Shown: in pieces, positions 1 through 64,000 of the stretch
Position numbering within the stretch: position 1 is the first letter of the stretch
Layout: the number at the start of each line of letters is the position of its first letter
Source of the DNA: Gammaproteobacteria bacterium
GTDB taxonomy: Bacteria; Pseudomonadota; Gammaproteobacteria; Xanthomonadales; Xanthomonadaceae
NCBI GenBank assembly: GCA_025352045.1
Contig: JANXUD010000072.1
Coordinates: 1 to 64,000 of the forward strand
Reading direction: 5' to 3'
DNA: 64,000 bases
Position numbers and translations under genes: made by a program
Notes under the pieces: model-generated
What the model was told of the DNA's origin: nothing
What the model saw: only the letters and a program-made list of their open reading frames with translations
Databases searched by the model: none

Positions 1-1
1 G

Positions 2-589
2 ATCCGCGTCTCCCAGGCGGTGGACTTCGTGGCCGGCGTGCATCCGCGCTTCGACCGCGCCAAGGCCGAGCGTTACCTGGCGCACACCAAGCTGCGGCCT
101 TCGATGAAGGTCAAGGAAATGTCCAAGGGCATGATCGTGCAACTGCACCTGGCGCTGGTGATGGCGATCGACGCCAAGTTGCTGGTGCTGGACGAGCCGA
201 CCCTTGGCCTGGACATCCTGTATCGCAAGCAGTTCTACCAGAACCTGCTGGAAGACTACTTCGACGAGAACAAGACGATCATCGTCACGACGCATCAAGT
301 GGAGGAGATCGAGCACATCCTCAGCGACCTGATCTTCATCCGCGAGGGAAAGATCACGCTGTCGGCGACCATGGACGAGGTCGGCGAGCGCTTCGTCGAG
401 GTGATGGTGCCGGCCGAGAACGCCGCTGCCGCCAGGGCGCTGAAGCCGGTCGACGAACGACTCGTGTTCGGCAAGTCGGTGATGCTGTTCGACGGCGTTC
501 CGCGCGCCCAGGCCGCGGCGCTGGGTGAAACCCGCAACGTCGGCGTCGCCGACCTGTTCGTGGCCATGATGAAAGGAACCTACGCATGA
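2..589 (+). CDS. ABC transporter ATP-binding protein, 5' end off the window
   Basis: C-terminal ~195 residues of an ABC ATPase that would power the permease encoded immediately downstream. The frame is open from base 2 at the window edge, so the Walker A and Q-loop half is missing here. Visible are a degenerate signature (MSKGMIVQLHLALVMA instead of LSGGQ), Walker B LLVLDEPTLGLD and the H-loop VTTHQ. From family knowledge, a degenerate SKGM-type signature is common in ABC-2 ATPases of the YtrB/GntR-associated kind. The stop overlaps the permease start (ATGA, 586-589), so the two are translationally coupled. The substrate cannot be told from sequence. Confidence 0.9.
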   Translation: MRVSQAVDFVAGVHPRFDRAKAERYLAHTKLRPSMKVKEMSKGMIVQLHLALVMAIDAKLLVLDEPTLGLDILYRKQFYQNLLEDYFDENKTIIVTTHQVEEIEHILSDLIFIREGKITLSATMDEVGERFVEVMVPAENAAAARALKPVDERLVFGKSVMLFDGVPRAQAAALGETRNVGVADLFVAMMKGTYA

Positions 590-1551
590 ATACCTACAAG
601 TGGCTCCTCCAGCGTGAATTCTGGGAACACAAGGGCGGCTTCTTCTGGGCCCCGGCCGTGGTCGGCGCGATCATGACCCTGTTCCTGGCCGTGTCCATGA
701 TGATCGGCATCGGCGCCAGCAGGCACCACGGGTTCGAGATCAATGGCGAGCAGGTGACCAACCTCTCGCATGCGGTCTCCGCGGAACAGCGCACCCAGAT
801 CGTCAACGCAATCAGCCACGGCTACATCGGCACCTCGGCGCCCTTGTTCCTGGTGATGGCCTTCGTGGTGTTCTTCTTCTGCCTGGGCAACCTGTTCGAC
901 GAGCGCAAGGACCGCAGCGTCCTGTTCTGGAAATCGCTGCCGGTGTCGGATGGCGAGACGGTGCTGTCGAAGGTGGCGATGGCCCTGGTCGGCGCGCCCC
1001 TGCTGACCACGATCTTCGCCGTCATCACCAGCGTGCTCGCCCTGCTGATCATCTGCATCGGCGCCGCGATGACCGGCCTGAACGTGTTCGGCCCGGTGCT
1101 GGCCTCCCCGGCCGTTTACGCCGCGCCCTTCGAAGTGCTGGCGATCATCCCGGTGTATGCAGTCTGGGCCCTGCCCACCGTCGGCTGGCTGATGATGGTC
1201 TCGGCCTGGGCGCGCACCAAGCCCTTCCTGTGGGCCGTGGGCGTGCCGGTGCTGGCTGGCGTGCTGCTGAGCTGGTTCAACGCCATGTTCGACTTCCACT
1301 GGAACATCCAGTGGTTCTGGCAGCACATCGTGGCCCGCGGCCTGGGCAGCGTGGTGCCGGGCCTGTGGTTCGCCTTCGTGGATCCGCACGGCCCCGGCAT
1401 GGACGTGCACAACGGCAACGTGGACTTCGGTTTCCTGGTCGTGCAGAGCTGGAAGACGCTGACCTCGGCCAACGCCTGGATCGGCGCGGTCATCGGCGCC
1501 GCGATGCTGTATGCCGCGGCCCGGATCCGGCGCTGGAAGGACGAGGGCTGA
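586..1551 (+). CDS. ABC-2 type transporter permease
   Basis: 321-residue integral membrane protein, partner of the preceding ATPase. Several hydrophobic segments are visible: near residues 20-45, 85-105, 125-150, 165-190, 200-225 and 295-315. A soluble stretch rich in Phe/Trp/His sits around 230-265. It ends in a basic cytoplasmic tail (RIRRWKDEG). The start is fixed by the ATGA overlap with the ATPase gene. A strong intrinsic terminator follows 34 bases after the stop, so this is the last gene of the exporter operon. The substrate is unknown; lantibiotic/antibiotic or lipid export are possibilities only. Confidence 0.88.
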   Translation: MNTYKWLLQREFWEHKGGFFWAPAVVGAIMTLFLAVSMMIGIGASRHHGFEINGEQVTNLSHAVSAEQRTQIVNAISHGYIGTSAPLFLVMAFVVFFFCLGNLFDERKDRSVLFWKSLPVSDGETVLSKVAMALVGAPLLTTIFAVITSVLALLIICIGAAMTGLNVFGPVLASPAVYAAPFEVLAIIPVYAVWALPTVGWLMMVSAWARTKPFLWAVGVPVLAGVLLSWFNAMFDFHWNIQWFWQHIVARGLGSVVPGLWFAFVDPHGPGMDVHNGNVDFGFLVVQSWKTLTSANAWIGAVIGAAMLYAAARIRRWKDEG

Positions 1552-1585
1552 TCGGGGCCGCGCGTGACCGTCCCCGGCTGACAGC

Positions 1586-1613
1586 GAAAACGCCCCCACC
1601 CGGGGGCGTTTTC
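1586..1613 (+). terminator. Rho-independent terminator of the ABC operon
   Basis: Perfect 12-bp stem (1586-1597 with 1602-1613) and 4-base loop. The stem is a C5/G5 core flanked by A4 on the left and T4 on the right, so the descending arm itself supplies the U tract. It is nearly symmetric but no minus-strand gene ends here, so it serves the plus-strand permease gene. Confidence 0.9.
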
Positions 1614-1706
1614 CATTCCCGCCCCCTCCCGTCCAAGCGGCAGTTCCGACATACTCCTCCGGCCCTCCTCCCGGACTGGCGCATCTCAAACCAGGGGACG
1701 ATTCCG

Positions 1707-2294
1707 ATGACCGCAATTCCCAGCAAGCGCCTGCTGGCCTGCACGGCGCTGTGCGCCGCGCTCGCCGCCACCGGCTGCACTTCCACCAGTTCCACGCACG
1801 CCAAATCGCTCAAGGTCGCCTCGTCCCAGGCGACGTCGCTCGCCGACTGCGAGAACATCACCGTGCTGCCGTTCGCCATGCCGCCCAAGCGCAGCAAGGA
1901 TGCCGCCGTCGGCACCACCTTCGCGCAGGGCATCCAGGCGCGCCTGTCGTCCGATTTCGGCCCCCTGTTCAAGTCCGTGGAAACGGGCACCGCCGCGCGC
2001 GGCGTGGACCACGAATGCCTGGTCGGCGGCAGCATCACCAAGTACAAGCCGGGCAGCCGCGTCGCCCGCGCCATCCTGATCGGACTGGGCTCGGCCAGCC
2101 TCCAAGGCTCGGTGACCGTGACCGACGCGTCCGGAGGCACGGCCCTGCTCTCGGCGCCATTCGACAAGCTCTGGGCCTGGGGCGGAATCCTCGGCGCGAG
2201 CAAGGGAATGAACAACATGGTCGAGGAGACGTCGGCCTCGGTCGCCGCGACCATCGCCCACGCCAAGGGCTGGAACCCGCCCGCCGCGAAGTAG
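1707..2294 (+). CDS. Outer-membrane-type lipoprotein, DUF4410-like
   Basis: 195-residue predicted lipoprotein. A signal peptide ends in lipobox AATGC, so the mature N-terminus is Cys24, followed by a Ser/Thr-rich linker. The body has a motif pattern I associate with DUF4410 proteins: NITVLPFAMPP near the start, then a GGSITKYKPGSR strand followed by a small hydrophobic helix (IGLGSA). The function of that family is unknown. The ATG at 1707 is chosen because it starts the signal peptide and has an AGGGGAC ribosome site 9 bases upstream. The gene stands alone between the ABC terminator and the convergent fumC. The family assignment is from memory. Confidence 0.82.
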   Translation: MTAIPSKRLLACTALCAALAATGCTSTSSTHAKSLKVASSQATSLADCENITVLPFAMPPKRSKDAAVGTTFAQGIQARLSSDFGPLFKSVETGTAARGVDHECLVGGSITKYKPGSRVARAILIGLGSASLQGSVTVTDASGGTALLSAPFDKLWAWGGILGASKGMNNMVEETSASVAATIAHAKGWNPPAAK

Positions 2295-2356
2295 GCAGCG
2301 TGCTCCCGGCGGCGGCGGCCGCTGCGGCCGTCGTCGTCGTCGGGAACCGTGCGACA

Positions 2357-2371
2357 GGCGGCGGCTGTGGC

Positions 2372-2383
<12 letters not shown>
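2357..2383. other. Stem-loop at the convergent ends of fumC and the lipoprotein gene
   Basis: A 10-bp perfect GC-only stem (2357-2366 with 2374-2383) with a 7-base loop that contains part of the fumC stop codon. There is no T run on either strand, so it is not a classical intrinsic terminator. It could protect the 3' end of the fumC mRNA or act with Rho. The neighbouring 2308-2340 stretch is low-complexity CGG/CGT repeat. Confidence 0.45.
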
Positions 2384-3775
<1,392 letters not shown>

Positions 3776-3809
3776 GTCCCACTCCGTGTCCGGGTGGGGA
3801 GGATGATAG

Positions 3810-5282
<1,473 letters not shown>

Positions 5283-5284
5283 GC

Positions 5285-6487
5285 ATGGCCGCGATCGAGG
5301 TGCATGCCAGTGCAAGTACGAATGTCCTCGGCATGCCCGCCGCGACCTTCCTTCGCGACTACTGGCAGAAGGCGCCGCTGCTGATCCGCCAGGCCCTGCC
5401 CGGCTATTCGCCACCGCTCGCCCCGGAAGACCTGGCCGGACTGGCCTGCGAAGAGGCCGCGCTGTCGCGACTGGTGCAGCACGATCGCAAGGCCGACCGC
5501 TGGCGGCTGCGCACCGGGCCGTTCGCCGAATCCGACTTCCCGAAACTCGGCAAGAAGGACTGGACCCTGCTCGTGCAGGACATGGACAAGTGGGATGCCG
5601 ACGTGCGCGCCCTGCTCGCGCATTTCCGTTTCCTGCCGGCCTGGCGCGTCGACGACGTGATGATCAGCTATGCCACGCCCGGCGGCTCGGTTGGCCCGCA
5701 CGTGGACCAGTACGACGTGTTCCTGTTGCAGGCCCAGGGCCGGCGCCGCTGGCAGATCGACACCGATCCCGGGGCGCCGCGCGGATTCCGCGCCGATGCC
5801 GAACTCAAGCTGCTCGAGCGCTTCACGCCCTCGCACGACTGGGTGCTAGAACCCGGCGACATCCTCTACCTGCCGCCCGGCGTGCCGCACCATGGCGAGG
5901 CCATGGATGCCTGCATGACCTTCTCGATCGGCATGCGCGCGCCCGCGCAGGCCGAACTGCTGGTGGACCTGGCCGAGGAGATCGCCGCCGCCCTGCCGGA
6001 GGACGCGCGCTACGCCGACCCCGACCTGCGCGAAGCCAGTGATGCCTTCGAAATCGACACGGCTGCACTTGCCCGGGTGGACCAGGCCATGGCCGCCATG
6101 CAGTCGCTCGATGCGGCCGCGCGGCGGGACTGGTTCGGCCGCTTCATCACCCGCTACCGCAGCGCCGGCGAGATCGCCGCCGCGCCGCGCACGCCGCGCT
6201 GGCCCACGGTCGAGAAAGCGCTGGCGGCCGGCGGCCACCTGCAGCGGCATCCGTTCGCGCGCACGGCCTGGGCCGCGGCATCCGACCATGGCCCGGAGGC
6301 CGCCACGCTGTTCGCCAGCGGCGCGGCCTGGCCGATGCAGCGCGCCTCGGCGCAGCTGCTGGCCGCGCGCGAACTGCTCGACGCGGCCGCCGTGGCCGCG
6401 CTGGATCCCGGGGCGCTCGCCGCGCTGCAGTCCCTGCATGCAGCCGGTCACTACCGACTCGAACCCGACGCCAGGACGCGCCGATGA
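5285..6487 (+). CDS. roxA: Ribosomal protein uL16 3-hydroxylase (JmjC/cupin oxygenase)
   Basis: Fe(II)/2-oxoglutarate-dependent oxygenase; the E. coli homologue YcfD/RoxA hydroxylates an Arg of ribosomal protein uL16. The 400-residue protein shows the HxD iron motif GPHVDQYDVF (His139, Asp141) and the distal His in PPGVPHHGEAM (His202 or 203). A C-terminal winged-helix-like region follows. E. coli RoxA is about 370 residues, so this version has small insertions but all metal ligands. It begins 2 bases after purB stops and overlaps the following GNAT gene by ATGA (6484-6487), implying one operon with translational coupling. Confidence 0.9.
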   Translation: MAAIEVHASASTNVLGMPAATFLRDYWQKAPLLIRQALPGYSPPLAPEDLAGLACEEAALSRLVQHDRKADRWRLRTGPFAESDFPKLGKKDWTLLVQDMDKWDADVRALLAHFRFLPAWRVDDVMISYATPGGSVGPHVDQYDVFLLQAQGRRRWQIDTDPGAPRGFRADAELKLLERFTPSHDWVLEPGDILYLPPGVPHHGEAMDACMTFSIGMRAPAQAELLVDLAEEIAAALPEDARYADPDLREASDAFEIDTAALARVDQAMAAMQSLDAAARRDWFGRFITRYRSAGEIAAAPRTPRWPTVEKALAAGGHLQRHPFARTAWAAASDHGPEAATLFASGAAWPMQRASAQLLAARELLDAAAVAALDPGALAALQSLHAAGHYRLEPDARTRR

Positions 6488-7449
6488 CCCTGCCCACTGC
6501 CGATTTCCGCGTCGAGCCGGCCGACTATGCCGCCGACTTCAAGGACCTGCGAAGCATCCGCGAGCCGGTCTTCGTCATCGAGCAACAGGTGCCGATCGAG
6601 GAAGAGTGGGACGCGCTCGACCCGCATTGCCAGCACGTGATCGCGCGCGATGCGCAGCACCGGCCGATCGGCACCGGCCGGCTGACGCCCGAGCGCAAGA
6701 TCGGCCGCATGGCCGTGCTACGCGACTGGCGGGGCCGTGGCGTCGGCGAAGCGCTGCTGCAGGCATTGATCGATCGCGCGGGCGAGCTCGGCTGGACCGA
6801 GGTCTCGCTCAATGCCCAGGTCGGGGCGCTCGGGTTCTACGAGAAATTCGCCTTCGTGCCGTACGGCGAGCGCTTCGAGGAAGCCGGCATCCAGCACCAG
6901 GCCATGCGCCTGGCGCTCGATCCCAGGCCCGCGTCGCCACGGCCGCCAGCGCGTGCGCGCGGGGCGGCCACGCCGGCCGAGGACTTCGAGGGGCTGGAAG
7001 CGACGCTGAAGGCGGTGCGCAGCCTGGCCAATGGCGCGCGTCGCGACCTGGTCATCTATACCCGGGAACTGGAGCCGTCGGTCTACGCCGACCCCGGCGT
7101 GCTGGACGCGCTGAAGGCCTTCGCCGTCTCCGGACGCGGCGGCACCGTCCGCATCCTGGTCCAGGACCCGGCCGCCGCGCAGCGCCAGCCGCATCCATTG
7201 ATCGCGCTGGCGCAACGCCTGCCGAGCATCGTTTCGCTGCGCACGCCGCAGGAACCCGAAGAACTGCAATACCCCTCTGTGTATGTCGCCAACGACGTCG
7301 ACGGCTACCTGTTCCGACTGCTCGGCAGCCGGCACGAGGGCGACTGGAGCCCGGCCCTGCCAGGGCGCAGCCGGCAGCTGATGGAGTTGTTCCAGCGCGG
7401 CTGGGAACGCGCGCGACCCTGCACCGAATTGCGCAACCTGGCGTTCTGA
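6484..7449 (+). CDS. GNAT N-acetyltransferase with uncharacterised C-terminal domain
   Basis: 321 residues in two parts. Residues 8-145 are a GNAT acetyltransferase fold: the acetyl-CoA loop is RGRGVG (83-88), preceded by the beta4 strand IGRMAVL, and NAQVGALGFYEKFAFVPYG is the usual C-terminal GNAT motif. After a Pro/Arg/Ala-rich linker (147-165) comes a second domain, about 170-315. It contains LVIYTRELEPSVYAD and VRILVQDP and looks like the DUF7931-type tail found on GNAT proteins of this bacterial group (family name from memory). Substrate unknown. Coupled by ATGA to roxA; a link to ribosome or translation biology is only contextual. Confidence 0.85.
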   Translation: MTLPTADFRVEPADYAADFKDLRSIREPVFVIEQQVPIEEEWDALDPHCQHVIARDAQHRPIGTGRLTPERKIGRMAVLRDWRGRGVGEALLQALIDRAGELGWTEVSLNAQVGALGFYEKFAFVPYGERFEEAGIQHQAMRLALDPRPASPRPPARARGAATPAEDFEGLEATLKAVRSLANGARRDLVIYTRELEPSVYADPGVLDALKAFAVSGRGGTVRILVQDPAAAQRQPHPLIALAQRLPSIVSLRTPQEPEELQYPSVYVANDVDGYLFRLLGSRHEGDWSPALPGRSRQLMELFQRGWERARPCTELRNLAF

Positions 7450-7532
7450 CCGGCGGCCAGGAAGGGCCGCCGCGTGCGACTCGGCCTGCCCGGCACCGGC
7501 CGCGCGGCAGGGCGATGGCGGCGTGATCGGGC

Positions 7533-7538
7533 TATAAT
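7533..7538 (+). promoter_or_regulatory. Candidate -10 box of the sucA operon
   Basis: Exact TATAAT in a GC-rich 179-base gap, 90 bases before the sucA GTG. No good -35 is visible. The leader between them can form a short CCTGCCG/CGGCGGG hairpin near 7550-7570. It matches no riboswitch class I recognise. Confidence 0.5.
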
Positions 7539-7628
7539 CGATGTTCTTGCCTGCCGGGGACGGCGGGCGTCCTTCTGGCCCATCGGCCCGACACGATTGG
7601 CCCGTAACGCGAGGCAGCAGCAACCGCC

Positions 7629-10466
7629 GTGGACAGCCTGATCAAGCAATTTTCCCAGACCTCGCAGCTGTCCGGTGGCAATGCCGGCTTCATCGAAGAT
7701 CTCTACGAACAGTATCTGGTCGCGCCCGACAGCGTCTCCGCGCAGTGGAAGGCCTATTTCGACGCGATGAAGGGCCGCGAGGCGGGCGACGTGCCGCACT
7801 CGGCGGTCATGGCGCAGGTCCAGCAGGCGGCACGCCTTGGCGCGCGCGCCGGCACCGCCGGCGGCATCGACGAGGACGCGGCGCGCAAGCAGACCGCCTT
7901 CGGCAAGCTGGTCACCGCCTACCGTTCGCGCGGCCACCTGGGTGCGGCCCTCGACCCGCTGGGCATGACGCTGCCCCAGCCGGCGCCCGACCTCGCCCTC
8001 GAGTTCCACGGACTGTCCGACGCCGACCTCGACCGCGAGTTCGACGTGGCCACGTATTTCGGCGCGCCCAGGCTCAAGCTGCGCGACCTGCTGGCGAAGC
8101 TGAAGGCGACCTACAGCGGCCATATCGGCGCCGAGTTCATGCACATCGCCGATGCGCCGCAGCGGCACTGGATGCAGCAGCGGCTCGAAGGCGCGGCCGG
8201 CAAGTTCGGCCTGTCCGCGGACGACAAGCGCCGCGTCCTCGAGCGGCTCACCGCGGCGGAGGGCCTGGAGCGGTTCCTGGGCAGCAAGTACGTGGGGCAG
8301 AAGCGCTTCTCGCTGGAAGGCGGCGACTCGCTGATCCCGCTGATGGACACCCTGGTGCGCCGCGGCGGCAGCGGTGGCGTCAAGGATGTGGTCGTCGGCA
8401 TGGCCCATCGCGGCCGCCTCAACGTGCTCATCAATACGCTCGGCAAGCCGACCGAGAAGCTGTTCGCCGAATTCGAGGGCAAGTTCGACCGCCCCGACAC
8501 GCCCGAGCATTCCGGCGACGTCAAGTACCACATGGGCTTCAGCGCCGACGTCGCCACGCCAGGCGGTCCGGTCCACCTGGCCCTGGCCTTCAATCCCTCG
8601 CACCTGGAGATCGTCGACCCGGTCGTGGCCGGCTCCGTGCGCGCGCGCCAGCTGCGCCGCCAGGACCTGGCGCACAAGCAGGTGATGCCGGTGCTGATCC
8701 ACGGCGACGCCGCCTTCGCCGGCCAGGGCGTGGTGATGGAACTGTTCCAGATGTCGCAGGCGCGTGGCTTCACCGTCGGCGGCACCGTGCACGTGGTGGT
8801 CAACAACCAGGTTGGCTTCACCATCAGCCGGCCGGACGATGCGCGTTCCACGCCCTACTGCACCGACCCGGCCAAGATCGTCGGCGCGCCGGTGCTGCAC
8901 GTGAATGGCGATGATCCTGAAGCGGTGGTGTTCTGCGCCCAGCTGGCCTTCGATTTCCGCCAGGCCTTCTCGCGCGACATCGTCATCGACCTGGTGTGCT
9001 ACCGCCGCCACGGCCACAACGAGGCCGACGAACCCGCGGCCACGCAGCCGCTGATGTACCAGAACATTCGAGCCCGCAAGACCACGCGCGAGCTGTACGC
9101 GCTGGCCCTGCAGGCGGAGGGCGTCATTGCCGCCGACGCCGCGCAGGCGCTGGTGGATGCCTATCGGGACAAGCTCGACCGCAAGGACGTCACCACCGAG
9201 GTCGCCACCGGCCTGGTCGATCCGTATGCGGTGGACTGGAAGCCCTGGCTCAAGGGAAAGCTGGCGGACGCGGTCAAGACCGGCATGCCGCGCTTCTCGC
9301 TGGACGCGCTGGCGAAGAAGATCAATACGATCCCGGAAGGCATCGTGCTGCACCCGCGCGTGGCCAAGATCTACGAGGACCGGCGGAAGATGCTGGCGGG
9401 CGAGCTGCCCATGGACTGGGGCTTCGCCGAAAACCTCGCCTATGCCACCCTGCTCACCGAAGGCTATCGCCTGCGCCTGGTTGGCCAGGATTCCGGCCGC
9501 GGCACCTTCTTCCACCGCCACGCCGTGCTGCACGACCAGGCCACCGACGGCACCTACATGCCATTGCAGGCCCTGGTGAAGAGCCCGGACCACGCGATGA
9601 TCGTGGACTCGCTGCTGTCGGAAGAAGCGGTGATGGCGTTCGAGTACGGCTATTCCACCGCCGAGCCGATGACCCTCAATATCTGGGAAGGCCAGTTCGG
9701 CGATTTCGCCAATGGCGCCCAGGTGGTGATCGACCAGTTCATCAGCTCCGGCGAGTCGAAGTGGGATCGACTGTGCGGCCTGGTGCTGTTCCTGCCGCAC
9801 GGCTACGAAGGCCAGGGCCCCGAGCACAGCTCGGCGCGCCTGGAGCGCTTCCTGCAGCTTTGCGCGCTCAACAACATGCAGGTCTGCACGCCGACCACGC
9901 CGGCGCAGATGTACCACATGCTGCGCCGCCAGATGCTGCGCGCCACGCGCAAGCCGCTGGTCGTGATGACGCCCAAGTCCCTGCTGCGCAACAAGGCCTC
10001 GGTGTCGTCCATGGACGAGCTCGCGGCCGGCGGCTTCCAGAACCTGATCCCCGACGATACCTGCAAGGACGCAGGCAAGGCGCGGCGCGTGGTGGTTTGC
10101 GGCGGCAAGGTCTACTACGACCTGGTCGAGGCGGCCGAGGCGCGCGGCCTCACCGACGTGGCGATCGTGCGCATCGAACAGCTCTATCCCTTCCCGCGCG
10201 CCGGGCTTGCCGCGGAGCTGAAGCGCTTCGCCAACGCGAAGGAAGTCAGCTGGTGCCAGGAAGAGCCGATGAACCAGGGCGCCTGGTACCAGATCCAGCA
10301 CCACCTGCGCGCTTGCCTGCAGCCCGGGCAGTCGCTCGACTACACCGGGCGCGCGCGCTCCGCCGCGCCTGCCTGCGGCCACCTGGCCACCCATGTCGCC
10401 GAGCAGGCCGCCCTGCTTGCCGACGCGCTGGTCAATCCGGCCGACGGCGACCACGTGCTCGAATAA
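7629..10466 (+). CDS. sucA: 2-oxoglutarate dehydrogenase E1 component
   Basis: Thiamine-diphosphate-dependent decarboxylase of the 2-oxoglutarate dehydrogenase complex; passes the succinyl group to the lipoyl arm of SucB. It has 945 residues, normal length. N-terminal [20 protein letters not shown] is the E1o-specific extension. The ThDP-binding block is [10 protein letters not shown] (about 357-367) followed by [13 protein letters not shown]. The central [10 protein letters not shown] and C-terminal [15 protein letters not shown] motifs are also present. The start is GTG at 7629 with GAGGCAGCAG upstream; the protein N-terminus matches family members exactly there. First gene of sucA-sucB-lpd. 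Confidence 0.97.
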
Positions 10467-10533
10467 GCCCAGTCTTCGAACCAGCCCGTCCCGAACAAGA
10501 CATTCGAACCACCACTTTCCACAGGCAACGACC

Positions 10534-13220
<2,687 letters not shown>

Positions 13221-13254
13221 ACCCGGCTGGCCGCGTTCCGCGCGGCCTTCGTCC

Positions 13255-14127
13255 ATGACCACCGACCCCAGCCCGATCCGCAACGTCTCGGACACGGCCC
13301 TGTGGGTCGCGACCTGGCGTGCGATGGAAAGCGAACGCCCGGACGCGCTCTTCCACGATCCCTTCGCCCGCCGCCTCGGCGGCAAGCGCGGCGAAGCAAT
13401 CGCCGCGCGCATGGGCGGTGCCAAGGCCAACTGGCCCATCGTGGTGCGCACCGTCGTCATGGACGAGATCGTCCAGCGCTGCGTGCGCGACGGCGCGGCC
13501 ACCGTGCTCAACCTGGCGGCGGGCCTGGATGCCCGCCCCTACCGCCTCGACCTGCCCGCTTCGCTGCGCTGGCTGCACGTCGACCTGCCCGAGATGGTCG
13601 ACTACTTCCGCGCCAACATGGCCGCGGAAACGCCGCACTGCCAACTCGAGCTGGTCGCCGCGGACATGCGCGACGCCGAAGCCAAGCGCGCCTTGTTCGA
13701 CCGCGTCGCCACGCTGCCGGGGCCGGTCCTGGTCATCACCGAAGGCTTGCTGCTTTACCTGGAAGGCGAGCAGGTGGCGGAGTTGTCGCGCGACCTGCAC
13801 GACCGCAGCCAGGCGCGCTGGTGGTTGACCGACCTCGCCTCGCCAGCCTTGCTGAAATTCCTCGCGCGCCGCTGGAATTCCGGCGGCGTGCAGGACAATG
13901 CGCCGTTCCGATTCGGGCCCGCGGATGGCAGCGGCTTCTTCGCTCCGCAGGGCTGGCGCGAGGCGGAATTCCATTCGACCATCGTCGACGCCTACCGCCT
14001 CAAGCGCACCATGCCCCTGGCCTGGTTGTGGCGCCTGCTGTCGATGGTGCAGCCGCGCAGCCGGCGCCGCGAAGCGGTGCGCATGTCCAGCGTCGTCCTG
14101 CTCGAACGCGAAGCTGGCGCAAGGTGA
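13255..14127 (+). CDS. SAM-dependent methyltransferase, leucine carboxyl methyltransferase-like
   Basis: 290 residues. N-terminal pattern (ISDTALWVATWRAMESERPDALFHDPFA) and the central LNLAAGLDARPYRLDLP motif are typical of the PPM1/LCMT-like family of small-molecule O-methyltransferases. LLLYLEGEQV is the usual post-motif after the SAM fold. Substrate unknown. It starts 34 bases after lpd and its stop overlaps the GTG start of the next gene (14124-14127). It may therefore be read together with the downstream reductase. Nothing ties it functionally to the dehydrogenase complex. Confidence 0.82.
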   Translation: MTTDPSPIRNVSDTALWVATWRAMESERPDALFHDPFARRLGGKRGEAIAARMGGAKANWPIVVRTVVMDEIVQRCVRDGAATVLNLAAGLDARPYRLDLPASLRWLHVDLPEMVDYFRANMAAETPHCQLELVAADMRDAEAKRALFDRVATLPGPVLVITEGLLLYLEGEQVAELSRDLHDRSQARWWLTDLASPALLKFLARRWNSGGVQDNAPFRFGPADGSGFFAPQGWREAEFHSTIVDAYRLKRTMPLAWLWRLLSMVQPRSRRREAVRMSSVVLLEREAGAR

Positions 14128-15119
14128 GCGATCCCTCGAATTTCCGCGCGTTCCGCATCCGCGACGACGCGCAGGGCTACCGCGCCGCCGTCGAGACGAT
14201 GCGTGCCGATGAGCTCTCGCCCGGCGAGGTCCTGGTCAAGGCCGCCTACAGCAGCGTCAACTACAAGGACGCCCTCGCCGGCACCGGAAGCGGCCGCATC
14301 CTGCGCCGCTTCCCGCTCAATGGCGGCATCGACGTCGCCGGCCATGTCGTGGCCTCGACGGACGCCGCGTTCAAGGAGGGCGATGCAGTGCTGTGCACCG
14401 GCAGCGGGCTGTCGGAAACGCGCGATGGCGGCTATGGCGAGTACATCCGGCTCGCCGCCGAATCGACCATCCCGCTGCCCGTCGGCCTGGACCTGCGCGA
14501 GGCGATGATCCTCGGCACGGCGGGCTTCACCGCCGCGCTGGCGTTGTATCGCATGGAGCAGAACGCGCAGCAGCCCGGGCAAGGTCCGATTCTCGTCACC
14601 GGTGCGACGGGCGGCGTCGGCATGCTGGCGATCGACATCCTCACGCGCGCGGGTTACGCGGTGGAGGCGCTTAGCGGCAAGCCGGACCAGGCCGACGCAC
14701 TGCGCGCGCTTGGCGCGACGGTGGTGCTGGACCGCCACCATCTGCAGTTGGGCTCGCGTCCCCTGGAAACCGCGCGCTGGGCCGGCGCGATCGACAATGT
14801 CGGCGGCACGCTGCTGTCGGGCCTGGCGCCCTGCATCCAGCCCTACGGGAACATCGCCACCTGCGGCATGGCCGGGGGCAGCGATATCCAGGGCACGGTC
14901 ATGCCTTTCATCATCCGCGGCGTCTCATTGCTCGGCATCGCCTCGGCCGGCACCGCCCGTCGGGTGCGCGAGTCCGTCTGGCGGAATCTCGCCAGCGCGT
15001 GGAAACCGGCGCACCTGGCGCGCATCTGCACGCGCGAAGTGGGCCTGGACGCCCTCCCGACGGTCTTCCCGGGCATGCTCGCCGGCGGTTCGATCGGACG
15101 GACACTCGTCAAATTGTGA
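14124..15119 (+). CDS. YhdH/AcuI-type quinone oxidoreductase (acrylyl-CoA reductase family)
   Basis: 331-residue medium-chain dehydrogenase/reductase of the YhdH/AcuI group, which from family knowledge reduces acryloyl-CoA or quinones with NADPH. Seen are SSVNYKDALAGTG (35-47), the cofactor motif VTGATGGVGMLAIDIL and the C-terminal ARICTREVGLDALP/ GRTLVKL. No structural zinc lobe. The start is a GTG whose TGA overlap (GTGA) with the methyltransferase gene couples the two. An internal ATG is much later and would delete the first conserved strand. Confidence 0.85.
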   Translation: MSDPSNFRAFRIRDDAQGYRAAVETMRADELSPGEVLVKAAYSSVNYKDALAGTGSGRILRRFPLNGGIDVAGHVVASTDAAFKEGDAVLCTGSGLSETRDGGYGEYIRLAAESTIPLPVGLDLREAMILGTAGFTAALALYRMEQNAQQPGQGPILVTGATGGVGMLAIDILTRAGYAVEALSGKPDQADALRALGATVVLDRHHLQLGSRPLETARWAGAIDNVGGTLLSGLAPCIQPYGNIATCGMAGGSDIQGTVMPFIIRGVSLLGIASAGTARRVRESVWRNLASAWKPAHLARICTREVGLDALPTVFPGMLAGGSIGRTLVKL

Positions 15120-15126
15120 CCGGAGC

Positions 15127-15157
15127 TTGCGCGCAGCGAAGGCGGCGGGCATACAAT
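15127..15157 (+). promoter_or_regulatory. Candidate sigma-70 promoter of the pilH-like gene
   Basis: TTGCGC (15127-15132) and TACAAT (15152-15157) separated by 19 bases, just after the reductase stop and 20 bases before the response-regulator ATG. The spacing is slightly long. Confidence 0.5.
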
Positions 15158-15177
15158 TCGGCAAACTGGAGAACCCG

Positions 15178-15546
15178 ATGGCCCGCATCCTGATTGTTGA
15201 TGATTCCCCGTCCCAGCTCATGGGCATGAAACGCATCGTGGAAAAACTGGGCCATGAAGCGGTGACGGCGGAAGACGGCGCCGCGGGCGTCGAGGCAGCC
15301 AAGGCCAACCTGCCCGACCTGATCCTGATGGACGTGGTGATGCCCAACCTCAATGGGTTCCAGGCCACGCGCGCGATTTCCAAGGAAGCCACCACCGCGC
15401 AGATCCCGGTCGTGCTGGTCACCACCAAGGACCAGGAGACCGACAAGGTCTGGGGCATGCGCCAGGGCGCCAAGGCCTACATCACCAAGCCCTTCACCGA
15501 GAACCAGCTGGTGGAAGTGATCAACTCGCTGCTCGTGCCGGGCTGA
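15178..15546 (+). CDS. pilH: Single-domain response regulator, PilH-like
   Basis: 122-residue CheY-type receiver with no output domain. Closest by eye to PilH, which tunes the Chp/Pil chemosensory system controlling twitching motility. The VTTKDQETDKVWGMRQGAKA stretch is nearly identical to P. aeruginosa PilH. Conserved acidic pair in VDDSPSQ, phospho-acceptor Asp in LILMDVVMPNLNG (Asp52), Thr and Lys in VTT and ITKPF. No pilG, pilI or pilJ gene lies beside it, so it is an orphan copy here. It has its own candidate promoter and a strong terminator. Confidence 0.82.
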   Translation: MARILIVDDSPSQLMGMKRIVEKLGHEAVTAEDGAAGVEAAKANLPDLILMDVVMPNLNGFQATRAISKEATTAQIPVVLVTTKDQETDKVWGMRQGAKAYITKPFTENQLVEVINSLLVPG

Positions 15547-15567
15547 GTCTGGCGCGCCGCGGCAACG

Positions 15568-15596
15568 AAAAAGCCAGGCTTTCGCCTGGCTTTTTT
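15568..15596 (+). terminator. Rho-independent terminator after the pilH-like gene
   Basis: 12-bp perfect stem (15568-15579 with 15584-15595), tetraloop TTTC, T6 tail. Its A5 left arm gives it some bidirectional character, so it may also stop transcription of the convergent cbpA gene. Confidence 0.92.
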
Positions 15597-15629
15597 GCAT
15601 CCGGGGACGGGACGCCGAAAGCGGAGGCG

Positions 15630-16544
15630 CTAGCGCGCCTTGCCCGCGAAGGCCTCCGCAAGCCGCTGGTAGGCGTCGCGCTGGGCAGCGCTTTCCGGCT
15701 TCGGCGTACTGACTTCGAGCTCGACGATCTGGTCGCCCGCCGCCGGCTTGCCCGGCAGGCCACGACCGCGCAGGCGCAGCTTGCGCCCGCTGTCCGAGCC
15801 CTCCGGCACGCGCAGCTCCACGCGCCCGCCCAAGGTCGGCACGCTCAGCGTCGTGCCCAGCGCCGCCTCCCAGGGCGTGACCTGCGCGGTATAGAGGATG
15901 TTGCGTCCGTCCACTTCGAACTCGCCGTGCGGGCGATAGTCGATTTCCAGCAGCAGGTCGCCGCGATGCGCCGTCGGGCCCTGCCCCTGCCCGGCAAGGC
16001 GGATCACCTGGCCGGGACGGATGCCGACGGGAATCTTCACCTCGAGGGTGCGGCCGTCCACCGAAATCGCCTGGGCGCCGCCGGAATAGGCGATCTCCAG
16101 CGGGATGGCGAGCTTGGCGCGGGTGTCGCCCTGCGGCGCCTGGCGCGCGCGCGCGGCGCCCCGTCCTGCGCCGCCGAACAGCGATTCGAAGAAATCACTG
16201 AAGCCCTCGCCGCCGCCCTGGTCGAAGCGGAAGCCCTGGCCATTGCCGCCGCCGAAGCCACCGAAGCCGCCCTGCCCGCCAGCGGATCCGAAATCCGGGG
16301 GCGGGCGGAAATCCTCGCCCGGACGGTAGCCTTGCGCGCGCAACTGGTCGTAGGCGGCGCGCTTTTCCTTGTCGCGCAGCACCTCGTAGGCCTCGTTCAC
16401 CGACTTGAAGCGCTCCTCGGCGCCTTTTTCCTTGCTGACGTCGGGGTGGTACTTGCGGGCAAGCCGGCGGTAGGCGGTCTTCAGCTCCGCCTCGCCAGCG
16501 CCCGGCTCAACGCCCAACGCCTCGTAATAATCCTTGAACTGCAT
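15630..16544 (-). CDS. cbpA: Curved DNA-binding protein / DnaJ-class co-chaperone
   Basis: 304-residue type II J-domain protein that stimulates DnaK ATPase; E. coli CbpA also binds curved DNA and the nucleoid. J domain 1-70 with the HPD motif at residues 33-35. A Gly/Phe-rich region (about 82-125, with many GG/FGG repeats) follows, then two C-terminal beta domains. No CxxCxGxG zinc repeats, which separates it from DnaJ. The ATG at 16544 matches the family start ([12 protein letters not shown]). It lies 71 bases downstream of hsp20 on the same strand, forming a small chaperone unit. Confidence 0.92.
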
Positions 16545-16561
16545 CTTTGGCTCCAGCGAAA

Positions 16562-16589
16562 AGGCCCGCGGAAGCGATCCCGCGGGCCT
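16562..16589 (-). terminator. Hairpin between hsp20 and cbpA
   Basis: 10-bp perfect stem (16562-16571 with 16580-16589), 8-base loop. On the minus strand it is followed by only four T residues. It can act as a partial terminator after hsp20, lowering read-through into cbpA. Confidence 0.55.
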
Positions 16590-16615
16590 CATTCTACGTC
16601 CGCCCGGCGTAACGC

Positions 16616-17065
16616 CTACTGCACGTTGATCCGGCGCGGGGTGGTTTCCGGGCGCTTGGGGATGGCTATCTCCAGCACGCCATGGCGACCGGTCGCGCTG
16701 ATGCCATCCGGGTTGGCACTCTCGGGCAGGGCGAAGCGGCGATAGAACACGCCGTGCGCGCGCTCGACGCGCGAATAGCGCTCGCCTTCGCTCTTTTCCT
16801 CGGCGCGGCGTTCGCCCCGGATGGAGAGCACGCCCCTGTCCATGTTGACCTCGATCGCCGCCGGGTCAACGCCCGGCAGGTCGGCCAGGATCAGGAAGCG
16901 GTCCTGCTCTTCCTTGATGTCCACGCGCGGAATCCACTGGCTGGTGACGACGCTGGATGCGTCGGCCTCGGGCTGGCTGGAAAAGAAGCGGTCGAAAACC
17001 TGCTTGATCTCGTCCTGCAGGGGGTGCTGGGCGGCGTGGTGCCACCCGATCTGGCGCTGTCGCAT
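16616..17065 (-). CDS. Small heat shock protein, Hsp20 family
   Basis: 149-residue alpha-crystallin-type holdase that binds unfolding proteins. The alpha-crystallin domain spans about 45-138: [20 protein letters not shown], the [18 protein letters not shown] strand and GVLEIAIPK. The C-terminal tail ends RRINVQ, where INV matches the I-x-I/V oligomerisation motif. The ATG at 17065 is chosen over a codon 30 bases upstream because AGGAGC sits 8 bases before it. A sigma-32-like promoter is found upstream at 17114-17142, consistent with heat induction. Confidence 0.92.
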
Positions 17066-17113
17066 GGTCTTGCTCCTGTGTCGTGGGCGCGGCACGTCGG
17101 CCGCGATGGCTGG

Positions 17114-17142
17114 AACATGCGTTCGGTTAGCTGGGATTCAAG
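17114..17142 (-). promoter_or_regulatory. Sigma-32-like heat-shock promoter of hsp20
   Basis: Read on the minus strand: CTTGAAT (17142-17136), 13 bases, then ACGCATGTT (17122-17114). This resembles the CTTGAAA ... CCCCATnT heat-shock consensus. The implied start near 17107 leaves about 40 bases of leader before the Hsp20 ATG. Confidence 0.55.
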
Positions 17143-17198
17143 GCTGCCCGCGCCAAATCCGTTTAGACTGCATTCCACTTCTTGAATGCGAGGCGGCA

Positions 17199-17681
17199 AT
17201 GACGATCCAGGTCGGCGACACCATCCCCGAGGCAACCGTCAACGAACTGCAGGACGGCGTCCAGGCAATTGGCACGGGCGAGCTGTTCGCCGGGAAGAAG
17301 GTCGTCCTGTTCGCCGTGCCCGGCGCCTTCACGCCCACCTGCTCGGCCAAGCACCTGCCCGGCTACGTCCAGCACATGGCCGACTTCGCCGAGCGCGGCA
17401 TCGAACTGGCCTGCCTGTCCGTCAACGACGCCTTCGTGATGGGCGCCTGGTCCCGCGACCAGGCCGTCCCGGCCGGCTTGCACATGCTGGCCGACGGCAA
17501 CGGCGCCTTCACCCGGGCGCTGGGCCTGGAACTGGACGCCACGCCCTTCGGCATGGGACTGCGCGCCAAGCGCTTCGCCCTGTATGCCGAGGACGGCGTG
17601 GTCCGCCAACTGCACGTCGAGGCGCCGGGAGAGTTCAAGGTCTCCTCGGCCGAATACGTCCTCGAACACCTGCCCGCCTGA
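17199..17681 (+). CDS. Peroxiredoxin, Prx5/AhpE-like redoxin
   Basis: 160-residue thiol peroxidase of the Prx5 subgroup. Peroxidatic Cys48 lies in PGAFTPTCSAKH, the exact Prx5 signature. The FGMGLRAKRFALYAEDGVV strand and the EAPGEFKVSSAE tail fit the family. There is no fused glutaredoxin domain and no clear resolving Cys, so an external reductant is expected. The ATG at 17199 has GAGGCGG upstream. Divergent from hsp20, sharing a 133-base control region; a possible -10 (TAGACT, 17163-17168) is weak. Confidence 0.93.
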   Translation: MTIQVGDTIPEATVNELQDGVQAIGTGELFAGKKVVLFAVPGAFTPTCSAKHLPGYVQHMADFAERGIELACLSVNDAFVMGAWSRDQAVPAGLHMLADGNGAFTRALGLELDATPFGMGLRAKRFALYAEDGVVRQLHVEAPGEFKVSSAEYVLEHLPA

Positions 17682-17754
17682 TTCGTTGGGCGCCCGTTAC
17701 GTTCCGGCTTCCCATACTGAACGGAACTTCCCCACCCACCCCACGGAGCCAACC

Positions 17755-18153
17755 ATGAAGAACATCCTGATGGCCAGCCTGCTATCCCTGGCGGCGCTGT
17801 TCGCAGCCCCGCAGGCCCAGGCCTATTGCAACAACTGCGGTCACGTCACCAACATCGAGGCCTACACCGGGCACCGCTCCGGCACGGGCGGCGCGGTTGC
17901 AGGCGCAGTCGTGGGCGGACTGGTCGGCAACCAGGTCGGCGGCGGCTCGGGCAAGACGCTGGCGACGGTCGCTGGTGCGGTTGGCGGCGCCTATGCCGGC
18001 AAGCACATCGCCGAGAACTCGGAGAAGACCCGCTATCGCGTCACCGTGCGCCTGGATGACGGACACTCGGAAACGGTGACCCAGTCCAGCGTGGGCAACC
18101 TGCACGTGGGCAGCGCGGTCAAGATCAAGAACGGCAAGGCCGTACACCTCTAA
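17755..18153 (+). CDS. Secreted glycine-zipper 2TM-domain protein
   Basis: 132 residues. Signal peptide 1-23 ending AQA, then CNNC (25-28). A glycine-zipper segment (42-84) has regular GxxxG spacing, as in GGAVAGAVVGGLVGNQVGGG. A C-terminal beta region follows (TRYRVTVRLDDG, VGSAVKIKNGKAV). This layout is shared with SlyB/RcsF-neighbour-type outer-membrane proteins of unknown role. ATG at 17755 begins a good signal peptide. Ends just before a long terminator. Confidence 0.85.
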   Translation: MKNILMASLLSLAALFAAPQAQAYCNNCGHVTNIEAYTGHRSGTGGAVAGAVVGGLVGNQVGGGSGKTLATVAGAVGGAYAGKHIAENSEKTRYRVTVRLDDGHSETVTQSSVGNLHVGSAVKIKNGKAVHL

Positions 18154-18168
18154 GCAAACGCTTCAAGC

Positions 18169-18227
18169 AAGGGGCCAGCGTGGTCGGTTGCCTCGGGCAA
18201 TCGGCGACGCTGGCCCCTTCTTTTTTT
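18169..18227 (+). terminator. Long terminator with nested hairpin
   Basis: 13-bp outer stem (18169-18181 with 18207-18219) followed by CT7. The 25-base loop holds an inner stem TTGCC/GGCAA (18188-18192 with 18196-18200). Ends the glycine-zipper gene; the convergent gene at 18275 also runs into it from the other side. Confidence 0.88.
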
Positions 18228-18274
18228 GTACTCGGCTGGTTCGGCTACGCGCGCCCGGTCCGGGTCCTGCGTGC

Positions 18275-19081
18275 CTATTTGGGTGCGGTGGTCGCGACCG
18301 GCAGTTTCTGCGCCAGGTGCGTTGCCGCGGCCACCTTCGAGATCGGCGTCATCTGCAAGGCGGAATCGGCCATGTCCAGGCCCAGTCCCTGCCCCGCCGT
18401 GCGGGCGCGCAACAGTCGCGGGAAGTCCACGTCCACATACCCCATCGGCGCGCCGTCGGCGGAGAACGCCATGCCGGGCACGCCATCCACCAGCAGCAGG
18501 GTCTTGGGCGTGTGCGTCTCGCCGATCACGGACCCGATCCGGAACACCGGCACGCCGCCCCATTCATCGGAGGTGCGCAGCAGGGAGAAAAAGGTCATGC
18601 CGGGCTCAGCCACGACACCCTCGTCGAGGTTGACGAAGCTCAGCCCCGCCGGCGGCTTGCGCAGGCGCAACCAGGCCAGGCCGATCTGGGTGTCGCGGGT
18701 GACCAGGTCCGCGGGCAACCAGTCCTCGCTGCCCGCAAGGCGCACGCGGAACTCGCTGGACTTGGCCACGGGCGCCGCGCCCTGCCCGGCCGACGAGCCC
18801 ATCAACTGCTTGAAATCCATCGAGACGGCGCGGTCGGGCACCAGCAGCAGGCCATCGGCGCTGACCAGCAGGGCTTGGGTGCGGTCTTCGATCCGCTCTT
18901 CCTTGCCCGAGGTGGTCACCGACATCACGAACTTGACGGTCACCACCGCGTCGCCGTGCTTGGCGGTCAGCGACCGGTAGATCGGGCGGTAATCCTGCAC
19001 GCCCGATTGCGCCAGCGCAGCGGGCGCCGCGATCGCGCAGCACAATGCCAGGGAGATGAGCCAGGGGGCGGTGCGCTTCAT
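18275..19081 (-). CDS. Inactive trypsin-fold (HtrA-like) periplasmic protein
   Basis: 268 residues with a signal peptide (cleavage near ALA-QSG, 22-25). By eye the body aligns with the protease domain of the HtrA gene just upstream: ALLVSADGLLLVPDRAV against TVVSAQGHIATNAHV, LPADLVTRDTQIGLAWLRL against LPAKLVGTDTLSDLAVLQV, and VDGVPGMAFSADGAPMGYV against APGNSGGPLVDLNGRIVGV. All three catalytic positions are lost: His to Arg/Ala (84-85), Asp to Gly134, Ser to Pro/Gly (202-203). No PDZ domain follows. The ATG overlaps the HtrA stop (ATGA, 19078-19081), so the two are made together. Likely a pseudoprotease partner; this is inference. Confidence 0.8.
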   Translation of the reverse strand: MKRTAPWLISLALCCAIAAPAALAQSGVQDYRPIYRSLTAKHGDAVVTVKFVMSVTTSGKEERIEDRTQALLVSADGLLLVPDRAVSMDFKQLMGSSAGQGAAPVAKSSEFRVRLAGSEDWLPADLVTRDTQIGLAWLRLRKPPAGLSFVNLDEGVVAEPGMTFFSLLRTSDEWGGVPVFRIGSVIGETHTPKTLLLVDGVPGMAFSADGAPMGYVDVDFPRLLRARTAGQGLGLDMADSALQMTPISKVAAATHLAQKLPVATTAPK

Positions 19082-21174
19082 CGTGCGGACTCCGGTGCGT
19101 CGGCGTTGAGCCAGTAGCGTTCGAGGAACAGGATCTTGGTCTGGTTGCCGCGGATCACCGTCAGCGGGATCAGCCCGTCTTGGCGCGCCGCCAGGGCCTG
19201 TTCCAGTGCCCGCGACAGTTCGGTCGGGTCGTGCACTTCGGTGTCGCCCAGGCGGACGATCACGTCGGAGCGCCGCAGGTGCGACAGGCCGGCGGCGCCG
19301 CCGCTTTCCACGCCATCCACGAACACGCCTTGCGCGGTGCTGGGCAGGCGCAGGCCGACCCGGTCGTAGAAGCCCAGTTCGCGCAACTGCGCGCGCAGCC
19401 GGCCGATGGCCAGGGTGCGCAGGCCGGAGGTTTCGGTGGGCGACGGCGCGGCGGTGACATCGAACTGCACGGGCTTGCCGGCGCGCACGGCGCCGAACTT
19501 GCCCTTCGCGGACACGTCGAGGTCGTGCACGCGCTGGTCGAATTCCTCGGAAGAAACGTCATTGCTGGGCTTGAGCGCCTCGCCATTGAGCGAGACCAGC
19601 AGGTCGCCGACGTGCGCGCCGGCCGACCCCAGCGGGCTGCCTGGATAGATGCGCGCGATGCGGTAGCCGGCGCCCGGCAGCCCGACTTCCTTGGCCAGCG
19701 ATCCGGTGAACGGCTGCACTTCGACGCCGACCCAGCTCTTGGGCAGTTCGGGCAGCGGGTCGTGGCCCTGGTCGCCCTGCTGTGGCTTGAGCAGGCTCAG
19801 GCGCTGCTCGCCATCACTCTCCAGTTGCAGCACCAGCGGCTTGTCTTCGCTCGCGCCCGCTGCCGCGCCGAGCAGGTCGGTGAGCTTGGTCACCGGCTTG
19901 CCATTGATCGCGCTGATCACCATGCCCGCTTCGATTTCGGGACGGGCCACCGCAGCCGGGCCGCCCGGCTTGACGCCGGTGACGAGCACGCCGGAGCGCG
20001 CCTCCAGGTTGCGCCGCTTGCCCATCTCGGGCGTGAGCTCGGACGCGGAAATCCCGTAGGCGGCGAGCGCCAGCTCGTTGCCGCGTTCCACCCGCTGCGC
20101 CTGGGCGACCAGGGCGATGTCCTGCTGGCGCCCGCCGCGCTCGATGCGCAGCGCCACCTTCGAGTCGATCGGCAGTTCGGCGATGGCCTGCTGCACGCGC
20201 GGCACGTCGACCGGTTGCAGCGCGGTGATCTGTTGGCCATTGAGGCTGACGATGCGATCGCCGGCGCGCAGGCCCGCCTTTTCGGGCGGCGACCCGCGCT
20301 CGACCGAGTTGACCAGCACGCCTTCGGTGAACGGCGTGCCCTTGAGCGAGCGGATGCGGAAGCCCAGCGACACGCGGTCAACGCGGCCCTTGGCGATCAG
20401 GGTACTGACGATGCGCCCGGCCTCGGCGCCGGGGATGGCGAAGGCCAGGTCGCCGCCGACGATCATGCCGCGCGTGTTGACGCCGACGATGCGGCCGTTG
20501 AGGTCCACCAGCGGGCCGCCGGAATTGCCCGGCGCGATCGAGGCGTCGTGCTGGATCCAGGCGTAGTAGCGCCCGGTCGGCTCGTCCTCGCTGAGGGAAT
20601 CCTCGTATTCGGCTTCGTCATCGAACAGCGACACCAGCAGGCGGCGCGGGTTGTTGACCACGCCCATGCTCATGGAGTTGGACAGGCCCCAGGGCGCGCC
20701 CATGGCCAGCACCGTGTCGCCGGGCTTCAGGTCGAGCTCGGTGGCGAATTCGGCGTAGGCGAAGGTTTCAGGGTGCGGCGGCTGCACCTGCAGCACCGCC
20801 AGGTCGGACAGGGTGTCGGTGCCCACCAGCTTGGCGGGCAGCTCGCGGCCGTCGGCGAAAACGATGCGGAAGCTCTTGCCGTTCTGGGTGACGTGCGCAT
20901 TGGTGGCGATGTGCCCCTGGGCGCTGACCACGGTGCCGCTGCCGCTTGAAACGCTCAGCGTTGGTCCACCTTGGCGATAGTCCTGGCGCACGGTGAGGAT
21001 GCTGACCACCACCGGCAGGACATGGTCACGCGCCGCGGCGATGCGGCTGGCCTCGACGGGGGCCTGCGGCGCAACCGGATCGGCGAAGGCGGGCGAGGCG
21101 AACACGGCGAGCAACAGCGCGGCGAAGAGCGGCGCGACCAGCGCGCAGCGGAAACGAATCGAAAGGATCGGCAT
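19078..21174 (-). CDS. HtrA/DegP-like serine protease with several PDZ domains
   Basis: 698-residue periplasmic protease. Signal peptide 1-31 (ending SPAFA). Trypsin-like domain about 50-260 with an intact triad: His94 in TNAHV, Asp124 in TLSDLAVL, Ser218 in APGNSGGPLVD. A long acidic insert in loop LA-like position (FDDEAEYEDSLSEDEPTG, 184-201) is unusual. At least three, probably four, PDZ-type repeats follow: TEGVLVNSVERGSPPEKAGL, SGVLVTGVKPGGPA, GYRIARIYPGSPLGSAG and GVFVDGVESGGAAG. Standard DegP has two and about 475 residues. 130 bases downstream of gyrA and coupled to the inactive homologue. Confidence 0.88.
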   Translation of the reverse strand: MPILSIRFRCALVAPLFAALLLAVFASPAFADPVAPQAPVEASRIAAARDHVLPVVVSILTVRQDYRQGGPTLSVSSGSGTVVSAQGHIATNAHVTQNGKSFRIVFADGRELPAKLVGTDTLSDLAVLQVQPPHPETFAYAEFATELDLKPGDTVLAMGAPWGLSNSMSMGVVNNPRRLLVSLFDDEAEYEDSLSEDEPTGRYYAWIQHDASIAPGNSGGPLVDLNGRIVGVNTRGMIVGGDLAFAIPGAEAGRIVSTLIAKGRVDRVSLGFRIRSLKGTPFTEGVLVNSVERGSPPEKAGLRAGDRIVSLNGQQITALQPVDVPRVQQAIAELPIDSKVALRIERGGRQQDIALVAQAQRVERGNELALAAYGISASELTPEMGKRRNLEARSGVLVTGVKPGGPAAVARPEIEAGMVISAINGKPVTKLTDLLGAAAGASEDKPLVLQLESDGEQRLSLLKPQQGDQGHDPLPELPKSWVGVEVQPFTGSLAKEVGLPGAGYRIARIYPGSPLGSAGAHVGDLLVSLNGEALKPSNDVSSEEFDQRVHDLDVSAKGKFGAVRAGKPVQFDVTAAPSPTETSGLRTLAIGRLRAQLRELGFYDRVGLRLPSTAQGVFVDGVESGGAAGLSHLRRSDVIVRLGDTEVHDPTELSRALEQALAARQDGLIPLTVIRGNQTKILFLERYWLNADAPESAR

Positions 21175-21304
21175 GGGAACCCCGGGGGACTGCAGCCAAG
21201 CTTAGGCCACAGACCCCGGTGAAATCCACGGAAAAAGCATCGCGTTTTGCGCCAAAGCGACGGAAAGCGGCCAGACAGCCGCCTTCCGGGTGCGAAGCGG
21301 CGGC

Positions 21305-23914
21305 TCAGTCCACCGCCGGCTGCGCCTCGCCCGCGGTCCCGTCCGGGTCAGGCGTCGCAGCGTCCAGCGCGGGCAGTTCGTCCACCTCGACCACGTCCAG
21401 CCGCTCGACCGCGATCAGCTTCTCGTCGCCGGCCACGCGCATCAGCGTGACACCCTGCGTGTTGCGCCCGACCTGGGACACTTCCGAGGCGCGGGTGCGC
21501 ACCAGGGTGCCCTGGTCGGATATCAGCAGGATCTCGTGGCGCTCTGTGAGCTGGATCGCGCCCACCAGCTTGCCATTGCGATCGCTGGTCTGCAGGGCGA
21601 TCACGCCCTGGGTGCCGCGGCCCTTGCGCGGATATTCCGCCTGCCCGGTGCGCTTGCCGAAGCCCTTCTCGCTGGCGGTGAGGATGTCGCCCTCGCCGTC
21701 CACCACGATCATGCTCACGACGCGTTCGCCGCCGGCCACGCGCATGCCGCGCACGCCGGTGGCGGTGCGGCCCATCGAGCGCACCTCGTTCTCGGCGAAG
21801 CGCACGGCCTTGCCGTTGGAGGCGAACAGCATCACGTCGCTCTTGCCGCAAGTGAGCTGCACGTCGACCAGGGCGTCGCCTTCGTCCAGGTTGATCGCCC
21901 AGATGCCGATCGAGCGCGGGCGCGAGTAGTCCGACAGCGGCGTCTTCTTGACCGTGCCGTCGCGGGTGGCGAAGAACACGAAGCGGTCGTCGCTGTAGTC
22001 GCGCACCGGCAGCACCGCCTGCACCTTCTCCCCGTCCTGCAGCGGGATCCAGTTGATGATCGGGCGGCCGCGGGAATTCGGGCCGGCGTCCGGCAGCTGG
22101 TAGACCTTGAGCCAGAACACCCGGCCGGCGCTGGTGAAGGTGAGCAGGGTGTCGTGCGTGTTGACCACCCACAGGCGCTCGACGAAGTCCTCTTCCTTCA
22201 CCGCCGTGGCCGACCGGCCCTTGCCGCCGCGCTTCTGCGCGCGATAGGCGGTGGTCGGCTGGCGCTTGGCGTAACCGGCGTGGCTCAGGGTGACGACGAC
22301 GTCCTCGGACTCGATCAGGTCGAGCACGTCCAGGTCTTCCTCGCCGGCGCGGATCTCGGTGCGGCGCGCATCGCCGAATTCCTCGACCAGGTTGTGCAGC
22401 TCGGTGCGGATGACGTCCAGGAGCACATCGGGATTTTCAAGGATCCGGATCAGCCCGGCGATGGTGTCGAGCAGGGCACGGTATTCGTCGGTCAGCTTTT
22501 CCTGTTCCAGCCCGGTAAGGCGGTTCAGGCGCATCTCCAGGATTTCCTTGGCCTGGACCTCGGTCAGGCGGTAGCCGTCGCTGAGCAGGCCGAACTCCTC
22601 GCCCAGGTCTTCGGGCCGCGATGCACCAGAGCCGGCGGCGGCCAGCAACGCGCTCACCAGCCCCGGGTCCCAGCGCTTGTCGAGCATGCGGTCGCGCGCG
22701 ACCTGCGGGCTTTCCGAGGTCTTGATCAGCTCGATCATCTCGTCGATGTTGGCCAGCGCGACGGTCAGGCCTTCGAGGATGTGGGCGCGGGCGCGGGCCT
22801 TGCGCAGCTCGAAGATGGTGCGGCGCGTGACCACCTCGCGGCGGTGGCGAACGAAGGCCTCCAGCATCTGCTTGAGGTTGAGCAGCTGCGGCCGGCCGTC
22901 CACCAAGGCGACCATGTTGATGCCGAACACGCTCTCCATCGGTGTCTGCTGGTAGAGGTTGTTGAGCACCACCTCGGCCGACTCGTTGCGCTTGACCTCG
23001 ATGTAGATGCGCATCCCGTCCTTGTCGGACTCGTCGCGCAGCTCGGTGATGCCCTCGATCTTCTTTTCCTTGACCAGCTCGGCGATCTTTTCAATGAGCC
23101 GTGCCTTGTTCACCTGGTACGGCAGCTCGGTGACGATGATGGATTCGCGGCCGCTGTCCTCGTTGACCTCGACCGCCGCCCGCGCCTTCATGCGCACCCG
23201 GCCGCGGCCGGTGTGGTAGGCGGCGTGGATGCCGGCGGCGCCGTTGATGATGCCCGCGGTCGGGAAGTCGGGGCCCGGCACGAACTCCATCAGCTCGGAG
23301 ATGGTGATCGCCGGCTCGTCGATCAGGGCGATGGTGGCGCGCACCACTTCGCCGAGGTTGTGCGGCGGGATATTGGTGGCCATGCCGACGGCGATGCCGG
23401 CGGAGCCGTTGATGAGCAGGTTCGGCACCCGGGTCGGCATGACCGTGGGCTCGAGTTCCTTCTCGTCGTAGTTGGGTTGGAAGTCGACCGTGTCCTTGTC
23501 GATGTCCGCCATCAGCTGGTGGGTGAGGCGCGACATGCGCGCCTCGGTGTAACGCATGGCTGCGGCGGAATCGCCGTCGACCGAGCCGAAGTTGCCCTGC
23601 CCGTCCACCAGCAGGTAGCGCAGCGAAAACGGCTGCGCCATGCGCACCAGGGTGTCGTACACCGACTGGTCGCCGTGCGGGTGGTATTTACCGATGACAT
23701 CACCAACGATTCGGGCGGACTTGTAGTAGGGCTTGTTGGAATGCGCGCCAAGCTCGTGCATGGCGTACAGGACGCGACGGTGGACCGGCTTCAGGCCGTC
23801 GCGGACGTCGGGAAGCGCGCGCCCCACGATCACGCTCATCGCGTAATCGAGGTAGCTGCGGCGCATCTCGTCCTCGAGGTTGACCGGGATGATTTCCTTC
23901 GCGAGATCTGCCAT
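21305..23914 (-). CDS. gyrA: DNA gyrase subunit A
   Basis: 869-residue breakage-reunion subunit of gyrase, which introduces negative supercoils with GyrB. N-terminal block [20 protein letters not shown] and the catalytic Tyr in [11 protein letters not shown] (about residue 122). The C-terminal beta-pinwheel contains a GyrA box, RAQKRGGKG. In the quinolone-resistance region, [13 protein letters not shown] places Gln at position 83, where E. coli has Ser, while Asp87 is kept. ATG at 23914 is preceded by an extended -10 box. C-terminal tail is acidic ([16 protein letters not shown]). Confidence 0.98.
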
Positions 23915-23986
23915 TCAGGAGTCCGTTTTCGACGCGATTCGGGCCCGTCCGGAGGGCTCCGGAGGGAGGTGCTGCAAAGAGCGGGA

Positions 23987-23995
23987 ATTGTAGCA
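23987..23995 (-). promoter_or_regulatory. Extended -10 promoter element of gyrA
   Basis: Minus-strand TGCTACAAT, an extended -10 with one mismatch from TGnTATAAT, about 73 bases upstream of the gyrA ATG. No clear -35, as is usual with extended -10 promoters. Confidence 0.5.
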
Positions 23996-24042
23996 AATCG
24001 CGGCCCCTTCCGCAGGCCCGATTGCCCGGAAAAATCAGGGAT

Positions 24043-25113
<1,071 letters not shown>

Positions 25114-25118
25114 GCCTT

Positions 25119-25124
25119 AGTGTA
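25119..25124 (-). promoter_or_regulatory. Candidate -10 of mtnA (leaderless layout)
   Basis: Minus-strand TACACT ends 5 bases upstream of the mtnA ATG, which would put transcription start at or next to the A of ATG. The ribosome-site sequence is absent. Confidence 0.45.
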
Positions 25125-25131
25125 GCCGGGG

Positions 25132-25137
25132 TATGCT
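25132..25137 (+). promoter_or_regulatory. Candidate -10 of the 25144 gene (leaderless layout)
   Basis: TATGCT ends 6 bases upstream of the ATG at 25144. The whole divergent gap is 30 bases, so the promoter must lie here or inside mtnA. Confidence 0.45.
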
Positions 25138-25143
25138 CCGCCC

Positions 25144-25953
25144 ATGGCTCGCGTCGTCCGTCCATCGCTTCCCGCACCCGCGCCGCTGCGCGCCGAGGCA
25201 GGCATCGAGCCGATGTTGCATGCCGCCTGCGTCAAGGCCGGCGCGGCGGCGGCGCTGCAGGTTGCGCTCGACCGCATGCCCCTGCTCAAGCCGATGCTGC
25301 CGCGCGCAATCACCAATGCCGCGCGCGGCGACGCGCCCGAGCGGATCCAGCGCTTGCTGGTGAAGGAAATCTACGCGCGCTACCACGTGCGTCCCGCCGA
25401 TTGGGAAGTCGAGGGCATCATCGCGGTCGCCCAGACCCAGAGCGTCCTGACGCCACTGGCCACGCAGGAAGGCCTAAAGGGCGTGATGCGTGCCTGGGTC
25501 CCCGACGCCCTGAGCAGCCCGTTGATCCGCTTCACGCCGCTCGAACCATTGATCACCGCCACCGCCAAGGCGATCGCGGCCACCTGGGCCGCGGGCCGCT
25601 ACGCCGACAGCGTTTGCCGCCTGCGTCGCGCGGGTGCCGACTGGCTGCCCGCACCGCTCGCCGATGCCCTGAACCTGGCGCCGGCCAAACTGCGTCGTTG
25701 GAGTACCGAGGCGCTAACCCTCGCCCTGCCGCCGCTTCGGCTGGCCACCCGCTGGGGCTTGCGCGCCGCCGAGGCGGCCACGCCCGCGCTGTTCCGCGCA
25801 ACAGCGAGGGCGGCCGCGCCGGGGTCGAAACGGGCTGCATCGGCGACGACACACGTCAAGCCCAAGCGGGTAACGAAAACCCCGGCAAAAAAAATCGCCC
25901 GGCCGAAGCCGGGCGATCCTGTGCCTGCCGCAAAGCGACGCCGCACTCAGTAA
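25144..25953 (+). CDS. Protein of unknown function with basic C-terminal tail
   Basis: 269 residues; I do not recognise the family. Residues 1-190 are Ala/Leu-rich and mostly helical, with a distinctive MLHAACVKAG and LVKEIYARYHVRPADWEVEGIIAVAQTQS. Residues 190-225 are hydrophobic or amphipathic (LALPPLRLATRWGLRAAEAATPALF). The last 45 are strongly basic and Pro/Ala/Lys-rich (KPKRVTKTPAKKIARPKPG). That tail is encoded by DNA that doubles as the minus-strand terminator at 25887-25917, and the stop lies 7 bases past the convergent gene's stop. No signal peptide. Divergent from mtnA by 30 bases with a leaderless-type promoter. Confidence 0.7.
   Translation: MARVVRPSLPAPAPLRAEAGIEPMLHAACVKAGAAAALQVALDRMPLLKPMLPRAITNAARGDAPERIQRLLVKEIYARYHVRPADWEVEGIIAVAQTQSVLTPLATQEGLKGVMRAWVPDALSSPLIRFTPLEPLITATAKAIAATWAAGRYADSVCRLRRAGADWLPAPLADALNLAPAKLRRWSTEALTLALPPLRLATRWGLRAAEAATPALFRATARAAAPGSKRAASATTHVKPKRVTKTPAKKIARPKPGDPVPAAKRRRTQ
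25887..25917 (-). terminator. Rho-independent terminator of the DUF3011 gene, inside the opposite CDS
   Basis: Minus strand: 10-bp stem ATCGCCCGGC/GCCGGGCGAT (25917-25908 with 25903-25894), TTCG tetraloop, then a run of at least 7 T. It starts 30 bases after the minus gene's stop and lies within the plus-strand coding sequence. Confidence 0.9.
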
Positions 25954-26672
25954 CGGGGGTCGTAACCGTTCTGGTTGTAGCCGTAGCGGCTCGAGCCGGT
26001 GGCGAAGTCGGCGCGGCAGCCGTTGGTCACCCAGACCCGGTTGCCACTCGCGCCCCAGGTACTGCCCTCGATGCAGGGCTGGTGCGAATACTGGTTGACG
26101 AGGCTCACGCCGTAGCGGGTATCGAGGCTGCAGTAGCGCGTGCGGCCATTCTTCGATTCACAGCGGATGGTGCGACCGCTGTAGGCGCCGTTGCTGTAGC
26201 CGCCGTTGTAGCCACTGCCGTTGCCGTAACCATCGCCATAGCGGCTGTCGTAGCCGCTGCGATCGTCATAGCCGTTGCGATCGTCGTATCCGCTGCGATA
26301 GCCGTTGTCGCCATAGGCACCGCCCTGCCCGGTGTTGATGGCGAAGGTGCCACGGCAGCCGCCCGCGACCCAGATGCCGCGACCGTCCGCGCCCCAGGTG
26401 CGGCCGCGGATGCAGCTGCTCTGCGAGATCTGCTGGACCAGGCTCACGCCGCCACTGGTATCCACGCCGCAGTAGACGGTGCGGTTGTCGCGCGACTCGC
26501 AGCGGACCGTCCGGCCGTAGCCGTTGCTGCTGTAGCCGGTGTTGTAGCCGGTGTTGTTGTAGCCATTGTCGTAGCCATTGCTGTAGCTGTAGCCGTAGGC
26601 GGCGCTGGCGCTGCCTGCAGCCGCGGCCAGCGCCAGGCCGGTCGCCAATCCCAAATTCTTGATCTTGCGCAT
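25947..26672 (-). CDS. Secreted protein with two DUF3011-like domains
   Basis: 241 residues with signal peptide (1-24, ending SASA). Two homologous ~57-residue domains, residues 54-110 and 167-223. Each has four Cys at matching spacing (58/68/87/106 and 171/181/200/219) and the pattern CES..NRT.YC..DT..GVSLV. They are joined by low-complexity Tyr/Gly/Asn/Asp linkers (25-53 and 115-165, e.g. GYDDRNGYDDRSGYDSRYGD). The function of DUF3011 is unknown; the family name is from memory. ATG at 26672 has AAGGAG upstream. The stop overlaps the convergent gene by 7 bases. Confidence 0.85.
   Translation of the reverse strand: MRKIKNLGLATGLALAAAAGSASAAYGYSYSNGYDNGYNNTGYNTGYSSNGYGRTVRCESRDNRTVYCGVDTSGGVSLVQQISQSSCIRGRTWGADGRGIWVAGGCRGTFAINTGQGGAYGDNGYRSGYDDRNGYDDRSGYDSRYGDGYGNGSGYNGGYSNGAYSGRTIRCESKNGRTRYCSLDTRYGVSLVNQYSHQPCIEGSTWGASGNRVWVTNGCRADFATGSSRYGYNQNGYDPRY
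26178..26328 (-). repeat. Imperfect tandem repeat encoding GYDDR/GYGNG linker
   Basis: Degenerate repeat of about 12-18 bases encoding the Tyr/Gly/Asp/Asn-rich linker between the two DUF3011 domains. A shorter related tract (26520-26596) encodes the N-terminal linker. Codon-level repetition (GTC/GTA-G-CCG on the plus strand) suggests growth by slippage. Confidence 0.6.
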
Positions 26673-26864
26673 GACGGAACTCCTTGACGTGTCCGGTCGA
26701 CATCGGCTGGCTGCCGACAAGGCCACCATAGCCATGGCGCCATGAATCCAGTGCAAATGCACGACCCGGCGATGAACGCCATGCAAATGGCCCGCCTCCC
26801 GAACTGTGGCGCAGCACACGAGCGGATCGTTGTCAGTCTCGCCCACAGCCCCTAAGGTAAGGGG

Positions 26865-28028
26865 ATGCCCCCCGCCGCCGCCGCCGCCGCCGCCGTCGCC
26901 CTGCTGGCCGCCATCGCAGCCATCGGCGGACTGTGGTCGCTGATCCGCCGCCTTGCAGCCGCCGAGGCACGAACGGCACGCGCCGAGGCTGGCCTGCGCC
27001 AGGCCGAGGCCGACGCGCACGCGGTGCGCGCGGCCCAAGGTTCGCGTGCAGACGACCTTGCCCTGCTCGGCCGCTACGGCAACCTGCTGATCGGCTGCAC
27101 CGACCTGGCCGAGGCCCTGCAGATCAGCCAGCAAATGCTGTCCCTGCTCCTGCCCGACTGCGCCGGGACGATCTATCCGCTGATCGATGGCGAGGGCCTG
27201 GCGGAAGCCACCCACCTGTGGGGCAACCATTCCGCCGAGACGCGATTGCAGGCCAGCGCCGAAGACTGCTGGTGCATGCAGCGGCATCGCATGCACCAGG
27301 CCAGCACGACGGCATCGGAAGACCTGTGCGCCCATGTCACGGTGCCCGGCCAGGGCGCGGCGGCCTGCGTCGCCTGCATCCCGCTGACCGCGCAGGGCGA
27401 ATCCCTGGGCTGGCTCTACCTGAGCGCGCCCGGCGACGGGCCGCTGCCCAAGCTCCCCGTCGCGATCGCGGCGGCGGACCAGCTGGCGCTGGCGCTGGCC
27501 AACCTGCGCCTGCGCCAGAGCCTGCGCGACCTGTCGGTGCGCGATCCGCTCACGGGACTGTTCAACCGCCGCTACCTGAGCGAATCGCTGGCGCGCGAAA
27601 TCGCGCGCGCGCGCCGCCGCGGGCAGCCGGTGTCGGTGATGGCCTTCGACCTGGACAACTTCAAGGACTTCAACGACCGCTACGGCCATCCAGCCGGCGA
27701 CCTGGTGCTGGTGGCGTTCGCGCACCTGCTGCGGGCCAACTCGCGCAGCGAGGACATCGCCTGCCGCCAGGGCGGCGAGGAATTCGTCCTGATCCTGCCC
27801 GAGATGGAACTGTCCGTTGCAATGCGTCGTGGCGGAGACCTGATGAAGGTACTGTCGCGACTGGAACTGATGCACGAGGGCCAGATACTGCCCGCCCTCA
27901 CCACCTCGATCGGGCTGGCGGTGTTCCCGGCGCACGGCGACACGCCCGAGGCGCTGCTCGCGCTGGCCGACCAGGCCCTCTACGCCGCCAAGTCCCAGGG
28001 CCGCAACCGGATCGCCGTCGCCAGCTGA
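26865..28028 (+). CDS. Diguanylate cyclase with GAF-like sensor domain
   Basis: 387 residues; makes c-di-GMP from two GTP. N-terminal membrane helix (residues 3-25, Ala-rich), a short coiled coil (28-55), and a GAF-like domain about 58-200 with three clustered Cys (CWCMQ and AACVACIPL). The GGDEF domain is about 220-385 with active motif RQGGEEFVLIL and a product-inhibition I-site RSED five residues before it. ATG at 26865 with AAGGTAAGGGG upstream. The first codons contain a (CCG)8 run. Converges on epmA with only 2 bases between stop codons. Confidence 0.9.
   Translation: MPPAAAAAAAVALLAAIAAIGGLWSLIRRLAAAEARTARAEAGLRQAEADAHAVRAAQGSRADDLALLGRYGNLLIGCTDLAEALQISQQMLSLLLPDCAGTIYPLIDGEGLAEATHLWGNHSAETRLQASAEDCWCMQRHRMHQASTTASEDLCAHVTVPGQGAAACVACIPLTAQGESLGWLYLSAPGDGPLPKLPVAIAAADQLALALANLRLRQSLRDLSVRDPLTGLFNRRYLSESLAREIARARRRGQPVSVMAFDLDNFKDFNDRYGHPAGDLVLVAFAHLLRANSRSEDIACRQGGEEFVLILPEMELSVAMRRGGDLMKVLSRLELMHEGQILPALTTSIGLAVFPAHGDTPEALLALADQALYAAKSQGRNRIAVAS
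26872..26895 (+). repeat. (CCG)8 microsatellite in the 5' coding end of the cyclase
   Basis: Eight perfect CCG units, read in frame as seven GCC (Ala) codons right after Met-Pro-Pro. Length change would alter the start of the membrane helix without shifting frame. Confidence 0.85.
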
Positions 28029-28030
28029 AG

Positions 28031-31900
<3,870 letters not shown>

Positions 31901-31981
31901 CGTGTGTCTCTCCAGTGGTCCGGGTGCGAGGCAACGTGGGTCGGGGGGCTGGGGCGTGCTGGGCTGGGGGCGCCAGGTGGA

Positions 31982-34900
31982 TTATGCCGCACCAACGAGC
32001 CTGGATGCTTCCGCCAGGTCCACGGACACCAGCCGGCTGACGCCGGGCTCGCGCATGGTGACGCCCGACAGCTGCTTGGCCGCCTCCATGGTCGCCTTGT
32101 TGTGGGTGACGAACAGGAACTGCACCTGCTCGCTCATCTCCGTGACCATGGTGCTGAAGCGGCCGACATTGGCCTCGTCCAGCGGCGCGTCCACCTCGTC
32201 GAGCAGGCAGAACGGCGCCGGGTTCAGGCGGAAGATCGCGAATACGAGGGCGACCGCGGTCAATGCCTTCTCGCCGCCCGACAGCAGGGAGATGTTCGAC
32301 ACGCGCTTGCCCGGGGGCCGGGCCATGATCGAGACGCCGGTGTCGAGCAGGTCCTCGCCGGTCAGCTCCAGGTAGGCATGGCCTCCGCCGAACAGGCGCG
32401 GATACAGCTCCTGGATGCCGGCATTGACGCGGTCGAAGGTTTCCTTGAAGCGGCCGCGGGTTTCGCGGTCGATCTTGCGGATGGCGGACTCGAGGGTGTT
32501 CAGGGCCTCGCACAGGTCTGCGTTCTGGGCATCCAGGTAGGTCTTTCGCTCGCTCTGCTCGCCGTATTCCTGGATCGCCGCCAGGTTGACCGGCTCGAGC
32601 CGGCGCATCTTGGCGTCGATGTCGGCCAGGGCCTTGGTCCAGGCGTCGAAGTCGGCTTGTTCGGGCAGTTCGGACACGACCTGGGCGATGTCGAGGCCGG
32701 CGCCGGTGATCGAATCGGCGATCTGGCCCGAGCGCAGCGCCAGCGCCTGCTCGCCCAGGCGGCGGGTGCCGATCGCCTCGCGTTGGGCGATCGCCTGTTG
32801 GTCGGCGCGCTGCCGCGCCTGCTCGTGCTTGCGCAGTTCGTTCTCGATGCCGTCGAGGGCCGAGCGCGCGGCGCCCAGGTCGCGCTCGACCAGCACGCGC
32901 TGGTCCAACACCGTCTGGCGGTCCGACTGCAGCTTGAGGACCGGCGCATCGCCCTCGGCAAGCTGGGTCCGCAATTCGTTGAGCCGCACTTCCAGTTGCG
33001 CGCGCTGGCTGCCCATGCGCGCCAGCGACTCGCTCAACGCCAGCACCCGTGCGCGTTGCGCCTCCAGGCCGAGCGCCAGCTTGTGCGACTGCTCGCGGGA
33101 ATCGCGCGCAGCATTGCGGGCGACATCGCGGGCTTCGCTGCGGCTGCGGCGCGCGGCGTCGAGTGCCTGCCTGCGGGTCTCGTGCTCGCCCATGGCGGCA
33201 ACCGCGTCGTTGAGCCGGGTGCGCGATTCGCGCGCCTGCTCCTGCGCGTCGGCCAGCGCCTGCGCCAGGCCGGCCTGCTCGCCCTCGATCCGCGCCATCC
33301 GCGCCTGCGCGGTTTCCAGCCGGCTGCGCAGGCCCTGCAACTGGCCGCCGAGTTCGGACACGCCGCGGTGCGCCAGGTACATGCTGCGCTGGGCGTCCTC
33401 GCGCAGCTGCTCGGCCTCGAGCAGGCGGTCGCGCAGGCCGATCGATGCGTCGTTGCTGCGCTGCTCGGCGGCGGCGAGCCGCTCGATCTCGGCGCGCAAT
33501 TGCTTGATCTCGGCTTCGCGGGCCAGCGCGCCCTGCTGGGCTTCGCCGCTGCGCGACACGCGCAGCCAGCCCGGGCCCAGCCATTCGCCGTTGCGCGACA
33601 CCACGGCCTCGCCATCGCCAAGCGCCGCGGCCTGGCGGTGCGCGTCCGCGGCGTCGTCGGCGATGCGAATCCGCGCCAATTGCCGGCGCACGGCATCGGG
33701 GCCGCGCACCTTGGCGGCGAGCGATCCGGCTGGCGCGTCGAACCCGCCATCGGCCGCCGACACCAGGGCCACGCGACCCTGCGACAGGCTGGCCAGGGCA
33801 TCGACCCAGTCCGATGGCGCGTCCACCGCAACCGCCTCCACCAGGGCGCCGAGCACGGTTTCCACCGCGGTTTCCCAACCCGCTTCCACGTCGAGCAGCT
33901 CGCCCAGGCGCGGCTTGCCGGCAAGGCCATGCGCGCGCAACCAGTCGAGGGCGACGTTTTTTTCCTGGCCCAGGGCGGCGTGCTGCAGCGCCTCGAGCGA
34001 GGCCAGGCGGCCGCGCGCGGCCTGCACCTGCTTGCGGATCTCGGCGAGTTCGGCCTGGCCCTGGCGCTGCTGCTCCTGCAGCGCGGTCAGCGCGGACTTG
34101 CGCGCTTCCAGTGCCGTCGCCAGGCCATCGAGGCCCGACTTGTCCCTGTCGTGGTCGGCCTGCAGGCCGGCCAGCGACGACACCAGCGCGGCGGTATCCA
34201 GGCCTGCGCGTTCCGCGGCCAGGGCATCGGCGCGGCGGGCGGCGTCGGCCGCCTGCTTCTCGAGGTATTCGATCTTGGTGCGTTCGACTTCGGCCCAGCG
34301 CGCCGTCTCGGACTGGGCGCGGGCGTGGGCGTCCCACTGCTGCTGCCAATCCAGCAGCGCTGCTTCGGCCGCGCGCAGTGCCTCCTGGCGCGCGGCATCG
34401 TCGGATTCCAGCGCGGACAACTGCGGGTCGGCGGCGGCGATGGCCGTGCGCAGCTCGCCGAGCTGGCGCTCGTCGCCGGTGATGTGCTCGCCGATCTCGG
34501 CGAAGGCGGCGTCGGCCTCGACGCGCGCGGTTTCGAGGCGCTGGGTGAGTTCGCGCTGGTGGCTGACCTGCTGTTCGATCCGCGCCAGCTCGCCGCTGAC
34601 CCGGTAACCCTCGGCCTGCACCTTGCCAAGCGCCTCGCTGGCTTCGCCAGCCTGCGCGCGTGCTGCCTCGATCTGCGCCTCGGCGGCCCGCTGCTCGGCC
34701 AGGATGCGCTGGAGCGTGGTCTCGTCGCCGGCCAGTTGTTCGCGCACGGCGCCCAGCTCGGCGTCGAGCTTGCGGTACTCCAGGCCCTTGAGCTGCGCGT
34801 CGCGGCGGATGCGGTCGGCCTGCAGTCCCTGGTACTGCTCGGCGGCGCGCGCCTGGCGCTTGAGGTGCTCGATCTGCTTGTCCACTTCCTCGCGCAGGTC

Positions 34901-35485
34901 GGTCAGGCGCTCCAGGTTCTCGCGGGTGTGCTTGATGCGGGTTTCGGTTTCCTTGCGGCGCTCCTTGTACTTGGAGATGCCGGCGGCTTCCTCCAGGTAC
35001 ACCCGGAGGTCTTCGGGCCTGGCTTCGATGATCTGCGAGATCATGCCCTGCTCGATGATCGAGTAGCTGCGCGCGCCAAGCCCGGTGCCCAGGAACAGGT
35101 CGGTGATGTCGCGGCGCCGGCAGCGGGCGCCGTTGAGGTAGTAGTTCGACTGGCCGTCGCGGCTGACCGATCGCTTGACGGAGATTTCCGCATAGCGCGC
35201 GTACTCGCCGCCAATCGCGCCTTCGGAGTTGTCGAACACCAGTTCCACCGTCGCCTGGCTGACCGGCTTGCGGCTGGAGGAGCCGGCGAAGATCACGTCG
35301 GTCAGGCTGTCGCCTCGCAGGCGGCTGGCCGAACTTTCACCCATCACCCAGCGCACCGCGTCGATGATGTTCGACTTGCCGCAACCGTTGGGCCCGACCA
35401 CGCCGGTCATGTTGGTGGGCAGGTGCAGCACGGTGGGATCGACGAAGGACTTGAAGCCGGACAGCTTGATGGTCGAAAGGCGCAT
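31982..35485 (-). CDS. smc: Chromosome partition protein Smc
   Basis: Structural-maintenance-of-chromosomes ATPase that organises and segregates the nucleoid. 1167 residues. Walker A GPNGCGKSN (31-39); long coiled coils roughly 170-500 and 660-1000, visible as Glu/Arg/Ala-heptad-rich stretches; hinge domain about 515-640; C-terminal signature LLSGGEKALTAVALVF and Walker B FCLLDEVDAPLDEAN. ATG at 35485 gives the family start MRLSTIKLSGFKSFVDP. Only a weak ribosome site (AAAGAG) precedes it. ScpA and ScpB are not in this window. Confidence 0.96.
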   Translation of the reverse strand: MRLSTIKLSGFKSFVDPTVLHLPTNMTGVVGPNGCGKSNIIDAVRWVMGESSASRLRGDSLTDVIFAGSSSRKPVSQATVELVFDNSEGAIGGEYARYAEISVKRSVSRDGQSNYYLNGARCRRRDITDLFLGTGLGARSYSIIEQGMISQIIEARPEDLRVYLEEAAGISKYKERRKETETRIKHTRENLERLTDLREEVDKQIEHLKRQARAAEQYQGLQADRIRRDAQLKGLEYRKLDAELGAVREQLAGDETTLQRILAEQRAAEAQIEAARAQAGEASEALGKVQAEGYRVSGELARIEQQVSHQRELTQRLETARVEADAAFAEIGEHITGDERQLGELRTAIAAADPQLSALESDDAARQEALRAAEAALLDWQQQWDAHARAQSETARWAEVERTKIEYLEKQAADAARRADALAAERAGLDTAALVSSLAGLQADHDRDKSGLDGLATALEARKSALTALQEQQRQGQAELAEIRKQVQAARGRLASLEALQHAALGQEKNVALDWLRAHGLAGKPRLGELLDVEAGWETAVETVLGALVEAVAVDAPSDWVDALASLSQGRVALVSAADGGFDAPAGSLAAKVRGPDAVRRQLARIRIADDAADAHRQAAALGDGEAVVSRNGEWLGPGWLRVSRSGEAQQGALAREAEIKQLRAEIERLAAAEQRSNDASIGLRDRLLEAEQLREDAQRSMYLAHRGVSELGGQLQGLRSRLETAQARMARIEGEQAGLAQALADAQEQARESRTRLNDAVAAMGEHETRRQALDAARRSRSEARDVARNAARDSREQSHKLALGLEAQRARVLALSESLARMGSQRAQLEVRLNELRTQLAEGDAPVLKLQSDRQTVLDQRVLVERDLGAARSALDGIENELRKHEQARQRADQQAIAQREAIGTRRLGEQALALRSGQIADSITGAGLDIAQVVSELPEQADFDAWTKALADIDAKMRRLEPVNLAAIQEYGEQSERKTYLDAQNADLCEALNTLESAIRKIDRETRGRFKETFDRVNAGIQELYPRLFGGGHAYLELTGEDLLDTGVSIMARPPGKRVSNISLLSGGEKALTAVALVFAIFRLNPAPFCLLDEVDAPLDEANVGRFSTMVTEMSEQVQFLFVTHNKATMEAAKQLSGVTMREPGVSRLVSVDLAEASRLVGAA

Positions 35486-35568
35486 ATAACTCTTTGATTT
35501 GCAAGCAGGAAGGCCATCCCCGATGGCCGTTTTCCCAGTATAACTGGCTGGGACGGCCGGCGCCCCGG

Positions 35569-35958
35569 TCAGTCGTGGCTGTGCTGGGGGGTGGCGGGCG
35601 CCTCGATCTGATCCAGGAAGTCCACCGCCCGGCGCAGGTGCGGGATGACGATGCTGCCGCCGACCACCAGGCCGACGCTGAAGGCCTCGAAGAACTCGTC
35701 GCGGTTGACACCCGCGTCCTTGCACTGGGCCACGTGGTAGCTGACGCAGTCGTCGCAGCGCAGCACCATCGATGCCACCAGCCCGAGCAGCTCCTTGGTC
35801 TTGAGGTCGAGCGCGCCGGCCTTGTAGGTCTGTGTATCGAGCGCGAAGAACCGGCGCACCACCTGGTTGTCCTGTTCGAGGATGCGCTCGTTCATGCGCT
35901 GCCGGAATTCGGTGAATTCGCGTAGCCGGTCGCCGTCGCCGCCGCCTTGCCCGCTCAT
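35569..35958 (-). CDS. AhpD-like carboxymuconolactone decarboxylase-family protein
   Basis: 129 residues. The AhpD-type redox motif is complete: Glu56, then Cys68-Asp-Asp-Cys71 and His75 (CDDCVSYH), the CxxCxxxH arrangement used by AhpD alkylhydroperoxidases. A decarboxylase role is therefore less likely than thiol peroxidase/reductase activity. The ATG at 35958 overlaps the grxC stop (ATGA, 35955-35958), coupling it to a glutaredoxin that could supply electrons. Confidence 0.85.
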   Translation of the reverse strand: MSGQGGGDGDRLREFTEFRQRMNERILEQDNQVVRRFFALDTQTYKAGALDLKTKELLGLVASMVLRCDDCVSYHVAQCKDAGVNRDEFFEAFSVGLVVGGSIVIPHLRRAVDFLDQIEAPATPQHSHD

Positions 35959-36230
35959 GGTGCCGCCTCCAGCAGGGGTTTGAGTTCGCCGCGGCGATCC
36001 ATCGCGACCATCTCGTCGAAACCGCCGACGTGCACGTCGCCGATGAAGATCTGCGGCACCGAGGTGCGCTTGCTGGTTTCCATCATGGCGCGCCGGGCGT
36101 CGGGATCGATGTCGACCCGGACCTCCGTCCAGGCGACGCCGCGCGACTTCAGGAAGTTCTTCGCCGCCACGCAATAGGGGCAGACGGCGGTGGTGTACAT
36201 GGTCACATCGGGCACGCGCAAGGTCTCCAT
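35955..36230 (-). CDS. grxC: Glutaredoxin 3
   Basis: 91-residue dithiol glutaredoxin with active site CPYC (Cys17, Cys20), TSVPQIFIGDVHVGGFDEM (cis-Pro and glutathione-binding loop), typical GrxC length. Reduces disulfides and glutathione adducts. ATG at 36230 is chosen for the strong GGAGGGAC site 4-5 bases upstream. A TAAAAT box at 36259-36264 (minus strand) is a likely -10. Two-gene unit with the AhpD-like gene. Confidence 0.94.
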   Translation of the reverse strand: METLRVPDVTMYTTAVCPYCVAAKNFLKSRGVAWTEVRVDIDPDARRAMMETSKRTSVPQIFIGDVHVGGFDEMVAMDRRGELKPLLEAAP

Positions 36231-36258
36231 GTCCCTCCAGGTGGGGACGACGGGGAAC

Positions 36259-36264
36259 ATTTTA
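36259..36264 (-). promoter_or_regulatory. Candidate -10 of grxC
   Basis: Minus-strand TAAAAT preceded by TG, 29 bases before the grxC ATG; the only AT-rich hexamer in the 71-base gap to the divergent protease gene. No clear -35. Confidence 0.4.
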
Positions 36265-36301
36265 CAGACCGGCCTGTCCCATCTGGGGCAAACTCCGTGC
36301 C

Positions 36302-37969
36302 TTGCATCCCATTCCGGTCCCGCGCCGACCGCTGGCGCCCCAGGAGCTCCACCTGCGCCATCCAGCCCTGCTGACGCTTGCAATCACCCTCGCCATTGGC
36401 CTGCCGGCGACGCCCGCGCACGCCCAGGACAAGGGCCTGCCCGACATCGGCTCGTCGGCCGAGGAGTTGCTGACCCCGGCGCAGGAAACCGAGATCGGCG
36501 CCTATACCCTGTACCAGCTGCGTCGCTACGGCTACGTGCTGGAGGATCCGCTGATTGATTCCTGGCTGGATACGGTCGGCCATCGACTGGCGGCGGTGTC
36601 CGACCGGCCCGAGCAGGGATTCAGCTTTTTCCTGCTTCGCGACCGGCAGATCAATGCCTTCGCCACCCTGGGCGGCTTCGTCGGCGTGAACGCCGGCACG
36701 GTGCTGGCGGCCGAGCGCGAGGACGAACTGGCCGGCGTGCTCGCGCACGAGATTTCGCATGTCACCCAGCGCCACGTACTGCGCGCGGTCGAACGGGCCA
36801 AGAAGGACCAGATCCCGATCATGCTGGCGACGCTGGGCGTAATCCTGGCGGCCCAGAAGACCAGCGGCAGCAACAAGGACGGCTACGGCGACAGCCGCGC
36901 GAACGCCATCCAGGCCGCGGTGCTGGCCGGCCAGGGCCTGGCGGCGCAGCGACAGATCGACTACACGCGCAGCGTCGAGACCGAGGCCGACCGGGTCGGC
37001 ATCCAGACCCTGTACCGGGCCGGCTACGACGCCAACGGCATGGGCGATTTCTTCGAGAGGATGGAACGGCTGACCCGCGGCGACTCGGGCGGCTACCAGA
37101 CGCCCGCCTACCTGCAGGACCATCCGGTCACCACCACGCGCCTGAGCGAGGCCCGGGATCGCGCCGCGAAGCTGCAACGCGAGCGCCCGGTGCTGCGCAC
37201 CCAGTCGGCGGCGCAGCCGAGCCTGCTGCTGCCCTGGGGCCTGAGCGCCAATGCCGACACTGCCAGCGCCCGGCCCGCCGCCATGTTCGAGTGGGCGCGC
37301 GAGCGCCTGCGCGTGCTGACTGCCAAATCGCCGGCCCAGGGACTGCGCGAAACCCAGCAGGCCCTGGCCGACGCCGGTCCGAAAGCCAGCGACGCGCGCC
37401 GCTACGCGGTGGCGCTGTCGCAGATGAAGGTCGGCTATCCGGCCGCGGCCGACGCCGTCCTGCAGCCGCTCGCCTCGCGCCATCCGGACAACATCTGGAT
37501 TGGCCTGGCCCTGGCCGAGAATGCCTTCGTGGCGCGCGACCCGGCGCTCTCGAAAACCCGCTACGAACGCCTGTTGGCCGCGCATCCCGACGATCGCGCC
37601 GTGATCCTGAGCTATGCCGAGACCCTCAACGACATCGGCGGCGCCGAGTCCGGCCGGCGCGCCCAGGCCATCCTGCGTCCCCTGCTGTCGGCCAATGGCG
37701 ACAACCCCCTGTTCCAGGCCAACTACGCCCGCGCCAGCGAACTGGCCGGCGATACCGCCCGTGCCGGCGAGGCCTATGCCGAGGCGGCCTGGCTCAATGG
37801 CCGCGCCGAGGACGCCCTGAACCAGTTGACGGCCCTGCTCAAGCGCGACGACCTGGGCTACATCCAGCGCGCCCGCATCGAGGCGCGGATCGCCGCCCTC
37901 ACTCCCGAGGTGCTGGACATGAAGCGGCGCAAGATCAAGCCCCAGGACCTTCCCCCTGACGGCACCTGA
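36302..37969 (+). CDS. bepA: BepA-like M48 zinc metalloprotease with TPR tail
   Basis: 555-residue periplasmic protease/chaperone resembling BepA (YfgC), which supports LptD and outer-membrane protein assembly. Signal peptide about 20-41 (ending AHA). Catalytic HEISH at 149-153 with third ligand in ETEAD (Glu226). A C-terminal TPR-like helical region lies from about 310. The longest plausible start is TTG at 36302; no ATG or GTG occurs in frame before the signal peptide, so the start is uncertain. E. coli BepA is about 490 residues; the extra length is in the N-terminal leader and TPR end. Confidence 0.85.
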   Translation: MHPIPVPRRPLAPQELHLRHPALLTLAITLAIGLPATPAHAQDKGLPDIGSSAEELLTPAQETEIGAYTLYQLRRYGYVLEDPLIDSWLDTVGHRLAAVSDRPEQGFSFFLLRDRQINAFATLGGFVGVNAGTVLAAEREDELAGVLAHEISHVTQRHVLRAVERAKKDQIPIMLATLGVILAAQKTSGSNKDGYGDSRANAIQAAVLAGQGLAAQRQIDYTRSVETEADRVGIQTLYRAGYDANGMGDFFERMERLTRGDSGGYQTPAYLQDHPVTTTRLSEARDRAAKLQRERPVLRTQSAAQPSLLLPWGLSANADTASARPAAMFEWARERLRVLTAKSPAQGLRETQQALADAGPKASDARRYAVALSQMKVGYPAAADAVLQPLASRHPDNIWIGLALAENAFVARDPALSKTRYERLLAAHPDDRAVILSYAETLNDIGGAESGRRAQAILRPLLSANGDNPLFQANYARASELAGDTARAGEAYAEAAWLNGRAEDALNQLTALLKRDDLGYIQRARIEARIAALTPEVLDMKRRKIKPQDLPPDGT

Positions 37970-38021
37970 CCGCCCGTCGGCGGCATGCCGCGGCCCGGGC
38001 GCGGCGTTCGGGGCGGTGGCT

Positions 38022-38039
38022 GCGTCACACGACGGTCAC
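38022..38039 (+). promoter_or_regulatory. Pho-box-like site upstream of phoB
   Basis: GCGTCAC-ACGA-CGGTCAC: two 7-base direct repeats in 11-base register, matching the CTGTCAY-N4-CTGTCAY layout of PhoB sites. A -10-like TTATCT follows at 38047-38052, 7 bases downstream, and the phoB GTG at 38087. It fits autoregulation of phoBR. Confidence 0.5.
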
Positions 38040-38086
38040 GAAAGTGTTATCTACTGCCGCCGGCCCCCTCGGCCGCCGGAGTCATC

Positions 38087-38776
38087 GTGCTGAAACGCAT
38101 CCTGATCGTCGAAGACGAGCCTGCGATCCGCGACATGGTTGCCTTCGCCCTGCGCAAGGGCGGCCACGAACCGGTGCATGCGGCGGACGGCCGCGAGGCC
38201 GCGGCAGCCATCGCCGAGAAGGTGCCCGACCTGATCCTGCTGGACTGGATGCTGCCAGGCGCAAGCGGCCTGGAGCTGGCCCGGCGCTGGCGGCGCGAGG
38301 AACTGACCCGCGACGTGCCGATCATCATGCTCACCGCCCGCGGCGAGGAAAACGACCGGGTCAGCGGCCTCGAATCGGGCATCGACGATTACGTGGTCAA
38401 GCCCTTTTCCGCGCGAGAGCTGCTGGCGCGGATCAAGGCAGTGCTGCGCCGCTCGCGCGACGACAGCGACGACGGCTCGGTCAGCGCCGGCGCCCTGCGC
38501 ATCGACTGCGCCGCCCACCGGGTCTACGCCGGCGGGCAGGCCCTGCACGTGGGTCCGACTGAATACCGCCTGCTGCATTTCTTCATGACCCACGCCGATC
38601 GCGTCTATACCCGCGCCCAGTTGCTCGACCACATCTGGGGCGGCAACGTGTACGTGGAGGAACGCACCGTGGACGTGCATATCCGCCGCCTGCGCAAGGC
38701 GCTCGAGCCGACCGGGCTGCAGGACATGGTGCAGACCGTGCGCGGCACCGGCTACCGCTTCTCCCAGTCGCCATGA
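38087..38776 (+). CDS. phoB: Phosphate regulon response regulator PhoB
   Basis: 229 residues, the exact usual PhoB length. Receiver domain with phospho-acceptor Asp53 (LLDWMLPG) and Lys in [17 protein letters not shown]. OmpR-type winged helix with [29 protein letters not shown] start at 38087 gives the family N-terminus ([16 protein letters not shown]) and has CGGAG upstream. Activates phosphate-starvation genes when phosphorylated by PhoR. A Pho box is found in its own promoter. Confidence 0.95.
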
Positions 38777-38813
38777 GGGCAGCGCGCAAGCCAGCCCGCG
38801 CGCGAGCCCTAGC

Positions 38814-40142
<1,329 letters not shown>

Positions 40143-40147
40143 CCGGT

Positions 40148-40153
40148 TATCAT
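40148..40153 (+). promoter_or_regulatory. Candidate -10 of ppk1 (leaderless layout)
   Basis: TATCAT in the 17-base phoR-ppk1 gap, ending 6 bases before the ppk1 ATG. It would give an extra promoter separate from phoB, with little or no leader. Confidence 0.35.
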
Positions 40154-40159
40154 CGCGGC

Positions 40160-42233
40160 ATGAACGCGAAGATGGCCCATCCCGAACCGCTCGAGGGAGA
40201 ACTCTTCCTCAACCGCGAGTTGTCGCAGCTGGAGTTCAACTTCCGCGTGCTGGCGCAAGCGGCCGACCGCGCGATCCCGCTGCTCGAGCGGCTGCGCTAC
40301 CTGTGCATCGCCTGCACGAACCTGGACGAATTCTTCGAAGTGCGCGTGGCCACGGTGCTGGCCGCGCTGGAATTCGGCGCGCCCCTGCTGCCCGACCGCA
40401 CCGACCCGCGCATCGTGCTCGAGCGCCTGCATGCCGTGGCCGGGCGCATGGTGGACGAGCAGTACCGGCTGTGGAACGAAGACCTGCGCCCGGAACTGAT
40501 GGAGGCGGGCATCCGCGTGCTCAGCCGGGACACCTGGACCCCCGACCAGCGCGGCTGGCTGCAGCGCTATTTCCGCGACGAAGTACTGCCCGTGCTGTCG
40601 CCGATCGGCCTGGACCCGGCGCATCCTTTCCCGCGCATCCTCAACAAGAGCCTGAACGTCGTGGTGGTGCTCGATGGCCGCGACGCCTTCGGCCGCAAGG
40701 GCGGCATGGCGATCGTGCGCGCCCCCCGGTCACTGCCCCGGATCATCCAGTTGCCCGAAGCGGTGTCCGGCGGCAAGCACGACTTCGTGTTCCTGTCGGC
40801 CCTGCTCACCGCCTTCGTGGACGACCTGTTCCCCGGCCTGAAGGTGCGCGGCGCCTACCAGTTCCGGGTCACGCGGAATTCGGAACTGTTCGTGGACGAG
40901 GAGGAAGTCGAAAACCTCGCCAGCGCGCTCAAGGGCGAGCTGCTCAGCCGCGGCTTCCGCCCCGCCGTGCGCCTGGAAATCGCCGAGAACTGCCCGCGCA
41001 GCATCGTCAATACCCTGCTCCAGCATTTCCAGCTCGAACCGGGCGCGGTCTACAAGATCAACGGGCCGGTCAACCTCAACCGGGTGACCCAGGTGTACGA
41101 CCTCGCCGATCGCCCCGACCTGAAGTTCCCGGCGTTCACCCCGCGGGCGCCCGACCTGGACGCGGACGCGCCGTTCGAGACCCTGCGCGAGCGCGACGTG
41201 CTGCTGCACCACCCCTTCGAAAGCTTCGGCGCGGTGCTCGACCTGCTGCAGGCCGCGTCCACCGATCCGGCCGTGCTGGCGATCAAGCAGACCCTGTACC
41301 GCACCGGAGGACTCCCGGATCATCGAGCACCTGATCGCCGCCGCGCGCAATGGCAAGGACGTCACCGTGGTGGTGGAGTTGCGCGCGCGCTTCGACGAGG
41401 AAGCCAATCTCAACCTGGCCGACCGCCTGCAGGAAGCCGGCGTGCAGGTGATGTACGGCGTGGTCGGCTACAAGACCCACGCCAAGATGTTGATGATCGT
41501 GCGCCGCGAGGGCCATTCCCTGCGCCGCTACGTGCACCTGGGCACCGGCAACTACCATGCCGGCACCGCGAAGGCCTACACCGACATCGGCCTGATGACC
41601 GCCGATCCGCAGATCGGCGCCGACGTGCATGGCCTGTTCCAGCAACTGTCGGGACTGGCGCCGATCGTCAAGCTCGAACGCATGATGGCCTCGCCCTTCA
41701 CCCTGCACAGCGGCCTGCTGGCGCGGATCGAACGCGAGGCCGTGCATGCGCGCGCCGGGCGCCCGGGCCGGATCATCGCGCGCATGAACGCGCTCAACGA
41801 AGCCGGCGTGATCGCGGCGCTGTACGCCGCGTCCCAGGCCGGCGCACAGGTTGACCTGGTGGTGCGCGGCGCCTGCTGCCTGCGCCCCGGGGTGCGTGGC
41901 CTGTCCGACAACATCAGAGTGCGCTCGGTGATCGGCCGCTTCCTGGAACACAGCCGGGTGTACTGGTTCGGCAACGACGGCGCGCCGGAAATCTTCTGCT
42001 CCAGCGCGGACTGGATGGAGCGAAACCTGCTGCGCCGGGTCGAGACCTGCTTCCCGATCCTGGATCCGGCGCTGGCGCAGCGCGTATTCGACGAAACCCT
42101 GGCCAATTACCTGCGCGACAACCAGCAGGCCTGGGTGTTGCATCCGGACGGGCGCTATACGCGCGTCCTGCCCGGCGCCGACGAGCCCGCGTTTTCCGCG
42201 CAGGCGGACCTGCTTGCACGGCTGTGCGGCTGA
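40160..42233 (+). pseudogene. ppk1: Polyphosphate kinase, frameshifted
   Basis: PPK1 makes inorganic polyphosphate from ATP. The frame is intact from ATG 40160 to about residue 382 (AIKQTLYRTG), then breaks at ACCGGAGG (41303-41310). Sequence after that continues as normal PPK1 in another frame (DSRIIEHLIAAARNGKDVTV ... to the stop at 42231-42233). Compared with the family (YRTGE/K-D/N-S), two bases are missing; a single-base insertion is the alternative. The phosphohistidine block (KTHAKMLMIVRR) and FLEHSRVYWF lie past the break, so the N-terminal product alone, about 564 residues with a junk tail, could not be active. The downstream frame shows no further damage. A sequencing or assembly error is equally possible. 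Confidence 0.88.
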
Positions 42234-43774
42234 TGGCCCGCGCCTCCAGTGGTAGCGCAAAGGCCGCGGCAGCGGCGGAGACCGCAGACGGCGACCTGCT
42301 CGCCGCCGTGGACCTGGGCTCGAACAGCTTCCACATGGTGGTCGCGCGCGCGGTGCTCGGGCAATTGCGCATCGTCGACCGGATCAAGGAAAACGTGCGC
42401 CTGGCCGCCGGCCTGCAGGACGGTGAACTGAGCCCGGAGGCGTTGCGCCGCGCCGAGGACTGCCTGCAGCGCTTCGGCCAGCGCCTGGCCCATATTCCCA
42501 ACCGCCGGGTGCGGGCGATCGCCACCAACACGGTGCGCCAGCTGCGCCAGCCACAACAGTTCCTGGCGCCCGCCGAGGCCGCGCTCGGGCACGACATCGA
42601 GGTCGTGTCGGGCCGCGAGGAAGCGCGCCTGATCTGGCTGGGCGTCGCGCATGGCAATCCACCGGGCGAGCGCAGTCGCCTGGTGATCGACATCGGCGGC
42701 GGCTCGACCGAGTTCATCGTCGGCTCCGGCTTCGAGGCGCTCGAGCGCGAGAGCCTGCAGATGGGCTGCATCGCCACTACGCGACGCTTCTTCTCCGACG
42801 GCAAGCTGTCGCCAGGACGCTGGAAGGACGCCCGCACCGAGATCACCGCCGAGTTCCAGCAGTTTTCCAGCACCTTCCGCCACCTGGGCTGGGAGGAAGC
42901 CTATGGCTCCTCGGGCACGATCAAGGCGATCGGCGAGGTCGCGGTGGCGATGAAGCTCGGGCGCGAAGGCGGCATCGGCGCCGAGGCGCTGGAGGCGATC
43001 CGCCAGAAGCTGCTCGGCTTTTCGCGCATCGACGACATCCGCCTGCCCGGCCTGTCCGCCGACCGCCGCCCGGTGATCGCCGGCGGCCTGCTGATCCTGG
43101 ACGCGGTATTCGGCGAACTCGGGCTGGCCCGCATGCTGGTCAGCGAAAACGCACTGCGCGAGGGCGTGCTGTACGACATCCTGGGCCGCGACACCGGCGA
43201 CGATCCGCGCGAGGCATCGATCGAGGCCCTGGTCGCGCGCTACGACGCCGACCGCGCGCAGGCCGCACGGGTCGCGGAAACGGCGTATTCGCTGTTCGAC
43301 CAGGTGGCGAAGGACTGGCAGCTCAATGGCGACGACCGGCGGCTGCTCGGCTGGGCCGCGGAGGTGCACGAACTGGGCCTGGCCATCGCCCACAGCCAGC
43401 ACCACCAGCACGGCGCCTACCTGGTGGAGAACTCCGACATCGCCGGATTCTCGCGCACGGAGCAGCAATTCCTGTCCGCTCTGGTGCGCAACCAGCGCCG
43501 CGGCCTAGACTTGTCGGCGATCCAGGCCCTGCCCGATCGCATGGCCGCGGCCGCGCTGCATTGCGCCCTGATCCTGCGCCTGGCGGTGCTGCTGCACCGG
43601 AGCCACGACCGCCTGCAGATTCCCGTGCTGGCGGCCAAGGCGCTCGACGATGGCCTGCGCCTGACCGTGGCGCGCAAGTGGCTGGCCGAGAACCCGCTGA
43701 CCGAAGCCGACCTCGCTACCGAGAAGGACTACCTGGCCGAGCGCGACCTGCGCCTCGACATCAAGACTCCCTGA
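42233..43774 (+). CDS. ppx: Exopolyphosphatase / pppGpp phosphohydrolase family
   Basis: 513 residues. Actin-like N-terminal domain with phosphate loops LAAVDLGSNSFHMVVAR and VIDIGGGSTEFIVGSG; catalytic Glu region in SGREEARLIWLGV. C-terminal HD-like helical domain (LGWAAEVHELGLAIAHSQHH, GAYLVENSDIAGFSR). Degrades polyphosphate made by PPK1, and the related GppA cleaves pppGpp. ATG at 42233 shares one base with the ppk1 stop (TGATG), so expression is normally coupled to complete translation of ppk1. The frameshift above would disturb that. Ends 4 bases from the convergent PLD gene. Confidence 0.94.
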   Translation: MARASSGSAKAAAAAETADGDLLAAVDLGSNSFHMVVARAVLGQLRIVDRIKENVRLAAGLQDGELSPEALRRAEDCLQRFGQRLAHIPNRRVRAIATNTVRQLRQPQQFLAPAEAALGHDIEVVSGREEARLIWLGVAHGNPPGERSRLVIDIGGGSTEFIVGSGFEALERESLQMGCIATTRRFFSDGKLSPGRWKDARTEITAEFQQFSSTFRHLGWEEAYGSSGTIKAIGEVAVAMKLGREGGIGAEALEAIRQKLLGFSRIDDIRLPGLSADRRPVIAGGLLILDAVFGELGLARMLVSENALREGVLYDILGRDTGDDPREASIEALVARYDADRAQAARVAETAYSLFDQVAKDWQLNGDDRRLLGWAAEVHELGLAIAHSQHHQHGAYLVENSDIAGFSRTEQQFLSALVRNQRRGLDLSAIQALPDRMAAAALHCALILRLAVLLHRSHDRLQIPVLAAKALDDGLRLTVARKWLAENPLTEADLATEKDYLAERDLRLDIKTP

Positions 43775-43778
43775 TTGC

Positions 43779-45383
43779 CTACAGCAGGCCGTCGATCGGC
43801 AGCAGCTTCATCATCATGACCTCGACGCGGCGAATCGCGGACGCCTCGGGCTCGTGCTCGTAGATCACTTCCTTGCCGCCTTCCTCGGTGCGCCAGTGGA
43901 TGAAGCTGCCATCGCCCTTGCCGTCGCCGTCCTTGTCCGTGCCGCTGGCCAGGACCTGGTAGGCGTTGGCTGGTTGGCGCAGGATGTTGAAGTAGTCGAG
44001 GATGGCCTTGGCCAGCGCCGGCGAGTCCACCACGAAGCCCATCTCCGTGTTGATCAGCTTGGAGCGGTTGTCCATGTTCATCGAACCGACGAACACATAG
44101 CGCGAGTCCACCACGAAGGCCTTGGCGTGCAGGCCGACCGCGCTTTCCTTGCCGAATTCCGTCACCGACTGCTTCTGCCCGGCGCGTGGCTTCAGCTCGA
44201 ATATCTCCGCGCCGGCGCCGAGCAGAAGGCGCCGGTGCGCGGCATAGCCGACCTGCACGGCGGGTTCGTCGGTGGACGCCAGAGAATTGGTGACCAGGCG
44301 CAGCTTGACGCCACGCTTGAGCAGGCCCAGGAACTGCTGGTCCTCGGCGTCGCTGGGCACGAAGTAAGGCGAAATGATGCTGACGTCCTGCTTCGCCGCT
44401 TCGATGATGCCGCCCAGGGCAGGCGCCATGCGCAAGCCCGGCTGGTCGTCACCCCCATCGATCTTGTCGGGCTGGTCGGCCACCAGCGTGGCCGGTCCCC
44501 AGAACCAGGAGCCGCCGCGATCGGCGGTCGGGCCGTTGGGCAGTTCCTCGCCCGCCGCCTTGGCGTAATCGGACTGGGCGAAGCTGTTGGCATGCCGGTT
44601 CAACTCGGTGCGCAGGTTGGCCAGGTCGGCCTGGGAATTCTTCGCGCCCTTGAAGGCATTGGCTGGCACGGCCGCGTCGTCCGCCCAATAGGTATCGAAG
44701 ACCCGCGACGCTTCCTGCACCACCGGCCCGACCGCGAGCAGGTCGAGGTCGCGGTAGTTGTGCTCGTTGCCGGCGTCGAAGTAATCGTCGGCGATGTTCC
44801 GGCCGCCGATCACCGCGACCTTGTTGTCGACGATGAAACTCTTGTTGTGCATGCGCCGGTTCAGCCGGCGGAACTCGAGCAGCATCTGCGCCGCCTTCGA
44901 GAGCATGCCCGGCTCGCGGGTGTTGAACGGATTGAACACGCGCACCTCGATCCTGTCGTGTGCGTCGAGCGCATCGAGCATCGGCTTGGTCGCCTTGTTG
45001 TTGATGTCGTCCACCAGCAGGCGCACGCGCACGCCGCGGTCGGCGGCGGCCAGCAGGTGCTGGGCGAGCAGCTTGCCGGTGTCGTCGTTGGCGAAGATGA
45101 AGTACTGCAGGTCGACGCTGCTCTGCGCCTTGTCCACCAGCACGAGCCGGCTGAGCAGCCCGTTCGTGCTCAGGGTCAGCACGCGGAAGCCCGATTCGTT
45201 GTTCACGGCCCCGCGGATCTCGGCCACCTTCTGCACCGACTTGGCGACCGGTGATCCGGCCGCCGGCGCGATGGCCGTGCTGGCCGGCTTGTCGTAGTGT
45301 TCGCGCATGCCCTGCGTCGCGCATGCAGACAGCAATGCGGCCAACAGCACCGGCGCCAGCCGCGTCAATCCCTTCCCCGCCAT
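43779..45383 (-). CDS. Phospholipase D-family (cardiolipin synthase-like) lipoprotein
   Basis: 534 residues with a lipoprotein signal, LLSACATQ (Cys21). Two PLD HKD motifs: HNKSFIVDNKVAVIGGRN (His179, Lys181, Asp186) and HAKAFVVDSRYVFVGSMN (His419, Lys421, Asp426). The pair makes one active site, as in cardiolipin synthases and secreted PLDs. The lipid anchor puts it in the periplasm, unlike ClsA, ClsB or ClsC. ATG at 45383 begins the lipoprotein signal. It is the last minus-strand gene behind creB-creC-creD and the small membrane gene (97-base gap), so it may share their control. Confidence 0.88.
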   Translation of the reverse strand: MAGKGLTRLAPVLLAALLSACATQGMREHYDKPASTAIAPAAGSPVAKSVQKVAEIRGAVNNESGFRVLTLSTNGLLSRLVLVDKAQSSVDLQYFIFANDDTGKLLAQHLLAAADRGVRVRLLVDDINNKATKPMLDALDAHDRIEVRVFNPFNTREPGMLSKAAQMLLEFRRLNRRMHNKSFIVDNKVAVIGGRNIADDYFDAGNEHNYRDLDLLAVGPVVQEASRVFDTYWADDAAVPANAFKGAKNSQADLANLRTELNRHANSFAQSDYAKAAGEELPNGPTADRGGSWFWGPATLVADQPDKIDGGDDQPGLRMAPALGGIIEAAKQDVSIISPYFVPSDAEDQQFLGLLKRGVKLRLVTNSLASTDEPAVQVGYAAHRRLLLGAGAEIFELKPRAGQKQSVTEFGKESAVGLHAKAFVVDSRYVFVGSMNMDNRSKLINTEMGFVVDSPALAKAILDYFNILRQPANAYQVLASGTDKDGDGKGDGSFIHWRTEEGGKEVIYEHEPEASAIRRVEVMMMKLLPIDGLL

Positions 45384-45480
45384 TGTCCATCCTTGGTGTC
45401 GATCGGAGCGACGGTACGACCACCATCGTGAACGGCGACCGACGGAGTCGCCGCAATGACCATACCAGGCCGGCGAAACC

Positions 45481-46023
45481 TCAGCTGGCGAGCCGACGGG
45501 GCATGGCCGCCAGCGAAAGGAGCAGGGCCAGCAGCCAGGCGCCGACCCAGATCGGCAGGACCTGCGCCTTGCGCGCCTCGGCCTCATGCAGCGAACGACC
45601 GGCAAGCAGGTAGCCACGGCCGGGCATCGGCACGATCACCAGGGCCTCGCGCACGCCGGGCGCCGGCTGCCAGCTGAGCCGGTGCTCGCCGCCGTCCGCC
45701 TGGGCGAACACACCGCCGGGCGGGGACGGCAGGGCGCCGTGCAGGCTGGCGCTGGACCAGAGCGGGCGACCGGCCGTGTCGTAGGCAGCCAGGAACAGCC
45801 CCTCACCCGTCTCCAGGGCGATCGGCGGCGGCATCCAGCGTTCGGGGCCCTGGCCTGCGGCGATCGCCAAGGCCGCGTCATGGGCCAGGCTGCGTTGCGG
45901 CTCGTCGGCGGCCTGGCGCAGCTGCTGGTGCCAGGCGAGCAGTCCGCCGAAGGCAAGCACGCTGGTCGCCAATGCGATCGGCAGCCAGCGGCGGACTACG
46001 GACGCGGGCGCCAGCGCGTTCAA
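45481..46023 (-). CDS. Small sensor-like membrane protein coupled to creD
   Basis: 180 residues, family not recognised. Two membrane helices (about 12-30 and 157-173) flank a ~120-residue periplasmic domain containing LFLAAYDTAGRPLWSSASLHG and GYLLAGRSLHEAEARKAQV. This is the layout of the sensor half of a histidine kinase with no kinase attached. The ATG overlaps the creD stop (ATGA, 46020-46023), so it is made with CreD. Possible roles (signal input to CreC, or envelope response) are inference. Confidence 0.75.
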   Translation of the reverse strand: MNALAPASVVRRWLPIALATSVLAFGGLLAWHQQLRQAADEPQRSLAHDAALAIAAGQGPERWMPPPIALETGEGLFLAAYDTAGRPLWSSASLHGALPSPPGGVFAQADGGEHRLSWQPAPGVREALVIVPMPGRGYLLAGRSLHEAEARKAQVLPIWVGAWLLALLLSLAAMPRRLAS

Positions 46024-47396
46024 GCTGCCGCAGCCGCAGTGGGCGCCGCGCCGGCACCGGCGGCGTACCAGTCGATCCGACGGGTCACCAGCATCGCAGC
46101 GGCAAGGATGGCGAACAGGAGCAGGGAACCGAGCACCAAGGCATTGTCTTCGGACACTAGCAGACCGTAAAGCGCGGCATACAACGCCGTCAGGATGGCG
46201 GCGAAGCCCAGGCCGCGGCCGCGGCTGCGCAGCACCGCCGACAGATAGGCGCCGAGCAGCCCGATGCAGGCGACGCCCGAGAGCAGGTAGGCGATCCAGA
46301 AGGCCATGTGCTCGGACAGGCTAAGCAGCAGCAGGAAGAAGATCGCAAGCGCCAGTCCCACCAGCGTGTACTGGATCGGATGGATCGGCAGCCGCTTGAG
46401 CACTTCGAACAGGAAGAAGCCGGCGAAGGTCAAGCCGACGAACAACAGGCCGTACTTGCTCGCGCGGTCGGCCTGCGAATAGACGTTCACCGGTTCGACC
46501 AGGCCAACCGATAGCGCTTCCAGGTCGCGCGTTGGAACCGCCTGCAAGAGCTGGGCCTGGGTGGACGAGGCCAGCGCGCTCACGTCCCAATGCGCCTGGA
46601 AGCCCGCGTCGGAAATCTGCCGGGTGCGCGGCAGGAAGCGGCCGGCGAATTGCGGATGCGGCCAGCTCGAATGCAGGTCGATGGTGTTGCTGTCGGCGGC
46701 GGGCGCCAGCGCGAACGTCTCGGTGCCCCCCAACACCAGCTGCAGCCGGGTCTGGAATCGCAGCGGCGTCCCGGCGACCAACCCCAGCCCCGTGTCGGCG
46801 TGCAGGCCGCCACCGCCGCGCTGCCCGCCTGGGCCCTGGCGCAGGTCCAGGGACCGGGCGTCGAGCTGCAGCGCCGGCGTACCGACCAGGCCGCGCACAT
46901 CGGCGATCGCGATGCTCAGCCAGGGCACGCCGATCTGGCGCTGGCCGCCGGGATCGGCGGGCACGGTGAACGCGAAGTCCGAATCCACGCGCGCCTGCAA
47001 TTCGTACACTCGCACCTCGTGCAGGCCGATCGTCCGCACGGACGGCGCCAGGTTGCCGTCGAGCCGCGAGCGCGTGGGGAAGCGCAACCACCGGCCTTCG
47101 CGCCGCTCGGTTTTCAGGACCGGCTTTCCGAAGGCATCGGTGGATGCAACCTGCAAGGTCTCGACGTAGGGGATGACCAGCACCGGACCGGCCAGGACCT
47201 GCGCTCCGGCGTGGCTGTCGGCGACCGCGGCCACCGCCTGCTGGCGATAGGCCTGCCGCTCGGCGATGGTGCCGCGGATCATCGCCAGCGGGATCATCAG
47301 CAACAACACCATCACCGCGACCATGGCGGCCTTGAGGCCGACCCGCAGCCGGGGAGGATTTGCGTTCCATCCGGCGGGAATCGGCGGTAGCGGCAT
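46020..47396 (-). CDS. creD: Inner membrane protein CreD
   Basis: 458 residues. N-terminal helix (about 20-42), a large periplasmic domain (45-310) with the family block AGPVLVIPYVE and PEGRWLRFPTRSRLDGNL-like region, then a cluster of five or six helices (about 318-445) including SKYGLLFVGLTFAGFFLFEV and LPIHPIQYTLVGLALAIFFL. CreD is the strongest CreBC-regulon member in enterics and Stenotrophomonas, with effects on envelope integrity and beta-lactam response. The Gly/Arg-rich stretch GPGGQRGGGG is a local oddity. No canonical CreB site was seen upstream. Confidence 0.92.
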   Translation of the reverse strand: MPLPPIPAGWNANPPRLRVGLKAAMVAVMVLLLMIPLAMIRGTIAERQAYRQQAVAAVADSHAGAQVLAGPVLVIPYVETLQVASTDAFGKPVLKTERREGRWLRFPTRSRLDGNLAPSVRTIGLHEVRVYELQARVDSDFAFTVPADPGGQRQIGVPWLSIAIADVRGLVGTPALQLDARSLDLRQGPGGQRGGGGLHADTGLGLVAGTPLRFQTRLQLVLGGTETFALAPAADSNTIDLHSSWPHPQFAGRFLPRTRQISDAGFQAHWDVSALASSTQAQLLQAVPTRDLEALSVGLVEPVNVYSQADRASKYGLLFVGLTFAGFFLFEVLKRLPIHPIQYTLVGLALAIFFLLLLSLSEHMAFWIAYLLSGVACIGLLGAYLSAVLRSRGRGLGFAAILTALYAALYGLLVSEDNALVLGSLLLFAILAAAMLVTRRIDWYAAGAGAAPTAAAAA

Positions 47397-47482
47397 CGGG
47401 CGTGCTCTCTTCGGGACCGCAGCCAGCTTGCCCCGGCATGGTGAGCAGAAGATGTGCCGCGAATGTGCTGTTCGTGAAGTTC

Positions 47483-47547
47483 CTGAACGGGGCCGGTTCT
47501 TTCACACGCGAACGTCGGGGCCATGTGAAAGAACCGGCCCCGTTCAG
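47483..47547. repeat. Long inverted repeat between creC and creD
   Basis: Two perfect 24-base arms (47483-47506 and 47524-47547) around a 17-base loop. The core is CGGGGCCGGTTCTTTCAC. The right arm covers the creC stop codon: its internal TGA is that stop. The left arm, extended to 29 bases (47479-47507), recurs identically at 63920-63948. As RNA it makes a very stable hairpin between creC and creD. Confidence 0.92.
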
Positions 47548-48968
47548 CGCGGCAACGTGAGCACGGCCTCGGCCCCGCCATCCGCGCGATTGCCCAGGGC
47601 GATGCTGCCGCCATGCAGCAGCGCCACTTCGCGCACCAGGGTCAGGCCGAGCCCGCTGCTGCGCGCGCCGTCCGGACGTGGCAGCGAGTAAAACCGCTCG
47701 AATACCCGCTCGCCCGCGAACGCCGGCACACCGGGACCCTGGTCCGCGACGCGCAGGACGACGGCATCGGCGTCCTCGACCAGGGTCAGGTCGATCCGCG
47801 CGCCGTCGGGCGAAAATTCCAGCGCGTTCTCGAGCAGGTTCGACAGCGCGTGCCCCAGCAGGAAACGGTCGCCCGGCACCATCGCGCGCGACGCGCCGGT
47901 GCGAGCGGTGCGCAGGCCGCGCTGCTGGAGGCGCGGTTCCAGTGCGAGCACTGTCTCGTCGAGCAGTTCGACGAGGTCGACCGGCTTGGGCTCCTCGAGC
48001 GCCTGCCGCGACTCCATCGCCGCCAGCGCCAGCATCTTGTCGATCATCGCCGCCAGGCGCGCGCCCTGCCCGTCGATATTGGCGAGGAACCGGACGCGAT
48101 CCGGCCCCTCGGGCGCATCGTGCAGGATCTCGACCGCGGCGCGGATGGCCGCCAGTGGGCTTTTCATCTCGTGCGCCAGGGTCTGCACGTAATGCTCGAC
48201 GTATTGCTTGCCGTCCAGGCGCTCGCGCATGGTCGCCAGCGCACGACCCAGCTCGCCGATCTCGTTGCGCCCGAGGTCAGGCGCCGCCACTCGCTCGCCC
48301 GCCGTCACCGCGCGGGCGTAGCGGCCCAGCGTGGACAGCGAACGCGACAGCCACCAGGTCACGCCCACGCCAATCAGGAAGCTCAGCCCCAGCAGGATCC
48401 AGCCACCCTTGAGGATGGCGCGCCGGCTGTTGTCGATGAAGGGCTGGATGCGCTGGTTGGCCTTGGCCACGGTCAGCACGCCGATGATGGCCCCGTCGGC
48501 CCCGCGCACCGGCGCGGCCACGTGCATCACCGAGCTGGTGTCGTCGGCCGGGTCGCTGAGGGTCGAGCGCGCGCCATACTTGCCGCGCAGGGTCAGGTAG
48601 ACATCGTTCCAGCGCGAATAGTCGCGGCCAAGGTCGCGATGCGTGGAGTCGTAGACGACGATGCCGCGGGCGTCGGTGACATAGATGCGGTAGTCGAAAC
48701 TGCGTTTCTGGAAATTCCAGATCTGCGCGCGCACGTCGCGCTTGACCAGAGAATCCACGCTGCGCGCGAAGTAGCCGTCGCCGATGTGGCCGCTGCGCAT
48801 GTCCGGCGACGCCAGCTCGGCCAGGGCATTGGCCGTGTCCACCAGCGTGTCCTCCATCGCCTGGCGCACGCCCGGCTTGACCTCGTTGACGAACACCCGC
48901 ATCACGAAGAAGGCCGCCAGCCCGACGATCAGGAAGTAACCCAGGAAGATCCGCGTGCCGATCCGCAT
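47544..48968 (-). CDS. creC: Sensor histidine kinase CreC
   Basis: 474 residues. Helices near 8-27 and 187-206 flank a periplasmic Cache/PAS-like domain (FDYRIYVTDARGIVVYDST). HAMP region (about 207-258), HisKA with His266 in QTLAHEMKSPLAAIRAA (HEMKSPL is characteristic of CreC), and HATPase with NLLENALEFSP, DQGPGVP and SSGLGLTLVREVA. Phosphorylates CreB. Starts 27 bases after creB. Its stop codon falls inside the long inverted repeat at 47483-47547, 147 bases before creD. Confidence 0.93.
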   Translation of the reverse strand: MRIGTRIFLGYFLIVGLAAFFVMRVFVNEVKPGVRQAMEDTLVDTANALAELASPDMRSGHIGDGYFARSVDSLVKRDVRAQIWNFQKRSFDYRIYVTDARGIVVYDSTHRDLGRDYSRWNDVYLTLRGKYGARSTLSDPADDTSSVMHVAAPVRGADGAIIGVLTVAKANQRIQPFIDNSRRAILKGGWILLGLSFLIGVGVTWWLSRSLSTLGRYARAVTAGERVAAPDLGRNEIGELGRALATMRERLDGKQYVEHYVQTLAHEMKSPLAAIRAAVEILHDAPEGPDRVRFLANIDGQGARLAAMIDKMLALAAMESRQALEEPKPVDLVELLDETVLALEPRLQQRGLRTARTGASRAMVPGDRFLLGHALSNLLENALEFSPDGARIDLTLVEDADAVVLRVADQGPGVPAFAGERVFERFYSLPRPDGARSSGLGLTLVREVALLHGGSIALGNRADGGAEAVLTLPR

Positions 48969-48995
48969 GTCAGTTCCGCATGGCCATCAGGCAGC

Positions 48996-49664
48996 TCAGG
49001 TCCGCAGCGAATAACCCAGGCCGCGATGGGTCTGGATCGGGTCGGCGTCGGGGGCAATGGCGCGCAGCTTGGCGCGCAGGGTCTTGACGTGGGTGTCCAC
49101 GGTCCGGTCGACCGTATCGGGCGCGTCGCGCCAGACAGCGTCCATCAATTGCTCGCGGCTGCGGATCGCGCCGGGGCGCGACAGCAGGGCTGCCAGCAGC
49201 AGGTATTCGTACCGGGTCAGGGCCAGCCCGTAGCCGGCATAGCGGATGCGCTGGCCGGCGGCGTCGTGTTCAAAGCCCTGGGCGGCGACCGCGACGGCGG
49301 CCACGGGCGCCCGGCGTAGGCGCGCGCGTACCCGCGCCACCAGTTCGCGCGGTGAAAAGGGCTTGACCACGTAATCGTCCGCGCCCAGTTCCAGGCCCAG
49401 CACGCGGTCGATCTCGCCGGCGCGCGCGGTCAGGAAGATCACCGGGATGTCGGAAAACGCACGCAGGCGCCGGCACAGCGCGAATCCGTCCAGGTCGGGC
49501 AGGCCCACGTCCAGGATCGCCACGTCGAAGGCGTCCTCGCGCAGCCGTGCCAGCGCGGGCTCGCCGCGCAGGCAATGCTCGGCGGCCATGCCGTCGGCGC
49601 GAAGCGCGTAGAGCACGGCGTCGGCGATGCCCATCTCGTCCTCGACCACCAGGATCCGCGCCAT
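48996..49664 (-). CDS. creB: Response regulator CreB
   Basis: 222 residues, OmpR family. Receiver with Asp52 (AILDVGLPDLDG) and [17 protein letters not shown]; winged helix with SREQLMDAVWRDAPDTVDRTVDTHVKTLRAKL. The second start codon used by the family (MARILVVEDE) is at 49664 with GGTGGAGG upstream. Divergent from rlmJ, 53 bases apart. Confidence 0.93.
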   Translation of the reverse strand: MARILVVEDEMGIADAVLYALRADGMAAEHCLRGEPALARLREDAFDVAILDVGLPDLDGFALCRRLRAFSDIPVIFLTARAGEIDRVLGLELGADDYVVKPFSPRELVARVRARLRRAPVAAVAVAAQGFEHDAAGQRIRYAGYGLALTRYEYLLLAALLSRPGAIRSREQLMDAVWRDAPDTVDRTVDTHVKTLRAKLRAIAPDADPIQTHRGLGYSLRT

Positions 49665-49699
49665 CGTCCTCCACCCGCGGTGTGCAAGGCCCGGCCGAG

Positions 49700-49707
49700 A
49701 CTATATC
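49700..49707. promoter_or_regulatory. Overlapping divergent -10 boxes, creB and rlmJ
   Basis: ACTATATC: read minus it gives TATAGT (49705-49700) for creB; read plus it gives TATATC (49702-49707) for rlmJ. It is the only AT-rich spot in the 53-base divergent gap. Both promoters would share bases, so polymerase could occupy only one at a time. Confidence 0.4.
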
Positions 49708-49717
49708 CTCCGGGTGG

Positions 49718-50563
49718 ATGAATTACCGCCACGCCTACCATGCCGGCAACCACGCGGACGTGCTCAAGCACGTCGTCCTGCTGGCGATCGTCGATGCGCT
49801 CAAGCGCAAGGACGCGCCGTTCTGCGTGATCGACACCCACGCCGGCCGCGGCCAGTACCTGCTGCAGGGCGAACAGAGCGGCGCCACCGGCGAGGCGCGC
49901 GCGGGCATCTTCCGCATGTTCGTGCTGAAGGGACTGCCGCCGGTGCTGCAGTCTTACCTCAAGCGCGTGCAGGCCGACAATCCGGTCGGCGCCCTGGTCA
50001 GCTACCCGGGTTCGCCCCTGCTGGCCGCCCAGGCGATGCGTCCGCAGGACCGCCTGGTGGCCTGCGAGCTGCAGCCCGACGAGGCACGCGCGCTGTCGCT
50101 GCTGTTCAAGGACGACAAGCGCGTGACCGTGATGGCGCGCGACGGCTATGCGGCGATCAAGGCGCTGGTACCGCCGAAGGAGCGCCGCGGCCTGGTGCTG
50201 ATCGACCCGCCCTACGAGCAGCAGGAGGACGAGTTCGTGCCGATCCTGCAGGCGCTCAAGGACGGCCTCGAGCGCTGGCCCACGGGCTGCTTCGCGCTCT
50301 GGTACCCGATCAAGCGCGGTCGCACCCTGCAGCCGTTCTTCCGCAAGGCGGCGCGACTGGACTGCAAGTCCTTGCTTCGGGTGGAATTGCTGGTGCGTCC
50401 CGACGACTCGCCGCTGCGCCTCAATGGCAGTGGCATGCTGGTGGTCAACCCGCCCTGGCAGCTGGACCAGGCCCTGGGCCCGGCGCTGCCCGTGCTTGCA
50501 CGACTGCTCGGCGAGCAGCAACCGAACGCCACGCTGGACTGGTTGAAGAAAGACGAAACCTGA
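49718..50563 (+). CDS. rlmJ: 23S rRNA (adenine-2030-N6)-methyltransferase
   Basis: 281 residues. Family start MNYRHAYHAGNHADVLKH, SAM-binding FCVIDTHAGRGQYLL, and N6-methyltransferase catalytic motif LIDPPYEQ (DPPY). C-terminal GSGMLVVNPPWQLD is also diagnostic. Methylates A2030 in 23S rRNA in E. coli; YhiR/RlmJ was earlier linked to DNA uptake. ATG at 49718 has only GGTGG just before it and lies about 10 bases from a -10 box, so the mRNA leader is likely 4 bases or less. Confidence 0.94.
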   Translation: MNYRHAYHAGNHADVLKHVVLLAIVDALKRKDAPFCVIDTHAGRGQYLLQGEQSGATGEARAGIFRMFVLKGLPPVLQSYLKRVQADNPVGALVSYPGSPLLAAQAMRPQDRLVACELQPDEARALSLLFKDDKRVTVMARDGYAAIKALVPPKERRGLVLIDPPYEQQEDEFVPILQALKDGLERWPTGCFALWYPIKRGRTLQPFFRKAARLDCKSLLRVELLVRPDDSPLRLNGSGMLVVNPPWQLDQALGPALPVLARLLGEQQPNATLDWLKKDET

Positions 50564-50581
50564 GCGCGCCGCGAGGCGCGC
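50564..50581 (+). other. GNRA-loop hairpin after rlmJ
   Basis: 7-bp stem GCGCGCC/GGCGCGC (50564-50570 with 50575-50581) closed by a GCGA tetraloop, directly after the rlmJ stop. There is no T tract. Probably an mRNA end-stabiliser or attenuator before the symporter gene rather than a full terminator. Confidence 0.45.
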
Positions 50582-50600
50582 GCTTCCCCGAGGATCACGC

Positions 50601-51872
50601 ATGACCCTGCCGTTCTCCCCCGCCACCCGCATCCTGATCAGCCTCGGGCTCGGCCTGCTGGCCGGCATCGCCCTGGCCGAGGCTGCGCCGCCCTGGCTGC
50701 CGTCGCTCGTCAACGTCGCCGAGCCGGTCGGCAACCTGTGGCTGGACGGCCTGCGCATGACCGTGGTGCCGCTGGTGTTCTCGCTGCTGGTCACCGGCAT
50801 CGCCTCGACCGCCGCGCAGGCACTGGCCGGGCGACTGGCGCTCCGCTCGCTGTGGGTCTTCATCGTGCTGATGTTCCTGAGCGGACTGTTTGGCGTGGCG
50901 GTGGTCGGCGGCATGCTGGACCTGTGGCCGATCCCGGCGGCGGCGGCCGAGGCGATGCGCGCAGGCATCGCCGGCGTGGATGCGTCGGTCGTGCCGCCAC
51001 CGGCTTCGCTGGCGGTCTGGCTGCACGCGATCCTGCCGCAGAACCCGATCAAGGCCGCGGCGGACGGCGAGATGTTGCCGCTGGTGGTGTTCGCGCTGAT
51101 CTTCGGCTTCGCGGTCGCGCGCATCGAGCGCGTGCAGGGGCCGCGCCTGAGCGGCTGGTTCCAGGCGCTGGTGGACGCGCTGCTGGTGATGGTCGAGTGG
51201 GTGATCCTGGTCGCGCCGATCGGCGTGTTCGCGCTGGCCCTGGTGCTGGGCGCGCGGGCCGGCGTGGCCGCGGCCGGCGCGCTGGCGCACTACGTGCTGC
51301 TGATCGTGCTGGTGCAGGTGCTGATCATCGCGCTGATCTATCCGCTGCTGGCGCTGTTCGCGCGCATCCCGGTGCGCCGCTTCGCGCGCGCCGTCGCACC
51401 AGCGCAGGCCGTGGCGACGAGCACGCAAAGCTCGCTCGCCTCCCTGCCCGCCATGATCGAGAGTTGCCAGGCCCTGGAGGTGCCGGCGCCGGTCACCGCA
51501 CTGGTCATGCCGATGGCGGTGTCGCTGTTCCGCTTCACCGGGCCGGTGGCAAACGTCGGCGTGGTCGTCTATTCCGCTGCCCTGTTCGGCGTGCACCTGT
51601 CCACCGGCCAGATCGTCGCCGGCGCCCTGCTGGCGCCGCTGATGAGCCTGGCCGCGGTCGGCTTGCCCGGCCAGGTGAGCTTCTTCACCTCGATCGCGCC
51701 GATCTGCCTGGCGATGGGCGTGCCGGTCGGCGCACTGCCGCTGCTGCTGGCGGTGGAGACGATCCCGGACATCTTCCGCACCATCGGCAACGTGACCGCC
51801 GACGTCGCCGTCACCGCCGCGATGGCACCAGCACCCGCCGCGATGGCGCCGACTACCGAACTGTCAGGCTGA
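50601..51872 (+). CDS. Dicarboxylate/amino acid:cation symporter (DAACS family)
   Basis: 423 residues with about eight membrane helices plus two re-entrant hairpins. Seen are the N-terminal PVGNLWLDGLRMTVVPLVFSLLV block, the Ser-rich hairpin STQSSLASLPAMIESC, the helix-7 motif MPMAVSLFRFTGP (in place of NMDGTA-like) and the helix-8 region LLAVETIPDIFRTIGNVTADV. Imports C4-dicarboxylates or acidic amino acids with Na+ or H+; exact substrate unclear because the NMDGT motif is altered. GAGGATC ribosome site. Its end overlaps the convergent GGDEF gene by 9 bases. Confidence 0.9.
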   Translation: MTLPFSPATRILISLGLGLLAGIALAEAAPPWLPSLVNVAEPVGNLWLDGLRMTVVPLVFSLLVTGIASTAAQALAGRLALRSLWVFIVLMFLSGLFGVAVVGGMLDLWPIPAAAAEAMRAGIAGVDASVVPPPASLAVWLHAILPQNPIKAAADGEMLPLVVFALIFGFAVARIERVQGPRLSGWFQALVDALLVMVEWVILVAPIGVFALALVLGARAGVAAAGALAHYVLLIVLVQVLIIALIYPLLALFARIPVRRFARAVAPAQAVATSTQSSLASLPAMIESCQALEVPAPVTALVMPMAVSLFRFTGPVANVGVVVYSAALFGVHLSTGQIVAGALLAPLMSLAAVGLPGQVSFFTSIAPICLAMGVPVGALPLLLAVETIPDIFRTIGNVTADVAVTAAMAPAPAAMAPTTELSG

Positions 51873-54020
51873 GTTTCCGGAGCGGGCGGCGGCGCGGGCG
51901 GCGTACATCGCCGCATCGGCGCGGGCGATGGTCTCGGCCAGGGCCTCGCTGCCCTCGCGCAAGGCCTCGCCCACCGAGAACCGCGACGGCGCAACGAGTG
52001 CATCGTCGCGCAGGCGCGCCGCGCTGGCATGCAGCATGGCGGCGTCGCCGCTCGAGAGCAGGATGACGAATTCGTCGCCACCCAGGCGCACCACTGCATC
52101 GCCGATGCGCACGCGCTCGGACAGGAAGCGCACGAACTCGATCAGCACCTGGTCGCCGCGATCGTGGCCCTGGCTGTCGTTGACCTGCTTGAAATGGTCC
52201 AGGTCCATCGTCAGCACGCCCCAGCCGCGGGTACCCTGCGCGCCCTCGAACACATCGAGCTGGCGCCGGTTGTAGCAGCCGGTCAGGGCGTCGCGCAGGC
52301 TCTGCTCGTGCAGGGCGCGGGTTTCCTGCACCTGGTCGGTGACGTCCACCGCGTTGCCGATCACGTAGGCGCGGCCATCCTCGGGAGCCGACAGCCGCGA
52401 ACTGTAACGCCAGTGTCGATGCTCGCCGCCGCCGCTGCGGACCAGGAACACGCCCTGATCCTGGCCTTCGTCGCGCACCCGCTGCAGGTAGTTGGAGAAC
52501 GCCTCGCGCCCGACCCGGGGCTGGAAGTCCTGCAGCGAGCGGCCGACCATGGTCTCCGACGGCTGGCCCAGGGCCTGGGCCGCGGCCGGATTGACCAGCA
52601 GCAGGCGGCCCTGGGGATCGTGCAGGAAGACAAAGCCCGAGCTCATGTTCAGCAGGTCGTGCGCCCGCGCCTCGCTTTCGCGCAGAAGCGCGAGGGTGGC
52701 CTTGAGCCGCTGGTTGGAGCGGCGTTGCAGCAGGTAGAAGCCGCCCAGCACAAGCAGCATCGCGATCGCGAAGGCCACGACCCCGCCAGCCAGCTGGTTG
52801 CGCTCGGCCAGGGTACGTTCGCGTTCGGCCGCCAGCACCGCCTCGTCCTTCAGGCGCAGCACGTCGAGCTCGCGCTCGGCGTATTCCAGGCGGGCGTCGA
52901 AATCGTCCGACGCCTTGGCGCGGTCGCTGCGCTCGATCTCGCCGTCGATGTCCAGGAAGCGCCGGACCATGGCGTTGACCGTTGCCGCGTCCTTGCCCTG
53001 GTCGACCGAGATGCGGATCAGTTCGCGCAGCACCCGCAGTTCGTCGCGCTTCTGGCCCAGCGCGCGGAAGCTGCGGTAGGCGATGCCCAGCTCGCGCCCG
53101 GCCAGCGCACCCTCGCCGGTATCTAGCGCGGCCAGGCCGAGCACTTCGTGGCCGAGGCCCTCGAGCTGCGAGTTCTTCAGTTGCCCGGCCAGCGCCAGCA
53201 CCGCCTGGCCGCTGTCGCGTTGCGCGGCGATATCCCCGGACAGGCGTGCCATGCGCGCCGTCTCGATCAGGATCTCGGCGCTGAGCTTGGGATCGTGGAA
53301 GCGCGCGGTGAGGACGCGGGCGCGATCCAGCGAGGCCTGTGCCGCGCGCGACTGGCCCAGCTGGGCCTGCGCGCGCGCCTGGTTGCGCAGCAGCCGCGTC
53401 TGCATCGGCAGGGCCACGTCCGCGGGCAGCACGGCAAGGCCCTTTGCGGCATATTCGGCCGACAGCGCGTGCTTGCCCAGCGACCAGCTCAGCGAGGAAT
53501 AGGCCAGGTAGACATCGGCCGACAGCTCCGGCGAGCGCGAGGTCTTGAGCAGCAGTTCGGCATCGCCCAGCAGCTTTTCGCCGCGGGTGAAGTCCTGCAT
53601 GGCGATCATGGCGCGGCTCTGGCCGACCAGGGCGCGGATGCGCAGGATCGGCTGGCCCGCCGCGCTTGCGGCGACACTGGCCTGGGCGCTGGCGTCGCGC
53701 TGGCAGGGCCAGTCGGCGATCACCCGGCAGGCATTGGACTGGGCCAGGTACAGCAGGGCGAGTTCGCGCCAGTTGCCTTTGGCGCGCGCCGCTGCAAGCA
53801 GTGGCGGCAACTGCCTGAGCACCGCTTCGGGCTGGCTCAGCGCCTGCTCCTCCAGGGGGTGGCGTGGCAGGCGCGAGTCGGTCGCGACGCTCTCGTCGTA
53901 GCGCGCCTGCGCGGACGCCGGCAGGCCCGTCGCCGCCAGCCCGCAGGCCGCGAGCAACAGCAGGGAAAGCACGCCATGGACGCGGCTTCGCTGGTCGCCG
54001 GGGCGCGCCCGCGGCGTCAT
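51864..54020 (-). CDS. TPR-PAS-GGDEF diguanylate cyclase
   Basis: 718 residues. Signal peptide (about 15-38), a periplasmic TPR-like helical array (about 55-385), membrane helix near 408-428 (VVAFAIAMLLVLGGFYLL), PAS domain (about 450-560, DLLNMSSGFVFLHDPQGRLLL), and a GGDEF domain with intact RLGGDEFVILL. Residues RIGD five positions before GGDEF form an I-site, so c-di-GMP feedback inhibition is expected. The ATG at 54020 overlaps the stop of the CDF transporter gene (ATGA). Overlaps the convergent symporter gene by 9 bases. Confidence 0.9.
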   Translation of the reverse strand: MTPRARPGDQRSRVHGVLSLLLLAACGLAATGLPASAQARYDESVATDSRLPRHPLEEQALSQPEAVLRQLPPLLAAARAKGNWRELALLYLAQSNACRVIADWPCQRDASAQASVAASAAGQPILRIRALVGQSRAMIAMQDFTRGEKLLGDAELLLKTSRSPELSADVYLAYSSLSWSLGKHALSAEYAAKGLAVLPADVALPMQTRLLRNQARAQAQLGQSRAAQASLDRARVLTARFHDPKLSAEILIETARMARLSGDIAAQRDSGQAVLALAGQLKNSQLEGLGHEVLGLAALDTGEGALAGRELGIAYRSFRALGQKRDELRVLRELIRISVDQGKDAATVNAMVRRFLDIDGEIERSDRAKASDDFDARLEYAERELDVLRLKDEAVLAAERERTLAERNQLAGGVVAFAIAMLLVLGGFYLLQRRSNQRLKATLALLRESEARAHDLLNMSSGFVFLHDPQGRLLLVNPAAAQALGQPSETMVGRSLQDFQPRVGREAFSNYLQRVRDEGQDQGVFLVRSGGGEHRHWRYSSRLSAPEDGRAYVIGNAVDVTDQVQETRALHEQSLRDALTGCYNRRQLDVFEGAQGTRGWGVLTMDLDHFKQVNDSQGHDRGDQVLIEFVRFLSERVRIGDAVVRLGGDEFVILLSSGDAAMLHASAARLRDDALVAPSRFSVGEALREGSEALAETIARADAAMYAARAAARSGNSA

Positions 54021-54928
54021 GCCGAGTCGTCCGGCTCGAAGAAACTCCACATGACCTCGGGGAAGGTGGCTTTCACCGCCGCTTCCACGGCATTGATCTG
54101 CCGCACCATGCTGGCGCCGTCGCTGGCGGTGTCGGCCATCTCCGCCTGCACGGCGAGCATGATGTCGTTGCCGAGCTGCAAGGTGATCAGGCTGAAGACC
54201 TGGCGCACTTCCGGGCGCGCGCTGATGAAGCGCTCGATCTCGACGCGCCGCTCCGGCGCCACGCTCTGGCCGATCAGCATGCCCTTCACCGCGACCGCCA
54301 CGAACACCGCCACCACGATCAGCAGCACGCCGATGCCCAGGGTACCGAGCGCGTCGAAGACGGGATTGCCCGTCACCATGGTCGCAACGATGGCCAGCAG
54401 GGCGAACACCAGGCCGAGCAGAGCCGCCAGGTCCTCGCCGAAGATCACCACCAGCTCGGCCTGCCGGCTTTCGCGGAACCAGCGCCACAAACCCAGCGTG
54501 CCGCGCGCCTTGTCCACCTCGGCCAGGCAGGCGCGCATGGACACGCCCTCGGCGACGATGCCGAACACCAGCACGCCGACCGCGATCCAGGGCTTGTTCA
54601 GCGGCTCGACCGAATGCAGCTTGTGCCAGCCTTCGTACAGCGAGAACACGCCGCCAACCGAAAACAGCATCAGCGCGACCAGGAAGGACCAGAAGTAGAT
54701 TTCCTTGCCGTGGCCCAGCGGGTAGTCGGGGCTGGGCGGCCGCTTGGCGCGCTTCATCCCCAGCAGCAGCAGGCCCTGGTTGCCGCAGTCGGCCAGCGAA
54801 TGCACGGCTTCGGCCAGCATGGCAGCGGAACCGGTGAGGAAAGCGGCGACGGACTTGGCCAGGAAGATGGCGAAGTTGGCACCCAGGGCGTACAGGATCG
54901 TCTTGAGGGAATTGCCCTGGCCGGCCAT
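54017..54928 (-). CDS. Cation diffusion facilitator metal transporter
   Basis: 303 residues, six-helix CDF exporter for Zn2+, Fe2+, Mn2+ or Co2+. Helix-2 metal site LAEAVHSLADCGNQ (HxxxD form), matching helix-5 site VVIFGEDLAALLG, and a C-terminal cytoplasmic domain (about 205-300). HSLAD rather than HSSAD and the SLYEGWHKL loop put it in the branch near SLC30A9-like/ZnT9-type CDFs, so substrate is uncertain. ATG at 54928. First of a two-gene unit with the TPR-GGDEF cyclase; divergent from mfd. Confidence 0.88.
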   Translation of the reverse strand: MAGQGNSLKTILYALGANFAIFLAKSVAAFLTGSAAMLAEAVHSLADCGNQGLLLLGMKRAKRPPSPDYPLGHGKEIYFWSFLVALMLFSVGGVFSLYEGWHKLHSVEPLNKPWIAVGVLVFGIVAEGVSMRACLAEVDKARGTLGLWRWFRESRQAELVVIFGEDLAALLGLVFALLAIVATMVTGNPVFDALGTLGIGVLLIVVAVFVAVAVKGMLIGQSVAPERRVEIERFISARPEVRQVFSLITLQLGNDIMLAVQAEMADTASDGASMVRQINAVEAAVKATFPEVMWSFFEPDDSA

Positions 54929-54956
54929 AAGCTCGCGCGATCTTGGTCCAAGCGCG

Positions 54957-54964
54957 ATTCTACA
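54957..54964 (-). promoter_or_regulatory. Candidate -10 of the CDF gene
   Basis: Minus-strand TGTAGAAT, 28 bases before the ATG; the same octamer lies upstream of purB. No clear -35. Confidence 0.35.
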
Positions 54965-55018
54965 TCGGCAATGCCGCGACTCGGGGAGCCCCATGCCGGG
55001 TCCGCCGGGCGTGACTGG

Positions 55019-55024
55019 TAAACT
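55019..55024 (+). promoter_or_regulatory. Candidate -10 of mfd
   Basis: TAAACT ending 9 bases before the mfd ATG; a start 6-8 bases downstream would leave a leader of 1-3 bases and no ribosome site. Confidence 0.35.
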
Positions 55025-55033
55025 GCCGGGCTG

Positions 55034-58000
55034 ATGCCTCCCCAGCAATCCAATCCGCCCCGCGCCGATGGCGCGGCCCACGCCCTCCCCGTTCCGCCGC
55101 GCCCGCGTCCCGGCCAGCAGCGTGCGCGCTGGCGTGCGCCGGCCAGTCCCAGCGCCTTCGCGCTCGGCCTGGTGGCGCTGGCGCGCGCGAATGATGGCCT
55201 GGTGCTGGTGGCGGTGCGCGACACGCAATCGGCCGCCATCCTCGAGCGCGACCTGCAGGTGCTGGCCGGCGACCTGCCCGTGCTGCACTTCGCTGATTGG
55301 GAAACCCTGCCCTACGACCTGTTCAGTCCGCATCCGGACATCGTCTCGCAGCGCATCGCGGCCCTGTACCGCCTGCCGACCGCCACGCGCGGCATCCTGG
55401 TCGCGCCGGCATCGTCGCTGATGCAGCGCCTGCCGCCGCCCGAATGGGTCGCGGGCAATGCATTGGACGTGCGCCGCGGTGCGCGCCTGGACATGGACGT
55501 CGAAAAGCGCCGGCTCGAGGCCTCGGGCTACCGCAACGTGCCGCAGGTGCTCGATCCCGGCGATTTCGCGGTGCGCGGCGCCCTGCTCGACCTGTACCCG
55601 ATGGGCGCCGACCGGCCCTACCGCATCGAACTGTTCGACGACGTGGTCGATTCGCTGCGCAGTTTCGATCCGGAGACGCAACGCTCCGACCACCCGGTCG
55701 ATTCGGTGAGGCTGCTGCCCGCGCGCGAGTTCCCCCTGGACCAGGCGTCCACCAAGCGGGTGCGCGAAAAACTGAGCGAGCGCTTCGACTTCGACCCGCG
55801 CAAGTTCCCGCTCTATCAGGACCTGAAGGAAGGCGCGGCGCCCGCGGGCGTGGAGTACTACCTGCCCCTGTTCTTCGAGCGCACGGTGCCTCTTTTCGAC
55901 CACCTCGCCACCGGGGCGTTGCTTGTCGTGGCCGATGGCGTTGGGGACTCCGCCGCCGCGTTTTGGGCCCAGACCCGCGACCGCTGGGAGCAGCGCCGGC
56001 ATGACGTCGAGCGGCCGATCCTGCCGCCCGAGGAACTGTTCCTGCCGCCCGATGCCCTGCGTGCCGAATTCAACAAGCTGCGCCGGATCGAAATCGTCGC
56101 GCGCGATGCCGCCGACGCAGCCGATGCGGCATCCATCGACGACATGCCGGCGCCGGTGCTGGCCTGGGTGCACAAGGGCGAGGCGCCCGGCGCGGCGCTC
56201 ACCTCCTTCCTGCACAACTACCCCGGCCGCGTGTTGCTGGCTGCCGACAGCGCCGGCCGGCGCGAAGCCTTGCTGGAATTGCTGGTCGCCGGCGAATTGC
56301 GGCCGACGCAAGTCGGCGGCTGGCAGGCCTTCCTCGACGGTGATGTGCGATTCGCCATTGCAGTCGCGCCGCTGGAGGACGGCTTCGCGCTGACGCAGCC
56401 CCCGCTGACCGTCCTCACCGAACGCCAGCTCTTCCCCGACCGCGCCGACCAGAGCCGGCGCAGGCGCCGGGCGACCCGCGATCCCGACCAGATCCTGCGC
56501 GACCTGAGCGAGATCGTGATCGGCTCGCCGATCGTGCACGAGGACCATGGCGTGGGCCGCTACCAGGGTCTTGTGTCGCTCGATACCGGCGGGGTCGCCG
56601 GCGAGTTCCTGTGCATCGAGTACGCCAAGGGCGACAAGCTGTACGTGCCGGTGGCGCAGCTTCAACTGGTCAGCCGCTACTCCGGCGCCTCGCCCGAGCA
56701 CGCGCCCCTGCATTCGCTGGGCGGCGACGCCTGGGAAAAGGCCAAGCGCAAGGCAGCCGACAAGGTGCGCGACGTCGCCGCCGAACTGCTCGACATCCAG
56801 GCGCGGCGCCATGCGCGCGTGGGGCTTGCGCTGGAAGTCGATCGCGCCATGTACGAACCCTTCGCCGCGACCTTCCCGTTCGAGGAGACGCCGGACCAGG
56901 CGACCAGCATCGAGGCAGTCATCGCCGACCTCGGCAAGACCACGCCGATGGACCGCGTGGTTTGCGGCGACGTCGGCTTCGGCAAGACCGAGGTCGCCGT
57001 GCGCGCCGCCTTCGTCGCCGCCACCGCCGGCAAGCAGGTTGCCATCCTGGTGCCGACGACACTGCTGGCGGAGCAGCACTACCGGAACTTCCGCGACCGC
57101 TATGCCGATTGGCCAATCCGGGTGGAGGTGCTGTCGCGCTTCAAGTCGACCAAGGAGATCAAGGCGGTGCTGGCGCAGGTCGAGGAAGGCAGGATCGACG
57201 TGATCGTCGGTACCCACCGGCTGCTGCAGGGCGACGTCCGCTTCAAGGACCTGGGCCTGGTGATCGTGGACGAGGAGCAGCGCTTCGGCGTGCGCCAGAA
57301 GGAGGCGCTGAAGGCCCTGCGCGCCGAAGTACACCTGCTGACCCTCACCGCCACGCCGATCCCGCGCACCCTGAACATGGCCATGAGCGGCCTGCGCGAA
57401 CTGTCCATCATCGCCACCCCACCGGCGCATCGGCTGGCGGTCAAGACCTTCATCACCACCTGGGATCCGGCGCAGCTGCGCGAGGCCTTCCAGCGCGAGT
57501 TGGCCCGCGGCGGCCAGGTGTATTTCCTGCACAACGAGGTGGACACGATCGAGAAGACGGCGCGCGAACTGGCCGAGCTGGTGCCGGAGGCGCGGATCCG
57601 AATCGCCCATGGCCAGATGCCGGAGCGCGAACTCGAGCAGGCCATGCTCGACTTCCACCGCCAGCGCTTCAACGTGCTGGTGTGCACCACCATCATTGAA
57701 TCCGGCATCGACATCCCCAGCGCCAACACCATCATCGTCAACCGCGCCGACCGCTTCGGCCTGGCCCAGCTACACCAGCTGCGCGGACGGGTCGGGCGCT
57801 CGCACCATCGCGCCTACGCCTACCTGATCGTGCCGCCGAAGAAGGCGATGACCGCGGATGCCGAGAAACGCCTGGAAGCGCTCGCCTCGCTCGAGGAACT
57901 GGGCGCCGGCTTCACCCTGGCCACGCACGACCTGGAGATCCGCGGCGCCGGCGAACTGCTGGGCGAGGAACAGTCGGGCCAGATCGCCGAGATCGGTTTC

Positions 58001-58522
58001 TCGCTCTACACCGAACTGCTGGAGCGCGCCGTGCGCTCCATCCGCACCGGAAAGATCCCCGACCTCGACCCGGCCCTGCGCCATGGCGCCGATGTCGAGC
58101 TGCATATCCCCGCCCTGATTCCCGAGGACTACCTGCCCGACGTGCACGCGCGGCTGACGCTGTACAAGCGCATCGCCTCGGCCCGCGACGAGGACGCGCT
58201 GCGCGAGTTGCAGGTGGAGATGGTGGACCGCTTCGGCGTGCTGCCTGATCCGGCCAGGCAACTGTTCGCAGTCGCCGAACTCAAGCTCGAGGCCACGCGA
58301 CTCGGCCTGCGCAAGCTCGAGCTCGGGCCGACGGGCGGGCGCGTGCAGTTCCTGGCCCAGCCGAACGTGGATCCGATGTCGGTGATCCGCCTGATCCAGT
58401 CGCAGCCGCGCGTCTATTCCATGGACGGGCCGGAAAAGATGCGCATCCGGCAGGAACTTCCCGATGCATCCTCGCGCCTGCGCACCGCGCGTGGCCTGCT
58501 GGCCCTGCTCAAGACGGGATGA
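55034..58522 (+). CDS. mfd: Transcription-repair coupling factor
   Basis: 1162-residue DNA translocase that removes RNA polymerase stalled at lesions and recruits UvrA. UvrB-like N-terminal module (FADWETLPYDLFSPHPDIVSQR). RNA-polymerase-interacting domain about 470-560 (IGSPIVHEDHGVGRYQGL). Translocase motifs: Walker A GDVGFGKTEVA (about 645-655), VIVDEEQRFGVRQ (about 740), TLTATPIPRTL and QLRGRVGRS. C-terminal TRCF domain near 1010-1110. A 30-residue Pro/Arg-rich leader precedes the family start; the ATG 55034 is the only candidate close to the promoter. Confidence 0.97.
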   Translation: MPPQQSNPPRADGAAHALPVPPRPRPGQQRARWRAPASPSAFALGLVALARANDGLVLVAVRDTQSAAILERDLQVLAGDLPVLHFADWETLPYDLFSPHPDIVSQRIAALYRLPTATRGILVAPASSLMQRLPPPEWVAGNALDVRRGARLDMDVEKRRLEASGYRNVPQVLDPGDFAVRGALLDLYPMGADRPYRIELFDDVVDSLRSFDPETQRSDHPVDSVRLLPAREFPLDQASTKRVREKLSERFDFDPRKFPLYQDLKEGAAPAGVEYYLPLFFERTVPLFDHLATGALLVVADGVGDSAAAFWAQTRDRWEQRRHDVERPILPPEELFLPPDALRAEFNKLRRIEIVARDAADAADAASIDDMPAPVLAWVHKGEAPGAALTSFLHNYPGRVLLAADSAGRREALLELLVAGELRPTQVGGWQAFLDGDVRFAIAVAPLEDGFALTQPPLTVLTERQLFPDRADQSRRRRRATRDPDQILRDLSEIVIGSPIVHEDHGVGRYQGLVSLDTGGVAGEFLCIEYAKGDKLYVPVAQLQLVSRYSGASPEHAPLHSLGGDAWEKAKRKAADKVRDVAAELLDIQARRHARVGLALEVDRAMYEPFAATFPFEETPDQATSIEAVIADLGKTTPMDRVVCGDVGFGKTEVAVRAAFVAATAGKQVAILVPTTLLAEQHYRNFRDRYADWPIRVEVLSRFKSTKEIKAVLAQVEEGRIDVIVGTHRLLQGDVRFKDLGLVIVDEEQRFGVRQKEALKALRAEVHLLTLTATPIPRTLNMAMSGLRELSIIATPPAHRLAVKTFITTWDPAQLREAFQRELARGGQVYFLHNEVDTIEKTARELAELVPEARIRIAHGQMPERELEQAMLDFHRQRFNVLVCTTIIESGIDIPSANTIIVNRADRFGLAQLHQLRGRVGRSHHRAYAYLIVPPKKAMTADAEKRLEALASLEELGAGFTLATHDLEIRGAGELLGEEQSGQIAEIGFSLYTELLERAVRSIRTGKIPDLDPALRHGADVELHIPALIPEDYLPDVHARLTLYKRIASARDEDALRELQVEMVDRFGVLPDPARQLFAVAELKLEATRLGLRKLELGPTGGRVQFLAQPNVDPMSVIRLIQSQPRVYSMDGPEKMRIRQELPDASSRLRTARGLLALLKTG

Positions 58523-58596
58523 TCCGGGCCGGGCGCAGGGTTGAATCCTGCGATGCGCTCGGGCCTACTTGGCTCCCCTGGTCGAGAGTCCCGCCC

Positions 58597-59367
58597 ATGT
58601 CGCTTCGCCCCGTCCTGCTTACGCTCGCTGTCGCCGCCCTCGCCGGTTGCGGCGGCGCCAAACTGGTCCGCCATCCTTCAGAGCCTGCGCCCATGGGGGC
58701 GCTGGTGCAGGCGACTGATGGTCGCCTGGCCGCGAGCGTGGACTGGGTGATCGTGCAGAACGGTCCGGGTTCGTGGGCGAAGAACGGCGACTGGGACGAA
58801 TACCTGGTGCGCGTGCGCGGCATGGGCCCCGGTCCGCTGACCCTGACCGGCGCGTCCGTGGTCGACTCGCTCGGGGCGACCTTGCCCGCGGGCGACAACC
58901 GCAGCGACCTCGTGCGTGCCAGCAAGGCCAGCGTCCGGCGCTACAGGTCCTCGGGCATGCGCGTGCAGGCCGGCCTTGGCGGCGCCAGCATCGCGGCGGC
59001 TGGCGTCGGCGCGAGCTACGGCGCGGCCTCGGCCCTGGCGACGGGAACCACCATGGGCGGCGCCTATGCGGGCGCCCTGCTGTTCACCGTTGCCGCGCCG
59101 GTGTTCGGCATCGCCGGCATCATGCGCGGCGTGCACAACCACCAGGTCAACCAGGAGATCGCCAAACGCCGCCCGACCTGGCCGCTGGTACTGGCCGGCG
59201 GGAATGCGCAGCCCCTTGACCTGTTCTTCCCGCTTGCACCCGCGCCACAACGCATCGACATCGCCTACACCGATGCCACGGGCGCGCATGTCCTGGCGAT
59301 CGACACCCGCGTGGCGCTCGCCGGCCTCCACCTTCCCGCCGCGGCCGCAACCGCCGGCGCACGCTAG
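58597..59367 (+). CDS. Lipoprotein with glycine/alanine-rich membrane segment, unknown function
   Basis: 256 residues, family not recognised. Lipobox LAALAGCGG (Cys18). Then a beta-type domain (VDWVIVQNGPGSWAKNG, DEYLVRVRGMGPGPLTL). A Gly/Ala-rich hydrophobic hairpin follows at about 130-180 (GLGGASIAAAGVGASYGAAS, GGAYAGALLFTVAAPVFGIA). The C-terminal domain contains PLVLAGGNAQPLDLFFPLAP. It starts 74 bases after mfd and 11 bases before a pirin gene. Likely envelope protein; no role can be assigned. Confidence 0.78.
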   Translation: MSLRPVLLTLAVAALAGCGGAKLVRHPSEPAPMGALVQATDGRLAASVDWVIVQNGPGSWAKNGDWDEYLVRVRGMGPGPLTLTGASVVDSLGATLPAGDNRSDLVRASKASVRRYRSSGMRVQAGLGGASIAAAGVGASYGAASALATGTTMGGAYAGALLFTVAAPVFGIAGIMRGVHNHQVNQEIAKRRPTWPLVLAGGNAQPLDLFFPLAPAPQRIDIAYTDATGAHVLAIDTRVALAGLHLPAAAATAGAR

Positions 59368-59378
59368 GGGACACGACG

Positions 59379-60239
59379 ATGCCCAGATTCCTGCCACCGA
59401 CCGTGCACGACCTGGGCGGTTTCACCGTGCGCCGCCTCATCCCGCAGGCGGGCTGCCGCAGCGTCGGGCCATTCGTGTTCTTCGACCACATCGGCCCGGC
59501 CGTGCTGGAAGGCGACCAGCCCGTCGCCGTGCGTCCGCATCCGCATATCGGCCTGGCCACCGTCACCTACCTGTGGGAAGGCGCGATGATGCATCGCGAC
59601 AGCCTGGGCTCGGTGCAGGAGATCCAGCCCGGCGACGTCAACTGGATGACCGCCGGCCGCGGCATCGTGCACTCCGAGCGCACGCCCGGGCGCCTGCGCG
59701 GCGTCGCCCATTCCTTCCACGGCCTGCAGACCTGGGTCGCACTGCCGAAGGAACACGAAGAAGCGGAGCCGCACTTCGCGCATCATCCCAAGGCGACGCT
59801 CCCGCTGATCGACAACGACGGCGTCTGCCTGCGCATCGTCGCCGGCACGGCGTTCGGGGAGACCTCGCCGGTCAAGGTTTTCAGCGACACGCTGTACGTG
59901 GCGATCGACCTGGCCGATGGCGCCGAGCTGATGATCCCGAACGACCACGAAGAACGCGCGATCTATCCCGTGTCGGGCGAGGTCTTCCTCAATGAAACCG
60001 AGCCGCTGCCGCTCAACACCCTGTGCGTGCTGGACCCTGGAACCCTGCCCCTGCTCAATGCGCGCGGCCCCGCGCGGGTGATGCTGCTCGGCGGCGCGCC
60101 GCTGGATGGGCCGCGCTTCGTCTGGTGGAATTTCGTGTCCAGCTCGCGCGAGCGCATCGACCAGGCCAAGGCCGACTGGCGCGAAGGGCGCATCGGCCAG
60201 GTGCCGGGCGAGACCGAATTCATTCCGCTGCCCGACTGA
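59379..60239 (+). CDS. Pirin family protein (first copy)
   Basis: 286-residue bicupin. N-terminal cupin metal ligands His54, His56 (RPHPHIGLATVTY), His98 and Glu100 (GRGIVHSE), matching the pirin Fe site. Family members include quercetinase-like enzymes and regulators; activity here is unknown. C-terminal region AKADWREGRIGQVPGETEFIPLP is typical of bacterial pirins. Begins 11 bases after the lipoprotein gene. Only distantly similar to the second pirin at 61700. Confidence 0.9.
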   Translation: MPRFLPPTVHDLGGFTVRRLIPQAGCRSVGPFVFFDHIGPAVLEGDQPVAVRPHPHIGLATVTYLWEGAMMHRDSLGSVQEIQPGDVNWMTAGRGIVHSERTPGRLRGVAHSFHGLQTWVALPKEHEEAEPHFAHHPKATLPLIDNDGVCLRIVAGTAFGETSPVKVFSDTLYVAIDLADGAELMIPNDHEERAIYPVSGEVFLNETEPLPLNTLCVLDPGTLPLLNARGPARVMLLGGAPLDGPRFVWWNFVSSSRERIDQAKADWREGRIGQVPGETEFIPLPD

Positions 60240-60358
60240 TCCGCGACCGGGCCCAAGATCATGTCGAACGCGCTCGAGACACTGGCAAACATCTCTCAGG
60301 CAGTCGGAACCGTCACCATCACGACGCAAGGCGCAGTCCGCGCCGGCGCACCTCCCGC

Positions 60359-61249
60359 ATGCCGATTGGACGCCGTGAATTGAAAGTCCATCGCGCATTG
60401 GCAGGGGCGAGCGCAATCGCCCTGCTTTGCATCGCGTTCGTGCTTGGCGTTGGCGAGGTCCTGAGCCGACCCGTGCAGCACGCGGTTGGCAGCCCACCCC
60501 GGGGATTGCAGGCAACCTCCGTCGTCCTGAATGTCAATTCGCGGCAACACGTTGCGGGCTGGTTCTCCCCGGGCGGCAGAGGCAAGGGCGCGGTCCTGCT
60601 GCTGCACGGCGTGCGGGGCGATCGGCGCGACATGCTGGGTCGCGCACTGTTGCTGCACAGGCTGGGATACTCGGTCTTGCTCATTGATTTGCCGGCGCAC
60701 GGGGAAAGCGACGGCGACCGGATCACCTTCGGCTATCGCGAGGCCGCCGGGGTCAGGGCGGCGCTCGATTACCTGCGGCGGCGATCGCCCGGCGAAAGGA
60801 TTGGCGTGATCGGCGTCTCCCTGGGTGCCGCAGCATTGGTTTTTTCCAGGCCCGACCCGGCCCCGAGCGCCGTCGTGCTTGAATCCATGTACCCGACGAT
60901 CACCGAGGCGGTCGAGGACCGCCTGGCCATCCGTTTTGGAAGGCTGGGCAAGGCCCTGGCGCCAGTGCTTCTCTGGCAGGTGCCATGGCGCCTGGGCGTC
61001 TCCGAAGACAGGCTTCGTCCGATTTCCTTCCTGGCGGAACTCCATGCCCCGGTCCTCATCATCGCGGGATCCGTCGACGAGCACACACCTCTGCCGGAAA
61101 CACAACGCATCTACCGGGCGGCTCGGGAACCCAAGGAACTGTGGGTGGTGGAGGGCGCGGCGCACGTCAACCTGCATCGTTACAGCCCGGAGGCTTACGA
61201 GTCCAGGGTCCTGCCTTTCCTTGCAAAATATCTTCGCAATGGCGCATGA
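60359..61249 (+). CDS. Membrane-anchored alpha/beta hydrolase
   Basis: 296 residues. N-terminal membrane helix (about 13-36), then an alpha/beta hydrolase. Oxyanion region LLLHGVRGDRRD, nucleophile elbow GVSLGA (Ser154), acid in AGSVDEHTP (Asp240) and base in GAAHVNLH (His269). Similar in outline to the YfhR/ABHD13 group of serine hydrolases facing the periplasm. Substrate unknown. Its stop overlaps the start of the next small gene (ATGA, 61246-61249). Confidence 0.87.
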   Translation: MPIGRRELKVHRALAGASAIALLCIAFVLGVGEVLSRPVQHAVGSPPRGLQATSVVLNVNSRQHVAGWFSPGGRGKGAVLLLHGVRGDRRDMLGRALLLHRLGYSVLLIDLPAHGESDGDRITFGYREAAGVRAALDYLRRRSPGERIGVIGVSLGAAALVFSRPDPAPSAVVLESMYPTITEAVEDRLAIRFGRLGKALAPVLLWQVPWRLGVSEDRLRPISFLAELHAPVLIIAGSVDEHTPLPETQRIYRAAREPKELWVVEGAAHVNLHRYSPEAYESRVLPFLAKYLRNGA

Positions 61250-61671
61250 CGATGCAGTCCGGCCCGATCCGATTCGCTGTTCGACTTGAGCCGCGCCTCG
61301 GGCCGCGGGTGCGGCGACTCGCAGCAGCGATTTGTCTTGCTGCAGCCTTTGCGGCGACCGCGAAGGAACCTCGACTTCCGATCGCCTCCGGCACCTACGC
61401 GTTCCAGCACCGATATGCCGAGCTCCCCGACATGCAGGGCATGCCCCTGGTGGCAAGAGTGCATGGGCGTCACATCGAACGCCTCAACAGGACTGACTCG
61501 AACGTCTGGCCGAAAGGACGCATGGCCAGCGGAACGCTCATGTGGCACGCAGCGTCCAGGCAGTGGATCATCGGAAATCCCAAGGAAGACCAACGGGCGC
61601 AGGAGGTCGGGGGCTGCAGCGACGGGCCGTACGTCGTGGACCTGGTGAACCGCATTTATTGGACCTGCTAG
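61246..61671 (+). CDS. Small exported protein of unknown function
   Basis: 141 residues, not recognised. Signal peptide about 22-40 after an unusually long basic leader. The mature part is about 100 residues, with SGTYAFQHRYAELP, LMWHAASRQWIIGNPKED and a C-terminal half containing two Cys (124 and 141) that could form a disulfide. The final residue is Cys. It is translationally coupled to the preceding hydrolase, which suggests a joint envelope role; this is inference. A second Met (residue 3) could be the true start. Confidence 0.7.
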   Translation: MTMQSGPIRFAVRLEPRLGPRVRRLAAAICLAAAFAATAKEPRLPIASGTYAFQHRYAELPDMQGMPLVARVHGRHIERLNRTDSNVWPKGRMASGTLMWHAASRQWIIGNPKEDQRAQEVGGCSDGPYVVDLVNRIYWTC

Positions 61672-61699
61672 GCGATGGTTGAGATGCCTTCAGCTGGCC

Positions 61700-62608
61700 T
61701 CAGAACCTGCCGGCCTGGAAATCCCGCACCGCCTGCGTGAGCTCGTCCTGCGTGTTCATCACGAACGGACCGTAGCGCGCCACCGGCTCGCCGATCGGCC
61801 GACCGGCAACCAGGATCAGGCGCGACGTCGGCGCACGGCCGGTGAGCTGCACGCTGTCGCCGGCGCCGAACACGATCAGTTCGCCGCGGCCCACCGTCGT
61901 GTTGCCAACCGTGACTTCGCCTTCGTACACATAGGCGAAGACGTTGTGGCCCTCCGGCAGCGCGTGCCCGAACCTGCCGCCGGCTGCGATGCTGAGGTCG
62001 AAGTAGGTCGGATCAGTCGCAGGCTGAGACACCGGGCCGGAGACGTCGCCGATGCGACCGGCGATCAGTTTCGCGGACACGCCCTCGGACACGATGACGT
62101 CGGGGATGCGCTCGGGACCGTACTCCTGGTATTGCGGCGCGCACATCTTGTCCTTCGCCGGCAGGTTGACCCAGAGCTGGAAGCCGCGCATCAGGCCCGA
62201 CTCCTGTTCGGGCATCTCCGAGTGCACGATGCCGCGGCCGGCGGTCATCCACTGCACCGAACCCGGCGTCATCAGGCCCTCGTTGCCGTGGTTGTCCTTG
62301 TGCCGCATGCGGCCGTCGAGCATGTAGGTGACAGTCTCGAAGCCGCGGTGCGGGTGCGAGGGAAACCCGGCGATGTAGTCGCCCGGCGTGTCCGAGCCGA
62401 ACTCGTCGAGCATCAGGAAGGGATCGAGGGCCGGCAACTGGTTGGTGCCGATGACCCGCGTCAGGCTGACGCCGGCGCCGTCGGAGGTGGCCAGGCCGCG
62501 CAGGCGGCGGGCGATCGGGCGGGCGCGGGCCGGCGTCGCGGCGGGCGCGCACACGAATGCGCCGCCAGACGGGCTGGCGTTGGAGTGGATGCTCGGTTGG
62601 ATGGACAT
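61700..62608 (-). CDS. Pirin family protein (second copy)
   Basis: 302-residue bicupin. Iron ligands His85, His87 (FPSHPHRGFETVTYML), His129 and Glu131 (GRGIVHSEMP). A 30-residue Ala/Ser-rich N-terminal extension precedes the cupin. Closer than the first copy to YhhW-type bacterial pirins (SVQWMTAGRGIVHSE, GFQLWVNLPAKDKM). ATG at 62608 with GAGGAGC upstream. Converges on the small exported gene, 28 bases apart. Confidence 0.9.
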   Translation of the reverse strand: MSIQPSIHSNASPSGGAFVCAPAATPARARPIARRLRGLATSDGAGVSLTRVIGTNQLPALDPFLMLDEFGSDTPGDYIAGFPSHPHRGFETVTYMLDGRMRHKDNHGNEGLMTPGSVQWMTAGRGIVHSEMPEQESGLMRGFQLWVNLPAKDKMCAPQYQEYGPERIPDVIVSEGVSAKLIAGRIGDVSGPVSQPATDPTYFDLSIAAGGRFGHALPEGHNVFAYVYEGEVTVGNTTVGRGELIVFGAGDSVQLTGRAPTSRLILVAGRPIGEPVARYGPFVMNTQDELTQAVRDFQAGRF

Positions 62609-62742
62609 GGCGGCAGCTCCTCGAAACGATGGACTGCGGCAAAGATGCGGGCACACGTGGCCCGGGCCAAGGGGCCGTGGAGAACCCAGCGTTGCGGTGC
62701 TGCAACCGCCGGGCCCAGGCCCGGCTTGACGGCGCGCGCCGC

Positions 62743-63378
62743 TCAGCGCATGGAGGTCGGGGGCATGCTCCGGGACACGCGCCGCTGGTAGACGTAGACG
62801 GTCGCGGGCGGGACGTTCCACCAGGTGAAGCTGGCGCGGCGTGCGCTCAGGTCCATGGCCTCGACGACCTCGCGGGCCACGGGATTGGCCGGGCCATACG
62901 TGAACTGGATGAAGCGCCCGTCCGGACGCAGGCTGTCGAAGGCGGCCTGCAGGATGGACTGCTGGGTCTGGCGCGGCATGGACAACAGCCCGAGGCCGGA
63001 GATGATCGCGTCGGCCGCGTGCTCGTCGGCAAAACCGTGCTTGCAGGAAATCGCCGCCAGGTCGCTGGCGTCCCCGCAGATCACGTGTGCGCCAGGGAAC
63101 TGTTCGACCAGGTGCCGGTGCAGTTCCTCGTTCAACTCCAGCACCATCAGGTCCGCAGGGGCGATGCCGTGCTCGAGCAGGGCCTGGGTGAACACGCCGG
63201 TGCCGCCGCCCAGCTCGATCACGCGGCGGGAATTGCGCGGCAGCTGGTGCATCATCTGGCGGGCCAATTGCCGGCTCGACGGCGAGATGGCGGCGACCCG
63301 GCGCGGGTCCTTGAGCCACTGGCGGAAGAAGGTCCAGCCCGAAGGCAAGGTGCGGGTCGCATCGTCGCGTGGTTTCAT
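62743..63378 (-). CDS. PmtA-like phospholipid N-methyltransferase
   Basis: 211 residues, class I SAM methyltransferase. N-terminal FFRQWLKDPRRVAAISPSSRQLARQM is the membrane-binding and SPSS signature of bacterial PmtA-type enzymes, which methylate phosphatidylethanolamine. SAM motif VIELGGGTGVFTQALLE (about 53-69), then LELNEELHRHL and IISGLGLLSMP. Lipid substrate is inferred from family only. 134 bases upstream of the second pirin on the same strand. Confidence 0.85.
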   Translation of the reverse strand: MKPRDDATRTLPSGWTFFRQWLKDPRRVAAISPSSRQLARQMMHQLPRNSRRVIELGGGTGVFTQALLEHGIAPADLMVLELNEELHRHLVEQFPGAHVICGDASDLAAISCKHGFADEHAADAIISGLGLLSMPRQTQQSILQAAFDSLRPDGRFIQFTYGPANPVAREVVEAMDLSARRASFTWWNVPPATVYVYQRRVSRSMPPTSMR

Positions 63379-63468
63379 GGGCCGAGCATACTGCCTGCCC
63401 CGGGGTTTTGGGTTTCGCCCGGGTTAAACCAAGCAGGCGCAGACTGGATCAAGTCCCGGGAGACCGCC

Positions 63469-63927
63469 ATGAACGCACGTGTCGTCGCCACCCTGTCCAC
63501 CACCCTGGTCCTGTTCGCGGCCGGCGCTGCCGCTGCCGCCCCGCTCGTTGCTGCCGCCGGTTCCGACCAATCGACGGCACCCCGCTCCGCCTACCTGCGC
63601 GGTTCCCAATGCCTGGATCCGGCGTTCGCGCGCGGCTGGGTCTACCTCGACGACCGCCACATCCTGGTCGACGCGGGCCGCAACCGCTACCGGATCGAGT
63701 TCAGTTCCTACTGCCGGGACATCGCCTTCACGCCGGTCATCGGCTTCCGCGGCGAGCCGGTCGGCGGCCGGGTCTGCGGCGGCCCCTTCGATTCGGTGTT
63801 GACGCGGGACATGCCCTGCCATATCCAGCGCATGGACCTGATCAGCCGCGAGGAATACAAGGCCATGGAAACGCAGCGGGCCCGCGATCGCGCCGAGCGC
63901 AAGATGAAGCGCCGCGTCAGTTCCTGA
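63469..63927 (+). CDS. Small exported Cys-containing protein, DUF6491-like
   Basis: 152 residues. Signal peptide 1-24 (Ala-rich). Mature domain with four Cys (48, 82, 103, 117) and RGSQCLDPAFARGWVYLDDRHILVDAGRNRY-type strands, then a basic helical tail (about 125-152). The overall layout recalls DUF6491 proteins of this bacterial group; the name is from memory and tentative. GGGAGA ribosome site before ATG 63469. The stop codon TGA is part of the dispersed repeat that begins at 63920. Confidence 0.75.
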   Translation: MNARVVATLSTTLVLFAAGAAAAAPLVAAAGSDQSTAPRSAYLRGSQCLDPAFARGWVYLDDRHILVDAGRNRYRIEFSSYCRDIAFTPVIGFRGEPVGGRVCGGPFDSVLTRDMPCHIQRMDLISREEYKAMETQRARDRAERKMKRRVSS

Positions 63928-63984
63928 ACGGGGCCGGTTCTTTCACACAGCGAATGGGCGCGAAAAGCGGGCCGGTTGTTTCAC
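63920..63984 (+). repeat. Second locus of the GGGGCCGGTTCTTTCAC repeat
   Basis: 63920-63948 is identical over 29 bases to 47479-47507. A degenerate second copy of the core follows 38 bases later (63969-63984, GGGCCGGTT-x-TTTCAC with one mismatch). The TGA inside the first unit (63925-63927) is the stop codon of the preceding gene. Sequence runs to the window edge, so further units may follow. Confidence 0.85.
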
Positions 63985-64000
63985 GCGCCCGCCTCGGCAT

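Follow-up and report, generated by a model that had tools for sequence, protein, structure and literature searches.

Two questions are raised by the creC locus: why the stop codon of this gene lies within a perfect palindrome, and whether that palindrome is a local accident or one copy of a repeat family found at gene ends. We addressed both in the window, a 64,000-nt stretch of contig C114 from a 3.0-Mb draft genome designated G000 (other G numbers denote further genomes). The palindrome is very probably a REPIN-like dimer of the terminal inverted repeats (TIRs) of a transposase, presumably moved in trans, that has settled on a native stop codon and gives creC a hairpin on its stop.

Results

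The palindrome comprises two 24-nt arms that are 100% complementary, located at 47483..47506 (+) and 47524..47547 (-), with a 17-nt spacer (47507..47523) between them that forms the hairpin loop. The left arm, CTGAACGGGGCCGGTTCTTTCACA, is a repeat unit in which the outer edge CTGAACG leads into the core GGGCCGGTTCTTTCAC, and the right arm is the same unit inverted, reading CTGAACGGGGCCGGTTCTTTCACA on the creC strand. The initial annotation had described a perfect repeat at 47479-47547; the perfection of the repeat was confirmed, while its start had been set 4 nt too far to the left. Read on the minus strand, the right arm is C-TGA-ACGGGGCCGGTTCTTTCACA. Its TGA (47546-47544, -), which occupies arm bases 2-4 inside the outer edge, is the stop codon of the creC reading frame (47544..48968, -), as had been proposed. 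The very stable hairpin that had been expected between creC and creD was also recovered, since RNA of the creC strand folds into a single hairpin of -53.9 kcal/mol (z = -7.55 relative to shuffled sequences). No U-tract follows the hairpin on either strand, where the stem is succeeded by GGAACTTC or CGCGGC, and a terminator scan at this position matched only an internal 5-bp stem on the + strand; the palindrome is thus not a textbook intrinsic terminator. Rfam searches of the palindrome returned only sub-threshold matches to generic hairpins (plastid 3' hairpins and miRNA-type models).

creC encodes a 474-aa sensor histidine kinase (NCBIfam PRK11100, 638 bits; cut-off 356). The neighboring creD (46020..47396, -) encodes a 458-aa inner-membrane protein (NCBIfam PRK11715, 474.5 bits; cut-off 275), and its ATG lies 147 nt past the creC stop. 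Upstream of creC is a response regulator ORF (48996..49664, -) that is creB by position.

Three exact matches and one 3-mismatch match to the core 18-mer occur in the window, as compared to 0.11 expected. Some of these belong to a second cluster, whose first unit (63923..63946, +) carries a TGA at 63925-63927 that is the stop of the gene at 63469-63927 (+), in agreement with an early report that the repeat recurs about 16 kb away at another stop codon. An inner unit with one mismatch in the 16-mer core follows at 63969..63984 (+), and two inverted units (contig 64030-64045 and 64068-64083, -) lie outside the window, so that the whole is a ++-- array extending past the window end to contig position 64083.

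Genome-wide, the 16-nt core GGGCCGGTTCTTTCAC yielded 75 matches with two or fewer mismatches, versus 7 for a reversed control. The stretches fetched around the copies contain approximately 74 units in 40 clusters, a count in which copies at contig ends may appear twice (C22/C92). Ten of the clusters are '+-' pairs, 18 are single units, six are tandem doublets (++ or --) and six are larger nested arrays; 16 of the 40 start with a + unit and finish with a - unit. Arms within a pair are more similar to one another than arms of different pairs (permutation p = 0.0005), indicating that pairs behave as units, as expected if they spread as units. The unit consensus is (CC)TGAACGGGGCCGGTTCYTTCAC, or GTGAARGAACC on the reverse strand, and the unit in this genome reads GGGGCCGG; the exact element boundary is uncertain because the inner left flank varies. 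A TGA is present in the outer edge of 39 of 55 outer units versus 4 of 18 inner units. Within the genus, 26 other genomes contain zero to two copies of the 16-mer core each, about as many as their controls. Across 84,980 species genomes, with the genome itself left out, an exact search for a 21-mer found no match. These results point to a family that is probably recent and confined to one species.

Copies sit at the ends of contigs C22, C35, C47, C84, C85, C92, C99, C100, C124 and C131, and the family thus seems to interrupt the assembly; between C22 and C92 there appears to be an overlap of one copy. A second candidate element, C22:48244-49049, consists of two diverged units 788 nt apart and was rejected because no transposase lies between them. 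Both of its units are at gene ends, and one supplies a TGA stop.

Two Y1_Tnp genes were identified in the genome. One of these, C123:17822-18520, encodes a 233-aa protein with HVH and YIERNP motifs that passes the cut-off for Pfam PF01797 (E about 1.3e-11 to 2.6e-11), and it is flanked by inverted doublets of the repeat unit at 17769/17796 and 18562/18589. This arrangement around a Y1 (RAYT-like) transposase marks the repeats as a transposase-borne, REP-like family. Y1_Tnp is the only domain that Pfam found in the protein, with no C-terminal helix-turn-helix extension. The NCBIfam model for REP-associated tyrosine transposases scored 62.7 bits, below its 80-bit cut-off, and the solved TnpA_REP chain 4er8 matched weakly in sequence (E = 0.0013). 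The other, weaker Y1_Tnp gene (L069:2804-3580, -, on C125) was rejected as the cognate because its contig has no family units.

Homologous transposases occur in many congeners (about 40-53% identity for the longer matches), where they are flanked by inverted, often doubled, GGGGTCAG-type repeats. Those of other genera are commonly flanked likewise, mostly by GGGGTCAG- or GGGGACnG-type repeats, and 22 of 84 ends of these elements are near stop codons, as compared to 0.8% of control positions. One such locus, in a record titled as a Rhizobium sp. MAG (L349), is the same as the transposase locus G022:C241 of a genome belonging to this genus, and the Rhizobium label looks wrong.

Gene calls around the copies came from a simple codon model, for which 23 window ORFs served as the training set, in place of a curated annotation. 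The initial annotation had raised the prospect of a REP-like family that inserts at or supplies stop codons, as opposed to a few isolated copies or copies placed at random relative to genes. The family, approximately 74 units in all, shows strong enrichment at gene 3' ends: a facing stop is 3-15 nt away from 27 of 40 clusters, versus a null of 12.5% derived from random non-coding window positions plus the last 9 coding bases (p~9e-16, an approximate value, since the observed distances of 3-15 nt were taken from the core and the null distances of -9 to +12 nt from the insertion point). In 18 of the 40 clusters the gene stops at the unit's own TGA (null for 0-3 nt 2.4%, p = 5e-19), and among unit TGAs that overlap a gene end 18 of 20 are in frame, where one third would be expected (p = 2e-7). 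Both convergent genes end at or near a unit in 6 of 16 two-ended clusters (p~1e-9). About a quarter of clusters are away from any called stop. Two diverged units found later are likewise at gene ends, and intragenic copies are nearly absent although most of the sequence is coding.

Genes ending at repeats were compared with orthologues from six congeners. The same end residue as in at least one orthologue was found for proteins that we take, from reading their sequences, to be ETF-ubiquinone oxidoreductase (...GPNYQNL*), TldD (...TVGGTAS* versus ...TVGGTRA*) and Kbl (...NVIS* versus ...GVIS*), and also for the proteins at loci L065, L036, L048 and L052. A few repeat-ended proteins are 2-7 residues shorter or 1-2 residues longer than their orthologues. 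Truncating insertions that create new stops were rejected, as the orthologues end no more than a few residues away, if not at the identical position; native stops have been kept. CreC itself ends within one residue of some congener orthologues. Behind the creC stop of congener G025 is TGACTGACTTCATCCCCGGCACACATTCG, which resembles GGAACTTCACGAACAGCACATTCG behind the repeat in G000 and is consistent with insertion at the creC stop, although this empty site is approximate, the nearest orthologues sharing only about 56-69% identity in their best segment.

The same placement rule is followed by a sister family in congener G020, which has 102 exact copies of the repeat of its own transposase, GGGGTCAGGTTCACTT, versus none of the control; G002 has 30 copies and G021 has 28. 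The G020 copies occur in inverted pairs (loci L217-L254). We examined 95 outer ends: a facing stop is no more than 20 nt away in 55, and in 27 of these the distance is 4-6 nt, at which spacing the edge AAGAAA(C/G) either adjoins the stop or completes it (TGA|AGAAAC, TA|AGAAAC). Where a comparison with repeat-free orthologues from nearer relatives (mostly ~80-97% identical) was possible, the stop codon was the same in about half. At locus L239R, G018 has the flank CTCTGAGATAATGG immediately after the stop, and G020 has it after the repeat.

Discussion

The family shares traits with two described kinds of repeat. It resembles the GTAG REPs and REPINs with their RAYTs of E. coli, Pseudomonas and Stenotrophomonas in having many dispersed, mostly intergenic units behind genes, often in inverted pairs, together with a cognate Y1 transposase. 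It differs from GTAG REPs in that its stop is a TGA at the outer edge and a single unit can form no more than a weak 4-bp stem, and the GT[AG]G tetranucleotide at the hairpin foot is absent from the unit consensus. Lacking a GTAG head, the family fits the TIR/TIRYT kind. TIRYT/TIRtron elements (Di Nocera et al. 2013, PMC3733652) and TnpA_Y1 subclass 2.1 (Quentin et al. 2018, PMC6006769) are described as Y1 transposases flanked by inverted repeats without GTAG; likewise, the C123 protein has HUH and catalytic-tyrosine features and flanking inverted repeats unrelated to GTAG. TIR families are reported in the former paper as moderately abundant dispersed copies in dimers and clusters, which is also the pattern here. 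The GGGGWSAS motif, borne by some TIRs and not all, is missed by GGGGCCGG and fitted by the congener GGGGTCAG, and the C123 element differs from TIR elements in that its flanks are tandem doublets. We do not file the C123 transposase as subclass 2.1 because of its lack of a C-terminal helix-turn-helix.

REP-supplied stops and TIR families are both known, the former as the TAG of GTAG REPs (PMC3733652), and placement at stop codons is unusually sharp in the present family. In the excerpted text of PMC3733652 and PMC6006769, such placement is described for GTAG/CGTC REPs and not for TIR families; a TIR-type family with TGA-bearing ends on native stops, supported by orthologues and seen again in another family of the genus, was not found described in these sources.

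The dispersed repeat very probably represents the terminal inverted repeats of the genome's own Y1/HUH transposase, in a TIRYT/RAYT-type element, and the palindrome an inverted pair of that repeat. The repeat was probably spread by this single-strand transposase, judging by the repeats flanking its gene, and the C123 protein presumably mobilizes copies in trans. Copies have settled at native stops, where the outer edge (CC)TGAACGGGG puts a TGA on or just behind the gene's own stop, so that the upstream protein is essentially unchanged by insertion.

How the copies came to be at stops can be explained by both selection and targeting. Given a little less than even weight here is the hypothesis that insertion occurs anywhere and that purifying selection in a gene-dense genome leaves only copies at gene ends, where a stop-forming edge (TGA in G000; AAGAAAC in G020, which completes TAA or TGA after T or TG) renders them harmless. 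The near absence of intragenic copies accords with this hypothesis, as does a similar 3'-end bias in published classical REPs (PMC3733652), and some proteins are shortened or lengthened by 1-7 residues, as random hits near gene ends would give. However, non-coding space plus the last 9 coding bases predicts far fewer clusters near stops than were observed, and the exact stop has been kept in about half of comparable cases, more than random positions within a few codons would allow.

That same excess over available non-coding space is what targeting would produce. Tentatively, the transposase, or its access to single-stranded DNA, may favor the surroundings of stop codons, C/TGA for example. 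Two families show stops at the same codon followed immediately by the repeat (TGA|ACGGGG in G000; TGA|AGAAAC and TA|AGAAAC in G020), and TnpA_REP cleaves at CT with a guide tetranucleotide choosing the site (PMC8266576), which makes a short TGA-containing site mechanistically possible. Against this, the stops do not share one fixed sequence, many being TAA or TAG, and TGA is found everywhere, such that a few bases alone cannot confine insertion to stop codons. A broader scheme, which we offer as speculative and rather unlikely, is that this Y1 subfamily targets stops through their context or through local single-stranded DNA, that the repeat ends evolved to restore the stop, and that insertion consequently spares proteins.

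It is improbable that the repeat is a bidirectional transcription terminator multiplied for its usefulness. Such a role would suit a hairpin of about -54 kcal/mol at gene 3' ends, often between convergent genes, but the missing U-tracts, a terminator scan confined to the internal 5-bp stem, the frequency of single units without an inverted partner (18 of 40 clusters) and the association of copies with a transposase all argue otherwise. Neisseria uptake-sequence terminators are also inverted pairs at gene 3' ends, but DNA-uptake sequences are almost certainly not the explanation here, given that the copies number ~74 in 3 Mb, not hundreds to thousands, are species-specific, are rarely inside genes and flank a transposase.

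In RNA, the creC palindrome gives a 24-26-bp hairpin that sits right on the creC stop, ahead of creD. This stem could slow termination at creC as a partial barrier, or could protect the 3' end of the creC mRNA as a stabilizer and lower read-through into creD; the initial annotation had suggested that it may separate creBC from creD expression. In E. coli, REPs lying no more than 15 nt from a stop are reported to stall ribosomes and lower expression (ref 17 as cited in PMC12306157). There, too, the hairpin is directly behind the stop, whereas at creC the base of the stem contains the stop codon itself, and an effect on expression would be predicted by analogy.

The stop-codon placement is readable to the base and bears on how REP-like repeats choose their sites. 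If sites are targeted, the family would exemplify a safe-site strategy and might offer a means of tagging genes at their 3' ends; if selection is responsible, such families would gauge constraint on protein ends and 3' regions. Either way, many genes terminate within a strong hairpin, a point relevant to termination and mRNA decay. Several young, species-specific families, each matched by a transposase, are available in the genus, as are near relatives whose sites are empty.

A GTAG-type REP-like motif (GCGGCTTCAGCCGCGA) adjoins a unit of the family at L056, near 5060-5090; the window lacks this motif. In congeners, more distant Y1 transposases (L092, L102-L104) are flanked by GTAGGAGCG- and GTGGGAGGGACTTCAGTCCC-type REPs, indicating that GTAG-type and TIR-type systems coexist in the genus.
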